This document shows positions 1-64,000 of a stretch of DNA of 64,000 nt, one piece after another. The notes below the pieces were generated by a model that had not been told where the DNA came from, did not search any database, and saw nothing but the letters and a program-made list of their open reading frames with translations. Each line of letters starts with the position of its first letter. Within the stretch, counting starts at the first letter, position 1. The position numbers and the translations under genes were made by a program. Source of the DNA: Modestobacter lapidis (GTDB lineage Bacteria; Actinomycetota; Actinomycetes; Mycobacteriales; Geodermatophilaceae); assembly GCA_019779905.1 (NCBI GenBank), contig JABAKE010000001.1, positions 434,001-498,000 on the forward strand. Reading direction: 5' to 3'.

Positions 1-1039
1 CACCGGCGGCGTCCGGCACGGGTGCACCCAGGGCGGCCCGATCGCGATCCAGGTGGGCAACACCGAGTGGCCGAAGTGGTCCACGGTGATGTCCGCCGAT
101 CCCGTGGACGCCGAGGTGCTGGCCGGCCAGGCGCGGAACGCGCCGCTCACCCGGCCCCGTCCCGGGCACGCCGACCTCGCGGGGATGCAGAAGTACGGCT
201 TCGACGACGCCCGGCCGGTCCTGGAGCGGGCCAGCGCCCGCGAGACCGCCGCCCGGGTCGCCCTCGGCACGGTCGCCCGAGCGTTCCTGCACCAGGTGCT
301 CGGTGTGCGGGTGGTCAGCCACGTGGTGGGCATCGGGCCGGTCGCCGTCCCCGACGGCGTGCTCCCGGGTCCCGAGGACAACGACCGGATCGACGCCGAC
401 CCGGTGCGCTGCGCCGACCCGGCCACCAGCGAGTTGATGGTCGCCGAGGTCGACGACGCCCGGAAGACCGGCGACACCCTCGGCGGGGTCATCGAGGTCG
501 TCGTCCACGGGCTGCCGCCGGGCCTGGGCAGCCACGTGCACTGGGACCGGCGGCTGGACTCCCGGTTGGCCGGTGCCCTCATGGGCGTGCAGTCGGTGAA
601 GGCCGTCGAGGTCGGTGACGGGCTGCAGACGTCCCGCCGCCGCGGCTCGGTGGCCCACGACGAGATCCAGCCGGCCGACCCGGTGGGCGGGCAGCGGAGC
701 GTGGCCCGGGTGACCGACCGGGCCGGCGGCATCGAGGGCGGGATGACCAACGGCGAGGCGCTGCGGGTCCGCGCGGCGATGAAGCCGATCAGCACGGTGC
801 CCCGGGCGCTCTCGACCGTGGACGTGGCCACCGGTGAGCCTGCCGTCGCGATCAACCAGCGCAGCGATGCGTGCGCCGTTCCGCGCGGCAGCGTGGTCAT
901 GGAGGCGATGGTCGCGCTGGTGCTGGCCGACGCGGTGCTGGAGAAGTTCGGCGGTGACTCGGTTCCCGAGACCCGCCGCAACGTGCGCTCCTACCTCGAC
1001 GCGCTGGCGTTCCGGTCCCGTCCGGCCGACGCGCCGTGA
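1..1039 (+). CDS. aroC: Chorismate synthase, 5' end missing
   Basis: This is the C-terminal part of chorismate synthase, which removes phosphate from 5-enolpyruvylshikimate-3-phosphate to give chorismate using reduced FMN. The reading frame is open from base 2, so the start codon lies upstream of the window. Visible family sequence includes an early GNTEWPKW segment, RHGC near the left edge, SHVVGIG, and a late run around GGMTNGE and AMKPIST that belongs to the FMN/substrate pocket. The last codons overlap the GTG of aroK by four bases, so it is the first visible gene of a translationally coupled shikimate operon. The family assignment is secure; only the N-terminus cannot be judged. Confidence 0.95.
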
Positions 1040-1590
1040 GCGAGCCCACCGGGCCGGTGCTGGTGCTGGTCGGCCCGCCCGCGTCGGGCAAGACCACGGT
1101 CGGTACCGCGGTCGCCACGGCGCTCGGTGTCGCGTTCCGGGACACCGATGCCGACGTGCAGGCCGAGACCGGGACGACGGTCGCCGACCTGTTCGTCCAG
1201 CACGGCGAGCCGCACTTCCGGGTGCTGGAGGAGCGGGCGGTGGCCCGGGCCGCCGCCGAGCACGACGGCGTCCTCGCCCTCGGCGGTGGCGCGGTGACCA
1301 GCGCCGCCACCCGCCGGCTGCTCGTCGCCCACGGCGCTGCGGGATCCGCCGTCGTCTGGCTCGATGTCGACCTGGCCTCGGCCGCCCAGCGGGCCGGGCT
1401 GTCCCGCGACCGGCCGATCCTGGGGGTCAACCCGCGCGCCATGCTCCGCCACATGCTCGCCGAGCGGGCGCCGCTCTACGCCGAGGTCGCCACCGCCACC
1501 GTCGCCACCGGCGGCCGGTCGGTGCAGGAGGTCGTGGCCGACGTGCTGGTCGCGCTGGGCGCCCCGGCCGGGTCCGGGGCCGGCTCGTGA
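1036..1590 (+). CDS. aroK: Shikimate kinase
   Basis: Shikimate kinase phosphorylates the 3-hydroxyl of shikimate with ATP. The 184-residue length is normal for AroK. The Walker A loop GPPASGKT is at residues 13-20, followed by the shikimate-binding DTDADVQ segment and the GGGAV motif near residue 78. The lid region carries the RPIL stretch with catalytic arginines. The GTG start overlaps the aroC stop (GTGA), and the stop overlaps the GTG of aroB, so aroC-aroK-aroB are probably translated as a coupled unit. Confidence 0.95.
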
Positions 1591-2660
1591 GGGCGGACGT
1601 CCGCCGGGTGGCCGTCGCCGGCGACCGGCCCTACGAGGTGGTGATCGGCCCCGGTGCGCAGGTCGAGCTGGGCCTGGTGCTCGCCGGCACGGCGCGCGCC
1701 GTGGTGGTGCACGCCGCGCCGCTGGCCGGAGCCGCGGGGGCCGCCGTCGAGACGCTGCAGCAGGCCGGGGTCGCTGCCGAGGCCCTGGTCGTCCCCGATG
1801 GCGAGGCGGCCAAGACCGCCGAGGTCGCCGCCGGGGCGTGGGAGGAGTTCGGCCGGCTGGGGCTGACCCGCTCCGACGCCGTCGTCGGGCTGGGCGGGGG
1901 AGCGGTCACCGACCTGGCCGGCTTCCTGGCCGCCACCTGGCTGCGCGGCGTACGGGTGGTGCAGGTGCCCACCAGCCTGCTGGGCATGGTCGACGCCGCG
2001 GTCGGGGGCAAGACCGGCATCAACACCGCCGCGGGCAAGAACCTGGTGGGCGCCTTCCACCCGCCGGCCGCCGTGCTCGCCGACACCGACGCGCTCGCCG
2101 CGCTCCCGGCCGCGGAGTTCCGCGCCGGCCTGGCCGAGGTGGTCAAGTGCGGTCTCATCGCCGACCAGCGGGTGCTCGAGCTGCTCGAGGCCGACCCCAC
2201 CGGCCGCGCCGGCACCACCGAGCTCATCACCCGGGCCGTCCAGGTCAAGGCCGACGCCGTCGGCGAGGACCTCTACGACACCGGCCGCCGCGAGTTCCTC
2301 AACTACGGGCACACCCTCGCGCACGCCATCGAGCGGGTCGAGGACTTCGGCTGGCGGCACGGTGAGGCAGTGGCGGTCGGTCTCCTCTTCGCCGCCGAGC
2401 TCGCGGTCGCGGCCGGCCGGCTGTCCCGCGCCGAGGCCGACCGGCACCGCGACCTGGTTGCCGCGATGGGGCTGCCCACCGGCTACCGCGGCGACTGGGC
2501 GCGGCTGCAGTCGGTGATGCGGGTGGACAAGAAGGCCCGGGGCGCCGCGATGCGCTTCGTCGTCCTCGAGGGCATCGGCAACCCGACCATCCTCACCGAC
2601 CCCGACCAGGCGTGGCTGAACGCCGCCTGGGCAGCCGTCTCCGAAAGTGGGAACCCATGA
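1587..2660 (+). CDS. aroB: 3-dehydroquinate synthase
   Basis: AroB converts DAHP to 3-dehydroquinate with NAD and a divalent metal. The 357-residue protein shows the NAD-binding [13 protein letters not shown] stretch, [30 protein letters not shown], and the metal-ligand regions GLAEVVKCG and [11 protein letters not shown]. The GTG start at 1587 overlaps the aroK stop; longer upstream reading in the same frame lies inside aroK and gives no AroB homology, so it was discarded. The stop overlaps the ATG of aroQ. Confidence 0.96.
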
Positions 2661-3085
2661 CCATCCAGGTGCTGAACGGGGCCAACCTCGGCCGGCTCGG
2701 CAAGCGCGAGCCGGAGAAGTACGGAACGACGACGCACGCCGAGCTGGTGCAGCTGATCGAGGCAGTGGCCGTCGAGCTGCGTCTCGACGTGCAGGTGCGG
2801 CAGACCGACTCCGAGGCCGAGCTGCTCGGCTGGGTGTTCGATGCCGCCGACGCCGGCGACCCGGTGGTGGTCAACCCCGGCGGCTGGTCGCACACCTCGG
2901 TGGTGCTGCGTGACGCGCTGGCCGGGCTTTCCGCGCCGCTGGTCGAGGTGCACCTGACCAACATCCACGCCCGCGAGTCGTTCCGGCACCACTCCTACGT
3001 GTCCGGGATTGCCGACGGCGTGATCGTCGGGCTCGGGGTGCAGGGGTACGAGCTGGCGCTGCGGTACCTGGCTGGTCGAGCGTGA
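2657..3085 (+). CDS. aroQ: Type II 3-dehydroquinate dehydratase
   Basis: This is the small dodecameric type II dehydroquinase (142 residues) that dehydrates 3-dehydroquinate to 3-dehydroshikimate. Family signatures are [17 protein letters not shown] at the N-terminus with the catalytic Tyr, [11 protein letters not shown] with the active-site Asn and His, and [17 protein letters not shown]. The usual NGPNL motif reads NGANL here and the Ala of NPGA is Gly, both mild departures. The ATG at 2657 overlaps the aroB stop and gives the expected N-terminus, while the stop overlaps the GTG of the peptidase gene. Confidence 0.94.
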
Positions 3086-4191
3086 CCCGGATGGACCACG
3101 CGGGTCGCCGGGACCGGCTCCGGGCCGTCGCGGGCGGCGCCGGGCTGGACGCCGTCCTGGTCACCAACCTGCTCAACGTCCGCTACCTGACCGGGTTCAC
3201 CGGCTCCAACGGCGCGCTGCTGCTGCGCGCCGACAGCGACGACGTGTTCGGCACCGACGGCCGGTACACCACCCAGGCCGGTGTCCAGGTGCCCGACCTG
3301 GAGCTGCTGGTCGACCGGTCGACGGTGTCCGCACTGGCCACCCGGGCGGCCCACCTGGGCACCGGCCGGCTGGGCTACGAGTCGCACGACGTGACCGTCG
3401 ACGGGCTGCACGCCCTGGAGCGGGTGCTCGGCGAGGCCGCCGGCGGCGGCGCCGTGCCCGAGCTGGTCAGCATCCGGCGGGCCGTGGAGACGCTCCGGGC
3501 GATCAAGGACGGCGATGAGGTGGAGGCGCTGCGCCGGGCCTGCACCGTCGCCGACCGGGCGCTGGCCGAGCTCGCCGCCGAAGGGGCGCTGCGGCCGGGG
3601 CGCACCGAGCTGGACGTCGGCCGCGAACTGGACGCCCGGATGCTGCAGCTGGGCGCCGAAGCGCCCTCGTTCGAGACCATCGTGGCCACCGGCGCCAACT
3701 CGGCCGTTCCGCACCATCGACCCGACGCCACCGTGCTGCGGGACGGCGACCTCCTCAAGCTCGACTTCGGTGCCACCGTCGACGGTTACCACTCCGACAT
3801 GACCCGCACGCTCGTGCTGGGCCATGCCACCGACTGGCAGCAGGAGGTGTACGCGCTGGTCGCCGCCTCGCAGGCGGCCGGGCGGGCGGCTCTGGCGGTC
3901 GGTGCGGAGGTGGCCGCGGTGGACGCCGCCGCCCGGGACGTCATCGTGGCCGCCGGCCACGGGGAGCACTTCACCCACGGGCTCGGGCACGGCGTCGGCC
4001 TGGAGATCCACGAGGCTCCGGGCATCTCGGCGCTCGGCGCAGGTACGCTTGCCGCCGGCATGGCCGTCACCGTGGAGCCAGGCGTCTACCTGCCTGGCCA
4101 CGGCGGAGTCCGGATCGAGGACACGCTGATCGTCGCGGATGGCGAGCCGGAGTTGTTGACCCTCACGAGCAAGGAACTGCTGGTTCTCTAG
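3082..4191 (+). CDS. pepQ: M24-family Xaa-Pro aminopeptidase/dipeptidase
   Basis: This cytosolic metallopeptidase of the pita-bread (M24B) family removes residues next to proline. The 369 residues contain an N-terminal creatinase-like domain (about 1-130) and the catalytic domain with all five metal ligands: Asp in [12 protein letters not shown] and SDMTRT, His in [14 protein letters not shown], and Glu in VEPGVYLPG and RIEDT. It overlaps aroQ by four bases and its stop abuts the ATG of efp. A proline peptidase beside EF-P is a conserved actinobacterial arrangement. PepP versus PepQ specificity cannot be decided from sequence. Confidence 0.9.
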
Positions 4192-4752
4192 ATGGCTACC
4201 ACCAATGACCTCAAGAACGGCATCGTCCTGAACCTGGACGGTCAGCTGTGGACAGTGACCGACTTCCAGCACGTGAAGCCGGGCAAGGGTGGCGCCTTCG
4301 TGCGCACCACGCTGAAGAACGTGCTCTCCGGCAAGGTGGTCGACAAGACCTTCAACGCCGGCACCAAGGTCGACACCGCAACCGTCGACAAGCGGTCGAT
4401 GACCTACCTGTACAAGGACGGCGCCGACTACGTCTTCATGGACGGCGACACCTTCGACCAGATCCCGGTGTCACCGGAGACCCTCGGTGACGGCGCGAAC
4501 TACCTCCTGGAGAACACCGAGGTCATCGTGGCCGTCCACGACAGCACCCCGCTGTACGTCGAGCTGCCCGTGACCATGGAGCTCGTCGTCGAGCACACCG
4601 ACCCGGGTCTGCAGGGCGATCGCTCCACCGGCGGCACCAAGCCGGCCACCCTGGAGACCGGCGCCCAGATCCAGGTCCCGCTGTTCATCACCACCGGCGA
4701 GAAGCTGAAGGTCGACACCCGCGACGGTCGGTACCTCGGCCGGGTCAGCTGA
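4192..4752 (+). CDS. efp: Translation elongation factor P
   Basis: EF-P binds between the ribosomal P and E sites and relieves stalling at polyproline stretches. The protein is 186 residues, the standard length, with KOW-like domain I, and OB domains II and III ending GRYLGRVS. The tip loop of domain I reads KPGKGGAF with Lys32 at the position that is modified in enterobacteria. A glycine/proline-rich tip of this kind is known in actinobacterial EF-P that works without lysine modification, and no modification enzyme is visible nearby. The ATG follows the pepQ stop with no gap, so translation is probably coupled. Confidence 0.97.
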
Positions 4753-4759
4753 CGTCGGC

Positions 4760-5164
4760 GTGGCTGCCCGTTCCAAGGCCCGCAAGCGCGCGGTCGACGT
4801 CCTCTACGAGGCCGACCTGCGCAGTGTCGACCCGTTGGCCGTGCTGCGGGACCGCATCGCCGACGGCAACCCGCCGGTCCCCGAGCACGCCGTCCGGCTG
4901 GTCCAGGGCGTCGTCGAGCAATCCGCCCGGATCGATGAGCTGATCGAGGTGCACGCCTCCGGCTGGTCGCTGGACCGGCTGCCCGACGTCGACCGCGCCG
5001 TCCTGCGGATGGCGGTGTACGAGCTGCTCTGGGTCGACGACGTCCCCGACGCGGTCGTCATCGACGAGGCGGTGGAGCTGGCCAAGGCGCTGTCCACCGA
5101 CGACTCGCCGGCCTACGTCAACGGCGTGCTCGGCGGGATCGTCAAGGCCGAGATCCCGACGTAG
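4760..5164 (+). CDS. nusB: Transcription antitermination factor NusB
   Basis: NusB, with NusE (S10), binds boxA in rRNA leaders as part of the antitermination complex. The 134-residue all-helical protein begins AARSKARKRAVDVLYEAD, the characteristic NusB N-terminus, and contains LPDVDRAVLRMAVYELLW and VIDEAVELAKAL. The GTG start lies seven bases after the efp stop. It is the last gene of the aro-efp unit and is followed 17 bases later by a strong hairpin terminator. Confidence 0.95.
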   Translation: MAARSKARKRAVDVLYEADLRSVDPLAVLRDRIADGNPPVPEHAVRLVQGVVEQSARIDELIEVHASGWSLDRLPDVDRAVLRMAVYELLWVDDVPDAVVIDEAVELAKALSTDDSPAYVNGVLGGIVKAEIPT

Positions 5165-5181
5165 CCGCAGGACCCCCCGCA

Positions 5182-5237
5182 GCGCTGTGCAGTCAGGGCC
5201 CGTTCCGTGATCGGAACGGGCCCTGACTGCACAGCGC
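5182..5237. terminator. Bidirectional hairpin terminator between nusB and bldD
   Basis: A perfect 25-bp inverted repeat (5182-5206 and 5213-5237) surrounds a 6-base loop, GTGATC. It sits in the 107-bp gap between convergent nusB and bldD and is followed by no T-tract in either direction. By position it should end both transcription units. The exact symmetry over 25 pairs is more than a terminator needs, so it may also belong to a repeat family. Confidence 0.75.
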
Positions 5238-5271
5238 CCCCGGTGGCTCCGACGAGCACCGGGGTCCTTCG

Positions 5272-5814
5272 TCAGCGCGGCGCGCGGCGGCGGTCGCCCC
5301 AGGCGGGCTCGTCGGCCTCTGCGTCGGCGTAGATGCTGCCGTCGGCGCCGGGGGAGAGCACGCCCCACTCGATCAGCCGGGTGGTCAGCTCGTCGGGGCT
5401 CATGTCGTAGATGATCGCCAACGACTTGAGGTCCTCGGCGCGGATCGACAGCACCTTGCCGTTGTAGTCGTGCCGCTGGGCCTGGATCGTCGAGGCGTAC
5501 CGGGCCAGCGGACCGGCCTCGTCGGCAGGCAGCGAGCCCAGCGACTCGAGGTTCAGGACGATCTTGGTGCTCTTGGTGACCGCCGAGCTGGGCCGCGGGT
5601 CGGGCAGCAGCTCGGACACGGGCACGCCGTAGAAGACGGCGAGCTCGGAGAGCCGCTGAACGGTGACCGCACGGTCACCGCGCTCGTAGGAACCGACCAC
5701 GACGGCCTTCCAGCGACCATGGGACTTGTCCTCGACGCCCTGCAACGACAGCCCCTGCTGGTTGCGGATCGCCCGGAGGCGGGCGCCCAGCGCCCTGGAG
5801 TAGTCGGTGCTCAT
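5272..5814 (-). CDS. bldD: Developmental regulator BldD
   Basis: BldD is the c-di-GMP-responsive repressor that controls development in Streptomyces and is widespread in actinobacteria. The N-terminal helix-turn-helix domain (residues 1-70) contains SHGRWKAVVVGSYERGDRAV, almost identical to Streptomyces BldD. The C-terminal domain carries RHDYNGKVLSIRAED, matching the RxD-x8-RxxD c-di-GMP motif. Counting from the ATG at 5814 these residues fall at R114, D116, R125 and D128, the same numbers as in Streptomyces, which supports this start over a GTG twelve bases further out. The acidic-basic tail after residue 160 is lineage specific. It converges on nusB and diverges from pyrR. Confidence 0.93.
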   Translation of the reverse strand: MSTDYSRALGARLRAIRNQQGLSLQGVEDKSHGRWKAVVVGSYERGDRAVTVQRLSELAVFYGVPVSELLPDPRPSSAVTKSTKIVLNLESLGSLPADEAGPLARYASTIQAQRHDYNGKVLSIRAEDLKSLAIIYDMSPDELTTRLIEWGVLSPGADGSIYADAEADEPAWGDRRRAPR

Positions 5815-5853
5815 GCTGCCGCTCACTGACTGTCGTCGGATGGGGGGAAAGCT

Positions 5854-5869
5854 CGTGACGCAGAGTACT
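5854..5869 (-). promoter_or_regulatory. Possible BldD box upstream of bldD
   Basis: Read on the minus strand, 40-55 bases before the bldD ATG, there is AGTACTCTGCGTCACG. It resembles the known BldD consensus of an AGTGA half followed by a TCACC half. BldD represses its own gene in Streptomyces, so autoregulation is plausible. The left half is imperfect, and this is a weak call. Confidence 0.3.
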
Positions 5870-5958
5870 CATACCTGCCGTCGCGCAACAGTCGGCTACT
5901 CCGGGGGAGTCACACCGTCCTCAATCGGGCGAGACGCGGCTCACCCGGACACGTGCAG

Positions 5959-6017
5959 TACCGTCGGCGGCGCTCCCCTTCTCCTTTAACGACCCGTCCC
6001 GTGAGGCGGGGAAGGAG
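5959..6017 (+). promoter_or_regulatory. pyr operon promoter box and PyrR-binding leader hairpin
   Basis: A TACCGT box at 5959-5964 would start transcription near 5971. The RNA that follows can pair CTCCTT (5981-5986) with AAGGAG (6012-6017), the Shine-Dalgarno sequence of pyrR, with an inner stem CCCG (5993-5996) to CGGG (6007-6010). The loop reads TCCCGTGAGG and contains CCGTGAGG, which fits the CNGNGAGG core of PyrR binding loops. PyrR bound to UMP is known in mycobacteria to act by hiding the first ribosome binding site; the same translational repression is inferred here. No terminator/antiterminator pair is seen, and no good -35 box. Confidence 0.6.
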
Positions 6018-6024
6018 GCCCCTC

Positions 6025-6645
6025 GTGGCCGAGCCTGCCCTCGGTGCGCCCACCCCCGGCGCGCTGATGTCCGCCGACGACGTCGCCCGTGTGGTCGACC
6101 GGGTCGCGCACCAACTCATCGAGCGCGCGGCCGCCGGCCGGGCCGGAACTTCCCAGGGAGCGGCGCCCGACGGTGGCCTCACCGACCTGGTCCTGGTCGG
6201 TGTCCCCACCCGCGGCGCCCCGCTGGCCCGTCGGCTGGCCGGCCGGATCGAGGCGTTCACCGGCACTGCCGTCGACGTCGGCACCGTCGACATCACCCTC
6301 TACCGCGACGACCTGCGGCTCCGCGGTGTGCGCGCGCTGGAGGACACCCGGCTGCCCGCCGCCGGCATCGACGGCCGGCTGGTCGTGCTGGTCGACGACG
6401 TGCTCTTCTCCGGCCGCTCGGTGCGTGCCGCGCTGGACGCGCTGCGCGACCTGGGCCGGCCCCGCGCCGTCCAGCTGGCCGTGCTGGTCGACCGTGGCCA
6501 CCGCGAGCTGCCGATCCGCGCCGACTACGTGGGCAAGAACGTACCCACGTCGCGTACTCAGCAGGTCAAGGTGAAGCTGGCCGAGATCGACGGGGTCGAC
6601 GAGGTCGTGGTGGCCGATCCGGCCGGTGCGGAGGCGACCCGATGA
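6025..6645 (+). CDS. pyrR: Pyrimidine operon regulator PyrR
   Basis: PyrR is a uracil phosphoribosyltransferase fold protein that binds pyr mRNA when UMP/UTP is high. The 206-residue product has the PRPP-binding motif [18 protein letters not shown] around residues 126-143, [14 protein letters not shown], and a C-terminal [15 protein letters not shown] segment typical of PyrR. The GTG at 6025 is chosen because AAGGAGG stands 7 bases upstream; longer upstream reading is arginine-rich and lies in the regulatory leader. Its stop overlaps the ATG of pyrB (ATGA), so it heads the pyr operon. Confidence 0.93.
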
Positions 6646-7571
6646 GGCGCCACCTGCTCGAGGCCGCCGATCTCGATCTCGGCGACGCGACGCTGGTCCT
6701 CGACACCGCCGCGCAGATCGATGCCGCGCTGGCCGGCCGCGAGGTGAAGAAGCTCCCCACCCTGCGCGGCCGCACGGTGGTCAACCTCTTCTACGAGGAC
6801 TCCACCCGGACCCGCATCTCCTTCGAGCTGGCCGCCAAGCGGCTGTCCGCCGACGTCATCAACTTCTCCGCCAAGGGCAGCAGCGTGTCCAAGGGGGAGA
6901 GCCTCAAGGACACCGCGCAGACGCTGGAGGCGATGGGCTCGGACGCGATCGTCATCCGGCACGGGGCCTCCGGCGCCCCGCACCGGCTGGCCCAGTGGGT
7001 GCGTGGCAGCGTGGTCAACGCCGGCGACGGCACCCACGAGCACCCGACCCAGGCCCTGCTGGACGCCTACACGATCCGCCGGCGTCTGGGCCGGCTCGAC
7101 GGGGTCCGGGTGGTCCTCGTCGGTGACGTGCTGCACAGCCGGGTGGCCCGCTCCAACGTGGGGCTGCTGCACACCCTCGGCGCCGACGTGACCGTGGTCG
7201 CGCCGCCGACGCTGCTGCCGGTGGGGGTGGGCAGCTGGCCGGTGACGGTCAGTTACGACCTGGACACCGTCCTGCCCAAGGCCGACGTGGTGATGATGCT
7301 GCGCGTGCAGGGCGAACGGATGAACGCCTCGTTCTTCCCCTCCGCCCGGGAGTACAGCCGGCGCTACGGGCTGGACGCCCGGCGGATGGCGTTGCTCCCC
7401 GACGACACGATCGTCATGCACCCCGGCCCGATGAACCGCGGCATGGAGATCGCCGCCGAGGTCGCCGACTCGGTGCGCTCCACCATCGTCGAGCAGGTCG
7501 GCAACGGCGTGAGCGTGCGGATGGCCGTTCTCTATCTCCTGCTCGGCGGCGCTCCGGAGGGCTCCTCGTGA
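6642..7571 (+). CDS. pyrB: Aspartate carbamoyltransferase catalytic chain
   Basis: PyrB condenses carbamoyl phosphate with aspartate to carbamoyl-aspartate. At 309 residues it has the usual catalytic chain length. The carbamoyl-phosphate motif STRTRISFE is near residue 52, [13 protein letters not shown] near 130, and [12 protein letters not shown] near 260. No pyrI regulatory chain is present in the window. It overlaps pyrR by four bases and pyrC by four bases. Confidence 0.97.
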
Positions 7572-8872
7572 CCACGTACCTGATCAAGAACGCGCGCCCC
7601 TACGGCGAGGACGCCGTCGACCTGGTGCTGCGCGACGGCGACATCGCCTCCATCGGCGAGAACCTCACCGCGCCCGGCGCCGAGGTGGTCGACGGCACCG
7701 GGCTGGTGCTGCTGCCCGGCCTGGTCGACCTGCACACCCACCTGCGTGAGCCGGGCCGCGAGGACGCCGAGACGGTCGAGTCCGGCAGCCGCGCGGCCGC
7801 GCTGGGCGGGTTCACCGCGGTGCACGCCATGGCCAACACCGACCCGGTCGCCGACACCGCCGGCGTGGTCGAGCAGGTGTGGCGGCTGGGCCAGGAGGCC
7901 GGCCTGGTCGACGTCGTCCCGGTCGGTGCGGTGACCGTCGGTCTGGCCGGCGCCCAGCTGGCCGAGCTGGGCGCGATGGCCGACTCCGCCGCCCGGGTGC
8001 GGGTCTTCTCCGACGACGGGCACTGCGTCGCCGACCCGGCGCTGATGCGCCGCGCGCTGGAGTACGTGAAGGCGCTCGACGGGGTCGTGGCCCAGCACGC
8101 GGAGGAACCGCGGCTGACCGTCGGCGCCCAGATGCACGAGGGCGACCGGTCGGCCCGGCTGGGGCTCACCGGCTGGCCGGCGGCCGCGGAGGAGGCGATC
8201 ATCGCCCGCGACGTGCTGCTCGCCCAGCACGTGGGGGCCCGGCTGCACGTCTGCCACGTCTCGACGGCCGGCTCGGTGGAGCTGCTGCGCTGGGCGAAGT
8301 CGCGCGGGGTGCAGGTCACCGCCGAGGTGACGCCGCACCACCTGCTGCTCACCGACGAGTGCGCCGAGGGCTACGACCCGGTGTTCAAGGTGAACCCGCC
8401 GCTGCGGACGGACGTGGATGTGGCTGCCGTCAGGCTCGGATTGGCCGACGGCACGATCGACGCCGTCGCCACCGACCACGCCCCGCACGCGGTGGAGGAC
8501 AAGGAGTGCGAGTGGGCCATGGCCCGGCCCGGGATGCTGGGGCTGGAGCAGGCACTCTCCGTCGTCGTCACCACGATGATGAGCCCGGACGGGCCGGGCC
8601 CGGGCCGGCTGGACTGGCGGGCGGTCGCCGATCGCATGTCGGTCCGGCCCGCCGCCATCGGCCGGCTGGCGGGCCACGGCCGGCCGATCGCCGCCGGCGA
8701 GCCGGCCAACCTGGTGCTGGTCGACCCGGCGCACCGGGGGACGGTCGACCCGGCCGCGCTGGCCAGCCGCAGCCGCAACAGTCCCTACGCCGGCCGGGAG
8801 CTCCCCGGCCGCGTGGTCGCGACGTTCCTGCGCGGAACGCCGACCGTTCTCGATGGAAAGGCAGTGAAGTGA
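7568..8872 (+). CDS. pyrC: Dihydroorotase
   Basis: Dihydroorotase cyclises carbamoyl-aspartate to dihydroorotate. The 434-residue amidohydrolase shows the metal-binding [10 protein letters not shown] near residue 57, [11 protein letters not shown], the HVSTAGSVE and [12 protein letters not shown] stretches, and ATDHAPH near residue 300. This is the class I type common in actinobacteria. The GTG at 7568 overlaps the pyrB stop, and the pyrC stop overlaps the GTG of carA. Confidence 0.96.
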
Positions 8873-10050
8873 GTTCGAGAGAGGCGCTCCTCGTCCTGGA
8901 GGACGGGCGCGTGTTCCGGGGCGAGGCCTACGGCGCGATCGGCACGACGGTCGGTGAGGCGGTGTTCTCCACCGGGATGACCGGCTACCAGGAGACGCTC
9001 ACCGACCCCAGCTACCACCGCCAGGTCGTGGTGATGACCGCCCCGCACGTGGGCAACACTGGCGTGAACGGCGAGGACGACGAGAGCCGCCGGATGTGGG
9101 TGGCCGGCTTCGTCGTGCGCGACCCGGCCCGCCGCCCGGCGAACTGGCGGGCCACCGGCAGCCTGGACGACGAGCTGATCGCCCAGGGCGTGGTCGGGAT
9201 CAGCGGCATCGACACCCGTGCGCTCACCCGGCACCTGCGTGACCGCGGCGCGATGCGGGTCGGGATCAGCAGCGAGACCACCGACAGCGACGCCCTGCTG
9301 GCCCGGGTCACCGCCAGCGAGAGCATGACCGGCGCCGACCTCGCGCCCGAGGTCAGCGTGGCCGAGCCCTACGTCGTCCCGGCGGTGGGGGAGAAGCGCT
9401 TCACCATCGCCGCACTCGACCTGGGTATCAAGACCGCCACGCCGCGCTACCTGGCCGAGCTCGGCGTCGAGACCCACGTGCTGCCGGCGACCGCCACGGC
9501 CGCGGACCTCCTCGAGCACGGCCCGGACGGCGTCTTCCTGTCCAACGGACCCGGCGACCCGGCGGTCGCCGACTACGCCGTCGCCGCCGTGCGCGGGGTG
9601 CTCGACGCCCGCCGCCCGCTGTTCGGCATCTGCTTCGGCAACCAGATCCTCGGCCGAGCCCTGGGGCTGGGTACCTACAAGCTGCGCTTCGGCCACCGCG
9701 GGCTCAACCAGCCGGTGCTCGACCGGGTCAGCGGCACGGTGCGGGTCACCAGCCACAACCACGGCTTCGCCGTCGACGCCCCGCTCGACCGCGCGGTCGA
9801 CACGCCCTACGGGCGGGTCGAGGTCAGCCACGTCGGGCTCAACGACGACGTCGTGGAGGGCCTGCGCTGCCTGGAGGTGCCGGCGTTCAGCGTGCAGTTC
9901 CACCCCGAGGCCGCGGCCGGCCCGCACGACGCCAATCCGCTGTTCGGCCGGTTCGTCGAGCTGATGGCCGCCGAGCACGACCAGCCCAGCGGCGAGCACG
10001 CGGTATCCCCACCGCCGATCGTCGAGCACACGACCGGGGAGAAGAGCTGA
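8869..10050 (+). CDS. carA: Carbamoyl-phosphate synthase small chain
   Basis: CarA is the glutaminase subunit that hands ammonia to CarB. The 393-residue protein has an N-terminal CPSase small-chain domain ([20 protein letters not shown]) and a class I glutamine amidotransferase domain with the nucleophile Cys in [12 protein letters not shown] and the His/Glu pair in [18 protein letters not shown] rather than GICLGHQ is normal for actinobacteria. The GTG at 8869 overlaps the pyrC stop. Unlike many actinobacteria, no membrane-protein gene separates pyrC and carA. Confidence 0.96.
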
Positions 10051-10051
10051 C

Positions 10052-13000
10052 ATGGCCAAGCGCACCGATCTGCAGCACGTGATGGTGATCGGCTCCGGGC
10101 CGATCGTCATCGGGCAGGCCAGCGAGTTCGACTACTCCGGCACCCAGGCCTGCCGGGTGCTCAAGTCCGAGGGCCTGCGGGTCAGCCTGGTCAACAGCAA
10201 CCCCGCGACGATCATGACCGACCCCGAGGTCGCCGACGCCACCTACGTCGAGCCGCTGACCCCCGAGTTCGTCGAGCGGGTCATCGCCGCCGAGCGGCCC
10301 GATGCCCTGCTGGCCACGCTTGGCGGTCAGACGGCGCTGAACATCGCCATCGGCCTGTTCGAGAACGGCGTGCTGGAGAAGTACGGCGTGCAGCTCATCG
10401 GCGCCGACGTCGACGCGATCAACCGGGGCGAGGACCGCCAGGTCTTCAAGGACATCGTCCGCTCCATCGGCGCCGACGCACCCCGCTCCACCGTCTGCTC
10501 CACCGTCGACGAGGCGATCGCGACGGCCGGCGAGGTCGGCTACCCCGTCGTGATCCGGCCCAGCTTCACCATGGGCGGGCAGGGCTCGGGCATCGCCACC
10601 GACGAGGCGATGCTGCGCCGGATGGCCGGCCACGGGCTCAACGACTCCCCGGTGCACACCGTGCTGATCGAGGAGTCGGTGCTGGGCTGGAAGGAGTTCG
10701 AGCTGGAGCTGATGCGCGACCGCAGCGACAACGTGGTGGTCATCTGCTCGATCGAGAACATCGACGCAATGGGGGTGCACACCGGAGACTCGGTGACCGT
10801 CGCCCCGGCGATGACCCTCACCGACCGCGAGTACCAGGAGATGCGCGACGTCGGCATCGCGGTGCTCCGCGCGGTGGGCGTCGAGACCGGCGGCTGCAAC
10901 ATCCAGTTCGCCGTCCACCCGCACACCGGCCGGCTGGTCGTCATCGAGATGAACCCGCGGGTGTCCCGGTCCAGCGCGCTGGCGTCGAAGGCGACCGGCT
11001 TCCCGATCGCCAAGATCGCCGCGAAGCTGGCCATCGGCTACACCCTCGACGAGATCACCAACGACATCACCGGGGTCACCCCGGCCTCGTTCGAGCCGTC
11101 GCTGGACTACGTGGTGGTGAAGATCCCGCGGTTCGCGTTCGAGAAGTTCCCCGGCGCGGACCCGCGGCTGACCACCACGATGAAGAGCGTCGGCGAGGTG
11201 ATGGCCATGGGCCGCAACTTCACCGAGGCGCTGGGCAAGGCGATGCGCTCCACCGAGACGAGCGCCGCCGGCTTCTGGACCGACGGTGCCGGGGACGGGA
11301 ACACGGGCGGGAACGCGGCCGGGCGCACCGCCGACGAGCTGCTGGACCAGTTGCGGGTGCCCGTCGACGGCCGGCTCTACCTCGCCGAGCGTGCGCTGGC
11401 CGCCGGCGCCACGGTCGGGCAGGTCAGCGAGGCCAGCGGATTCGACGAGTGGTTCGTCGACCAGATCGCTCTGGTCCATGAGATCGGCACCGCCGTCCGG
11501 GACGCCCCGTCGCTCACCCCCGAGCTGCTGCGCCGGGCCAAGCGGCACGGGTTGTCCGACCGGCAGGTGGCCGCGCTGCGGCCCGAGCTGGCCGGTGAGG
11601 ACGGCGTCCGCACGCTGCGCTGGCGGCTGGGCATCCGGCCGGTCTACAAGACCGTGGACACCTGCGCCGCCGAGTTCGCCGCCACCACGCCGTACCACTA
11701 CTCCTCCTACGACGAGGAGACCGAGGTACGGCCGCGTACCAGGCCGGCCGTGCTGATCCTCGGCTCGGGTCCGAACCGGATCGGCCAGGGCGTGGAGTTC
11801 GACTACTCCTGCGTGCATGCGGTGATGGCCCTGCAGGACGCCGGCTACGAGGCGGTGATGGTCAACTGCAACCCCGAGACCGTCTCCACCGACTACGACA
11901 TCGCCGACCGGCTGTACTTCGAGCCGCTGACCTTCGAGGACGTCCTCGAGGTGGTGGAGGCCGAGCGCGCGGCCGGCCCGGTGACCGGGGTCATCTGCAC
12001 GCTGGGGGGCCAGACGCCGCTGGCGCTGGCGCAGCGGCTCAAGGACGCCGGCGTGCCGGTGCTGGGCACCTCGCCGGAGGCCATCGACGCCGCCGAGGAC
12101 CGCGGCGCCTTCTCCCGGGTGCTGTCCGACACCGGGCTCACCGCGCCGAAGCACGGCATGGCGACGACGTTCGCCGAGGCCAGGGAGATCGCCGCCACCA
12201 TCGGCTATCCGGTGCTGGTGCGCCCCTCGTACGTGCTCGGCGGGCGCGGCATGGAGATCGTCTACGAGGACGCGACGCTGGAGGCCTACATCACCAAGGC
12301 CACCGACGTCAGCACCGACCACCCGGTGCTGGTCGACCGGTTCCTCGAGGACGCCGTCGAGATCGACGTCGACGCGCTCTACGACGGCACCGAGCTGTTC
12401 CTGGGCGGGGTCATGGAGCACATCGAGGAGGCCGGTGTGCACTCCGGCGACTCGGCGTGCGCGCTGCCGCCGATCACCCTGGGCGTCACCGACGTGGCGG
12501 CGATCCGGGCGGCCACCGAGGCGCTGGCCGTCCGGATCGGCGTGCGCGGGCTGATGAACGTCCAGTACGCGCTCAAGGACGACATCCTGTACGTGCTGGA
12601 GGCCAACCCGCGGGCCAGCCGCACGGTGCCGTTCGTGTCCAAGGCGACCGCCGTCCAGCTGGCCAAGGCGGCGGCCCGGATCGCGGTGGGGGAGACCATC
12701 GCCGACCTGCGGCTGGCCGGGGTGTTGCCCGACGGCGACGGCGCCGACCTTCCGGCGGACGCCCCGATCGCGGTGAAGGAGGCGGTGCTGCCGTTCCACC
12801 GGTTCCGCACCATCGAAGGCCAGGGCGTGGACACCGTGCTGAGCCCGGAGATGAAGTCCACCGGCGAGGTGATGGGCCTGGACACCGAGTTCGGCACCGC
12901 GTTCGCCAAGTCCCAGGCCGCGGCCTACGGCGACCTGCCCACCGGGGGCACGGTGTTCGTGTCGCTGGCCAACCGGGACAAGCGGTCGGCGGTCTTCCCG

Positions 13001-13393
13001 GTCAAGCGGCTGGCCGACCTCGGCTTCTCGGTGCTGGCCACCGCCGGCACCGCCCAGGTGCTGCGCCGCAACGGGGTTGTCTGCGAGGTCGTCGGCAAGT
13101 ACGGCGACGGGCCGGGCAACTGCGTGGAGCGGATCCTGGCCGGCGACGTCGCCATGGTGGTGAACACCCCGTTCGGGGCGCCCGGCAACGGCGGGCCCCG
13201 GCTGGACGGCTACGAGATCCGCACCGCCGCGGTCGCCGCCGGCATTCCCTGCATCACCACCGTGCAGGGCATGGCGGCGGCGGTGCAGGGCGTGGAGGCC
13301 CTCCAGCGCGGGGACATCGGGGTGCGCAGCCTGCAGGACCTGCACGCGTCGCTGGCCGCCTCCCGCGTCGCCACCCGGGCGGCCCGGCCGTGA
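10052..13393 (+). CDS. carB: Carbamoyl-phosphate synthase large chain
   Basis: CarB makes carbamoyl phosphate from bicarbonate, ammonia and two ATP for pyrimidines and arginine. At 1113 residues it contains two homologous ATP-grasp halves; each half opens with an [24 protein letters not shown] motif followed by EFDYS, and each has a GGQT motif. The C-terminal MGS-like allosteric domain starts about residue 960 ([11 protein letters not shown]) and includes the GPGNCVERI region. The ATG is one base after the carA stop. Its 3' end overlaps the GTG of pyrK. Confidence 0.97.
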
Positions 13394-14358
13394 CCGTCCC
13401 CGACGGAGGCCAAAGTCGCGACTTTGGCCCAGAAGGGCCCGACGTCGCGGGCCCGAGTAGGGGCCAAAGTCGCGACTTTGGCCCCCTGCTGACCCGGCCG
13501 GCGCCGCCGGCCCGCTCCGCGCCGGTGCAGCGCACTGCCCGGGTCGCCGCGACCCGGCCGGTCGGGGCCTACGTCGAGCTGGCGCTGGACGCCCCCGACA
13601 TCGCCGCGACCGCGCAGCCGGGGCAGTTCGTCGCCTTCGCCGTCGGCGGGCCCACCTCGGCGATGCTGCTGCGCCGCTCGATCGCGATCGCGGGGGTCGG
13701 CGAGGGCCGGGTCACCGTCGTCGTCGCACCGCACGGGCCCGGCTCGTCCTGGCTGGCCGGGCGCCGGGCCGGCGACGACGTCGACGTGCTGGGCCCGCTC
13801 GGCCGGCCCTTCCCGATGCCGCCGCCCGGCACCCCGGCGTTGCTGGTCGGCGGCGGGTACGGCGCGGCGGCGCTGGTCGGGCTGGCCGCCGAGCTGCGCG
13901 CGGCCGGGTCGAGGGTGGCCGCGGTGTCCGGAGCGGCCACGGCCGGGCGGCTGTGCTCGGTCGATGAGCTCACCGCCCTCGCTGACCCGGTCGTCGTCAC
14001 CACCGACGACGGCAGCGCCGGCCGGCAGGGCCGGGTCACCGACGCCGTCGCCGAGCTGGTGGGCGAGGCCGGCGTCGTCTACGCCTGCGGCCCGATGGGC
14101 ATGCTGCGCGCGGTGGCCGAGGACGCCGGTGCGGCCGGCGTGCCCTCCTACGTGGCCGTGGAGGAGTCGATGGCCTGCGGTATCGGGGTGTGCATGACGT
14201 GCGTGCTGCCGGTGGTCGGCGCCGACGGGTGCACGCGCCTGTCCCGGTCCTGCGTCGAGGGCCCGGTGTTCGGCGGTGATCGCGTGCGGTTCGCCGACGT
14301 CGGCACGCTGACCTGGGACGTCGTCGGCGCCGATGCGATGGGGGTGGGGGCGCCGTGA
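13390..14358 (+). CDS. pyrK: Dihydroorotate dehydrogenase electron-transfer subunit PyrK
   Basis: PyrK passes electrons from the class 1B dihydroorotate dehydrogenase to NAD through FAD and a [2Fe-2S] cluster. The conserved part starts about residue 48 with [17 protein letters not shown], followed by the flavin segment [11 protein letters not shown], the NAD-site [13 protein letters not shown], and the cluster motif [10 protein letters not shown] ending with [10 protein letters not shown]. The GTG at 13390 overlaps the carB stop, but the first 45 residues then contain two copies of GQSRDFG, each encoded by a long palindrome. A later GTG at 13525 would give a normal-length N-terminus but has no ribosome binding site. 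The function is clear; the start is not. Confidence 0.88.
13408..13429. repeat. AAAGTCGCGACTTT palindrome, copy 1
   Basis: A perfect 22-bp palindrome made of GGCCAAAGTCG followed by its reverse complement. It lies just inside the pyrK reading frame and encodes GQSRDFG. It is the shortest of three copies in this operon. The core has no stop codon in any of its six frames. Confidence 0.85.
13460..13485. repeat. AAAGTCGCGACTTT palindrome, copy 2
   Basis: A perfect 26-bp palindrome with the same core as copy 1, extended by GG on the left and CC on the right. It begins 52 bases after copy 1, in the same pyrK reading phase, and again encodes GQSRDFG. Confidence 0.85.
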
Positions 14359-14371
14359 CCGGCTTGGCCGT

Positions 14372-14407
14372 CCCGTGGGGCCAAAGTCGCGACTTTGGCC
14401 CCACGGG
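14372..14407. repeat. AAAGTCGCGACTTT palindrome, copy 3
   Basis: The longest copy, a perfect 36-bp palindrome: CCCGTGGGG, then the shared core, then CCCCACGGG. It fills the space between the pyrK stop and the pyrD ATG at 14418. Its right edge supplies the purine-rich GGGGGA that stands in front of that ATG, so it may affect pyrD translation. Confidence 0.88.
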
Positions 14408-14417
14408 GGACGTCGAC

Positions 14418-15329
14418 ATGTCGACCGCCCTGGGCAGCGCGCCGCTGGTCAGCCCGGTGCTCACCGCTTCGGGTTGCTCGGCCTTCGGTCGCGAGCTCGA
14501 GCCGTTCTTCGACCTGCGCTCCATCGGCGCGGTGGTGACCAAGTCGGTGCAGCTGCGCACCCGGTCCGGGCGGCCGACGCCGCGGATGGCCGAGACCCCC
14601 AGCGGAATGCTCAACTCGATCGGCCTACAGGGGCCGGGGATCGACGGGTTGCTGGCCGAGGACCTGCCCTGGCTGGCCGAGCGCGGCGTGCCGGCGTTCG
14701 TCTCCATCGCCGGCACCCGGGTCGAGGACTTCGCCGAGCTCGCCGCCCGGCTGCGCGGCGTGCCCGGCGTGCTGGGCCTGGAGGTGAACATCTCCTGCCC
14801 GAACGTGGAGAGCCGTGGCGAGGTGTTCGCCTGCGACCCGGTCGCCGCCGCCGACGTGGTCGCCGCGGTGCGGGCCGCGGCCGATCCCGCGCAGCCGGTC
14901 TACGCCAAGCTCAGCCCGGACGTCACCGACATCGTTCCGGTGGCCCGCTCCGTCGCCGCGGCCGGCGCCGACGGCCTGTCGATGATCAACACCCTGCTGG
15001 GGCTGGTCATCGACCCCGACACGATGCGCCCGGTGCTGGGCGGGGTCACCGGTGGCCTGTCCGGGCCGGCGATCCGGCCGGTCGCGCTGCGGTGCGTGTG
15101 GCAGGTGCACCAGGCGCTGCCCGAGGTGCCGATCCTGGGCATGGGCGGCATCCGCACCGGCCTGGACGCGCTGCAGTTCGTGCTGGCCGGCGCCCGCGCG
15201 GTCTCGGTCGGTACGGCGGTGTTCAACGACCCCTCCGCCCCCGCGCGGATCCACGCCGAGCTGGCCGCGGCGCTCGGCGCGCGCGGTTTTCCCTCGCTGC
15301 GCGACGCCGTCGGGTACGCGCACCGATGA
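14418..15329 (+). CDS. pyrD: Dihydroorotate dehydrogenase, class 1B catalytic subunit
   Basis: PyrD oxidises dihydroorotate to orotate with FMN. The 303-residue protein has LTASGCSAFGRELEPF, the active-site loop VNISCPNVESRG with the class 1 catalytic cysteine, AKLSPDVTDI, and the FMN phosphate-binding stretches GGLSGPAIRP and GMGGIRTGLDALQF. With PyrK next door this is the NAD-linked class 1B enzyme, not the membrane quinone-linked class 2 enzyme. The ATG at 14418 has GGGGGA upstream and gives the normal N-terminus. A GTG at 14355 overlapping the pyrK stop would add 21 residues encoded by palindrome copy 3. Confidence 0.92.
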   Translation: MSTALGSAPLVSPVLTASGCSAFGRELEPFFDLRSIGAVVTKSVQLRTRSGRPTPRMAETPSGMLNSIGLQGPGIDGLLAEDLPWLAERGVPAFVSIAGTRVEDFAELAARLRGVPGVLGLEVNISCPNVESRGEVFACDPVAAADVVAAVRAAADPAQPVYAKLSPDVTDIVPVARSVAAAGADGLSMINTLLGLVIDPDTMRPVLGGVTGGLSGPAIRPVALRCVWQVHQALPEVPILGMGGIRTGLDALQFVLAGARAVSVGTAVFNDPSAPARIHAELAAALGARGFPSLRDAVGYAHR

Positions 15330-16204
15330 TCGCACCGTTCGGGCAGCGGCTGGCCGACGCGGTGGCCGCCCGGGGGCCGCTGTGCGTGGGCATCGACCCG
15401 CACGCGCGGCTGCTGGCCGCCTGGGGGCTGACCGACGACCCTGCCGGGCTGGCCCGCTTCACCGACACCGTCGTCGAGGCCCTCGCCGGGCACGTGGCGG
15501 TGCTCAAGCCGCAGCTGGCGTTCTACGAGCGGCACGGGTCCGGCGGGATCGCGGTCCTGGAGGAGGCGGCGGCCCGGGCCCGGGCCGCCGGCGCGCTGGT
15601 GCTGCTGGACGCCAAGCGCGGCGACATCGGTTCGACCATGGAGGCCTACGCCGACTACCTGCGCCCCGGGCACCCCCTCGCCGTCGACGCGATGACCGTC
15701 AGCCCGTTCCTCGGCCCCGGATCGCTGCAGCCGGCCGTCGACACCGCCCGGCTCACCGGCGGCGGGCTGTTCGTGCTGGCCCGGACGTCCAACCCGGACG
15801 CCGGCACGCTCCAGCACGCGCTGGTGGCCGATCGCAGCGCCGCCCAGGTCGTGGTGGACGCCGTGCGCGGCTGGAACACCCCGGGCTGGGTGGTGGGCGA
15901 CCCGCTGCCCGACATCGCCGCCGTCCGAGACGTGCAGAGCCGCTGGGGCTCCGCCACCGGGTCGTTCGGCGTCGTGGTGGGCGCGACCCTGCGCGACCTG
16001 GACGTGGACCTCGACGGGCTCGGCGGGCCGGTGCTCGCGCCCGGGCTGGGCGCGCAGGGTGGCTCGGTGGCCGACCTGCGGCGGCTGTTCGGTGCCGGCA
16101 CCGCCGTCGTCCCCACCGTCTCGCGCGACGTGCTGGACGCCGGGCCGGACGCCGCCGCGCTGCGGGCCGCGGCCGACCGGTGGACGGCCGAGCTCGCCGG
16201 GTGA
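15326..16204 (+). CDS. pyrF: Orotidine 5'-phosphate decarboxylase
   Basis: PyrF decarboxylates OMP to UMP, the last step of the pathway. The 292-residue protein belongs to the type 2 (mycobacterial) subfamily, with CVGIDPHARLL near the start, VLKPQLAFYERHG, and the catalytic DAKRGDIGSTMEAYADY. Late motifs are VVGATLRDL and APGLGAQGG. The ATG overlaps the pyrD stop (ATGA). The orotate phosphoribosyltransferase gene pyrE is not in the window. Confidence 0.95.
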   Translation: MIAPFGQRLADAVAARGPLCVGIDPHARLLAAWGLTDDPAGLARFTDTVVEALAGHVAVLKPQLAFYERHGSGGIAVLEEAAARARAAGALVLLDAKRGDIGSTMEAYADYLRPGHPLAVDAMTVSPFLGPGSLQPAVDTARLTGGGLFVLARTSNPDAGTLQHALVADRSAAQVVVDAVRGWNTPGWVVGDPLPDIAAVRDVQSRWGSATGSFGVVVGATLRDLDVDLDGLGGPVLAPGLGAQGGSVADLRRLFGAGTAVVPTVSRDVLDAGPDAAALRAAADRWTAELAG

Positions 16205-16494
16205 GGCGCGCCGGACCCTGGCTGGTGCTCGGCCTCGGCGTCGTCCTGGCGGCGGCCGGTGTCGGGGTCTTCTGGGTGACGAACCTGGCGCCCGGCGGCG
16301 GTGCGGGCTGGTCGGCCTACGCGCCGCTCGAGCCCGGTGACCCGGCCCCGCCCGGTGCCGGCTGGCGCGTGCTGTGGACCCGCGGGCACCTGGTGGGCGC
16401 CGCGCTGCTCGTCCTGGGGCTGCTGCTGCTCGCCGCCGTCGGCGGGTGGCTGCTGGGCCGGCGGTCGGGTGGACGGCCGGTGTCGGGAGGGTGA
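16201..16494 (+). CDS. Small membrane protein, last gene of the pyr operon
   Basis: This 97-residue protein starts at a GTG overlapping the pyrF stop (GTGA), so it is probably translated. It has two hydrophobic segments, roughly residues 6-26 and 63-86, joined by a Pro/Gly-rich loop (LEPGDPAPPGAGW), and ends in a basic tail after RRS. It is probably a two-pass inner-membrane protein. I do not recognise a family, and position alone does not prove a role in pyrimidine synthesis. Confidence 0.72.
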   Translation: MRRAGPWLVLGLGVVLAAAGVGVFWVTNLAPGGGAGWSAYAPLEPGDPAPPGAGWRVLWTRGHLVGAALLVLGLLLLAAVGGWLLGRRSGGRPVSGG

Positions 16495-16733
16495 CGCGCC
16501 GGTGACCCGGCGTTGTGCTGCGCGTACTGACCGATAGCGGAACCCGCCGGTCCGGCGTGTCGCGGGGGGAGCACACCGTTCCGGCGCCGGGAACACCGGG
16601 CCCAGCGTGACCAGCGCGTTCGCAGTGACTAGGTTGGCGCCCAGGCTCGTGTCCCGGGCCCGTTCCGCGTACGACCACCGACCAGCACACCGCGCCGGCG
16701 ACCTCGCCGGCATGAGATTGATTGGGTTGCTCC

Positions 16734-17063
16734 GTGCCCCTTCCTGAGTTGTCTCCCGAACAGCGCGCTGCCGCCCTGGAGAAGGCCGCCGCGGCCCGCA
16801 AGGCCCGCGCCGAGCTGCGCGAGAAGCTGAAGAGCAAGGGCGCCACCGTCGGTGACGTGCTCAAGCAGGGCGAGACCGACGAGGTCATCGGCAAGATGCG
16901 GGTCTCGGCGGTGCTGGAGTCCCTGCCCGGCGTCGGCAAGGCCCGGGCCGCCAAGATCATGGAGCGGCTGGAGATCTCCCCGACCCGCCGGGTCCGTGGG
17001 CTGGGCGCGAACCAGCGCAAGGCGCTGGAGGCCGAGTTCGCCGACGAGGTCGTCGAACCCTGA
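16734..17063 (+). CDS. mihF: Integration host factor, actinobacterial type (mIHF)
   Basis: mIHF is the nucleoid-associated DNA-binding protein of mycobacteria and other actinobacteria. The sequence from [20 protein letters not shown] through [25 protein letters not shown] to [17 protein letters not shown] follows the known M. tuberculosis protein closely, including the helix-two-turn-helix. The GTG at 16734 gives the family N-terminus (MPLPELS, 109 residues); a TTG twelve bases earlier is less likely. It sits before gmk and rpoZ, its standard neighbours. The 239-bp gap upstream should hold its promoter, but I see no convincing boxes. Confidence 0.92.
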
Positions 17064-17110
17064 GTTCCGTCCCCACCCCGACCAGCACGCACTCCTCGAG
17101 GACGCCGAGA

Positions 17111-17722
17111 GTGGCCCGCCCCTCTGCCCGTCTGACGGTGCTCTCGGGTCCGTCGGGGGTGGGGAAGGGCACCGTCGTGGCCGAGGTCCGGCGCCGGCAC
17201 CCGGAGGTCTGGGTGTCGGTGTCGGTCACCACGCGTCAGCCGCGGCCGGGTGAGGTGGACGGCGAGCACTACCATTTCGTCGATGCCGAGTACTTCGACT
17301 GGCTGGTCGCCAACGACGGCCTGCTGGAGTGGGCCGAGTACGCGGGCAACCGGTACGGCACGCCCAAGGCCCCGGTCGACGAGCAGCTGACGGCCGGGGC
17401 GCCGGCCCTGCTGGAGATCGAGCTGCAGGGCGCCCGTCAGGTGCGGGTCCGGGCGCCGGACGCCCAGCTGGTCTTCCTGGCGCCGCCCTCGTGGGCCGCG
17501 CTGGTCAGCCGGCTGGCCGGCCGGGGCACCGAGCTGCCGGAGGTCCAGTCCCGCCGGCTGGCCCTCGCCCAGGCCGAGCTGGATGCCGCGGGGGAGTTCG
17601 ACGTGGTGGTCGTCAACGACGACGTGGCCCGGGCTGCCGACGAGTTGGTAGGCTTGTTGACTGCGCCCCCGCCCAGCCGCCGTTCCGCCCGGAACGCGGC
17701 CGAGCGGAGCGCCCCCGAGTGA
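17111..17722 (+). CDS. gmk: Guanylate kinase
   Basis: Guanylate kinase converts GMP to GDP. The 203-residue protein has the P-loop [12 protein letters not shown] near residue 12, the GMP-binding [21 protein letters not shown], and [18 protein letters not shown]-terminal extension after residue 185 is rich in Arg and Ser. It lies between mihF and rpoZ as usual in actinobacteria. The GTG start lacks a strong ribosome binding site. Confidence 0.95.
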
Positions 17723-17788
17723 GAACGGTGTCCCGGCCACCCCGGCCCCCGGTCCGCTCCCGCAATCGAAGAAGGAGCACGCTCGCCC

Positions 17789-18052
17789 GTGTCCGGAGTC
17801 GCACCCGCCCCTGAGGGCATCACCAACCCGCCCATCGACGAGCTGCTCGAGCGCACCAGCAGCAAGTACGGGCTGGTCATCTACGCCGCCAAGCGCGCGC
17901 GTCAGATCAACGCCTACTACAGCCAGCTCTCCGAGGGTCTGCTGGAGTACGTCGGCCCGCTGGTCGACACCGCTCCGCAGGAGAAGCCCCTGTCGATCGC
18001 GCTGCGCGAGATCAACGAGGGCCTGCTGACGCACACCGCCGGCGAGAACTAG
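17789..18052 (+). CDS. rpoZ: RNA polymerase omega subunit
   Basis: Omega binds the beta-prime subunit and helps RNA polymerase assemble. The 87-residue protein has the family core [32 protein letters not shown], where the conserved ARQIN segment is visible, and [18 protein letters not shown] lies about 10 bases before the GTG. The gene is followed within nine bases by a hairpin repeat that should end the mihF-gmk-rpoZ unit. Confidence 0.95.
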
Positions 18053-18060
18053 GAGAAGGA

Positions 18061-18111
18061 CCCCTCTGCCCCCCACGCCTCGCGAGCTCGGCGCGGGACC
18101 CTGCAGAGGGG
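18061..18111. terminator. Terminator hairpin repeat, copy 1 (after rpoZ)
   Basis: Outer arms CCCCTCTGC (18061-18069) and GCAGAGGGG (18103-18111) enclose a GC-rich inner stem around TCGCGAGCTC. The leading AAGGA and the whole element recur almost base for base after metK and, with paired changes, after hisE. Position directly after rpoZ suggests transcription termination. No T-run follows. Confidence 0.75.
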
Positions 18112-18159
18112 CCGACGGCTGGTGGCGTTGCCACCGGCTGTCCCGCCCGTTGTGATGAC

Positions 18160-18181
18160 GCCCCTGGCAGCTGCCGGGGGC
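18160..18181. terminator. Second hairpin between rpoZ and coaBC
   Basis: GCCCCTGGCAG pairs with CTGCCGGGGGC over 11 positions, with one T-G pair, and is followed by CTTCGTC. It may back up the preceding terminator or act in the coaBC leader. Confidence 0.45.
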
Positions 18182-18210
18182 TTCGTCGCGCCTGGGGGAG
18201 GATGGGTCGC

Positions 18211-19461
18211 ATGAGCCGGATCGTGCTGGGCGTGGGTGGCGGCGTCGCCGCGTACAAGTCCGCGCTGCTGCTGCGGGAGCTCACCGAGGCCGGGCACGAC
18301 GTTCGCGTCGTGCCGACCGCCTCGGCGCTGCGCTTCGTGGGCGCGGCGACCTTCGAGGCATTGTCCGGCCACCCGGTGAGCACCGAGGTCTGGGACGACG
18401 TCCCGGAGGTGGCCCACGTCCGGATCGGCCAGACCGCCGACCTGGTGGTGGTCTGCCCGGCCACCGCCGACCTGCTGGCCCGGGCCGCGGCCGGCCGCGC
18501 CGACGACCTGCTCACCGCCACCCTGCTCACCGCGCACGCACCCGTCGTCTTCGTGCCGGCCATGCACACCGAGATGTGGCTGCACTCCGCGACCCAGGAC
18601 AACGTGGCGACGCTGCGCCGCCGCGGCTCGGTGGTCCTGCCGCCGGCGGTCGGCCGGCTCACCGGACCCGACTCGGGGCCCGGGCGGCTCCCCGAGCCCG
18701 CCGACGTCGCCGCGCTGCTGTCGGTGGTGCTCTCCGGTGGTGCCGCGGCGCTGGCGCCCGACCTCGGCGGCCGGCGGGTGGTGGTCAGCGCCGGTGGCAC
18801 CCGGGAGCCGCTGGACCCGGTGCGGTACCTGGGCAACCGCTCGTCGGGGCGGCAGGGCTGGGCGCTGGCCCGGGTCGCCGCCGCCCGCGGCGCCGAGGTG
18901 GTGCTGGTCGCCGCCAACGTGGCGGATCCCGCGCCGTTCGGCGTGCGCACGGTCCCGGTCGGGACGGCGGAAGAGCTGCGCGCGGCGATGCACGCCGAGT
19001 GCGCCGGGGTCGACGGCTCCCGGCCCGCCGACGCGGTCGTGATGACCGCCGCGGTGGCCGACTTCCGGCCGGCGACGGTGGCGGACACGAAGCTGAAGAA
19101 GGGCAGCGCCGCGGAGCCCAGCTCGGTCGCGCTGGTCCGCAACGCCGACGTCCTTGCCGAGCTGGTCAGCGCGCGTCCGGCCGGTCAGCTGGTCGTCGGC
19201 TTCGCCGCCGAGACCGGCGATGCCGAGGGCGACGTGCTCGCCCACGCGCGGGCGAAGCTGGCCCGCAAGGGCGTGGACGTGCTGGTGGTCAACGACGTCT
19301 CGGCCGGTCAGGTGTTCGGGCACAGCGACAACGAGGTCACCGTGCTCGGCGCCGACGGCAGCACCACCGCGGTCCCGTCCGGGCGCAAGGACGCCGTGGC
19401 CGCGGGCATCTGGGACGCCGTCGTCGGCCGGCTGCCCGCCGCGGCCCCACCCGCCGGCTGA
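18211..19461 (+). CDS. coaBC: Phosphopantothenoylcysteine synthetase/decarboxylase
   Basis: This bifunctional enzyme of coenzyme A synthesis joins cysteine to 4'-phosphopantothenate and decarboxylates the product. The N-terminal flavoprotein domain (about 1-180) has [15 protein letters not shown], the catalytic His in [13 protein letters not shown], and VPAMHTEMW. The C-terminal ligase domain has [24 protein letters not shown] and the KLKKG motif. The ATG at 18211 is preferred over one at 18202 because GGGGGAGG then has proper spacing. It follows rpoZ, as in many actinobacteria. Confidence 0.94.
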
Positions 19462-19573
19462 CCCGTCGTCCACCGGGAGTCGATGCGACCGGGCGGGCCG
19501 ACGGCGGGCACCGGTACCGTCAACGACCGGGCCCCGGCCCACCGCCGCTGTCGACCGACGCAGGGAGAACCCA

Positions 19574-20833
<1,260 letters not shown>

Positions 20834-20840
20834 GGAAGGA

Positions 20841-20891
20841 CCCCTCTGCCCCCCACGCCTCGCGAGCTCGGCGCGGGCCCCTGCAGAGGGG
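20841..20891. terminator. Terminator hairpin repeat, copy 2 (after metK)
   Basis: The same element as after rpoZ, preceded by GAGGAAGGA. It differs at one inner position (GGGCCC here, GGGACC there). Outer arms are CCCCTCTGC (20841-20849) and GCAGAGGGG (20883-20891). It separates metK from priA. Confidence 0.75.
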
Positions 20892-20928
20892 CCGTTCCAC
20901 GCGATAGCAACGACGGACTGGAGCGTTG

Positions 20929-22899
20929 GTGATCGCCCGGGTCGTCGTCGACGTGCCCCTGGCCCACCTGGACCGGCCCTTCGACTACGCGGTGCCCGAC
21001 GAGCTGGTCGCCGACGTGCGTGCCGGCTGCCGGGTGCGGGTGCGCTTCGCCGGGAAGCTGGTCGACGGGTTCGTCCTGGAGCTCGCCGACACGACCGAGC
21101 ACACCGGCAAGCTGGCGCCGCTGGCCAAGCTGGTCTCCGGTGAGCAGGTGCTCACCCCCGAGGTCGCCGCGCTCGCCCGCTCGGTGGCCGACCGGTACGC
21201 GGGCTCCATGACCGACGTGCTGCGGCTGGCGCTGCCGCCGCGCCGGGCCGCGCCGGAGAAGCGACCGGTCGCCGACCGCCCGGCCCCGCCGCCCGCACCC
21301 GACCCGGCCGGCTTCGGCCGCTACCCGACCGGTGCCGCGCTGCTGACCGCGGTCGCCGAGGGACGCCCGGCCCGGGCGGTCTGGACGGCGCTGCCGGCCG
21401 AGGACTGGCCGACCCGGCTGGCCGAGCTGGCCCAGGCGGCGCTGTCCGGCGGCCGCGGCGCGCTGCTGGTGGTGCCCGACGGCAAGGACCTCGATCGGCT
21501 GGCGGCCGCCGCCGAGCGGCTGCTGCCGCCCGGCTCCGTCGCCGTGTTGCGCGCCGACTCGGCACCCGACACCCGGTACGCCCGCTTCCTGTCCGCCTCG
21601 CGCGGCAGCGCCCAGGTGGTGCTCGGCACCCGTGGTGCGGTGCTCGCCCCGGTCCGGGACCTGGGTCTGGTGGTGATCTGGGACGACGGCGACGATCTGC
21701 ACGCCGAGCCCCGCGCCCCCTATCCGCACGCCCGCGACGTGCTGGTGCACCGAGCCCACCTGGCCTCCTGCGCGGCGGTGGTCGCCGGAACGGCCCGGAC
21801 CGCAGAGGCCGCGCTGCTCGTCGAGTCCGGCTGGGCGCACGAGCTGGTGGCCGACCGGGCCACGCTGCGTGCAGCCGCGCCGCGCGTGCAGGCCGTCGGC
21901 GACGAGTTCGAGCAGGCGCGGGATCCGGCAGCCCGCAGCGCCCGGCTGCCCAGCCTCGCTTTCCGGGTGGCCCGGGAGGCGCTGGCGGCGGGCACCCCGG
22001 TGCTCGTCCAGGTGCCCCGCGCCGGGTACGCGCCCGGGCTGTCCTGCGAGCGGTGCCGTGCGCCGGCCCGCTGCACCCACTGCGCCGGGCCGCTCGGCGT
22101 GTCCGCGACATCCGGCGCCGGTGGCTCCCGGGTGGCGGCCTGCCGCTGGTGTGCCCGCCCGGCGGCCGGCTTCTGCTGCCCGCACTGCTCGGGCACCCGG
22201 CTGCGCGCTTCGGTGGTCGGCTCGGCCCGCACCGCGGAGGAGCTGGGCCGGGCCTTCGCGGGGGTCGTCGTCCGGATGTCCGGCCGGGGCTCGGGCGTGC
22301 TGGCCACCGTTCCACCCGGTCCCGCGCTGGTGGTCGCGACGCCCGGCGCGGAGCCGGTCGCCGAGGGCGGCTACGGCGCCGCGCTGCTGCTGGACGCCTG
22401 GGCGCTGCTCGGCCGCGCCGACCTGCGCGCCGGGGAGGAGACGATGCGCCGGTGGGCGAACGCCGCCTCGCTGGTCCGCTCCGGCGGGCAGGTGGTGGTG
22501 GCCGCGGACGCCGGGCATCCGGTGGTCCAGGCGCTGGTGCGCTGGGACCCGGCCGGGCTGGCGGCCCGTGAGCTCGCCGACCGGCGGGAGCTGGGCTTCC
22601 CGCCGGTCACCCGGATCGCCGCCCTGTCGGCGTCCCCGGCGGCGCTGGCCGACTTCCTGGGCGCCCTGCGGCTGCCCGAGGGCGCCGACGTGCTGGGCCC
22701 GGTGCCCGAACCACCGCGACCGGGTGCCGGGGCGCCCGGTGCGGGGCCGGACGACGAGCGCGAGCGCTACCTGGTGCGGGTGCCGCGCACGCAGGGAGCG
22801 GCGCTGGCCCGCGCGCTGCACGACGTGCAGGGGGTGCGCAGCGCGCGCAAGGCGAACGAGCACGTGCGCGTCGAGCTGGACCCGCTGGACCTCGCGTAG
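20929..22899 (+). CDS. priA: PriA-like primosomal protein, helicase motifs absent
   Basis: PriA restarts collapsed replication forks in well-studied bacteria. The first 110 residues form the 3'-DNA-binding domain (VDVPLAHLDRPFDYAVP, GCRVRVRFAGKLVDGFV), and the centre carries zinc-binding cysteine pairs: CERCRAPARCTHC, CRWC and CPHC. The Walker A loop GSGKT and DEAH box of true PriA are missing: the P-loop region reads ARAVWTALPAEDW. This matches the known actinobacterial branch, which is considered unlikely to be an active helicase. The GTG at 20929 has GGAG six bases upstream. Confidence 0.88.
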   Translation: MIARVVVDVPLAHLDRPFDYAVPDELVADVRAGCRVRVRFAGKLVDGFVLELADTTEHTGKLAPLAKLVSGEQVLTPEVAALARSVADRYAGSMTDVLRLALPPRRAAPEKRPVADRPAPPPAPDPAGFGRYPTGAALLTAVAEGRPARAVWTALPAEDWPTRLAELAQAALSGGRGALLVVPDGKDLDRLAAAAERLLPPGSVAVLRADSAPDTRYARFLSASRGSAQVVLGTRGAVLAPVRDLGLVVIWDDGDDLHAEPRAPYPHARDVLVHRAHLASCAAVVAGTARTAEAALLVESGWAHELVADRATLRAAAPRVQAVGDEFEQARDPAARSARLPSLAFRVAREALAAGTPVLVQVPRAGYAPGLSCERCRAPARCTHCAGPLGVSATSGAGGSRVAACRWCARPAAGFCCPHCSGTRLRASVVGSARTAEELGRAFAGVVVRMSGRGSGVLATVPPGPALVVATPGAEPVAEGGYGAALLLDAWALLGRADLRAGEETMRRWANAASLVRSGGQVVVAADAGHPVVQALVRWDPAGLAARELADRRELGFPPVTRIAALSASPAALADFLGALRLPEGADVLGPVPEPPRPGAGAPGAGPDDERERYLVRVPRTQGAALARALHDVQGVRSARKANEHVRVELDPLDLA

Positions 22900-23085
22900 C
22901 ACATGGCGACCCTTCGGGCCGCACCGCGGCCATGAGCCGTCCCCGGCCGCCGCAGAGCCGTTGCCCGCAGTGCCGGCGGGAGCCTCCGGCCCCGCGCCGG
23001 CCCTCCGGAGCCGACTGGCGTCGGCGGCCGTGTCCGGTCAGGTGCCTCTCTTGGGCAGCGGGCGGCCCGCAGGGTCGCGATGTGC

Positions 23086-23574
23086 TCAGCTCTCGGACAG
23101 CAGTGCCTCGAGCTCGCGGTCCAGGGCCTCGGACGCGTCGTCGGCGGCGGCGCGGGCGGCGGCCCGCTCCCACCAGATCGGCAGCGTCGACAGGGCGGTC
23201 GCCACCCCGGCCAGCGCACCGAGCAGCAGGTGCGGGTGCCGGGAACCGCGGCGGGACAGCGCCCGTGCCGCGGGCCCGTCCACGACGGTCACGGCCAGCC
23301 CCCACGCGCCACAGACCAGCCCCGACGCCATCGCCGCGGTGGTGTCGGACGCCGGCGCCGGTTCGGAAGGTAGCCCGCGGGCCATCCGGCGCAGCGTGGG
23401 CAGCTCCTTGACCAGCATGTCGGCGCAGGTGACGGCGAGCAGCCCCGCGTAGACGGTGGCGCGCTGCCGGGACCGGGCGGGGAGATCCAGCGCTGCCTCG
23501 GCGCCGCCGACGAGGAGCCCGTCGACGAGGCTGCTGAGGAGGGCGCGCAGGCGATGGCGGAGGTGCGGGGCCAT
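23086..23574 (-). CDS. Hypothetical membrane-associated protein
   Basis: A 162-residue protein of unknown function. Hydrophobic segments near residues 45-60 ([12 protein letters not shown]), 85-105 ([18 protein letters not shown]) and 118-135 ([20 protein letters not shown]) suggest a membrane protein, and the C-terminus is an Ala/Glu-rich helix ([20 protein letters not shown]). The ATG at 23574 is chosen because TAGGGT stands seven bases upstream, giving a leaderless mRNA. It diverges from def. The 186 bases between its stop and priA hold no gene I can support. Confidence 0.7.
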
Positions 23575-23581
23575 GCCCCGC

Positions 23582-23587
23582 ACCCTA
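23582..23587 (-). promoter_or_regulatory. -10 box of a leaderless promoter (unknown membrane gene)
   Basis: TAGGGT on the minus strand, seven bases before the ATG at 23574. The spacing fits a transcript that begins at the start codon. Confidence 0.5.
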
Positions 23588-23624
23588 GCCAGGTGCGGCC
23601 CGCCGGCCCCGTGCGCGCGCCGCC

Positions 23625-23630
23625 TAGGAT
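23625..23630 (+). promoter_or_regulatory. -10 box of a leaderless promoter (def)
   Basis: TAGGAT is six bases before the GTG of def, and there is no Shine-Dalgarno sequence. This is the pattern of actinobacterial leaderless genes. Confidence 0.5.
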
Positions 23631-23636
23631 CGTCCG

Positions 23637-24194
23637 GTGAGCGTGACCCCGATCCGGATCATGGGCGACCCGGTGCTGCGCGCCCCGGCCGCCCCCGTCG
23701 TCGACTTCGACGCCGAGCTGCGGCAGCTGGTCGCCGACCTGACCGACACCATGCACGCCGCCGGCGGCGCCGGCATCGCCGCGCCGCAGATCGGTGTCGG
23801 GCTGCGGGTGTTCACCTGGTACGTCGATGGCGAGGTCGGCCACCTGGTCAACCCCGACGTGACGCCGGTGGGCGAGGAGACCGAGGAGGACGCCGAGGGC
23901 TGCCTGTCCATCCCGGGCTTCCGGTTCGACTGCCGTCGGCACCTGTACGTGGCCGCCACCGGCTGGAACATGCACGGCGAGCCGATCCGGGTGGAGGGCT
24001 CGCACAAGCTGGCCCGCGCCATCCAGCACGAGACCGACCACCTCGACGGCGTGCTGTTCGTCGACCGGCTGGACGCCGAGGCCCGGGCCGCCGCGCTCGC
24101 GGTGCTGCAGGACGCCGCGTGGCAGGGAGAGCAGGCCTGGCTCCCGTCGGGCGAGCCGCTTCCGGCGCCCGTGGTGAAGGTGAGCCCGCACTGA
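23637..24194 (+). CDS. def: Peptide deformylase
   Basis: Peptide deformylase removes the formyl group from the first methionine of new proteins. All three metal/active-site motifs are present in 185 residues: [11 protein letters not shown] (about 39-49), EGCLSIPG (about 87-94) with the cysteine ligand, and QHETDHLDG (about 135-143) with the HExxH helix. It is the first gene of def-fmt-rsmB and has a leaderless start. The next gene installs the formyl group, a common pairing. Confidence 0.96.
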
Positions 24195-25120
24195 GGCTCC
24201 TGTTCGCCGGCACCCCGGCGCCGGCCGTCGTCGCGCTCGAGGCGCTGCTGGCCTCCGAGCACGAGGTGGTCGCCGTCCTGACCCGGCCGGACTCGCGGTC
24301 GGGGCGGGGGCGGAAGACCAGCCGGTCCCCGGTGGCCGAGCGCGCCGACGCCGCCGGCATCCCGCTGCTCCAGCCCCGCTCGCCGCGGGACCCGGACTTC
24401 CTCGAGCAGCTCGCCGCCCTCGACGTCGACTGCGCGCCCGTGGTGGCCTACGGCGCGCTGGTGCCGCCGGCAGCCCTCGGCGTCCCGAGGCACGGCTGGA
24501 TCAACCTGCACTTCTCGCTGCTGCCCGCCTGGCGCGGCGCCGCGCCCGTGCAGCACGCGATCATGGCCGGTGACGAGGTGACCGGCGCCGCGACGTTCCG
24601 GCTCGAGGCCGGGCTGGACACCGGTCCGGTGTACGGCGTCGTGACCGAGCCGATCGGCCGCACCGACACCGCCGGCGACCTGCTCGACCGGCTCGCGGTC
24701 AGCGGCGCCCGCCTGCTGGTGGCCACCCTGGACGGCGTCGGGGCAGGCACGCTCGTCCCCGAGCCGCAGCCGGCGGAGGGGGTCAGCCTGGCGCCGCGGA
24801 TCGAGACCGCCGACGCCCGCGTCGACTGGAGCCTGCCCGCGCACGTGGTCGATCGGCGGGTCCGCGGGGTCACCCCCGCTCCCGGCGCCTGGACGACCTG
24901 GCGCGGCGATCGGCTGCGGCTGGGCCCGGTCCGGCCCGAGGCCGGCGCCCCGGAGCTGGCGCCCGGGGAACTGGCGGTCGGACCGGACGGAGTGTTCGTG
25001 GGCACCGGGCGCGGCGGCGTCCGCCTCGGGCAGGTGCAGCCGGCCGGAAAGCGGATGCTCGGTGCCGCCGACTGGGCGCGCGGCGCCCGGCCGGCACCGG
25101 GGGAGAGGTTGGGCGCATGA
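24191..25120 (+). CDS. fmt: Methionyl-tRNA formyltransferase, CTG start
   Basis: Fmt formylates initiator Met-tRNA from 10-formyl-tetrahydrofolate. The 309-residue protein has the expected opening [19 protein letters not shown], the folate/catalytic stretch [22 protein letters not shown] with its Asn-His pair, and the C-terminal tRNA-binding domain. No ATG, GTG or TTG exists in frame near the expected N-terminus. A CTG at 24191 overlaps the def stop as CTGA and gives exactly the family start, so initiation at CTG by coupling is the best reading. Its stop overlaps the ATG of rsmB. Confidence 0.92.
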
Positions 25121-26517
25121 GCCAGCCACCACGGCGCGGACCGGGCCGGGGCCCGGGCAACCAGCGCCCGCCGCAGCGGCGGCACCGTCCCGTCCTGGAC
25201 GGCGCGCGGCTCACCGCCTACGACGTGCTGGACGGCGTGACCAGCCGTGCGGCCTACGCCAACCTGCTGCTGCCCCAGCTGCTGCGCGAGCGGCAGCTGG
25301 AGCCGCGCGACGCCGGTTTCGCCACCCAGCTGGCCTACGGCGCGCTGCGGGCCACCGGCACCCTGGACGCGGTGCTGTCCACGCTGGTGTCCCGGCCGCT
25401 GGCCGAGCTCGACCCGCGGGTGCTCGACCTGCTCCGGTTGGGCGCCTACCAGCTGATCGACCTGCGGGTGCCGGCGCACGCCGCGGTCGACACCACCGTC
25501 GCCCTCACCCGGGCGATCGTCGGCACCGGCGCCTCCGGCCTGGTGAACGCGGTGCTGCGCAAGGTGGCCGCCGGCGGCGACCGGGACGCCTGGGTGGCCG
25601 CCCTGGCCCCGGCGGACGAGGACTCCCGGCTCGCGTTGACCACCGACCATCCCCGCTGGATCGTCGACGCCTGGCGCGACGCCCTGGACGATCCCGCCGA
25701 GGTGGAGGCTGCGCTGCTCGCCGACGACGCCGCCCCCGAGGTGCACCTGGTCGCCCGGCGGGTCGGCCGGGACGAGCTGGTGGCCGAGTCCGGGGGCGAG
25801 CCGGGCCCCTGGTCGCCGTACGCGGTGCGGCTGGCCGGCGGCGACCCCGGCCGGATCGGTGCGGTGCGCTCCGGCGACGCCGCCGTGCAGGACGAGGGCA
25901 GCCAACTGGCCGCGCTCGCGCTGGCCCGGGTGCCGCTCGACGGTCCGGACACCGCCTGGCTGGACATGTGTGCCGGCCCCGGTGGCAAGGCTGCGCTGCT
26001 GGCCGCCGTGCGTCCCGGCGGCGTGCACCTGACCGCGGCCGACCGGGCCGAGCACCGGGCCGAACTGGTCCGCTCGGCGCTGGCCGGGAACGCCGACGTC
26101 GACGTCCGGGTCGTCGACGGCACCGCGCCGGACTGGCCGGCCGGCTCCTTCGACCGGGTGCTGCTCGACGCCCCGTGCACCGGGCTGGGCGCGCTGCGTC
26201 GCCGTCCCGAGGTCCGCTGGCGGCGCACTGCCGCCGACGTCGCCCCGCTGGCCGACCTGCAGCGGGCGCTGCTGGACAGCGCGCTGGCAGCGGTCCGGCC
26301 CGGGGGAGTGGTCGCCTACGTGACCTGCTCCCCGCACACCGCCGAGACCGTCGACGTGGTGGGCGCGGCGGCCGGGCGGGAGGACGTGGAGGTGCTGCCG
26401 GTGGCCCCGCTGTTCCCCGAGCTGCCGGGGCTGGCCCGCGGCGGGTACGGGCAGCTGTGGCCGCACCGGCACGGCACCGACGCGATGTTCATCGCGCTGC
26501 TGCGCCGCACCCGGTAG
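25117..26517 (+). CDS. rsmB: 16S rRNA m5C967-type methyltransferase
   Basis: This 466-residue enzyme joins an N-terminal NusB-like RNA-binding domain (about 25-165, [21 protein letters not shown]) to a C-terminal RNA cytosine-C5 methyltransferase domain. SAM binding is at [14 protein letters not shown], motif IV is [18 protein letters not shown] and the catalytic cysteine motif VI is [12 protein letters not shown] basic Pro/Gln-rich tail precedes residue 25. The ATG overlaps fmt by four bases. Confidence 0.92.
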
Positions 26518-26551
26518 CCGGCGGCGGGGCGGGGCGCTAGCTTCCGACGCT

Positions 26552-27049
26552 GTGCCGTGGCTGCCCGACGACTTCGTCCACCCGCTCCGCGCCGATCTGC
26601 CGACCGGTGAGCACCTGCGGCCGATGGGCGCGGCGGACACCGGGATCGACTTCCCGGCGGTGATGGGTTCCCGGGAGCGGCTGTGGTCGATCTACGGCCG
26701 CGCGTGGGGGTGGCCGCCGGCCACGATGACGCCCGCGCAGGACCGCGCGGACCTCGCCCACCACGAGCGGGACATCGCCGCGCACGCGAGCTTCCTGTAC
26801 GGGTTGTTCGACCCGGCGGAGACCGAGCTGCTGGGGTGCGTGTACATCGATCCGCCGGAGAAGACCGGCGGTGCCGACGCCGAGGTCTCCTGGTGGGTGG
26901 TCGACCGGCTGGTGGGCAGCGACGTCGAGCGGGCCCTGGACGAGCTGGTGCCCCGCTGGCTCGCCGCGGAATGGCCGCTGCGCCGTGCCCGGCTGGTGGG
27001 CCGGGACATCAGCTGGGACGACTGGTCCGCGCTACCGGACCTGCCGTGA
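26552..27049 (+). CDS. GNAT-like acetyltransferase family protein
   Basis: A 165-residue protein with the outline of a GNAT domain: AHHERDIAAHASFLYGLFD then ELLGCVYIDPP (beta 4), VSWWVVDRLVGSD (beta 5) and an RARLVGRD ending. The acetyl-CoA loop R/QxxGxG/A is not clear, so acetyltransferase activity is uncertain. The GTG at 26552 follows TAGCTT by eight bases, so it may be leaderless. It stands alone between rsmB and rpe on the same strand. Confidence 0.65.
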   Translation: MPWLPDDFVHPLRADLPTGEHLRPMGAADTGIDFPAVMGSRERLWSIYGRAWGWPPATMTPAQDRADLAHHERDIAAHASFLYGLFDPAETELLGCVYIDPPEKTGGADAEVSWWVVDRLVGSDVERALDELVPRWLAAEWPLRRARLVGRDISWDDWSALPDLP

Positions 27050-27253
27050 GCCGCCGGGCGCGACGGATCAGCCCGGCTCGCCACGCCTGCCGACCGTCGG
27101 GGGCATGCTCGTCGGGCCGGTGGTCCTCGGTCGGCCGTGGCCGGGATGGAGCGAGCACCAGCTCCCGCCGCCGCCCCACCGGCGGAGGGCGCCCGCGACC
27201 CCGCTGACCAGCGTCGCGGCGGGGTGAGCTGCGGGCGATGCAGCCGCTGTTCC

Positions 27254-27283
27254 GCACCGCCGTGACGGGCGTCACGACGGTGC
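27254..27283. terminator. Hairpin in the gap before rpe
   Basis: GCACCGCCGTGAC (27254-27266) pairs with GTCACGACGGTGC (27271-27283) with one mismatch and a GGGC loop. It is the only structure I find in the 280-bp gap between the GNAT-like gene and rpe, and could end the upstream transcript. Confidence 0.5.
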
Positions 27284-27317
27284 GTCGACCGGGTCGGGAG
27301 GCCCGCCGCCCGGGCCC

Positions 27318-27323
27318 TACGAT
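27318..27323 (+). promoter_or_regulatory. -10 box of a leaderless promoter (rpe)
   Basis: TACGAT lies six bases before the GTG of rpe. The spacing fits transcription starting at the start codon and so opens the rpe-rib unit. Confidence 0.5.
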
Positions 27324-27329
27324 CATCCG

Positions 27330-27998
27330 GTGGCCAGGGAACCGATGATCGCGCCCAGTCTGCTGTCCGCCGACTTCGCCCGCCTGGCCGACGAGGTGCA
27401 GCGGGTCGCCGACGCCGACTGGCTGCACGTCGACGTCATGGACGCCCACTTCGTGCCGAACCTGACCCTGGGCCTGCCCGTCGTCCAGGCGATCCAGGCG
27501 GTCAGCCCGGTGCCGCTGGACTGTCACCTGATGATCGAGGCCCCCGAGCGCTGGGCGCCGGGCTACGCCGAGGCCGGCGCCCGCAACGTCACCGTGCACG
27601 CCGAGGCCTGCCGCGACCCCCGCGCCGTCGCCCGCGACCTGCGGGCCGCCGGTGCCCTGGCCGGGCTGGCGATCAAGCCGGGCACGCCGCTGGAGGCCTA
27701 CCTCGACGTGCTCCCCTACTTCGACACCCTGCTGGTGATGACCGTCGAGCCCGGCTTCGGCGGCCAGTCGTTCATGTCCGAGGTGCTGCCCAAGGTCCGC
27801 GAGGCCCGCCGGCTGGTCGACAGCGGCCACCTGACGCTGTTCCTCGAGGTCGACGGCGGCATCAACGCCGACACCATCGAGGCGGCCGCGCAGGCCGGCG
27901 CGGACGTGTTCGTCGCCGGGTCCGCGGTCTACGGCGCCGACGACCCCGCGGCCGCGATCGCCGCGCTGCGGGCGCAGGCCGCCGGCGTGCGCGGGTGA
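27330..27998 (+). CDS. rpe: Ribulose-phosphate 3-epimerase
   Basis: Rpe interconverts ribulose-5-phosphate and xylulose-5-phosphate, giving ribulose-5-phosphate that ribB also uses. The 222-residue TIM barrel has [25 protein letters not shown] (usually DGHFVPN), LMIEAPERW, and [11 protein letters not shown] with VDGGIN for phosphate binding. It is the first gene of a coupled string with ribD, ribE and ribBA; its stop overlaps the GTG of ribD. Confidence 0.95.
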
Positions 27999-29068
27999 GC
28001 CCGTCCGCTGCCGAGCGGACCGCGATGGCCCGGGCCCGCGAGCTGGGCGCGCGCGTGCTGGGCAGCACCAGCCCGAACCCGGCGGTGGGCGCCGTCGTCC
28101 TGGACGCCGCCGGCCGGATCGCGGGGGAGGGGGCGACCTCGCCGCCGGGCGGCGCGCACGCCGAGGTGCACGCCCTGGCCCAGGCCGGCGAGCGCGCCCG
28201 CGGCGGCACCGCCGTCGTCACGCTCGAGCCGTGCGCGCACACCGGTCGCACCGGCCCGTGCGCCGACGCCCTGCTGGCCGCCGGGGTCGCCCGGGTGGTC
28301 GTCGCCGTCCCCGAGCCCACGCAGCTGGCCGGTGGCGGCGCGACCCGGCTGCGGGCAGCCGGGGTCGACGTCGAGCTGGGGGTGGAGCAGGCCGCGGCGG
28401 AAGCGGGCGCGCTCGGCGCCTGGCTCACCGGCGTCCGGGAACACCGGCCGCAGGTCGTGTGGAAGGTGGCCGCCACCCTCGACGGCCGGGTCGCCGCCGC
28501 CGACGGCACCAGCCGCTGGATCACCGGGCCGCAGGCCCGGGCCGAGGTGCACCGGCTGCGCGCCACCTGCGACGCGGTGCTGGTCGGCTCGGGCACCGCC
28601 CTCACCGACGATCCGCAGCTGACCGTGCGCGACGCCGAGGGGCGCCCGGCCGAGCGGCAGCCGCTGCGCGTGGTGCTGGACCGGCGCGGCCGGTTGCCCG
28701 CCACCGCCCGGGTGCTGGACGACGCCGCCCGTACGCTGGTCAGCCGGGCGGCGACGCCCGCAGCGCTGCTGGCCGAGCTGTTCGACCGCGATGTCCGGCG
28801 GGTACTGCTGGAGGGTGGGCCCACGCTGGCCGCCGCCGTCCTCGGGGCGGGGCTGGTCGACGAGGTCGTGGTGCACCTGGCGCCCCAGCTGCTGGGCGCG
28901 GGTCCCTCGCTCGTCGGCGACCTGGGAATTCCCACGATGGGCGGGGCGCTGCACCTGCAGGTCGTCGACGTCACCCTGATGGGCGGGGACGTGCAGGTCA
29001 GGTTGCGGCCCACCCGGCACACTGGTGGCAGGACCGCAGCGGCGGTCCCGACCGGAGGAGGGAGCTGA
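27995..29068 (+). CDS. ribD: Riboflavin deaminase/reductase RibD
   Basis: RibD deaminates the pyrimidine from GTP cyclohydrolase II and then reduces its ribose. The N-terminal cytidine-deaminase-like domain (about 1-140) has the zinc motifs HAEVHAL and [15 protein letters not shown]. The C-terminal reductase domain (about 145-357) has [22 protein letters not shown] and [13 protein letters not shown]. It overlaps rpe by four bases and ends one base before the GTG of ribE. I see no FMN riboswitch upstream. Confidence 0.95.
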
Positions 29069-29069
29069 C

Positions 29070-29698
29070 GTGTTCACCGGCATCGTGGAAGAGGTCGGCA
29101 CCCTCGTCGTCCGCCAGGAGGCGGGCGACAGCGCCGTGCTGCGCATCCGGGCCCGCAAGGCCGTCGACGGTGTCGCCCTCGGCGACTCGATCGCGGTCAA
29201 CGGCGTGTGCCTGACCGTCACCGGCGTCGAGCCCGGGTCGGACGGCACCGGCGTGTGGAGCACCGACGTGATGGCCGAGACGCTGCGCCGCAGCAGCCTG
29301 GATGCCGTGGGTTGCGGCGACCGGGTCAACCTGGAGCGCGCCGTCACCGTGCAGACCCGGCTGGGCGGGCACCTGGTGCAGGGGCACGTCGACGGCGTGG
29401 GCACCGTGGTCTCGCGCACGCCCGGGGAACACTGGGAGGTCGTGCGGATCTCCGTTCCGGCCGACCTCGCCCGCTACGTGGTGGAGAAGGGCTCGATCAC
29501 CGTGGACGGCGTCTCGCTCACCGTCAGCGCGCTGGCCGGGGGCGGGGCGGGCGACCCGACACCGCCGTGGTTCGAGGTCAGTCTCATCCCCACCACCCTG
29601 CGCGAGACCACCCTGGGCGAGCGAGCCCCCGGTGACCGGGTCAACCTGGAGGTGGACGTCATCGCCAAGTACGTCGAACGACTGTTGGGGGCACGTTC

Positions 29699-29702
<4 letters not shown>
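29070..29702 (+). CDS. ribE: Riboflavin synthase alpha chain
   Basis: Riboflavin synthase dismutates two lumazine molecules to riboflavin. The 210-residue protein has the typical [10 protein letters not shown] start and two lumazine-binding repeats, with VNGVCLTVT in the first and VDGVSLTVS in the second, plus [11 protein letters not shown]. The GTG at 29070 is preceded by GGAGGAGGGAGC. Its stop overlaps the ATG of ribBA. Confidence 0.95.
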
Positions 29703-31858
<2,156 letters not shown>

Positions 31859-31871
31859 AAAAGTAGAAGGA

Positions 31872-31923
31872 CCCCGCTGCCCCCCACCGCTCGCGAGCTC
31901 GCGGCGGGGCCCCTGCAGCGGGG
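31872..31923. terminator. Terminator hairpin repeat, copy 3 (after hisE)
   Basis: Outer arms CCCCGCTGC (31872-31880) and GCAGCGGGG (31915-31923) match the rpoZ and metK copies except that a T-A pair is now a G-C pair in both arms. The inner stem is also re-paired as CCGC with GCGG around the same TCGCGAGCTC. It lies between hisE and hisG, so part of the message may end here. Confidence 0.78.
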
Positions 31924-31956
31924 CCATAGCCGCCCGTCACCCGAAGGAGCAACAAC

Positions 31957-32820
31957 GTGCTGCGCGTGGCCGTGCCCAACAAGGGTGTCCTGAGCGAGCC
32001 GGCCGCGGCGATGCTGGCCGAGAGCGGCTACCGGCAGCGGCGCAGCACCAAGGACCTCGCGGTCTACGACCCGGACAGCGACACCGAGTTCTTCTACCTG
32101 CGCCCGCGGGACATCGCCGTCTACGTGGCCGCCGGGACCCTCGACGTCGGCATCACCGGCCGGGACATGCTGCTGGAGACCACGCCGCCCGACGGGGTCG
32201 GCGCCGCGGCCGAGGTCATGCCGCTGGGCTTCGGCCGGTCCTCGTTCCGCTTCGCCGCGCCGGCGGACTCAGCCATCGACGGGCCCGAGCGGCTGGCGGG
32301 CACCCGGATCGCCACGGCGTACCCGGGCCTGCTGGAGCGGTATCTGGACGAGACCGGCATCAAGGCCACCGTGGTGAAGCTGGACGGCGCGGTGGAGACC
32401 GCCTGCCGGCTGGGCGTGGCCGACGCGGTCTGCGACGTCGTCGAGACCGGGACGACGCTGCGGGCGGCCGGGTTGCGGATCATCGGCGAGCCCGTGCTCG
32501 CCAGCGAGGCGATCCTGGTCCGCCGGGCCGGCGCCGAGGAGATCCCCGCGGTCGCCCAGCTACGTCGCCGGCTGCGGGGGGTCCTGGTGGCCCGCCAGTA
32601 CGTGATGCTCGACTACGACTGCCCCAACGACATCCTCGCCGAGGCGACCGCGATGACCCCGGGCCTCGAGGGCCCGACGGTGAGCCCGCTGCAGACCGAG
32701 GGCTGGTCGGCGGTGCGTGCGATGGTGCGGCAGAGCGACACCAACCGGGTGATGGACGAGCTCTGGGAGCTCGGCGCCCGCGCCATCCTGGTCACCAGCA
32801 TCCACGCCTGCCGCATCTGA
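31957..32820 (+). CDS. hisG: ATP phosphoribosyltransferase, long form
   Basis: HisG starts histidine synthesis by joining ATP and PRPP. At 287 residues it is the long form with a C-terminal ACT-like domain for histidine feedback, not the short form needing HisZ. Visible motifs are RVAVPNKGVLSEPAAAML, DVGITGRDMLLE, the PRPP loop CDVVETGTTLRAAGL, and the C-terminal TNRVMDELWELGARAILVTSIHACRI. GAAGGAG precedes the GTG. Confidence 0.95.
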   Translation: MLRVAVPNKGVLSEPAAAMLAESGYRQRRSTKDLAVYDPDSDTEFFYLRPRDIAVYVAAGTLDVGITGRDMLLETTPPDGVGAAAEVMPLGFGRSSFRFAAPADSAIDGPERLAGTRIATAYPGLLERYLDETGIKATVVKLDGAVETACRLGVADAVCDVVETGTTLRAAGLRIIGEPVLASEAILVRRAGAEEIPAVAQLRRRLRGVLVARQYVMLDYDCPNDILAEATAMTPGLEGPTVSPLQTEGWSAVRAMVRQSDTNRVMDELWELGARAILVTSIHACRI

Positions 32821-32824
32821 GGAA

Positions 32825-32879
32825 GGCCCCGATGCCCCCCACCACGCGCAGGTTCGCGGTGGGGCGCCGCAACGGGGCC
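32825..32879. terminator. Terminator hairpin repeat, divergent copy 4 (after hisG)
   Basis: Arms GGCCCCG (32825-32831) and CGGGGCC (32873-32879) enclose an inner stem CCCCACC (32837-32843) to GGTGGGG (32858-32864). It follows hisG by four bases and starts GGAAGG like the others, so I place it in the same family although the loop differs. The first ATG of the next gene lies inside it. Confidence 0.6.
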
Positions 32880-33290
32880 ATCGTGGGACTGCTGCTCCTG
32901 CCGTTGGCCGTGCTGGCCGGCTGCGCGTCGGGCAGCACGGCCGGCGGGGTCCCCGCCGGCACCGACCGGCCGGAGAACGACCTGGTGGTCGAGATCGACC
33001 GCGGCGCCGGCAGCCCGGTGGAGCGGTACACGCTGACCTGCGCCGGGCCCGGCGAGGGCGACCTGCCCGACGCCGCGGCGGCCTGCACGCACCTGCAGCG
33101 GATGTCCGAGCCCTTCGCGCCGCTGCCGGCCGACGTGATGTGCAGCCAGCAGTACGGCGGCCCGCAGACCGCCCGGGTCACCGGCCGGTGGGGCGGGGAG
33201 CCGGTGGACCTGACGCTGTCGCGCACCGACGGGTGCCGGATCTCCCAGTGGGATGCGCTGGGCCCGCTGCTCCCCGGGCCGGTCGGGTAG
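32832..33290 (+). CDS. Small putative lipoprotein
   Basis: A 152-residue exported protein. The N-terminus has basic residues (TTRRFAVGRRN), a hydrophobic run and the lipobox LAGC, so the mature protein would start at that cysteine near residue 33. The rest (VEIDRGAGSPVERYTLTCAG, CTHLQRMSEPFAPLPADVMCSQQYGGPQTARVTGRWGG) resembles the subtilisin-inhibitor-like/SSI-type fold of small actinobacterial proteins with paired cysteines, but I would not name it an inhibitor. The ATG at 32832 sits inside the hisG terminator; a GTG at 32883 would still leave a short signal peptide. Confidence 0.75.
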   Translation: MPPTTRRFAVGRRNGAIVGLLLLPLAVLAGCASGSTAGGVPAGTDRPENDLVVEIDRGAGSPVERYTLTCAGPGEGDLPDAAAACTHLQRMSEPFAPLPADVMCSQQYGGPQTARVTGRWGGEPVDLTLSRTDGCRISQWDALGPLLPGPVG

Positions 33291-33292
33291 CG

Positions 33293-33329
33293 GCGGGCGC
33301 CCGTCGGCGTCAGCGCGACGGGCCCCCGC
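33293..33329. terminator. Bidirectional terminator between lipoprotein and DUF2877 genes
   Basis: GCGGGCGCCCGTCG (33293-33306) pairs with CGACGGGCCCCCGC (33316-33329), with one mismatch and a 9-base loop. It fills the 42-bp gap between two convergent genes. Confidence 0.7.
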
Positions 33330-33332
33330 CGT

Positions 33333-34346
33333 TCAGCGGGGGCGGGTGGTCCGGTCGACGAGGTCGATCGCGGTGCACAGGCCCAGCGCCAGGGCCCGGC
33401 CGCTGGTGGAGCCGGTGCGCAGCAGGGCGTCGATCGCCGGCGGCAGCGAGCCGTCGCCGACCAGGGCGCGGAGGACGGCGGCGAACTCGCCGCTCACCCG
33501 GCCGGCTGCGGCGTGTCGCAGCAGCGCCCGGGACAGCTCGGTGGTGCGGCCGGCGGCCAGTCCGGTGACGCCGGCGCCGAAGCGCTCGGCCGCCGGGTGA
33601 CCCAGCAGGACCAGGCCCGCGGTGGTGCCGGCCAGCACGTCGTCGCCGGCGGGGGTGAGGCCCGGGCCCAGCCCGACCAGCCGGGTGGCGGTGCGGAGCG
33701 CGGCATCGAGGTCGGCCCGGCGGACCGCCCCGCGCAGCGCGGCCAGCGGGCCGCTCGGGCCGCTGGGCAGCCCGGGGAGGGTGAAGGCGCTGTGCGGCAC
33801 GCCGTCGCCGTAGACGGCGGTGCGGAGCAGCCGGACCCCCTCGGGTAGCAGTGCCGGACGGGCAGTGGGCAGCTTGGGGCGGGGATCCCACCAGGCGGCG
33901 GCCCGCACGGTGAGGTCGCCGACGGTGACCCGGCCGCCGCCGACCTGCGCCGGTGCGCCGCTGGGCACCGCCACCAGGGGGCGGCCGTTGGAGGGGCGGA
34001 ACAGCACGCAGCCCAGTGGTAGCCGGGCGGCGTCGGCCGTGAGGACGCCGACGACGTCGGGCCCCGCCGGGGTCTGCACGGTGAGGTAGATCGCCGCAGG
34101 CGCCGAGAGCAGGACGCGCGCCTCGCGGACCGGCCCGCGAAGCAGGTCGGCCACGCCGGTACTGGCCTGCGCCGGAACCACCTGGCCCGCTGTGCGGAGG
34201 GCCGCCCCGGTGGCCGCGGCTGCCGCCGCGGACTCGCGGGGCAGCGGGATGGTGGGCACGCCGGCCCGGGCGGCCCGCCCGCCCTGTGCGGTCCGTTGCG
34301 CTCCGGCGTCGCCCTGCCCGCCGGAGCCTCCGTCGATGGTGCGCAT
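33333..34346 (-). CDS. DUF2877 (AllH-like) family protein
   Basis: This 337-residue protein carries the DUF2877 signature GLGPGLTPAGDDVLAGTTAGL near residue 228. In E. coli the DUF2877 protein AllH (YlbF) is a subunit of the oxamate carbamoyltransferase of allantoin breakdown; the partners AllF and AllG are not in the window. Here it diverges from a PucR-type regulator and a nucleobase permease follows, so a role in purine or pyrimidine ring catabolism is inferred. The ATG at 34346 is chosen; a GTG four codons earlier is possible. The first 40 residues are low-complexity Ala/Gly/Arg. Confidence 0.75.
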   Translation of the reverse strand: MRTIDGGSGGQGDAGAQRTAQGGRAARAGVPTIPLPRESAAAAAATGAALRTAGQVVPAQASTGVADLLRGPVREARVLLSAPAAIYLTVQTPAGPDVVGVLTADAARLPLGCVLFRPSNGRPLVAVPSGAPAQVGGGRVTVGDLTVRAAAWWDPRPKLPTARPALLPEGVRLLRTAVYGDGVPHSAFTLPGLPSGPSGPLAALRGAVRRADLDAALRTATRLVGLGPGLTPAGDDVLAGTTAGLVLLGHPAAERFGAGVTGLAAGRTTELSRALLRHAAAGRVSGEFAAVLRALVGDGSLPPAIDALLRTGSTSGRALALGLCTAIDLVDRTTRPR

Positions 34347-34641
34347 GCGGCCTCCCACCCCTTCGGTGGACGGGGCAGGCAGATGCCGCCAGCCCCGTCC
34401 CGGTCAGCTGATCACAGGTGGCGGGGAGGCTCCCCCGTCTCGCGGGAGCGCCCTACCATCCGACCCGGACCAGTGCCGGAACACGAACCTAGATGGCGCG
34501 TCCTCCGGCCCTGTATGGCGATTCTCGCCAAGGATGGGTGTGCTCGTCCAGGGACGTCTGACAGAATCCATCCGACGGAGGTCCCGTCGTGGCACTTGGG
34601 GGAACGTAGAGTGACTGAGCGTGACACATCCGTGAGTTTCC

Positions 34642-34669
34642 TTGCGCAACGCGACCGGATGGCTACGTT
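34642..34669 (+). promoter_or_regulatory. Promoter of the PucR-type regulator gene
   Basis: TTGCGC (34642-34647), a 16-base spacer and TACGTT (34664-34669) precede the GTG at 34677 by seven bases. The layout fits a leaderless sigma-70-type promoter and decides the start codon. Confidence 0.5.
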
Positions 34670-34676
34670 GAGTCCC

Positions 34677-36575
34677 GTGCCACCGTCCACCGAACCGGTG
34701 CTGTCCCAGGTCCCGCCGGCCGACCGCAGCGCGTTGCAGAACAGCATGGGCCTGGCCGTCGAGCAGGTGCTCGCCCTGCCGGGCATGACCGGCACCGTCA
34801 TCGTCGCCGGGGCGACGGGTGAACGCCGCGTGGTGCGGCACGTGGTCGTCGACGACCCGGCCGATCCACTCGGGGGCGCCGGGCCGGACGTCCTCATCAT
34901 GCTCGCGGGCCCGTTGCCGAAGGCCGATCCCGCGCACTACCGCGCGCTGGTCGAGCGGCTGCACCGCGGCGGCAGTGCCGCGCTGGCCTACCGCACCGGA
35001 GACCGGTCCACGTCCGGTGACGTCGTCACCGGGCTGCCGGCCGAACTGCTCGCCGAGGCCGACCGCCGCGGCTTCCCGGTGTTCGCCCTGCCGGCCACCG
35101 CCCGGCTCGACGAGGTCGTGGCGGAGGTGCTCGGCGCGATCATCAGCCGGCAGACCCAGGCGCTGAGCCTGGCCAACCGGATGCACAACCAGTTCATCGA
35201 CGTCGCGCTGTCCGGTGGCGGGCTCGCCGAGGTGACCGGTCAGGTGTCGACGTTCCTGGACGGCGCGGCCGTGCTCGGGCTCGGCCCCGACCGGGAGCTG
35301 GCCACCAGCGCCGGTCCGGCCCAGGACGTCGAGGAGATCCGCGACTGGCTGTGGCTGCTCGACGCCGCCGCGGACGACGCCTTCGCCGACCTGACCCCCT
35401 CCCGGCGGCTGTCGGGCAACCGGGCCGACCAGAGCGTGGTCACCCCGGCCAGCGTGCTGGCCGGGGCCGACCTGTCGCCGGCCGACGGCATCCTGCTGGT
35501 GCCCGGCCACCACGAGCTACCCGGCGGGGTCGGGGAGTACGCGGTCGCCCCGATCATGGCCGGCGACCAGCGGCACGGCTGGCTGGTGGCGGTGAACCGG
35601 CACGGCCCGATGCTGGTGGGCGCCGGGGTCGTGCTCGAGCAGGCCGCGGTCATCGCCGCGCTGTCGGAGATCCGGCACGCGGCGGTGCACTCGGTGGAGC
35701 TGCGGTTCCAGGGTGACCTGGTGCGGCGGCTGGTCGGTGGCACGGTGCGGCACACCGAGCGGGTGCTGGCCTACACGCGGTCCTTCGGGTGGCGGCTCGA
35801 CGGCCCGGTCGTCGTCCTGGTCACCGCCACCGAGACCGTGGAGTCCGGCAGCGACCCCACCCGGGCACTGGACGTGCTCGACCGGCTGGCCGACGGCTGG
35901 CGGGCAGCGGTCGACGCCGAGGTCGCGGGTGCCGCCGTCGCGGGCCTGTCCACCGAGATCGTCACCGTCCTACCGCTGGACGGGCGCACGCCCGAGGAGA
36001 TCTCCGGGCTGGTCGCTGCGGTCACCGCCAGGGTGAACGGCCGGCTGCGGCGGGTCGGTCGGCTGCTGGGCACCGGCATCGGCCGGCCGGCCGAGACGCT
36101 GACCGCGCTGGCCGACGCCTACCAGCAGGCCCAGCGGGCGCTGGTGGTCGGGCAGGAGATCCACGGCGGTCACGCGGTGACCCACTTCGACCAGCTGGGG
36201 GTGTTCCGGCTGCTGTCGCTGATCCCCGACAGCAACGAGCTGCGTTCCTACGTCGACGAGGTGCTCGGCCCGCTGGCCGAATCGGCGGACGCGGACTCCA
36301 GCGACCTGCGCGAGACGCTGCGGGTGCTGCTGGAGACCAACCTCAATGTGGCCGAGTCCGCCCGCCGGCTGCACTTCCACTACAACACGATGCGCTACCG
36401 GATCGGGAAGCTCGAGCGCATGCTCGGGCCCTTCACCACCGATCCGACGCTGCGGCTGAACCTGCTCCTGGCGCTGCACGCCGCCCGCATGCGGGGGCTC
36501 GACTCCTCGCACCGCCCACCGCTGGAGCACGTGGCCGCGACGGTCGTCGACGACGGGCTCGAACAGCTCGCCTGA
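34677..36575 (+). CDS. PucR-type transcriptional regulator
   Basis: A 632-residue regulator. The N-terminal purine-catabolism-regulator-like domain begins about residue 20 (LAVEQVLALPGMTGTVIVAG). A central CdaR/GGDEF-like region follows, and the C-terminus ends in the PucR helix-turn-helix (HTH_30): LRETLRVLLETNLNVAESARRLHFHYNTMRYRIGKLER. Members commonly control uptake and breakdown of purines, pyrimidines or glycolate-like acids. The GTG at 34677 is preferred for its promoter spacing; a GTG at 34611 with GGGGGA upstream would add 22 residues. It lies between the divergent DUF2877 gene and the permease gene, its likely targets. Confidence 0.85.
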   Translation: MPPSTEPVLSQVPPADRSALQNSMGLAVEQVLALPGMTGTVIVAGATGERRVVRHVVVDDPADPLGGAGPDVLIMLAGPLPKADPAHYRALVERLHRGGSAALAYRTGDRSTSGDVVTGLPAELLAEADRRGFPVFALPATARLDEVVAEVLGAIISRQTQALSLANRMHNQFIDVALSGGGLAEVTGQVSTFLDGAAVLGLGPDRELATSAGPAQDVEEIRDWLWLLDAAADDAFADLTPSRRLSGNRADQSVVTPASVLAGADLSPADGILLVPGHHELPGGVGEYAVAPIMAGDQRHGWLVAVNRHGPMLVGAGVVLEQAAVIAALSEIRHAAVHSVELRFQGDLVRRLVGGTVRHTERVLAYTRSFGWRLDGPVVVLVTATETVESGSDPTRALDVLDRLADGWRAAVDAEVAGAAVAGLSTEIVTVLPLDGRTPEEISGLVAAVTARVNGRLRRVGRLLGTGIGRPAETLTALADAYQQAQRALVVGQEIHGGHAVTHFDQLGVFRLLSLIPDSNELRSYVDEVLGPLAESADADSSDLRETLRVLLETNLNVAESARRLHFHYNTMRYRIGKLERMLGPFTTDPTLRLNLLLALHAARMRGLDSSHRPPLEHVAATVVDDGLEQLA

Positions 36576-36704
36576 TCGAGGACCTGCTGCCCCCACGGCG
36601 GGGCCGCGCGCGCGGGTGCCGACGCGCGGTCTGGCACGGTGCGGTTCCTCAGCGCTGAGCTACTCGGCTCGGCCCTTGCCGGTGGTTGGTTCCGAGGAGG
36701 ACCC

Positions 36705-38222
36705 ATGACGTTCGGGTGGAAGCTCTACGGGGACGGCAGCACGCCGCCGCTGGGCGAGGCCGTCGCCCCCGACGAACGGCTGTCCTGGCCGCGCACCGTC
36801 GGCATCGGTGCCCAGCACGTGGTGGCGATGTTCGGGGCGACCTTCGTCTTCCCGCTGATCATGGGGCTGGACGCCAACCTGGCGATCATGATGAGCGGGA
36901 TCGCCACGATCCTGTTCCTGCTGATCGTCAAGGGGCAGGTGCCGAGCTACCTGGGCACGTCCGCGGCCTTCGTCGGCGGGGTGCTGGCGGTCCGCGCCGC
37001 CGGCGGGGACGACAGTGACGTCGTCGGCGCGATCCTGGTGTCCGGTGTCGTGCTGGCCGTGGTCGGCGCGCTGATCCACGTGCTGGGGCCCCGGGTGGTC
37101 AACGCCGTCCTGCCCCCGGCGGTCACCGGCGCGGTCATCATCATCATCGGGTTCAACCTCGCGCCGGTGGTGGCCAACACCTACTGGCCGCAGGACCAGT
37201 GGGTCGGCCTGGCCACCATGGTCTTCGTCATCGTCGCCTCCCTCCTGCTGCGCGGCTTCTGGGCCCGCGTCTCGATCCTGCTCGGCCTGGTCTTCGGCTA
37301 CCTGCTGTCGCTCCTGCTCGACGTCCTGGCCGGGCCGATCACCTCACCCGACGGCACCGGCGCGGTCGTCACCCGGGACCGGATCGACTTCGGCGCGGTC
37401 GCCCAGGCCGACTGGGTGGGCCTGCCGGAACTCACCTTCCCCTCGTTCTCGGTGAACTACTCGCTGCTGGTGCTGCCCGCCGTCATCGCGCTGGTCGCGG
37501 AGAACGCCGGGCACGTCAAGGCGGTCGCGGCGATGACGAAGCGGGACCTCGACCCGGTCATGGGCCGCGCGATCTTCGCCGACGGGGTCGGCACCGTGGT
37601 CGCCACGGCTGTCGGGGGCTCGCCGACCACCACCTACGCGGAGAACATCGGCGTCATGGCCGCCACCCGGGTCTACTCCACCGCGGCCTACTACGTCGCC
37701 GCGATCGTCGCGATCCTGCTCGGGCTGTGCCCGAAGTTCGGCGCGTTGATCAACATCATTCCAGGCGGGGTGCTCGGGGGCATCACGGTGATCCTCTACG
37801 GGATGATCGGCCTGCTCGGCGCGAAGATCTGGAAGGAGAACCGGGTCGACTTCGCCAACCCGATCAACCTGGTGCCGCTGGCCGCCGGGATCATCATCGG
37901 CATCGGCAACGTCAACCTGGTGTTCACGGACGAGTACTCACTCGGCGGCATCGCGCTGGGCTCGATCGTCGCGGTCGCCGGGTGGCACCTGGCCAAGGTG
38001 CTCGCACCGGCGGACATGCAGGCCGCGCTCAGCGCCGAGAGCGGCTTCGATGCCGGCACCGGCCCGGCCCTGGACGCCACCGGTGGTCACCGGGTCGATG
38101 GCGGTGGTCACCGGGTCGATGGCGGTGGTCACCGGGTCGACGGCGGTGGTCACCGGGTCGACGGCGGTGACCCGGGCAGCGCCGATCCCTCCGACGTCGA
38201 CCGCGGCGCCCAGCGGTCCTGA
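36705..38222 (+). CDS. NCS2 uracil/xanthine permease
   Basis: A 505-residue nucleobase transporter of the UraA branch of NCS2, acting in the inner membrane with proton symport. About 12 hydrophobic segments are seen from residue 30 to 445. Family landmarks are the TM3 region PSYLGTSAAF, VAENAGHVKAVAA and SPTTTYAENIGVMAATRVYS. The ATG has GAGGAGG seven bases upstream. After residue 455 the protein ends in four copies of GGHRVDG, encoded by a tandem DNA repeat and not a family feature. The regulator gene upstream is 129 bases away. Confidence 0.9.
   Translation: MTFGWKLYGDGSTPPLGEAVAPDERLSWPRTVGIGAQHVVAMFGATFVFPLIMGLDANLAIMMSGIATILFLLIVKGQVPSYLGTSAAFVGGVLAVRAAGGDDSDVVGAILVSGVVLAVVGALIHVLGPRVVNAVLPPAVTGAVIIIIGFNLAPVVANTYWPQDQWVGLATMVFVIVASLLLRGFWARVSILLGLVFGYLLSLLLDVLAGPITSPDGTGAVVTRDRIDFGAVAQADWVGLPELTFPSFSVNYSLLVLPAVIALVAENAGHVKAVAAMTKRDLDPVMGRAIFADGVGTVVATAVGGSPTTTYAENIGVMAATRVYSTAAYYVAAIVAILLGLCPKFGALINIIPGGVLGGITVILYGMIGLLGAKIWKENRVDFANPINLVPLAAGIIIGIGNVNLVFTDEYSLGGIALGSIVAVAGWHLAKVLAPADMQAALSAESGFDAGTGPALDATGGHRVDGGGHRVDGGGHRVDGGGHRVDGGDPGSADPSDVDRGAQRS
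38082..38165 (+). repeat. Four 21-bp tandem repeats in the permease tail
   Basis: GGTGGTCACCGGGTCGATGGC and close copies are repeated four times without gaps at 38082, 38103, 38124 and 38145; the last two have GAC for GAT. A degenerate fifth unit begins at 38166. Because 21 is a multiple of three, copy number can change without shifting the frame. Confidence 0.9.
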
Positions 38223-38313
38223 CCCGACCGGCGTGGCCGCTGACGCGTGCCGGGCGCGGGATCGGGGCACGGGGCACGGGGGCCGCACCCGGCGGCCCGC
38301 GGAGGAGGAACGC

Positions 38314-39072
38314 ATGACGGAGCGCAGCCAGCCCCTGACCGGCAAGGTCGCCCTGGTCACCGGAGCATCGTCGGGCATCGGTGCGGCCACGGCGATCGCG
38401 CTGGCCGAGGCGGGTGCGGCGGTCGCGATCGGCGCCCGGCGGCGCGACCGGCTGGACGCGCTGTCGGCCACGCTGTCCGACCGTGGCGCCCGGGTCGTGA
38501 CCCTCGACCTCGATGTCACCGACGAGCAGGCGTGCACCTCAGCGGTGGCCCGCACCCGGGAGGAACTCGGCGGGCTCGACGTCCTGGTCAACAACGCCGG
38601 GGTGATGCTGCTGGGCACCATCGTCGGTGCCGACACCGACGACTGGCGCCGGATGATCTCCACCAACGTCCTCGGGCTGATGTACACCACCCACGCCGCC
38701 ATCGACGGCATGGTCGCGCAGGGATCGGGCGACATCGTCAACATCTCCAGCGTGGCCGGCCGGACGGCCCGCAAGGGGGCCGGCGTCTACAACGCCAGCA
38801 AGTGGGCGGTCAACGCCTTCAGCGAGTCGTTGCGCCAGGAGGTCACCGGTCGCGGGGTGCGCATCGGGCTGGTCGAGCCGGGCGCGGTGGCCACCGAGCT
38901 GACCAGCCACATCACCCAGCCCGATGCGAAGGCGGCCGCGGCGCGGACGGCGGCGGACATGCGCACGCTGCAGGCCGAGGACATCGCCCGGGCCGTGCTC
39001 TACCTGGTGACGCAGCCGCCGCACGTGGCGGTCAACGAGGTGCTCGTCCGACCCACCGACCAGGAGCGCTGA
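38314..39072 (+). CDS. Short-chain dehydrogenase/reductase
   Basis: A classical SDR of 252 residues. The NADP-binding TGASSGIG is at residues 16-23 with a following RRRD that favours NADP, NNAG is near 91, the catalytic Ser is in NISSV and the YxxxK pair is in YNASK. It is closest in layout to the YdfG/clavaldehyde-dehydrogenase-like group of NADP oxidoreductases, but the substrate is unknown. GGAGGAGGAA precedes the ATG. It follows the permease by 91 bases and could be co-transcribed. Confidence 0.85.
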   Translation: MTERSQPLTGKVALVTGASSGIGAATAIALAEAGAAVAIGARRRDRLDALSATLSDRGARVVTLDLDVTDEQACTSAVARTREELGGLDVLVNNAGVMLLGTIVGADTDDWRRMISTNVLGLMYTTHAAIDGMVAQGSGDIVNISSVAGRTARKGAGVYNASKWAVNAFSESLRQEVTGRGVRIGLVEPGAVATELTSHITQPDAKAAAARTAADMRTLQAEDIARAVLYLVTQPPHVAVNEVLVRPTDQER

Positions 39073-39081
39073 CCGGGCCGG

Positions 39082-39102
39082 GGCGCGCACCGTCCGCGCG
39101 CC
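39082..39102. terminator. Bidirectional terminator between the SDR and LysR genes
   Basis: GGCGCGC and GCGCGCC arms around ACCGTCC lie in the 46-bp gap between two convergent genes, with further GC-rich pairing outside the core. Confidence 0.6.
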
Positions 39103-39118
39103 GGGCCCCGGGGAGGGA

Positions 39119-40051
39119 TCAGCCCGCCGGTGCGCTGCCGCCGGCGACCTCGTGGGCGATCCCGGCCAGCTGGGACCGGACCCAGGCGTGCGCCGGGTCG
39201 GCCGTGTTCCGGGGGTGCCACCACTGCGCCTCCACGAACGGGGGGACGGCGACGGGTGGGGCGAGGAAGCGGAGCTCCGCGGTCCGCGACAGGTGGGACG
39301 CGGCCCGTGCCGGGACGACGGTCATCAGGTCGGTGCCCTGCAGGACGTAGGGGGCGAGCAGGAAGCTCTCGACGGTGACGTCCACCTGGCGCGCGGCGCC
39401 GAGCCGGCCCAGGTGGACGTCGGCGAGCGAGACCGGGTGGCCGGCGCCCATCGAGTAGACGACGTGGCCCAGCTCCAGGTACTGCGCCTCGGTGACGGCG
39501 TTCCCCACCCGCTCGCTCCCGGCCCAGACGCAGCACAGCCAGGAGTCCTCGAAGAGCGGCTGGTGCGGGAGCGCCGCCCCGGCCATGACCGCGGTCGGTT
39601 CGATGACCAGGTCCGCGCGTCCGTTCCGCAGCAGCCCGACCGGGTCCAGCGCCCGGGGGAGGACCTCGATCCGCACGTACGGCGCGCGCCGTCGGAGCGT
39701 CCGGACCAGCGGCCCGATGAGCATGAGCACGCTGTAGTCGGAGCAGCTGATCCGGTAGGTGCAGGGGTCGGTCGACGGGTCGAAGCCCAGCCGCTCGTCG
39801 AGCGCATGCTGCAGCAGGGCGAGGGCCTCGCGGACCGGGTGGACCAGCGTCTCCGCCCGCGGGGTGAGCACCGACGCCGCGCCCTCGCGCACCAGCAGGG
39901 GGTCGTCGAACATCCGGCGCAGCCGGGCCAGCGCGTTGCTCATCCCCGGCTGGCTCAGCCCGACCCGGCGCGCGGCCCGGGTGACGCTGCGCTCGGCCAG
40001 CAGCGCATCGAGGGCCACCAGGACGTTGAGGTCGACCGAGCTCAGCTGCAC
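39119..40051 (-). CDS. LysR-family transcriptional regulator
   Basis: A 310-residue LysR regulator. The N-terminal winged helix-turn-helix is clear: LVALDALLAERSVTRAARRVGLSQPGMSNALARLRRMFDDPLLVRE. The rest is a two-lobed inducer-binding domain in the NodD/NahR/LinR-like style, a group that often controls breakdown of aromatic or chlorinated ring compounds. It is divergent from an FAD monooxygenase gene with a shared 97-bp region holding a perfect inverted repeat, so it probably controls that gene and itself. The start is a GTG. Confidence 0.9.
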   Translation of the reverse strand: MQLSSVDLNVLVALDALLAERSVTRAARRVGLSQPGMSNALARLRRMFDDPLLVREGAASVLTPRAETLVHPVREALALLQHALDERLGFDPSTDPCTYRISCSDYSVLMLIGPLVRTLRRRAPYVRIEVLPRALDPVGLLRNGRADLVIEPTAVMAGAALPHQPLFEDSWLCCVWAGSERVGNAVTEAQYLELGHVVYSMGAGHPVSLADVHLGRLGAARQVDVTVESFLLAPYVLQGTDLMTVVPARAASHLSRTAELRFLAPPVAVPPFVEAQWWHPRNTADPAHAWVRSQLAGIAHEVAGGSAPAG

Positions 40052-40085
40052 GGAGCGGATCCTGGCCCGTCGACATCACTGATGG

Positions 40086-40125
40086 CAATGCCGAGCATTG
40101 ACAGCACTTGCTTGTCCAATGTCAT
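40086..40125 (+). promoter_or_regulatory. LysR operator and monooxygenase promoter
   Basis: CAATGCCGAGCATTG (40086-40100) is a perfect 6+3+6 inverted repeat of the size bound by LysR proteins. It overlaps a consensus -35 box TTGACA (40098-40103), followed 16 bases later by TGTCAT (40120-40125) as a weaker -10. A regulator bound here would touch RNA polymerase at -35, as expected for LysR activation. Confidence 0.6.
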
Positions 40126-40148
40126 CGTCCGCACCTAGCGTCCGCTGC

Positions 40149-41795
40149 ATGTCGAACAGCCCGGTCCAGGAGGTCCCCGTCCTCGTCATCGGCGGCAGCA
40201 TGGTCGGGTTGGCCACCGCCGTCTTCCTGACCTCCCACGGGGTGACCCCGTTGGTGGTGGAGCGGCACGACGGCACCGCCATCCACCCGCGGGCCGGGCA
40301 CTTCCACCTGCGCACCCTCGAACTCCTCCGTTCCGTGGGCCTCGAGGACCCGGTCCGGGAGATGTCGGCGGCGCACTTCTTCCCCAACGGCGGGGTGAAC
40401 GCCGTCGAGACGCTGGCGGGTGGCGAGATCGCGTCCTACATCGCCGACCTCAACGCGGGAGTCGAGGAACTCAGCCCGTCGCGGCGGCTGTTCGTGGCCC
40501 AGCAGGCGCTGGAGCCGGTGCTACGCCAGGCGGCGGAGCGCTCCGGCGCGGAGTTGCGGTACGGCACCGAGGGCCGGCTCCTCACCCAGGACGCCGACGG
40601 GGTGACCGCGGTGGTCCGCGACCGGGCCACCGGGGCCGAGCAGACCGTGCGTGCCCGGTACCTCGTCGCCGCCGATGGGTGGCGCAGCCCGATCCGCGCC
40701 CAGCTGGGCATCGGGATGGAGGGCCACGGCTGGCTGTCCGACAGCGCGACGATCTACTTCCGGGCGGACTGCCGGGGCCTGCTCGCCGACACCGATCTCG
40801 GGGTGATCTACGTCAGCAATCCCGCCGTCCGCGGCTTCTTCCGGTTCGAGCGGACCGGCACCGGTGGCTTCCTGGCGGTGAACACCCTCGGCGACCCGAC
40901 CCGGCCGGGCGCCCTCGACGTGACGGCGGGGCTCACCACCGAGGGCGCGGCCGGCATCCTCCGTGCCGCGATCGGGGTGCCGGACCTCGACGTGGAGGTG
41001 CTGGACGTGGCGCCCTGGCAGGCCCGGGCAGACGTGGCCGAGCGCTACCGGGACGGCCGCGTCTTCCTGGTCGGGGACGCCGCCCACGTCGTTCCGCCCA
41101 ACGGTGGGTACGGCGGCAACACCGGCATCCAGGACGCGCACAACCTGGCCTGGAAGCTCGCCCTCGCCGTGCAGGGTTCCGCCGGCGACGGCCTGCTGGC
41201 CACCTACGACGCGGAGCGGCGGCCGGTGGGCCGGCTGACCATCGACCAGGCGCACACCCGGTACCGGCGCCGGACCACCCCCGAGCTGATGGAGCCCGAC
41301 GTCGCCGCCGTGGTGGACGACGTCAGCATGGAGATCGGGTACCGCTACTCCTCCGCGGCGGTCGCGGTCGAGGACGACGCCGACCGGGATGTCGTCGGCG
41401 ACCCGCGGACGGCCGGCGGACGTCCGGGCACCCGGGCGCCGCACGTCCCGCTGCTCCGCGACGGTGCCCCGATCTCGAGTCTCGACCTCTACGGGGTCTC
41501 CTTCACCCTGCTCGTGGGCCCCGATGGCACGGCCTGGTGCGCCGAGGGCGAGCAGGCAGCCGTCCGGATCGGCGTGCCCGTGGCCGTGCACGTCATCGGA
41601 CCGGACACCGACGTGGCCGACCCGCAGGGCGTGTTCCCTGCCGCCCACGGGATCACTGCCGCGGGCGCGGTGCTGGTCCGGCCCGACGGGTTCGTCGCCT
41701 GGCGTTCGCCGGGGGCCGCCGGCGGGGACGGGCCGACGCTGCCGCGGGTGCTCGGGGCACTGCTCGGCCGGGCAGGTCACCTGGTTCACTGGTGA
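40149..41795 (+). CDS. FAD-dependent aromatic-ring monooxygenase
   Basis: A 548-residue flavoprotein hydroxylase of the PheA/TfdB type (FAD_binding_3). The FAD motif VLVIGGSMVGLATAVFL is near residue 12, DG near residue 177 (VAADGWRSPIRAQLGI), and GDAAHVVPPNGGYGGNTGIQDAHNLAWKLA near 315. The last 170 residues form a thioredoxin-like domain as in phenol hydroxylases. The substrate is not predictable. The ATG at 40149 gives the usual family N-terminus. The luciferase-like gene starts 52 bases downstream. Confidence 0.88.
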   Translation: MSNSPVQEVPVLVIGGSMVGLATAVFLTSHGVTPLVVERHDGTAIHPRAGHFHLRTLELLRSVGLEDPVREMSAAHFFPNGGVNAVETLAGGEIASYIADLNAGVEELSPSRRLFVAQQALEPVLRQAAERSGAELRYGTEGRLLTQDADGVTAVVRDRATGAEQTVRARYLVAADGWRSPIRAQLGIGMEGHGWLSDSATIYFRADCRGLLADTDLGVIYVSNPAVRGFFRFERTGTGGFLAVNTLGDPTRPGALDVTAGLTTEGAAGILRAAIGVPDLDVEVLDVAPWQARADVAERYRDGRVFLVGDAAHVVPPNGGYGGNTGIQDAHNLAWKLALAVQGSAGDGLLATYDAERRPVGRLTIDQAHTRYRRRTTPELMEPDVAAVVDDVSMEIGYRYSSAAVAVEDDADRDVVGDPRTAGGRPGTRAPHVPLLRDGAPISSLDLYGVSFTLLVGPDGTAWCAEGEQAAVRIGVPVAVHVIGPDTDVADPQGVFPAAHGITAAGAVLVRPDGFVAWRSPGAAGGDGPTLPRVLGALLGRAGHLVHW

Positions 41796-41847
41796 TTGAA
41801 CGCTCTACCGATGCCGGTCCGGCCGGCGCAACCCTGGAGGACGGTCC

Positions 41848-42876
41848 ATGCACCTCGGCGTCGACAGCTTCGTCTCGGCGGTGACCGACCCCGCCTCGGA
41901 ACGCGTCATCGGAGCGCAGGAGCGGATGGAGCACCTGCTGGAGGAGATCGCGCTGGCCGACCGGGTCGGCCTGTACTCCTTCGGCATCGGGGAGCACCAC
42001 CGCAGCGAGTACTACGACTCCGCACCGGCGGTCATCCTGGCGGCCGCGGCGGCCCGGACGTCCCGGATCCGGTTGGGCAGCGCGGTGACCGTGCTCAGCG
42101 CCGCCGACCCGGTGCGGGTGTTCCAGGAGTTCGCCACGCTCGACCTGATCGCCAAGGGGCGGATCGACCTGGTCGTCGGGCGTGGCTCGTTCACCGAGGC
42201 ATTCCCGCTGTTCGGACTGTCGCTGGGCGACTACGACACGCTGTTCACCGAGAAGCTCGACCTGCTGCTCCGCATCCGGGAGTCCGAGCGGGTGACCTGG
42301 TCCGGCCGGCACCGCCCGTCGCTCACCGGGCAGGGCGTCTACCCGCGGCCGGTGCAGGACCCGCTGCCGATCTGGGTGGGCGTCGGCGGCAGCCCCGAGT
42401 CCTTTGCCCGCGCCGGCCTGCTCGGCCTGCCGCTCATGGTGGCGATCATCGGCGGTGAGCCGCGGCAGTTCGCACCGCTGGTCGACCTGTACCGCCGGGC
42501 CGGGGCGCAGGCCGGGCACGCTCCCGAGGAGCTCAAGGTCGGGCTGCACGTGTTCGGGTTCGTCGGCGAGAGCACCCAGGCCGCATCGGACGCCATCTAC
42601 CCGGGCTGGCACGAGATGTTCACCAAGGTGTCCCGGGAGCGGGGGTTCTCCCCGCCGTCGCGCGCCCAGTTCGACGCCACCTCGGGTCCCGACGGGGCCT
42701 TCTTCATGGGTGACCCGGACACCGTGGCCGCAAAGATCGCCCGGGTCTCCGAGCAGCTCGGCGGGGTCGACCGGATCTCCCTGCAGATGACCAACCCGCG
42801 GCTGGCCCACGACGACCTGCTGCGCGGCATCGAGTTGCTCGGAACCGAGGTCGCGCCGACGGTCGCCGGACTCTGA
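41848..42876 (+). CDS. Luciferase-like (LLM class) flavin oxidoreductase
   Basis: A 342-residue TIM-barrel flavin-dependent monooxygenase. Motifs include GLYSFGIGEHHRSEYYDSAPAV, TSRIRLGSAVTVLSAADPVRVFQEFATLDLIAKGRIDLVVGRGSF and PLPIWVGVGGSPES, typical of the bacterial-luciferase family using FMNH2 or F420. It probably forms an operon with the FAD monooxygenase, the two oxidising successive intermediates of one compound; that is inference. GGAGG precedes the ATG. Confidence 0.87.
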   Translation: MHLGVDSFVSAVTDPASERVIGAQERMEHLLEEIALADRVGLYSFGIGEHHRSEYYDSAPAVILAAAAARTSRIRLGSAVTVLSAADPVRVFQEFATLDLIAKGRIDLVVGRGSFTEAFPLFGLSLGDYDTLFTEKLDLLLRIRESERVTWSGRHRPSLTGQGVYPRPVQDPLPIWVGVGGSPESFARAGLLGLPLMVAIIGGEPRQFAPLVDLYRRAGAQAGHAPEELKVGLHVFGFVGESTQAASDAIYPGWHEMFTKVSRERGFSPPSRAQFDATSGPDGAFFMGDPDTVAAKIARVSEQLGGVDRISLQMTNPRLAHDDLLRGIELLGTEVAPTVAGL

Positions 42877-42908
42877 CCGGCCGGTTCGTCCGACCGGCCG
42901 GTTCGTCC
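42875..42908 (+). repeat. 17-bp perfect tandem repeat
   Basis: GACCGGCCGGTTCGTCC occurs twice end to end (42875-42891 and 42892-42908), each containing the palindrome ACCGGCCGGT. The first copy covers the stop codon of the luciferase-like gene. It may serve as a terminator or a protein site before the DUF222 gene. Confidence 0.7.
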
Positions 42909-42929
42909 GGAAATGTCGTACCGCTCCCA

Positions 42930-42935
42930 TAACGT
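42930..42935 (+). promoter_or_regulatory. -10 box of a leaderless promoter (DUF222/HNH gene)
   Basis: TAACGT ends six bases before the GTG at 42942, and there is no Shine-Dalgarno sequence. Leaderless initiation is likely. Confidence 0.45.
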
Positions 42936-42941
42936 GAGGGC

Positions 42942-44552
42942 GTGTTCGAGGCCGGTGGGTTCGGGGTGGCGGTGACGGTGTCGCCTGCCTCTCCGGTGCC
43001 TGCGGGACGGCGACGGCGGTCTCGGCTGGCCGAGGTGTTGGACCCTCGTGGCTTCGACGATGCCGGGCTGGTGGCGGAGCTGGGGTCGGTCGCGGATCTG
43101 CGGGCGCAGCTGGCGGCGTACGAGGCGGGGCTGGTGGCGGAGTTCGCGCGCCGCCGCCCGGCGCAGACGGACCTGACCGGCGACCGGCCGGGGCACGGGG
43201 TGGACGGCTGGCTGCCGGATCGTGCGCCGGTGGGGGTGAGTGAGTTCTTCGCCGACGAGCTGGCGATGGTGACGCGGTCGTCGCGGGCGGCGGCGGTGAC
43301 GTTGGCAGAGCGCTCGGTGGCGTTGGTGCACGAGTTGCCGGCCACCTGGGGCGCGCTGGCGGACGGGCTGGTCGACCCGTCGCGGGCGAACGCGATCGTG
43401 CGGGCGCTGGCCGGGCAGTCGACGGCGGCTGGCGGGGCGGTGGATCCGGGCGTGGTCGCCGAGGTGGAGGCGCAGGCGTTGGGCTGGGCGGTGGCGGGGG
43501 ACACGCCGAGGCGATTGGCGGAGCGGGTGGCGGCGGCGTTGATCGCGGTGGACGCCGGGGCGGCCGACCGGCGACGGAAGAAGGCGGAGCGCCTCGCGGA
43601 TGTGACCGTCCGGTCGTTGCCGGACGGTCTGGCGCAGCTGGTGGCGGACATGCCGGCGCCGGTGGCGACGGCGTGCCGGGAAACCATCGACGGGTATGCC
43701 CGGATGCTGAAGGGCGACGGTGACGTGCGGCCGATCGGTCAGCTGCGGGCGCTGGTCCTGGCCGATCTGGTGCTGCGCCCGTGGGATGTCTCGCGCCCGC
43801 CGGTGACCGCGCACGTGACCGTGCTGGCGCCGTTGCCGGTGCTACGGAATCGGTCGGATCCTGACCCGGGGCCGGCCGCGGCGCCGACCCGCGCCGTGAC
43901 CGCGCCCACTGACGCCGATGCGGCGTCGGTGGAGGGGGTGCCGATCACCGGCGGGCAGTTGCGGGAGCTGCTCGGGCAGCTGGACGCGGTCTGCCCCGGT
44001 GGGCTGCAGGCCCCGGCCGGGGGCGTGCTGGACATCAACCTGACCGACCCGGACACCGGGGCGTTGCGCGCGACGGTGACCCGGGGGGAGCTGGCCCGGC
44101 TGGCCCGCCGCGGCTGCCCCGCTCACCCCCGAGCTTCCGGATCGCCTCCGACCGACTGTGGCTGTGCGGTGCTGGACCGGCCACCGTCGGTCGACCGCTA
44201 CGTGCCGACCCCGGGGCAGCGCCGGTTCGTGCGGGCCCGGGACCGGACCTGCCGGCATCCCGGCTGCCGCCGACCGGCCGCGCGCACCGACCTGGACCAC
44301 GTCGTGCCCCACGGGGCGGGTGGGTCGACCGACTGCGCGAATCTCTGTTGCCTGTGCCGCCGGCACCACCGGCTCAAGACCCACGCACCCGGCTGGCGGT
44401 TCACCATGACCCCCGACGGGGTCCTGTCGGTCACCACCCCCTCCGGGATCACCCGCACCACCCGGCCACCGGGCCTCGGGCTGCCCGAGAACCTCCTCCC
44501 GGTCCGGAACGGCGGACCACCCGGACCCGACGACGACCCGCCGCCCTTCTAG
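42942..44552 (+). CDS. DUF222 / HNH endonuclease-domain protein (13E12 family)
   Basis: A 536-residue protein of the actinobacterial 13E12 repeat family. The N-terminal DUF222 region (about 30-330) has the ALADGLVDPSRANAIVRAL stretch. The C-terminal HNH nuclease domain carries zinc cysteines in CRHPGCRRPAARTDLDHVVPHGAGGSTDCANLCCLCRRHHRLKTH, with the DHV and HH catalytic residues. Many copies occur per genome and their role is unknown; REP13E12 elements in mycobacteria link the family with mobile DNA. No inverted repeats or integrase flank it here. Confidence 0.88.
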   Translation: MFEAGGFGVAVTVSPASPVPAGRRRRSRLAEVLDPRGFDDAGLVAELGSVADLRAQLAAYEAGLVAEFARRRPAQTDLTGDRPGHGVDGWLPDRAPVGVSEFFADELAMVTRSSRAAAVTLAERSVALVHELPATWGALADGLVDPSRANAIVRALAGQSTAAGGAVDPGVVAEVEAQALGWAVAGDTPRRLAERVAAALIAVDAGAADRRRKKAERLADVTVRSLPDGLAQLVADMPAPVATACRETIDGYARMLKGDGDVRPIGQLRALVLADLVLRPWDVSRPPVTAHVTVLAPLPVLRNRSDPDPGPAAAPTRAVTAPTDADAASVEGVPITGGQLRELLGQLDAVCPGGLQAPAGGVLDINLTDPDTGALRATVTRGELARLARRGCPAHPRASGSPPTDCGCAVLDRPPSVDRYVPTPGQRRFVRARDRTCRHPGCRRPAARTDLDHVVPHGAGGSTDCANLCCLCRRHHRLKTHAPGWRFTMTPDGVLSVTTPSGITRTTRPPGLGLPENLLPVRNGGPPGPDDDPPPF

Positions 44553-44593
44553 CGGTCGGGGTGGTTCCCGCGCCGCGCCGCCCGCCTGGTGCG

Positions 44594-44648
44594 TTCCCGG
44601 CAACGAGGATTGCCATCCAGGCCGCCGTCGGGGCAGGTTGCCGGGGAA
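44594..44648. repeat. Long-loop inverted repeat before the methyltransferase gene
   Basis: TTCCCGGCAAC (44594-44604) and GTTGCCGGGGAA (44637-44648) pair with a single bulged G around a 32-base loop. It could be a terminator of the DUF222 gene or a leader structure. Confidence 0.4.
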
Positions 44649-44724
44649 GTGCTGCCGCCGGCCTGGCTTCCACCCGGTGCCGGCGGTGGGACCCCACCTG
44701 GATCCGACGAGCGAGGCAGGAACG

Positions 44725-45324
44725 ATGGACGCGCAGTTCTGGGACGACCGGTACCGCAGCCAGGAGCAGCTCTTCAGCGGCAACCCGAACGGGGTGCTCG
44801 TCACCGAGGTCGCCGACCTGCCCCCCGGGCACGCGCTCGACGTGGGCTGCGGTGAAGGCGCCGACGCGTTGTGGCTGGCCCGACGGGGCTGGCAGGTCAC
44901 CGCGGTCGACATCTCCCGCGTCGCCCTGGAACGCGCCGGCGCGGGTCCGGACGTCGCGGATCGCGTTGCCTGGACCTGTGCGGACCTGACCACCACGCCA
45001 CCGCCGGCCGGCCCGTTCGACCTCGTGTCCGCGCAGTACTACCCGCTGGCGCGCCGGCCGGACCACGCCACGCTGCGCGGCCTGCTCGACGTCGTCGCCC
45101 CCGGCGGCACCCTGCTCGTCGTCGGTTACGACCTCGCCGATCTGACCCCGGGCCACGAGCCCGGTGTCGACTTCCGCGACTTCTACCAGCCCGCGGACAT
45201 CGCCGACCTCCTCGGCGACGACTGGATCGTCCTGGTCGACGAGACCCGCCCGCGAACCGCCGCTGCCCCCGCCGCCACCCCGCACACCCACGACACCGTG
45301 TTGCGGGTGCAACGCCGGCGCTGA
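44725..45324 (+). CDS. Class I SAM-dependent methyltransferase
   Basis: A 199-residue methyltransferase. Motif I is LDVGCGEGADALWLARRGWQVTAVDIS with the acidic residue closing strand 2, and a later GGTLLVVGYDLAD strand is seen. It resembles TehB-type and small-molecule thiol/tellurite methyltransferases, a loose likeness. The ATG at 44725 gives the usual MDAQFWDDRY opening. The 172-bp gap upstream holds a long imperfect hairpin (44594-44648). Confidence 0.82.
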   Translation: MDAQFWDDRYRSQEQLFSGNPNGVLVTEVADLPPGHALDVGCGEGADALWLARRGWQVTAVDISRVALERAGAGPDVADRVAWTCADLTTTPPPAGPFDLVSAQYYPLARRPDHATLRGLLDVVAPGGTLLVVGYDLADLTPGHEPGVDFRDFYQPADIADLLGDDWIVLVDETRPRTAAAPAATPHTHDTVLRVQRRR

Positions 45325-45396
45325 TCCGATGCAGCGCGGCCCCGAGGCGGGGGACGATCGGCGCGCTCATCCCCCGACCACGAGACGGAGCCGCTG

Positions 45397-46311
45397 ATGT
45401 TCCCGGAACCGGTACCCGATCCCGACCCGGCCTTCGCCGGCTTCGAGCTGTCCCTGCAGCAGGTGGCGGACGCGGCACTCCGGGTCCGGGTGGGCGGCTC
45501 CGGCCCGCCGCTGCTCCTGCTGCACGGCTATCCGCAGACCTCGGCGATGTGGGGCGAGGTCGCCGCCGGACTGGCCGCGGCGTTCACCGTCGTCGCGTCC
45601 GACCTGCGCGGGTACGGCGGCAGCTCGGCGCCGCCGACGGTGCCCGGGCACGAGACCTACGGCAAGCGGGCGATGGCCGCCGACGGGCTCGCCCTGATGC
45701 GCCGGCTCGGGTTCGACCGGTTCGACGTCGCCGGGCACGACCGCGGAGGCCGGGTCGCCTACCGCATGGCGCTGGACTCCCCGGACGCCGTCCGCCGGCT
45801 CACCGTTCTCGACATCGTCCCGACCGCGGAGGTGTGGGCCCGGGCCGACGCCCGCTTCGCCCTCGGCTACTGGCACTGGGCCTTCCTCGCCCAGCCGGCC
45901 CCGCTGCCGGAGACCCTGATCGGGTACGACCCCGAGCAGTTCTTCTTCGGCGGCGGGTTCGGACGTGCCATCCGCGGCTTCCGGCCCGCAGCGGTCGCCG
46001 ACTACGTCCGCGCCGTCCGGGACCCCGCGGTCGTGCACGCCATGTGCGAGGACTACCGGGCCGGCGCCGGTCCCGACCGGGCGCTGGACGAGGAGGACCG
46101 GGCCGCCGGGCGGCGCATCGCCGCGCCGCTCCAGGTGCTGTGGGGCGCCCGGGGGGCGCTGCCCGCCTGGTACGACACCCTGGCGGTGTGGCGCGACTGG
46201 GCCGACGACGTCACCGGCGCCGCTCTGGACTGCGGCCACTTCCTGCCCGAGGAACTCCCCGCCGAGACCCTCGCCGCGCTGCTCGACCACCATGGCCGTG
46301 CCAACGCATGA
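45397..46311 (+). CDS. Haloacetate (fluoroacetate) dehalogenase-like hydrolase
   Basis: A 304-residue alpha/beta hydrolase with an aspartate nucleophile. Asp115, Arg116 and Arg119 (GHDRGGR), Asp139, His160-Trp161 (YWHWAF), Tyr220 and His281 line up with the nucleophile, carboxylate-binding arginines, acid, halide pocket and catalytic His of the R. palustris fluoroacetate dehalogenase (Asp110, Arg111, Arg114, Asp134, His155, Trp156, Tyr219, His280). The enzyme should split the carbon-halogen bond of 2-haloacids. It ends with an ATGA overlap into a tiny downstream ORF. Other substrates cannot be excluded. Confidence 0.85.
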   Translation: MFPEPVPDPDPAFAGFELSLQQVADAALRVRVGGSGPPLLLLHGYPQTSAMWGEVAAGLAAAFTVVASDLRGYGGSSAPPTVPGHETYGKRAMAADGLALMRRLGFDRFDVAGHDRGGRVAYRMALDSPDAVRRLTVLDIVPTAEVWARADARFALGYWHWAFLAQPAPLPETLIGYDPEQFFFGGGFGRAIRGFRPAAVADYVRAVRDPAVVHAMCEDYRAGAGPDRALDEEDRAAGRRIAAPLQVLWGARGALPAWYDTLAVWRDWADDVTGAALDCGHFLPEELPAETLAALLDHHGRANA

Positions 46312-46454
46312 CCCTCGAGTGCCGGCCCACCTGCGCGTGCTCCGGGAGCACGGTGGCGCTGGCCAGCGGGACGACGAGCGACGAGGAGGTCACGGCCATG
46401 GTGGAGCCGGCCCGGGGGCAGTTCACCCCTGACCCGGCCGCTGCCGACGGCTGA
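46308..46454 (+). CDS. Possible 48-residue Cys-containing peptide
   Basis: An ATG overlapping the dehalogenase stop (ATGA) opens a 48-codon frame. The peptide starts MTLECRPTCACSGSTVAL, with a CxxxCxC cluster, then an acidic middle. It overlaps the 3' end of the opposite-strand acylase gene by 32 bases. I do not recognise it; translational coupling is the only support. Confidence 0.4.
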   Translation: MTLECRPTCACSGSTVALASGTTSDEEVTAMVEPARGQFTPDPAAADG

Positions 46455-48819
46455 CGGTCCCGTCCGGGCTCGCCGGACGCAGCCGGATGCGGCTGCCCAC
46501 GTTCGCCTCGACAGCTGCACGGCTGTAGACCAGTGGGAAACTGCCGCCTGCCGCCCAGGTGTCGAACAGGTCGGTGTAGTGCGGGGAGCGCGGGTCGCCG
46601 GACTGGCCCGGCGAGTTGACCGCCCGGCTGAGGTCCCACTCGCCGACGTCGATCACCATCCGGAAGGTCGAGCCCATCGTCTGCCGGAAGTCCGGTCCGT
46701 AGCCGGTCAGGCCCACCGTGTCGCCGCTGCCCGCGCGCGGCGCCGGCCCCACCTCGACCCAGCCGGGTGGCACGTCGCCGGCCGAGGCGAGCGCGCCGTT
46801 CACCAGCCGGGTGTGGTGCACCGCACCCCACTGCCAGGCGGAGCGGTCGCCGCCCAGCATCGCCTCGATCTCCTCGAGGGCCGCCCGCAGGGTGCTGTCG
46901 ACGCCGGTCGTGAGCTCCGCGACGTCGGCCGGGGAGTCCGGGTCGTAGGCGGCGAGCATCCTCAGGTCCCCGCGCAGGTCGGAGTCCATCGACTCGTCCC
47001 GCTCCAGGGCGGCGGTCGCCCGAGCCCGCTGCTCCTCGGGCACACCCTCCCGCTCCAGCAGGCCGGCCACCAGCCAGGGGCGCAGGTGCCGGCGCAGCCA
47101 GATCTCGAAGACCAGCGCCTCCATCGAGTCGACGGTCTCGGCGCCGTCCCAGCGCTGCAGGGTCCGGAGCACGTCGGCGTCCCGGACGGCGCCGGCGTCG
47201 ACTACGGCGAGCACCGAGCAGACCCGCCGGGCGTGCACGCTGACGCAGTCCCACTGCATCGCCAGGCTGTCCTCGACGCTCACCGCTGCGGTGGAATCGA
47301 GCCAGGCGGACAGCCGCTCGTACCGGGCGGGGGAGTACCAGTCGTAGGTGAACGGGAGCGAGGGGTCCCGGTCGGCGGGCAGGTTCATCTGGTTGGCCGT
47401 GGCGAACCAGCCCGACGCCGGGTTGCGCACCCCGGGCAGCTCGTCGGCGAGGGCGAAGCCGTTCCAGTCGTACCGCCCGTCGCCGGGGACCGGCACGCTG
47501 CCGTCGTACCCGACGCGGCGCGGGACGAGCGCGCTGGCCTGCCAGCCGATGTCGCCGTCCACGCTGGCGTAGATCTGGTTCACCCCCGGGGCGCCCCACC
47601 GGCCCAGCGCCTGGACGAACTCGTCGGCGGTGGCGGCGGTCTGGTACTCGAGGCTGGCCAGGTACGGCGACATGCCGGGCTCCAGCCACACGGCGCGCAG
47701 GGCGACGGCGAAGCCCCGGGCCGGATCGTGGTGGATCACCGGGCCGTGCCGGGTGAACAGCAGCTCGACCTCCACCGGCGCGGCGCCGGCGACCGCGACC
47801 GTGTCGGTCTCCCGGGTGAGGAACTCCCAGCCCTCGCCGTAGCGGTACCGGAACGGATCGTCGGGGTGCAGTTCGTAGACGTAGAGGTCCTCGTGGTCGG
47901 CGGGCCAGATGGTGAGCCCGAAGGCGACCTTCTCGTTGTGTCCGATCGAGATCCCCGGCAACCCGGGCTCGCCCGCACCGATCACGCTCATCCCAGGAGC
48001 CTCGAGGTGGGCGAGGTAGCGCAGCGAGGGCAAGGTGACCATCCGGTGCGGATCGTCGGCCAGGATCGGGCGCCCGGTCGACGTGCGCGAGCCGGAGACG
48101 ACCCAGTTGTTGCTGCCGCCGAGCGACTCCTGCCAGGCCCCTGGCCGCGGGGCGCCGGTGAGGTCGACCGGGGAGAAGGCCAGCCGGTACACCCGCAGCA
48201 CCTCGTCGGACAGCTCGGCGAGCGCCGTGCCGTCGGGCAGGACGAGCGGGTCCGCCGGCTCCCGGACGCGCCGCACCGCATCGATCTCCGGCCCGAAGTC
48301 GCGCACGGTCGTCGCGCGGGCCAGTTCGTGCTCGGCGTTGGCGAACAGGCCGTGGGTGCGGAAGCGGACCACGTCCTCGGGCTCCCACAGTGCGGGGGAG
48401 TGGCCGTACACGCCGAACTCCGGCGGCAGGTGCTCCGGATGCTCCAGCACCCAGCGCACGTAGGCGTTGACGCCGCGGGTGTAGGCGGTCACGACCCGCC
48501 GGGTGGCCGTGCCGTAGGCCAGCCACTCGGCGCGCATGTCCCCGCGGTACCGCAGGAGCCGGCCGGCCCGGTCCTGCTCCACGAAGGCCGGCCCGAACAC
48601 CTCGCTCAGCAGCCCGTTGCCGCGGCGTCGCCACAGGTCGATCTGGAAGAGCCGGTCGCGAGCAGCGTTGAAGCCCTGGGCCAGGTACACGTCGTCCCGA
48701 GAGCTCGCGTAGACGTGCGGGACGCCCCAGGTGTCCACGATGATCTCGACGTCGTCGCCCAGCCCGTCGACCACGTACTCCTGCTCTCCGACGGCCGGCG
48801 CCCCGGGTGCGTCGGTCAT
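46423..48819 (-). CDS. Penicillin-acylase-family N-terminal nucleophile hydrolase
   Basis: A 798-residue Ntn hydrolase precursor of the penicillin amidase family (S45). The alpha part has DTWGVPHVYASSRDDVYLAQGFNAARDRLFQIDLWRRRGNG, and the cleavage/nucleophile site is LGGSNNWVVSGS with Ser236 becoming the beta-chain N-terminus. Later motifs are SIGHNEKVAFGLT and FATANQMNLP. Unlike secreted family members, the protein starts MTDAPGAPAVGEQ and shows no signal peptide, so it may act in the cytoplasm. Its ATG overlaps the stop of the M20 amidohydrolase gene, so both act together. Confidence 0.88.
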   Translation of the reverse strand: MTDAPGAPAVGEQEYVVDGLGDDVEIIVDTWGVPHVYASSRDDVYLAQGFNAARDRLFQIDLWRRRGNGLLSEVFGPAFVEQDRAGRLLRYRGDMRAEWLAYGTATRRVVTAYTRGVNAYVRWVLEHPEHLPPEFGVYGHSPALWEPEDVVRFRTHGLFANAEHELARATTVRDFGPEIDAVRRVREPADPLVLPDGTALAELSDEVLRVYRLAFSPVDLTGAPRPGAWQESLGGSNNWVVSGSRTSTGRPILADDPHRMVTLPSLRYLAHLEAPGMSVIGAGEPGLPGISIGHNEKVAFGLTIWPADHEDLYVYELHPDDPFRYRYGEGWEFLTRETDTVAVAGAAPVEVELLFTRHGPVIHHDPARGFAVALRAVWLEPGMSPYLASLEYQTAATADEFVQALGRWGAPGVNQIYASVDGDIGWQASALVPRRVGYDGSVPVPGDGRYDWNGFALADELPGVRNPASGWFATANQMNLPADRDPSLPFTYDWYSPARYERLSAWLDSTAAVSVEDSLAMQWDCVSVHARRVCSVLAVVDAGAVRDADVLRTLQRWDGAETVDSMEALVFEIWLRRHLRPWLVAGLLEREGVPEEQRARATAALERDESMDSDLRGDLRMLAAYDPDSPADVAELTTGVDSTLRAALEEIEAMLGGDRSAWQWGAVHHTRLVNGALASAGDVPPGWVEVGPAPRAGSGDTVGLTGYGPDFRQTMGSTFRMVIDVGEWDLSRAVNSPGQSGDPRSPHYTDLFDTWAAGGSFPLVYSRAAVEANVGSRIRLRPASPDGTVSRRQRPGQG

Positions 48820-50147
48820 CGCAGCATCTCCGCCACGTCGAGCACCCCGCCGGCCGCCTCGAACTCGGCCCTTGCCGCGGCGAGCACCGCGGGATCGGCC
48901 AGCACGTCGAGAGCCGTGAGCGCCAGACCGACCGCGCCGTCGAGCACGGCCCGGTCACCGGCCGGGGAGGCGGCCGCCGCGGCGAAGCCGGTGGTGTGCA
49001 TCGACGTCTCGGGCCCGGCGATGGCGATCATCGGGTGGATGGACGGCGTGCGCACGCTCACGTTGCCGAGGTCGGTCGACCCGGCCAGCGACGCCGGCGT
49101 CACCCCCGGCGGGAGCGCGCTGCGCCCGCGCCGGGCCTGGTGCCGGGTCCAGCGGGCGGCGAGCTCCAGGTTGGCGCGGATGGGCAGGTAGGCGGGTTCC
49201 TCGTCCCACGCCAGCTCGTACCCGCAGCCGGTCATCGCGGCCGCGGCCACCACGATCGCCTCCACCCGGCGGCACAGGTCGGTCAGCGTCTCGGGGGTCG
49301 CCGACCGCACGTAGTACAGCGCGGCCGCGGTGTCCGGGACGACGTTGGGCCGCTGCCCGCCGTCGGTGATGACGCCGTGCACCCGGTCGGTGTCGGGGAC
49401 GTGCTGGCGCAGCATCGCGATGCCCTGGTACCCGGCCACGACGGCGTCCAGCGCGTTGCGGCCCATGAACGGCTGGGCCGAGGCGTGCGCGGCGATGCCG
49501 GTGTAGGTGACCCGCAGCTGACGTCGGCCGAGGAACGGCTGGACCGCGGCGTCGTAGGAGAAGGGGTGCAGCATCACCACCGCGTCGATGCCGTCGAAGG
49601 CCCCGTCGCGGGCCATCACCTCCTTGCCGCCGCCGCCCTCCTCGGCCGGGGTGCCCAGCAGCACCGCCGTTCCGCCCACCTCGCCGCCGGACAGCACGGC
49701 GTGCAGGCCGAGGAAGGCCCCCACGGCGGCCGAGCAGATGACGTTGTGCCCGCAGCCGTGCCCGATGCCCGGCAGGGCGTCGTACTCGGCGAGCACCGCC
49801 ACCGTCGGCCCGCCGCGCCCGGTCCGGGCCCGCAGTGCGGTTTCCAGGCCGTGCACCCCGACCTCGGCGTCGAGGCCGTGGCGGGCCAGCAGGTCGGCCA
49901 CGGCCCGCACCGACCGGTGCTCGGCGTAGCCCTCCTCGGGGTGGGCGTGCAGGTCGTGGCTGAGGCCGAGCAGGTCCTCGGCGGCCGCCTCGATCGTCTG
50001 CTCGGCCCGGGCCAGCAGGTTCTCGGCTGCGCCGGCGCGCGGCGAGGACAGCGGCGCGGCGAGCTCGGCGGCCCGGTCGGTCGCGGCCCGCAGCGCCTCG
50101 AGGTGCTGGGTGTCCGGGGGGCGGGGAACGGAAGGGTCCGCGGTCAT
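48816..50147 (-). CDS. M20-family amidohydrolase
   Basis: A 443-residue zinc peptidase/amidohydrolase of the AbgB/N-acyl-amino-acid hydrolase branch. Metal-site motifs are DLHAHPEEGYAEHRS, EYDALPGIGHGCGHNV and TPAEEGGGGK, with a dimerisation insert (AAHASAQPFMGRNALDA) and a C-terminal IHPMIAIAG. It precedes the acylase-type gene with a 4-base overlap, suggesting serial hydrolysis of an N-acylated compound. A weak TACAAC box lies six bases before the ATG. There is no signal peptide. Confidence 0.87.
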   Translation of the reverse strand: MTADPSVPRPPDTQHLEALRAATDRAAELAAPLSSPRAGAAENLLARAEQTIEAAAEDLLGLSHDLHAHPEEGYAEHRSVRAVADLLARHGLDAEVGVHGLETALRARTGRGGPTVAVLAEYDALPGIGHGCGHNVICSAAVGAFLGLHAVLSGGEVGGTAVLLGTPAEEGGGGKEVMARDGAFDGIDAVVMLHPFSYDAAVQPFLGRRQLRVTYTGIAAHASAQPFMGRNALDAVVAGYQGIAMLRQHVPDTDRVHGVITDGGQRPNVVPDTAAALYYVRSATPETLTDLCRRVEAIVVAAAAMTGCGYELAWDEEPAYLPIRANLELAARWTRHQARRGRSALPPGVTPASLAGSTDLGNVSVRTPSIHPMIAIAGPETSMHTTGFAAAAASPAGDRAVLDGAVGLALTALDVLADPAVLAAARAEFEAAGGVLDVAEMLR

Positions 50148-50203
50148 GAGGCGGTTGTACTGGACGGCGGGCGCTCCCGCAGGGGCGCCCGCCGCCCGCG
50201 GAG

Positions 50204-52435
50204 CTACTCCGCCATCGTCACCACGGTGATCGAGGAGGGCGGCAGGTCGACGACGGCCCCCTCGGCGGCCTCGAGCGTCTCGCGGAACGGTGGGTCGTTC
50301 CTGGACGGCCTACCGCGCGAGTCCGTGCCCTGCGTCGGGTCCCACTGGTACTGCAGTCCCGAGTACTGGGCGACGTCGACCGATCCGGTGACGACCTCGC
50401 GTTCGGCACCCTCGAGAGTCTCCAGCCGCACGGAGGTCGACTGCTGGGGGTCCTTGTTGAACATCAGCACCGACAGGCGCCCGTCGGGACGTCGCAACGC
50501 GTAGGCAGTGACCGCCGGGTCGCCCTGGCCGGTTGCCGTGCTGGCCACCTCGGTCGCCAGGACCTCGTGTGTGCCGTCGCCGGGCTGGACCCAGACCGTG
50601 TTGACCAGGTGCGCCCCGTGGAAGGCAGCGACGGGGCGCGTCTCCCACTCGTCGTAGAACTGCCAGAGCATGAGGTTGCCCCAGGTGTCGCAGGGTCTGC
50701 CCTCGTCCTCCTGGAACACCCAGTTCGGCTCGAGCCCGTAGAAGTAGACGGTGTCGCCCCCCAGCTCCAGGAACTTCGCCGTCGTCTCGGTGTTCAGGAT
50801 GGCCCCGGCCAGCTCGACCTCCGGCTGCCCCGCGAACGCCGAGTAGCCGAGCTCGGTGATGACCGTCGGGATCTCCGGCGGCAGGCCCGCCTCCTCCTGC
50901 TTGCGCAGGATGTCCGCGAGCAGCCGGGGATTGTCCTGCAGCGGCTGGGCAGTGTCGGCGCAGACGTCGTCGAACGGGTACCACTCGAACGAGAAGAAGT
51001 TGAAGTCCGCCATCCGGTCGTGCTCGCGCAGGTGCGAGACGAATCGTCCGGTCCACGACTTGACGCCGTCCTCGTCCGGCCAGTGGATCCAGTCCGGCAG
51101 CGTGGTCTGGTAGCCGGGCCCGCCGAGCTGGATGTCCGGGTCCACCTCCTTCAGGGCGTCGGCCACCTGTCCGTAGAGCGCGGCGTAGTGCTCGGGCTGG
51201 GCCAGCTGCCCGTCCGGCTCCTCACCCATCTCGATCTGCTCGACCGGATAGTTGCGGCTGCGGACGTAGCGCAGCAGCGCGGCCGCGTCCTCCGGGACCC
51301 CGTAGAGCACCGGGACGGCGGCCAGGAGCGGTTTGCCGGACGTCAGCCCGCTCTCGAACACGCGGTCCAGGCTGGCGTGCTCGTAGTTGCCGTCGATGTC
51401 GCCGGCGCGGTGCCACGGATCCGTCGACGAGGTGTACGTGATGGTCTGCTCCTGGGAGGGCACGTGGACGACCTGGTCCTGGAACCCGCCGTTCGCCGTC
51501 TCACCGAGCGACACCTCGCGCACGGCGTAACCGAGCCGGTCCCGGATGTCCCGGGAATCCGCCGGGCCGGTTCCGGAAGCGCCCGTGAGCTGCACGCGTA
51601 CGTACTGCACCGAGACGGGCTCCGGGGCGAGGACGAACGTCTCCTCGCCCCCAGCGGCGGAGAACTCCGACGTGGGGAAGTCGAGCCATTGCCCGTCCGG
51701 GGCCGCGGGGTAGATGGCGCCGCCCTCGCCGACCCAGTACTGGACCTTGATCGCCTGCGCGTAGGGCTCGCCCCAGGACACCTTCAGGGTGTCCACCGGA
51801 ACGGGGCCGCGCGGATAGGCGAGCATCATCCACTGCGGGTACTCGGTGTCGCTCTCGCCCGTGAAGTGCGGATCGAGGTACGGGTTGGACTTCCAGAAGG
51901 TCGACTCGTCGCCGTCGGTGAGCCGGGAGTAGCCGTCGTTCTTCGCCTGGTCGATGGTGTGCCCGCGCCGTGGGAGGTCGTACCCGTAGCTGACCCCGTG
52001 ATCCTTGGTGGACGTGGAGCTCGAGACCCAGTACCCCTGCTCGTTCTGCGGATCGCTCCAGGTGCCCTCGGGGTTCCAGTGCCAGGCCTTCACGCCGAGC
52101 TCGGTCCGCAGCCGGAAGCTGAGCGGGCCGAACCCCGCGGACTCCATCAGGTCGATGTTCTCCGGCGTCCAGACGATGTCGATCTCGCCGGCCTCGAGAC
52201 CGTCGACCCCGGCGCCCAGCGCGTCGGTCCCGTCGAACTCGCTGACCGACCGGTCGCTGTTGATCGTGGCGACCATGTCGGAGTACGGCGGGGCGGCCGG
52301 TTCCCGCGCGGCGACGAGCGTGGAAACTCCGGTCACGGCCACGGCGATCGCCGCCAGCGCCGCCACGACCACCACCACGCGTCGCGTCGCCGGCCGCCGC
52401 CCGGCGGTCGACGTGCGCTCCTCCGGGGTCGGCAC
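50204..52435 (-). CDS. Membrane-anchored clan GH-A-like glycosidase with discoidin-type region
   Basis: A 743-residue protein with a basic N-terminus and a single TM helix at about 19-45 (VVVVVAALAAIAVAV), so the body should lie outside the cell. Residues 100-330 contain a TFWKSNPYLDPHFTGE stretch and a following beta-rich part like F5/8 type C (discoidin) carbohydrate-binding domains. The C-terminal half looks like a TIM barrel with candidate acid/base Glu in EIEMGEEPDG and nucleophile Glu in VITELGYSAF. The substrate and GH family are unknown. GGAGG stands nine bases before the GTG. Confidence 0.7.
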   Translation of the reverse strand: MPTPEERTSTAGRRPATRRVVVVVAALAAIAVAVTGVSTLVAAREPAAPPYSDMVATINSDRSVSEFDGTDALGAGVDGLEAGEIDIVWTPENIDLMESAGFGPLSFRLRTELGVKAWHWNPEGTWSDPQNEQGYWVSSSTSTKDHGVSYGYDLPRRGHTIDQAKNDGYSRLTDGDESTFWKSNPYLDPHFTGESDTEYPQWMMLAYPRGPVPVDTLKVSWGEPYAQAIKVQYWVGEGGAIYPAAPDGQWLDFPTSEFSAAGGEETFVLAPEPVSVQYVRVQLTGASGTGPADSRDIRDRLGYAVREVSLGETANGGFQDQVVHVPSQEQTITYTSSTDPWHRAGDIDGNYEHASLDRVFESGLTSGKPLLAAVPVLYGVPEDAAALLRYVRSRNYPVEQIEMGEEPDGQLAQPEHYAALYGQVADALKEVDPDIQLGGPGYQTTLPDWIHWPDEDGVKSWTGRFVSHLREHDRMADFNFFSFEWYPFDDVCADTAQPLQDNPRLLADILRKQEEAGLPPEIPTVITELGYSAFAGQPEVELAGAILNTETTAKFLELGGDTVYFYGLEPNWVFQEDEGRPCDTWGNLMLWQFYDEWETRPVAAFHGAHLVNTVWVQPGDGTHEVLATEVASTATGQGDPAVTAYALRRPDGRLSVLMFNKDPQQSTSVRLETLEGAEREVVTGSVDVAQYSGLQYQWDPTQGTDSRGRPSRNDPPFRETLEAAEGAVVDLPPSSITVVTMAE

Positions 52436-52663
52436 TAGATTCGTCCTCCGTCGGCGGTGAGGCGTGCCGGCTCTCCATGCGCCTCGGGCTGCTGCTGTGC
52501 GGTGGGCGTAGTCACGACATCCCCGTATCGACTCTCACGTCTCTGGACCCGGCCATGGCTGTGCCCGGACGCCTCGAAGGCGTCCGGGCAGCCTAGATCG
52601 CGCTGGCCGGTGTCGGAGCACCTCCGGGAGCGCCGGCACCCGGACGGGGTACGGACGACGGGC

Positions 52664-52669
52664 TAGGTT
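52664..52669 (+). promoter_or_regulatory. -10 box of a leaderless promoter (kynA)
   Basis: TAGGTT ends seven bases before the GTG of kynA, with no Shine-Dalgarno sequence. It suggests that the tryptophan dioxygenase message starts at its start codon. Confidence 0.5.
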
Positions 52670-52676
52670 CGCAGGC

Positions 52677-53546
52677 GTGGCGCCACCCGAGCAGGAGCCC
52701 GACAGGGCGGTCCGGCCGATCGAGAACTCGATGGTCACCGACCTGAGCGGCACCATGAGCTACGGCGACTACCTCGACCTGGACCGGCTGCTCGCGGCGC
52801 AGCATCCCCGCAGCAGCCCGGAGCACCACGACGAGCTGCTGTTCATCGTCCAGCACCAGACGAGCGAGCTGTGGCTCAAGCTGATGCTGCACGAGCTGCG
52901 CGGCGCCCGCCGGTCCCTCGGTGCCGACGGGCTGGCTCCGGCGCTGAAGTGTCTGGCCCGGGTCAAGAACATCCAGCGGACGCTGACCGAGCAGTGGTCG
53001 GTGCTGGCCACGCTGACCCCGCGGGAGTACGCCGAGTTCCGCGGGTCGCTGGGCAGCGCATCGGGCTTCCAGTCCGCCCAGTACCGGGCCGTGGAGTTCA
53101 TCCTCGGCAACAAGGACGCCGCCGTGCTGACGATGTTCGAGCACGAGTGCGACGCCGCCAGGGTGCTGGGGGAGCTCCTGGAGTCCCCGACCCTGTACGA
53201 CGAGTTCCTGCGGTTCCTGGCGCGTCGGGGCCTGGATGTCCCCGCCGGCGTCCTCGAGCGGGACGTGCGGGAGCCCTGGACGTTCCAGCCGGCGCTGGTG
53301 CCGGTGTTCCGGCAGGTCTACGAGTCCACCGACACGCCGTGGGCGATCTACGAGGCCTGCGAGAGCCTCGTGGACCTGGAGGACAACTTCCAGCTGTGGC
53401 GGTTCCGCCACCTGCTGACCGTGCGCCGCACCATCGGGGTCAAGACCGGCACGGGTGGATCGTCCGGGGTGGGCTTCCTGCAGCGGGCGCTGGGCCTCAC
53501 GTTCTTCCCGGAGCTGTACGCGGTGCGGACGGAGATCGGGGCCTGA
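52677..53546 (+). CDS. kynA: Tryptophan 2,3-dioxygenase
   Basis: This heme enzyme opens the indole ring of L-tryptophan to N-formylkynurenine. The 289-residue protein has the substrate-pocket stretch ELLFIVQHQTSELWLKLMLHEL with the active-site His60, SGFQSAQYRAVEF, and the C-terminal heme-ligand segment LWRFRHLLTVRRTIGVKTGTGGSSGV. Kynurenine formamidase and kynureninase are not nearby, so it stands alone. Leaderless GTG start. Confidence 0.96.
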   Translation: MAPPEQEPDRAVRPIENSMVTDLSGTMSYGDYLDLDRLLAAQHPRSSPEHHDELLFIVQHQTSELWLKLMLHELRGARRSLGADGLAPALKCLARVKNIQRTLTEQWSVLATLTPREYAEFRGSLGSASGFQSAQYRAVEFILGNKDAAVLTMFEHECDAARVLGELLESPTLYDEFLRFLARRGLDVPAGVLERDVREPWTFQPALVPVFRQVYESTDTPWAIYEACESLVDLEDNFQLWRFRHLLTVRRTIGVKTGTGGSSGVGFLQRALGLTFFPELYAVRTEIGA

Positions 53547-53603
53547 GCAGCCCCTCGCCGGCGTTCCGGCGTCGGCGCTCCGGCCCGGCGGGCATGCTCC
53601 GGT

Positions 53604-53638
53604 CCGTGGCACCTGGGCCCACGGATCAGAGATCCGTG
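53604..53638. terminator. Bidirectional terminator between kynA and mimR
   Basis: Two nested hairpins occur: CCGTGG to CCACGG (53604-53624 region) and CACGGATC to GATCCGTG around AGA (53620-53638). The second covers the mimR stop codon. They lie between convergent genes. Confidence 0.6.
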
Positions 53639-55488
53639 ATGCCGTAGTCCCGGATCTTCCGGTAGATCGACGAGCGGGACATCCCCAGTTCCGCGCTGGC
53701 CAGCGGCTTGCTGCCCGCGTGCGCGGCCAGGCTCCGGACGATGGCGTCCCGCTCGAGCGACTCCAGGGGGCTCAGCCGGCGGCGCACCGCCGACCGGGTC
53801 TCCGGTGGTAGGTCGGCCGCGGTGACCAGCCCGGTCCGGCGGCGGGCCACCACCTCGGCGAGCACCTTGCGCAGCTGGGTCACGTTGCCCGGCCAGGTCG
53901 CCCGGCTCAGCTGCTGCAGGGCGCCGAAGTCGAACGTCAGCCGGTGGTCGCGGGACAGCTGCTCCAGCAGCGCCGTCACCAACTCGGGGACGTCGTCGCT
54001 GTGGTGCCGCAGCGAGGGCACCTCGAGGGTGTGCGGGAAGTGCGGCAGCAGGCAGCCGGCCAGCTCCGTGGGCTGCTCGCCGTCGCCGACGGTCAGCGCC
54101 ACCCACACCGACCCGCGCTGCCCGGCGTCGTCGGCGTGCTGCTGCAGCACCTCGCCGAGGGCGTGCAGCGCGTCCGGTGGCATCCGGTCGGCGTGCGTGA
54201 CGGCCAGCGTCCCGAGGTCCCGGCCGAGCTCGTCGGCGACCACGTCGAGGAAGGCGTCGACGCGGTCGGGGTCCGCGCCGACCTGGGCGCCGTCGAGGGC
54301 CCGGAAGTGCCCGGCGGGCTCGGCGTGCTGTTGCACGGCGGCCAGCAGGGTGCGTTTCCCGGTGCCGGCCTCCCCGCGCAGCACCAGCCACTCGCCGGCC
54401 CGGCGGCACTCCAGGGTCGCCGAGACGCAGCGCTGCCAGGCTGCGCTCGACCCGACGATCCCGCGCAGTCGCGGCTCCGACCGTGGGCGGCTCACGGACT
54501 GTCCCCGGACGGCGCCGGCCGGGCCGGTCTGCGGTCCGGCGGACGGGCGCGGGTGAGCGGCGAGCGAGACCACGAAGATGCCGCCGGCCACTTCCCGGCG
54601 CCCGGCGATCGGCCGGTAGCTCATCCGGGCGCTGACCCCCGACGGCAGCCCGGCGACGACCGTCCCGGCGAGAGTGGTGCCCAGCATGTCCGTGGCCCGC
54701 TCGACCAGAGCGCTCTGATCGGCTGCGGACAGCGAACGGCGGGCGGCGCCGTTGAGCATGACGACGTTGCGGTCCAGGGCGAGCACGATGCCCGGGCTGT
54801 GCCGGCAGGCGTGCAGGTACTCGCGGAACAGGGTCAGGTCGGCCTGACCCAGCCGGCCCAGCATGCCCTTCTCGATCCGCTCGACGGTGGAGGTGGCCAG
54901 GGCGAGCATCAGCCCGCTCGATCCGTCGGACCACGAGGTGAGGTCCAGGGCACCCACCAGCTCGCCGCTCACCGGGTGGTGGATCGGCGCTCCCGCGCAG
55001 GACAGCCGCTCGAGGTGATCGGCGTAGTGCTCGAAGCCGTCGACCCAGGTGGGCCGGCGTTCGGCCAGCGCGGTCCCGATGCCGTTGGTGCCCACGGCCG
55101 ACTCGGCGTAGCTGAAGCCGGGGGCCAGGGCCACCGCGTCCAGGTAGCGGCCGATCGCGGCGTCGTTGTCCGCCCGCCGCAGCACCGTCCCGGCGGCGTC
55201 GGTGAGCAGCACGCTGACCGGCTCGTCGGCCAGCTGCTCGCCCAGTTGCCTCAGCACCGGCCCTGCGGCAGCGAGCAGCGGGTCCTCGCGATCCCAGACC
55301 CGCACCTGCTGTGCCGGCAGGCGGTCGGCGGCCACCTCCAGCGACTGGCTCCGCCGCCAGGACGCCAGGATCGTCTCCCGCACCGCGCCTCCGGCGACCT
55401 CGTCGGCGGACAGGAACCGTGACCGTGCCTCGGCCAGCCGGCGCTGCTGCTGCGCCGGCCGCCTTCCCGCTCGTGAACCAACCCTCAT
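53626..55488 (-). CDS. mimR: GAF-AAA-Fis regulator of the diiron monooxygenase (MimR/AcoR type)
   Basis: A 620-residue regulator resembling AcoR and the mycobacterial MimR that activates the mimABCD operon. The GAF sensor domain (about 70-220) has YAESAVGTNGIGTALAERRPTWV and HHPVSGELVGALDLTSW. The AAA domain (about 370-560) has a P-loop GEAGTGKRTLLAAV but a degenerate Walker B (LAVTHAD) and no GAFTGA loop for contacting sigma-54, a factor actinobacteria lack. The Fis-type helix-turn-helix is at the end: SAELGMSRSSIYRKIRDYGI. It is divergent from mimA. The ATG at 55488 is chosen; upstream in-frame sequence is low complexity. Confidence 0.85.
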   Translation of the reverse strand: MRVGSRAGRRPAQQQRRLAEARSRFLSADEVAGGAVRETILASWRRSQSLEVAADRLPAQQVRVWDREDPLLAAAGPVLRQLGEQLADEPVSVLLTDAAGTVLRRADNDAAIGRYLDAVALAPGFSYAESAVGTNGIGTALAERRPTWVDGFEHYADHLERLSCAGAPIHHPVSGELVGALDLTSWSDGSSGLMLALATSTVERIEKGMLGRLGQADLTLFREYLHACRHSPGIVLALDRNVVMLNGAARRSLSAADQSALVERATDMLGTTLAGTVVAGLPSGVSARMSYRPIAGRREVAGGIFVVSLAAHPRPSAGPQTGPAGAVRGQSVSRPRSEPRLRGIVGSSAAWQRCVSATLECRRAGEWLVLRGEAGTGKRTLLAAVQQHAEPAGHFRALDGAQVGADPDRVDAFLDVVADELGRDLGTLAVTHADRMPPDALHALGEVLQQHADDAGQRGSVWVALTVGDGEQPTELAGCLLPHFPHTLEVPSLRHHSDDVPELVTALLEQLSRDHRLTFDFGALQQLSRATWPGNVTQLRKVLAEVVARRRTGLVTAADLPPETRSAVRRRLSPLESLERDAIVRSLAAHAGSKPLASAELGMSRSSIYRKIRDYGITDL

Positions 55489-55524
55489 GTCGGAGGCGCT
55501 CCGTCGTCGTCGACCTGCTGTCGG

Positions 55525-55565
55525 CCAGCAGTGGTGGCCCGGATCGACGGGGGCACCACTGCTGG
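55525..55565. promoter_or_regulatory. 12+12 inverted repeat between mimR and mimA
   Basis: CCAGCAGTGGTG (55525-55536) and CACCACTGCTGG (55554-55565) are exact reverse complements separated by 17 bases. Arm length and spacing suit a dimeric regulator site and lie between divergent promoters, nearer mimR. Confidence 0.5.
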
Positions 55566-55636
55566 TTGTGTGTCCTAGATCACCCGGCACGGACGCTAGT
55601 CCGCGGCGCAACCCCCGTGGGGCGCCCGGACGGTTC

Positions 55637-55651
55637 GTCCCAAATTGGGAC
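55637..55651. promoter_or_regulatory. GTCCCAA-A-TTGGGAC operator candidate upstream of mimA
   Basis: A perfect 7+1+7 inverted repeat, 162 bases before the mimA start codon. The TGTCCC/GGGACA style matches sites I associate with AcoR-like regulators, and a second weaker pair GACAC (55649-55653) to GTGTC (55661-55665) overlaps it. Likely the activation site for MimR; no consensus -10/-35 pair can be fixed in this 324-bp region. Confidence 0.5.
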
Positions 55652-55812
55652 ACGTGGCAGGTGTCGCAGGCGGTCTAGTCCGGGTCACGACGAAGCAGGC
55701 CGGTTTCCCGACGGCCCCGGACCCCCGGGACGGACCTGGTCTGCAGGCGGTCACCGACCGCCCTCGTCACCGCCCGCGTCTTCCGACCCGGGCCCGGACC
55801 TCGGAGGCGTCC

Positions 55813-57468
55813 TTGAGCAGGCAGAGTCTCAGCAAAGCCCACAAGAAGATCACCGAGCTCTCGTGGGAGCCGACGTTCGCCACTCCGGCGACCCGATTCG
55901 GCACCGACTACAACTTCGACAAGGCGCCGAAGAAGGACCCCCTCAAGCAGATCCTGCGCTCCTACTTCCCGATGGAGGAGGAGAAGGACAACCGCGTCTT
56001 CGGGGCCATGGACGGCGCCATCCGCGGGAACATGTTCCGGCAGGTGCAGGAACGCTGGATGGAGTGGCAGAAGCTCTTCCTGTCCATCATCCCGTTCCCG
56101 GAGATTTCGGCGGCCCGGGCGATGCCGATGGCCATCGACGCGGTGCCCAACCCGGAGATCCACAACGGGCTGGCGGTCCAGATGATCGACGAGGTCCGGC
56201 ACTCGACGATCCAGATGAACCTCAAGCGCCTGTACATGAACCACTACATCGACCCGGCCGGCTTCGACATGAGCGAGAAGGCCTTCGCCAACAACTACGC
56301 CGGCACGATCGGGCGCCAGTTCGGCGAGGGGTTCATCACCGGTGACGCGATCACCGCGGCGAACATCTACCTGACCGTCGTGGCCGAGACCGCGTTCACC
56401 AACACGCTGTTCGTCGCCATGCCCTCGGAGGCCGCGGCCAACGGGGACTACCTGCTCCCGACGGTGTTCCACTCCGTGCAGTCCGACGAGTCCCGGCACA
56501 TCTCCAACGGCTACTCGATCCTGCTGATGGCCCTGGCCGACGAGGACAACCGGGTGCTGCTGGAGCGGGACCTGCGCTACGCCTGGTGGAACAACCACTG
56601 CGTGGTCGACGCCGCGATCGGCACGTTCATCGAGTACGGCACCAAGGACCGCCGCAAGGACCGGGACAGCTACGCGGAGATGTGGCGGCGGTGGATCTAC
56701 GACGACTACTACCGCAGCTACCTGATCCCGCTGGAGAAGTACGGCCTGAAGATCCCGCACGACCTCGTCGAGGAGGCCTGGAACAGGATCTGGAACAAGG
56801 GCTACGTGCACGAGGTGGCGCAGTTCTTCGCCACCGGGTGGCCGGTGAACTACTGGCGGATCGACCCGATGACCGACGAGGACTTCGACTGGTTCGAGTA
56901 CAAGTACCCGGGTTGGTACAACAAGTACGGCAAGTGGTGGGAGAACTACAACCGCCTCAAGCACCCGGGCCGGAACAAGCCGATCGCCTTCGAGGACGTC
57001 GACTACCAGTACCCGCACCGATGCTGGACCTGCATGGTGCCCTGCCTCATCCGTGAGGACATGGTGACCGAGAAGGTCGACGGGACCTGGAAGACCTACT
57101 GCTCCGAGACCTGCGCCTGGACCGACATCAAGGCGTTCCGGCCGGAGTACGAGGGGCGCCCCACCCCGAACATGGGCCGGCTCACCGGCCACCGGGAGTG
57201 GGAGACGCTGCACCACGACAAGGACCTGGCCCAGGTGATCCTCGACCTCGGCTACGTCCGCGACGACGGGAAGACTCTGATCCCGCAGCCGCACCTGGAC
57301 CTGGACGACCCCAAGAAGCTGTGGACGCTCGACGACGTCCGCGGCATCAACTTCCAGAGCCCCAACGTGCTGCTCAACGAGATGAGCGACGCCGACCGGG
57401 AGGCCGCGGTCGCGGCCTACACCGCCGGCGGCCCCGCCGGGCGCCCGGCGCCTGCTCCGGCCGCCTGA
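55813..57468 (+). CDS. mimA: Soluble diiron monooxygenase hydroxylase alpha subunit (propane/phenol type)
   Basis: This is the catalytic subunit of a mim/prm-type diiron monooxygenase that in Mycobacterium and Rhodococcus/Gordonia oxidises propane, acetone or phenol. In the 551 residues, the diiron ligands are placed as E97, E127-x-x-H130 (DEVRH), E192 and E226-x-x-H229 (DESRH). The C-terminal [12 protein letters not shown] and YCSETC cysteine pairs are typical of this subgroup. The TTG at 55813 is chosen because GGAGG stands five bases before it and it gives the [12 protein letters not shown] start. A 15-bp hairpin lies between it and mimB. Confidence 0.95.
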
Positions 57469-57490
57469 CGCACGGCGCCACCCGCGGACC

Positions 57491-57536
57491 GGATCGCGGC
57501 GGCAGGGGTCCTCAGCTACCTCTGCCGCCGCGATCC
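57491..57536 (+). other. 15-bp perfect hairpin between mimA and mimB
   Basis: GGATCGCGGCGGCAG (57491-57505) pairs exactly with CTGCCGCCGCGATCC (57522-57536) around a 16-base loop. It starts 22 bases after the mimA stop and has no T-run. It may protect the 3' end of the mimA message or reduce readthrough to mimB, so the hydroxylase exceeds the reductase. Confidence 0.75.
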
Positions 57537-57595
57537 CTCCCACCGCTGTTCCCACCGTGCCCTTCCCACCCCACCTGTCAGGACGGGAGCCAGCC

Positions 57596-58666
57596 ATGGG
57601 CGAGACGCCCAAGAAGCACCGGGTGCAGTTCGAACCGGTCGACCTGGAGATGGAGGTCACCGAGGACGAGACGGTCCTCGACGCGGCCTTCCGGCAGGGG
57701 ATCATGCTCATGCACGGGTGCCGGGAGGGGCAGTGCTCGGCCTGCAAGTCCTTCCTGCTCGACGGCGACGTCGAGATGGACCGCTACTCCACCTTCGCGC
57801 TGCCGGACTTCGAGTCCGACGAGGGCTACGTGCTGCTGTGCAAGACGCGGGCCTACAGCGACCTCACCGTCGAGCTGATCAACTTCGACGAGGAGGCGCT
57901 GCGCAACGCGGTGCCGATCCAGACGCTGACCGCCACCGTCGTCGAGCTGGACGAACTCACCCACGACATCGTGTCGCTGGCGGTGCGGCCGGACGCCCCG
58001 TTCGAGTTCAAGCCCGGGCAGTACGCCGACCTGACCATCCCCGGAACCACGGAGCACCGCTCCTTCTCGATGGCCACGTTGCCCGACCAGTCCGCCGATC
58101 GGGTGCAGTTCATCATCAAGAAGTACCCGGGCGGGCACTTCTCCGGGCTGCTCGACGGCGTCCTCCAGGTCGGGCACAGCCTGCAGCTGATCGGCCCGTA
58201 CGGCTCCTTCACCCTCCGCGAGAAGTCCGACCGCAAGATCGTGTGCATCGGCGGCGGCGCCGGGATGGCGCCGATCCTGTCCCTGCTGCGGCAGCTGGCG
58301 GCCCAGGAGAGCCAGCGGGAGATCGTCTTCTACTACGGCGCCCGCACCGCCCGGGACCTCTTCCACTTCGAGGAGCTGGCCGGCCTGTCCGCGCGGCTGC
58401 CGCACTTCACGTTCGTCCCGGCGCTGTCGGATCCGAGCGCGGCGGAGGACGCCTCCGTCGAGGAGCTCGCCGCCCGCGGGCAGACGTCCGAGCTGGGGCT
58501 GATCACCGACGTGGTGGACCGGCGGGAGGGCGATCTCGCCGACAGCGACTGCTACCTGTGCGGGCCGCCGCCGATGGTCGACGCGGCCCTCGCGCTGCTG
58601 GACCGCCGCAGCGTTCCGCAGGAGCAGGTCTTCTACGACAAGTTCACCACCTCCACGGCGAGCTGA
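57596..58666 (+). CDS. mimB: Diiron monooxygenase NADH reductase
   Basis: This subunit moves electrons from NADH to the hydroxylase. The 356 residues comprise an N-terminal plant-type [2Fe-2S] ferredoxin domain with Cys42, Cys47, Cys50 and Cys82 (CREGQCSAC and LLCKTRA), then an FAD domain (HRSFSMATLP) and an NAD domain (IGGGAGMAPILSLL and CYLCGPPPMVDAAL). The ATG at 57596 has GACGGGAG upstream and is favoured over an earlier GTG. Confidence 0.93.
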   Translation: MGETPKKHRVQFEPVDLEMEVTEDETVLDAAFRQGIMLMHGCREGQCSACKSFLLDGDVEMDRYSTFALPDFESDEGYVLLCKTRAYSDLTVELINFDEEALRNAVPIQTLTATVVELDELTHDIVSLAVRPDAPFEFKPGQYADLTIPGTTEHRSFSMATLPDQSADRVQFIIKKYPGGHFSGLLDGVLQVGHSLQLIGPYGSFTLREKSDRKIVCIGGGAGMAPILSLLRQLAAQESQREIVFYYGARTARDLFHFEELAGLSARLPHFTFVPALSDPSAAEDASVEELAARGQTSELGLITDVVDRREGDLADSDCYLCGPPPMVDAALALLDRRSVPQEQVFYDKFTTSTAS

Positions 58667-58681
58667 CCTGCCGTGCCCCGT

Positions 58682-58725
58682 CCGACGGCGCTGCCCGTCG
58701 GCCTCCGCCGCTGGACCCTCCAGCG
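58682..58725 (+). other. Two hairpins between mimB and mimC
   Basis: CCGACGG to CCGTCGG with loop CGCTGC (58682-58701), then CGCTGGA to TCCAGCG with loop CCC (58709-58725). Both lie in the 92-bp gap before mimC. The CGCTGC loop is the same as in the hairpin before the chaperonin gene. Confidence 0.6.
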
Positions 58726-58758
58726 CCGCCCCTCCCACCGATGAGAGAGAGAAGCCTG

Positions 58759-59885
58759 ATGACAGCCACGGCAGAGCCGACCACCTCCAGCGCACCCCCG
58801 GAGAACGTCCGCAGCTTCCCGAAGCCGGCCTTCACCGACGCCGAGGCCGGCGCCAAGACCTTTCCCAGCTCGACCAGCCGGTCCTACAACTACTTCACGC
58901 CGGCCAAGAAGCGGGCGACGACGTACGAGGACGTCACCTTCGACGTCCAGCCGGACCCCGCCCGGCACCTCACCCAGGGCTGGATCTACGGCTTCGCCAA
59001 CGGCCCCGGCGGCTACCCGCAGGACTGGACGGTGCTCAGGTCGAGCGACTGGCACCAGTTCCGGGACCCCAACGAGGAGTGGGAACAGACGATCTACCGG
59101 AACAACGCCAACATCGTCCGGCAGACCCAGCAGAACCTGGAGAACGCCAAGGCCGCCCGGGCCTACGACTCGTGGACCCGCGGATGGACGACGTTCGTCG
59201 AGCGGGACCTGGGTGCGTGGATGCACTGCGAGAACGGCCTGGGAATGCACGTGTTCACCGCAGCCCAGCGCTCGGCGCCGACCAACATGATCAACAACGC
59301 GATGTGCGTGAACGCCGCGCACAAGCTGCGCTTCGCCCAGGACCTGGCGCTGTTCAACCTGGACATCTCCGAGAGCGGCCTGCCCTTCGACGGCTCGGTG
59401 CACAAGGCCGTCTGGCACGAGGACCCGGTCTGGCAGGGCGTGCGCGAGAACGCCGAACGGCTCACCGCGATCGGCGACTGGGCGCAGGCGCTGTTCGCCA
59501 CCAACGTGGTCTTCGAGTCGCTCGTCGGGGTGCTGTTCCGCAGCCATCTGGTCATGCAGGTCGCCGCCCGCAACGGCGACTACATCACCCCGACCATCGT
59601 CGGCTCCGGTGAGCACGACTACTCCCGGGACCTCGCGTACACCCGGGTGCTCTTCAGCATGCTCGCCCGCGACGAGGAGCACGGCGAGGCCAACCGGGAG
59701 GTGCTGCAGGGCTGGCTGGCCGAGTGGGTGCCGGTCAGCCTGCACGCCGCCCACCAGCTGCAGCCGATCTGGAGCCACCCCGGGGAGCGGGTCGTGCCGT
59801 TCGCCGAGTCCCTGGCGGCCGCCACCGCCGACCTCACCAACCTGCTGACCGAACTCGACCTCGACGTCCCGAAGGAGCTCTCCGA

Positions 59886-59889
<4 letters not shown>
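58759..59889 (+). CDS. mimC: Diiron monooxygenase hydroxylase beta subunit
   Basis: The beta subunit packs against MimA to form the hydroxylase. The 376-residue protein belongs to the same ferritin-like fold without metal, with [28 protein letters not shown] near the start and [16 protein letters not shown] and [16 protein letters not shown] later. The ATG at 58759 is chosen because AGAGAGAGAAG lies before it; an ATG at 58741 would add six residues. Its stop overlaps the ATG of mimD. Confidence 0.93.
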
Positions 59890-62017
<2,128 letters not shown>

Positions 62018-62060
62018 CCGTGGCCGGCCACGAGCACCGACCGGTGCGGCAGGTGGACCG

Positions 62061-63389
62061 GTGAGCCCGCCGTTCGGCACGGGGGACACGGCGGCACCGG
62101 AGCTGACCGGGGCGGGCCCGGCCGTCGACCTGCTCCGCGCGGGGAGGCGGCCGCCCGGATCGGACGTGGCCGGACCGGGCGGCCGGCGGCGGGGGAGCGG
62201 CTCCCGCTGGCGGCTGCCGGTCGCGACGCTGGGGCCGGCGTTCCTGGCCGCGGTGGCCTACGTCGACCCGGGCAACGTGGCCACCAACCTGGCCGCGGGC
62301 TCCCGGTTCGGCACAGCGCTGCTGTGGGTGGTGGTCACGGCCAGCGCCGTGGGCATCCTGGTGCAGTACCTGTCGTGCAAGCTCGGGCTGGTCAGCGGCC
62401 GGAACCTCCCGGAGCACTGCCGGGACGCCATGCCGACCCCCGTCCGTCTGGGCATGTGGGTGCAGGCCGAGATCGTCGTGGTGATGACCGACCTGGCCGA
62501 AATCGTCGGCGGGGCGATCGCGCTGTACCTGCTGTTCGGTCTGCCGTTGCTCGCCGGTGCGGTGGTCATGGTGGTGGCGGCGTGCGTCGTGCTGGCGGGG
62601 ACCGTCCGCGGGCACGGGCTGTTCCGGCCGGTGGTCTTCGCGTCCCTGGGCGTGGTCGCGGTCGGCTTCGTCTACCCGGCGCTGATCTCCGGCGTCACCG
62701 CCGCGGAGATCGGCTCCGGGCTGGTGCCCCGGCTGGCCGACGCCGACAGCGCCTACCTGGCGGCCGGTGTCGTGGGGGCGACGGTGATGCCGCACGTGGT
62801 GTACCTGCACTCCGGCCTCACCACCGGGGTGCGCGCCGCCAGCGGGCGGGGGGTGCGGCGGTTGCTGCACGTCAGCCGGGCCGAGGTGCTCCTGGCCATG
62901 CTGCTGGCCGCCGTCGTCAACATCTCGATCATGCTGGCCGCCACCGCGCTGACCCCGGCGGAGGGCGCCTCCATCGAGTCGGCCCACCGGGCCTTCGGGG
63001 CGTCGGCCGGGGCGGTGGTCGCGGCGCTCTTCGCCCTGGGGTTGCTCGCCTCGAGCTTCGCCTCGACCTGCGTCGGCGTCTACAGCGGTCAGATGATCAT
63101 GCAGGGGTTCCTCGACCGGTCGGTGTCGATCTGGGTCCGGCGGGCGGTGTCGGTCGTGCCGGCGCTGGCGATCCTGGCGGTGGGGATGGACCCGACCGAC
63201 GCGCTGGTGCTCAGCCAGGTGGTGCTGTCCTTCGGCCTGCCGTTCGCCCTCGCGCCGCTGATCTGGTTCACCGCCCGCCGTGCCTCGATGGGCGAGGACC
63301 GGAACGCCCCGGCCACCACCGTCGTCGCCGTCGTCGTCCTCTGCGCGGTGGTCGCGCTGAACGCCTTCGTGCTGGGAAGTGCCCTGTGA
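62061..63389 (+). CDS. mntH: Nramp-family divalent metal transporter
   Basis: A 442-residue proton-coupled metal transporter with about 11 TM helices. The TM1 motif DPGN follows AAVAYV near residue 74, and the TM6 metal-site motif is VMPHVVYLHS, where Val-Val replaces the usual Asn-x of MPHN. The first 50 residues form a Gly/Pro-rich cytoplasmic leader. The GTG at 62061 is 43 bases after the chaperonin stop and has AGGTGG upstream. Iron or manganese uptake next to a diiron enzyme is suggestive but unproven. Confidence 0.88.
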   Translation: MSPPFGTGDTAAPELTGAGPAVDLLRAGRRPPGSDVAGPGGRRRGSGSRWRLPVATLGPAFLAAVAYVDPGNVATNLAAGSRFGTALLWVVVTASAVGILVQYLSCKLGLVSGRNLPEHCRDAMPTPVRLGMWVQAEIVVVMTDLAEIVGGAIALYLLFGLPLLAGAVVMVVAACVVLAGTVRGHGLFRPVVFASLGVVAVGFVYPALISGVTAAEIGSGLVPRLADADSAYLAAGVVGATVMPHVVYLHSGLTTGVRAASGRGVRRLLHVSRAEVLLAMLLAAVVNISIMLAATALTPAEGASIESAHRAFGASAGAVVAALFALGLLASSFASTCVGVYSGQMIMQGFLDRSVSIWVRRAVSVVPALAILAVGMDPTDALVLSQVVLSFGLPFALAPLIWFTARRASMGEDRNAPATTVVAVVVLCAVVALNAFVLGSAL

Positions 63390-63600
63390 GGACACCGTGA
63401 GGACGCCGTGACCGTCCGGGCCAGGGACCGGGCGCGCGCGCCGCCGGTGCCGGCAGCCGCGACGTCGCCGCCCGTGTCGCGGCGGGCGGGCGTCGCAGCG
63501 TCCGCGTCCCGGATCCCCCATGTTCCACATCCCACGTCCCGCGTCCTGCCACCGAGCCCGTCCACCCGCTGCCGTCCACCCTGCTGCCATCGGAGTTCCG

Positions 63601-63807
63601 ATGTCCTTCGCCGTTGCGTTGCTCTCCCTGGGCCTGCTCGTCGGTCTGGGATCCGTGCTGACCGTCGCCGCCGCCGGCCGCACCCCCACCGACGCGGTGC
63701 CCGCGTGCTGCCGGCGGCGGGTCGAGGCCTTCGCCCGGCGGGCCCGGGTGACCGTGCTGGCCGGGGTGCTGGCCGCCCTGGTCGGCGCCGCCTTCCTGAG
63801 CAGCTGA
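63601..63807 (+). CDS. Small hypothetical membrane protein
   Basis: A 68-residue protein with two hydrophobic segments, about 5-23 (ALLSLGLLVGLGSVLTVAA) and 50-66 (VTVLAGVLAALVGAAFL), separated by a basic loop with CC (PACCRRRVEAFARRAR). No family is recognised. The 211-bp gap before it is rich in C and holds only short GAGGAC direct repeats at 63389-63400; no gene is supported there. Confidence 0.6.
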   Translation: MSFAVALLSLGLLVGLGSVLTVAAAGRTPTDAVPACCRRRVEAFARRARVTVLAGVLAALVGAAFLSS

Positions 63808-63812
63808 CCCCG

Positions 63813-64000
63813 GTGACGGGCCCCGCGGCCGATCCGCACCCCGATCCGCACTTCGCCCTGGCGTGGAGCCGCTACGCGCTCACCCGGATCCGCGAGGTGG
63901 TCGACAAGCCGCGCGCGGAGATGACCGACGCCGAGCTGACCGTCTACACCCACGCGGCGAACGCGCTGGCCGGCGGGGATCCGACCATCGCGCTGTTCGT
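63813..64000 (+). CDS. Hypothetical protein, 3' end missing
   Basis: A GTG at 63813, six bases after the preceding stop, opens a frame that runs off the window (62 complete codons). The visible part starts TGPAADPHPDPHFALAWSRYALTRIREVV and looks soluble and helical (EMTDAELTVYTHAANALAGG). Codon composition is typical of this genome. No family is recognised. Confidence 0.6.
   Translation, partial: MTGPAADPHPDPHFALAWSRYALTRIREVVDKPRAEMTDAELTVYTHAANALAGGDPTIALF

Follow-up and report, generated by a model that had tools for sequence, protein, structure and literature searches.

The window, by which we mean the whole 64,000-nt stretch of DNA analysed, carries a pyr operon in which carB, a pyrK-type reading frame and pyrD follow one another closely. 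Overlapping GTGA motifs lie at 13390-13393, where carB ends and the pyrK frame starts, and at 14355-14358, where the pyrK frame ends and the pyrD frame starts. The 22-mer GGCCAAAGTCGCGACTTTGGCC occurs exactly at 13408-13429, 13462-13483 and 14379-14400; the first palindrome begins 14 nt past the carB stop. Perfect pairing extends past the 22-mer by 0, 2 and 7 bp, respectively, giving palindromes of 22, 26 and 36 bp. An earlier note on this DNA had described three perfect palindromes of these lengths at the carB-pyrK and pyrK-pyrD junctions, and both the coordinates and the arm extension bear it out. The features are as follows.

10052-13393, + strand: carB (putative, name from an earlier reading); its TGA stop overlaps the pyrK GTG
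13390-14358, + strand: pyrK-type reading frame with DHODB_Fe-S_bind; the doublet is codons 7-32 if GTG 13390 is the start
13408-13429, no strand assigned: family A palindrome, doublet copy 1, 22 bp, perfect
13430-13461, no strand assigned: doublet spacer, 32 bp, holding an inverted repeat of its own, CGGGCCCG ... CGGGCCCG
13460-13485, no strand assigned: family A palindrome, doublet copy 2, 26 bp, perfect, 54 bp from copy 1
14355-15329, + strand: pyrD, DHO_dh at residues 31-307; the third 22-bp core is codons 9-16 if GTG 14355 is the start
14372-14407, no strand assigned: family A palindrome, singlet, 36 bp, perfect, arms extended by 7 bp

We found that all three copies encode GQSRDFG in the frames opened by GTG 13390 (PyrK) and GTG 14355 (PyrD), in agreement with the phase given in the earlier note. 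That note had also noted the absence of stops from all six frames of the core and concluded that it can insert harmlessly into coding DNA. The family A core is indeed free of stops in every frame, but so are 59% of palindromes built from a shuffled half, and the property is therefore unremarkable by itself; for all five families described below, the product of the shuffle fractions is about 0.06. The 14-mer core has three matches in the window at up to two mismatches, whereas dinucleotide shuffles gave a mean of 0.01 and reached three or more in 0 of 100 cases. At gathering thresholds, Rfam had no match in the window.

Strong PyrD matches were found in 11 of the 23 genomes searched, and in all 11 an ATGA or GTGA start lies in frame with a conserved Val-Asp/Glu-Met motif. 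This in-frame pyrD start overlaps the pyrK end in the junction alignment, and the distance from it to the conserved motif is 24, 27, 51, 54, 57, 60, 60, 63, 69, 78 or 81 nt (10 different lengths). Because the frame is kept across so many tail lengths, these data suggest that the variable PyrD N-tail is translated. A pyrD start at ATG 14419, which would leave the third palindrome intergenic, was dropped after this frame test. Thus, so far as open frames tell, the copies appear to extend proteins in frame, as the earlier note had proposed. The PyrD of one relative (G012) is 95% identical to that of the source genome, and its junction is 36 nt shorter. G012 and G014 are incomplete assemblies whose cob sequences are nearly identical and whose pyrD sequences nevertheless differ in their match to the source genome; the empty pyrK-pyrD site of G012 may therefore stem from another strain. 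The two-subunit PyrD/PyrK dihydroorotate dehydrogenase (13390-15329) is itself patchy in the genus, given the 11 strong matches among 23 genomes.

The window holds further repeats. An intergenic repeat of 60 nt, GAAGGACCCC...GGGGCC, lies at 18055-18114, 20835-20894, 31866-31925 and 32821-32880 (67-98% alike); it begins at most 8 nt past predicted gene ends and looks like a separate shared family of terminator-type hairpins. At 5173-5246, between convergent predicted genes, is an inverted repeat with 35-nt arms (89% complementary) and a 4-nt loop, which is probably an ordinary terminator. A 21-bp tandem repeat, CGGTGGTCACCGGGTCGATGG, occupies 38060-38185, near the 3' end of the predicted gene at 36705-38222.

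Palindrome families and their distribution

The source genome (G000; relatives are labelled G001 onward) is a 4.78-Mb draft in 383 contigs. The earlier note's call for a count in the genome and its relatives gave a result far from the random level: the 14-mer occurs exactly 14 times in the source genome, against 0 for the reversed control, and all 14 copies are flanked by GGCC, each within the full 22-mer. The looser scaffold GGCCNNNNTCGCGANNNNGGCC (GGCC-N4-TCGCGA-N4-GGCC) has 31 copies there and 0 in the control. Some in-gene scaffold matches look like coding coincidence; at one of them (C338:267670), four mapped relatives carry ordinary coding sequence of similar length. The exact 14-mer is present in 8 of the 23 genus genomes (1 to 14 copies). 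The scaffold reaches 40 copies in two genomes of the genus, and other genera of the bacterial family have few copies of it (0 to 5, where the control has 0 to 2). In a one-genome-per-species collection (84,980 species), 34 stretches carry the exact 22-mer, all of them in Modestobacter records.

The palindromes fall into at least five families of 18-22 bp:

Family A: GGCCAAAGTCGCGACTTTGGCC
Family B: CACCAAAATGGCCATTTTGGTG
Family C: GGCAGAAATGGCCATTTCTGCC
Family D: GGTTTCGGCGCCGAAACC
Family E: GGCCATGTTGGCCAACATGGCC

The core common to B and C, AAATGGCCATTT, reaches 42 copies per genome, while its control has none in any of 112 genomes of the bacterial family, which we take to be Geodermatophilaceae from the placement of Modestobacter. 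It is present in 38 of these 112 genomes and in 5 of 12 genera, in a patchy manner. Outside the bacterial family it was found as a single copy in 2 of 210 order genomes, and the control as a single copy in 3.

We also carried out an unbiased scan of large blocks, which scored, for each 6-bp palindromic centre, how often at least seven of the eight pairs that follow are matched. The leading centres were TCGCGA and TGGCCA, both in the source genome (4/94, expected 0.3, and 5/209, expected 0.8) and in G017 (8/110, expected 0.4, and 4/221, expected 0.7). In G005, TGGCCA reached 11/192 (expected 0.6), and in G004 GGCGCC leads with a modest excess (6/585 versus an expected 1.8). Similarly, AT-weighted palindrome scores of at least 20 numbered 3 to 10 per block in five blocks of at least 164 kb; Markov shuffles gave 0 to 1, and some of the peaks in the blocks are ordinary long hairpins. 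By raw count, perfect palindromes with arms of 9-10 are barely more numerous than in Markov shuffles; arm-11 palindromes exceed the shuffles in G000, G017 and G005, and the 300-kb block of G004 has no excess of perfect 22-bp palindromes (1 versus 0, 1 and 1). From the window shuffles, the control counts, and the centre and AT-weighted scans, we conclude that chance is ruled out as the origin.

Further long repeated palindromes came to light in these genomes, namely GTCGAGCTCTGCCCCC...GGGGGCAGAGCTCGAC variants in G004 (L220, L221, L224) and CTGTCCCCCTGCACCA...TGGTGCAGGGGGACAG variants in G005 (L207, L216) and G017 (L201). In a literature search the 14-mer appeared in no paper, and among the papers listed for Modestobacter, Blastococcus and Geodermatophilaceae none, judged by title or the start of the abstract, describes such elements.

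Genomic placement and doublets

We collected 142 elements, kept the 121 that lie within four mismatches of A, B or C, and placed the 56 of these that fall in six syntenic blocks. Genes were predicted by our own codon-usage script, which draws pyrK and pyrD short, and junction copies are thus counted as intergenic although possibly translated. The earlier note had missed how the elements are placed: 37 of the 56 are intergenic (null 12.2%) and 19 lie inside predicted genes. Tandem genes flank 27 of the 37 intergenic elements and convergent genes 10; divergent genes flank none, where the null is about 30% of intergenic placements. Moreover, a stop codon precedes 28 of the 37 by no more than 20 nt (null 14.6%; p 1e-16, a value overstated because orthologous sites are counted more than once). 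The 32 copies read in the source genome are distributed likewise, with 9 in genes and 23 intergenic; of the latter, 19 follow a stop by at most 20 nt and 1 is flanked by divergent genes. Some junction copies, the pyr ones among them, probably form the translated N-tail of the gene that follows.

Where in-gene copies recur in different species, they are located in linkers or tails. One such site is in a precorrin-3B-synthase-like protein (Pfam NIR_SIR_ferr), presumably CobG. In a Mg-chelatase-like protein the elements lie near residues 359-400, in the linker that joins the AAA-lid (261-328) to the VWA domain (518-624), and in a circularly permuted ATP-grasp protein, whose domain ends at 452, they lie from about residue 525 in the C-tail. 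In PyrD, the chelatase and the ATP-grasp protein, the elements thus lie outside the Pfam domains. All nine copies read at the precorrin-3B-synthase-like and chelatase sites use the GQSRDFG or HQNGHFG frame. The ATP-grasp tail mostly uses the AKVATLA or AEMAISA frame, and one N-tail uses AKVAILA. In the chelatase linker slot (site 9), G004 carries a tandem pair of CGCAGGTAAAGGAACC where other species hold a palindrome.

Recurrent pairing at 52-55 bp had likewise been overlooked. In the 121-element set, the neighbour distances below 100 bp are 30, 33, 33, 34, 35, 45, 52, 53, 54 (five times) and 55, so that 8 of 14 fall at 52-55 bp. The AAATGGCCATTT core forms an additional pair 50 bp apart in the source genome, and pairs of it spaced 53 or 54 bp were also found in two further genera (G046, G038); the exact 54-bp B/C doublet was found in 3 of 298 genomes order-wide, all three in the genus. 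Doublet spacers mostly differ in sequence and often contain a small inverted repeat; by eye, the C-family spacers of G005, G016 and G018 share sequence around CCGTCAC or close variants. We found that 10 of 11 doublets fold as a single long hairpin, a result that is partly trivial because two copies of one palindrome always pair. In families A, B and C alike, the palindrome is flanked on either side, 5-10 nt away, by a track that is G-rich when read outward.

The spacing classes of 30-35 and 52-55 bp differ by about two helical turns, and the family D pair in G004 is 24 bp apart. GACG stands at outward offset 15 in 12 of 121 copies, above composition, which may partly reflect orthologous copies.

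Turnover at orthologous sites

The pyr junctions of relatives differ in what they hold. At the carB-pyrK junction, G008 has GGGCCATGTTGGCCAACATGGCCC and G001 a similar imperfect palindrome; at the pyrK-pyrD junction, GGTTTCGGCGCCGAAACC is present twice in G004 and once in G007, and CTCTCGGCGCCGAGAG once in G003. The remaining readable pyr junctions have no palindrome or only weak imperfect ones. The copies are thus not unique to these junctions and conserved in all relatives, and their number is not at the random level, so that neither outcome that the earlier note had set against its idea of a mobile family came about.

Two cobalamin-cluster sites, read in 20 and 21 relatives, hold A, B, E, another palindrome or none, depending on the species (site 1 was not found in G012, and what G003 holds at the second site is only a truncated half, classed as E). 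Of 22 genomes, 6 lack an insert at the second site and the other 16 carry one of 24-65 nt, with the lengths for 5 of the 22 measured from the site reading, the length pattern having missed them. On a tree of 22 genomes (2,404 neighbouring columns), states assigned by eye (A, B, E, other or empty) need 10 changes at site 1 and 11 at site 2. Shuffled labels at site 2 needed a mean of 13.1 changes, and as few as 11 in 13 of 200 shuffles; the 11 changes needed thus indicate weak clustering by descent. Sister genomes differ at this site (A in G019 and B in G002; E in G006 and empty in G015), as do the members of a three-genome clade (B in G016, A in G017 and G018). Among the sites listed in the six-block comparison, family differs between species at sites 6-10, 35 and 39, and at site 35 the doublets are of family A in G017 and of family C in G005. 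The earlier note was thus right about the palindrome it saw and missed that it is one of several families replacing each other at a single site.

By eye, several families share similar flanks at the second cob site. From this likeness, it seems that an old insert there had its core exchanged.

Interpretation and likeness to known systems

The elements could serve the host as hairpins. At the 23 junction copies, outer stems formed with their own flanks fold at -37.3 kcal/mol versus -33.5 kcal/mol for permuted flanks (sd 0.79; matched in 0 of 20000 permutations), whereas at the 9 in-gene copies a copy's own flanks are not better than permuted ones (p 0.41). These better-pairing junction stems suggest selection for a hairpin, and hence a host function at those places; selection on the outer stem at 3' ends is plausible, and the palindromes may have a 3'-hairpin role. 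Core mismatches, in contrast, give no sign of selection at the RNA level: G-U and A-C in the sense RNA stand at 39:31 (p 0.40) among the 113 of 142 elements with a defined sense strand, some chance coding matches included. None of 92 sense-oriented copies had a T-run 3' of the hairpin. With both the G-U bias and the T-run absent, the core does not resemble an RNA terminator, and simple terminators were rejected on the same two grounds. The broader reading, that the host uses the palindromes as 3'-end RNA hairpins (terminators or mRNA stabilisers) whose sequence is shared by common ancestry, with in-gene copies as by-products, draws on the flank result, on the 28 of 37 intergenic elements close behind a stop and the 10 convergent against 0 divergent placements (1 of 23 divergent in the source genome), and on palindrome-less relatives that sometimes hold another long inverted repeat (by eye, at sites 4, 8 and 10). 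Given the missing T-runs and the unbiased core, together with the 19 of 56 elements that lie in genes and others at overlapping operon junctions expected to be read through, we regard it as rather unlikely.

Perfect symmetry, and a doublet spacing of 52-55 bp that approximates five helical turns, would also fit operators or nucleoid-protein sites for a dimeric protein. However, divergent placement is 0 of 37 in the blocks and 1 of 23 in the source genome, and one sequence-specific protein fails as an explanation because several families coexist in a genome and swap at single sites; of the readings weighed here we hold this one to be the most improbable. Old inverted repeats kept palindromic by template switching during replication (quasi-palindrome correction), with no mobile element involved, would account for arms that match without RNA-strand bias and for the second cob site, where the flanks are alike while the core changes. 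Such correction leaves unexplained why the same 22-mers occur at many unrelated sites and why clean empty sites exist, and we think it improbable.

We consider that Modestobacter and its bacterial family probably harbour a group of short interspersed palindromes working in the manner of REP/REPIN and Rickettsia palindromic elements. The singlet form would be a perfect palindrome of about 22 bp with an AT-richer core, often within a C-rich/G-rich outer stem, and a doublet would be two palindromes, mostly spaced 52-55 bp, that can form a single long hairpin. The elements would spread by copying via a hairpin or cruciform intermediate handled by a protein other than a Y1 transposase, purifying selection would leave them at 3' ends and in disordered tails, and in an occupied slot another family could overwrite the core. 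Within the pyr operon, PyrK would gain about 29 residues before Leu-Leu-Thr relative to G004, and PyrD 12 N-tail residues relative to G012, extensions that are probably without large effect.

The mobile palindromic element proposed in the earlier note stands in that copies are dispersed, restricted to a lineage, variably present and matched by clean empty sites; movement itself we infer. Against it, a mover was not identified, target duplication was not established and excision was not seen. The Y1 (RAYT) transposase, PF01797, which was the only transposase class searched for, was found in none of the 23 genomes of the genus (completeness is 90% or more, and contamination 5% or less, in 18) by a search that detects it in 5 of 14 control genomes; REPs driven by RAYT are thus rejected. 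Furthermore, several slots look old, with the core replaced in conserved flanks, a pattern not foreseen by simple insertion, and one well-resolved slot shows apparent in-place core replacement rather than a fresh insertion. A bolder version of the preferred reading, which we find conceivable but put forward only tentatively, is a transposase-independent or novel-enzyme system in which hairpin palindromes overwrite one another in fixed slots, protein genes included, with both halves of a doublet changing family and position, frame and spacing being roughly kept. If so, short encoded tails would be rewritten in frame between sister species.

The likeness to REP and REPIN elements is extensive. 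As described in the portions of the sources consulted, REP/REPINs are palindromes of 20-40 bp in many copies, located between tandem or convergent genes, downstream of coding regions and sometimes in genes (PMC3116915, PMC3733652), and REPIN doublets have characteristic distances and form one hairpin whose spacer conserves length and pairing, not sequence (PMC3116915, PMC3733652). The Modestobacter elements are likewise many-copy short palindromes behind genes, with doublets of preferred spacing able to form one hairpin. In the recB gene of two Xanthomonas species, the same partial account places different REPs at about one site (PMC3733652), a precedent for one site with different repeats. 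In contrast to the REPs of these excerpts, the Modestobacter unit is a full perfect palindrome, its core lacks a G-U excess where the REP source stresses GT pairing, and many sites change family within one genus. The GTAG/CGTC end tag of REPs is likewise absent: per offset, GTAG occurs in at most 1 and CGTC in at most 5 of 121 copies.

Rickettsia palindromic elements (RPEs) are described as palindromic repeats that form in-frame fusions with unrelated metabolic genes, with several families per genome (PMC10969869, PMC3733652). Judging from open frames and element-free relatives, the Modestobacter elements likewise appear to insert in frame in protein genes. RPEs so described are about 150 bp long with a conserved peptide, whereas the Modestobacter elements are about 22-80 bp, encode a peptide that varies by family and frame, lie mostly behind stop codons and belong to Actinobacteria. 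MITEs, in the part of the literature consulted, are also short inverted-repeat elements with presence/absence variation (PMC10969869); unlike for MITEs so described, neither target duplication (few sites viewed by eye) nor a cognate transposase (Y1 being the class searched for) is established for the Modestobacter elements. Intrinsic terminators share a GC-rich hairpin just behind stops, also between convergent genes, and differ from the Modestobacter copies, which have no T-run, lie in many cases in genes or overlapping junctions, and repeat an exact core.

REP repeats are linked to RAYT; here a REPIN-like architecture occurs in a genus of Actinobacteria in which Y1 was not detected, and its elements turn over between sister species and appear to alter protein tails in frame. 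What these elements add to the known REP and RPE systems is repeated replacement between families at many sites in one genus, and close strains thus offer a natural system for direct testing of the mover and of in-place palindrome replacement.
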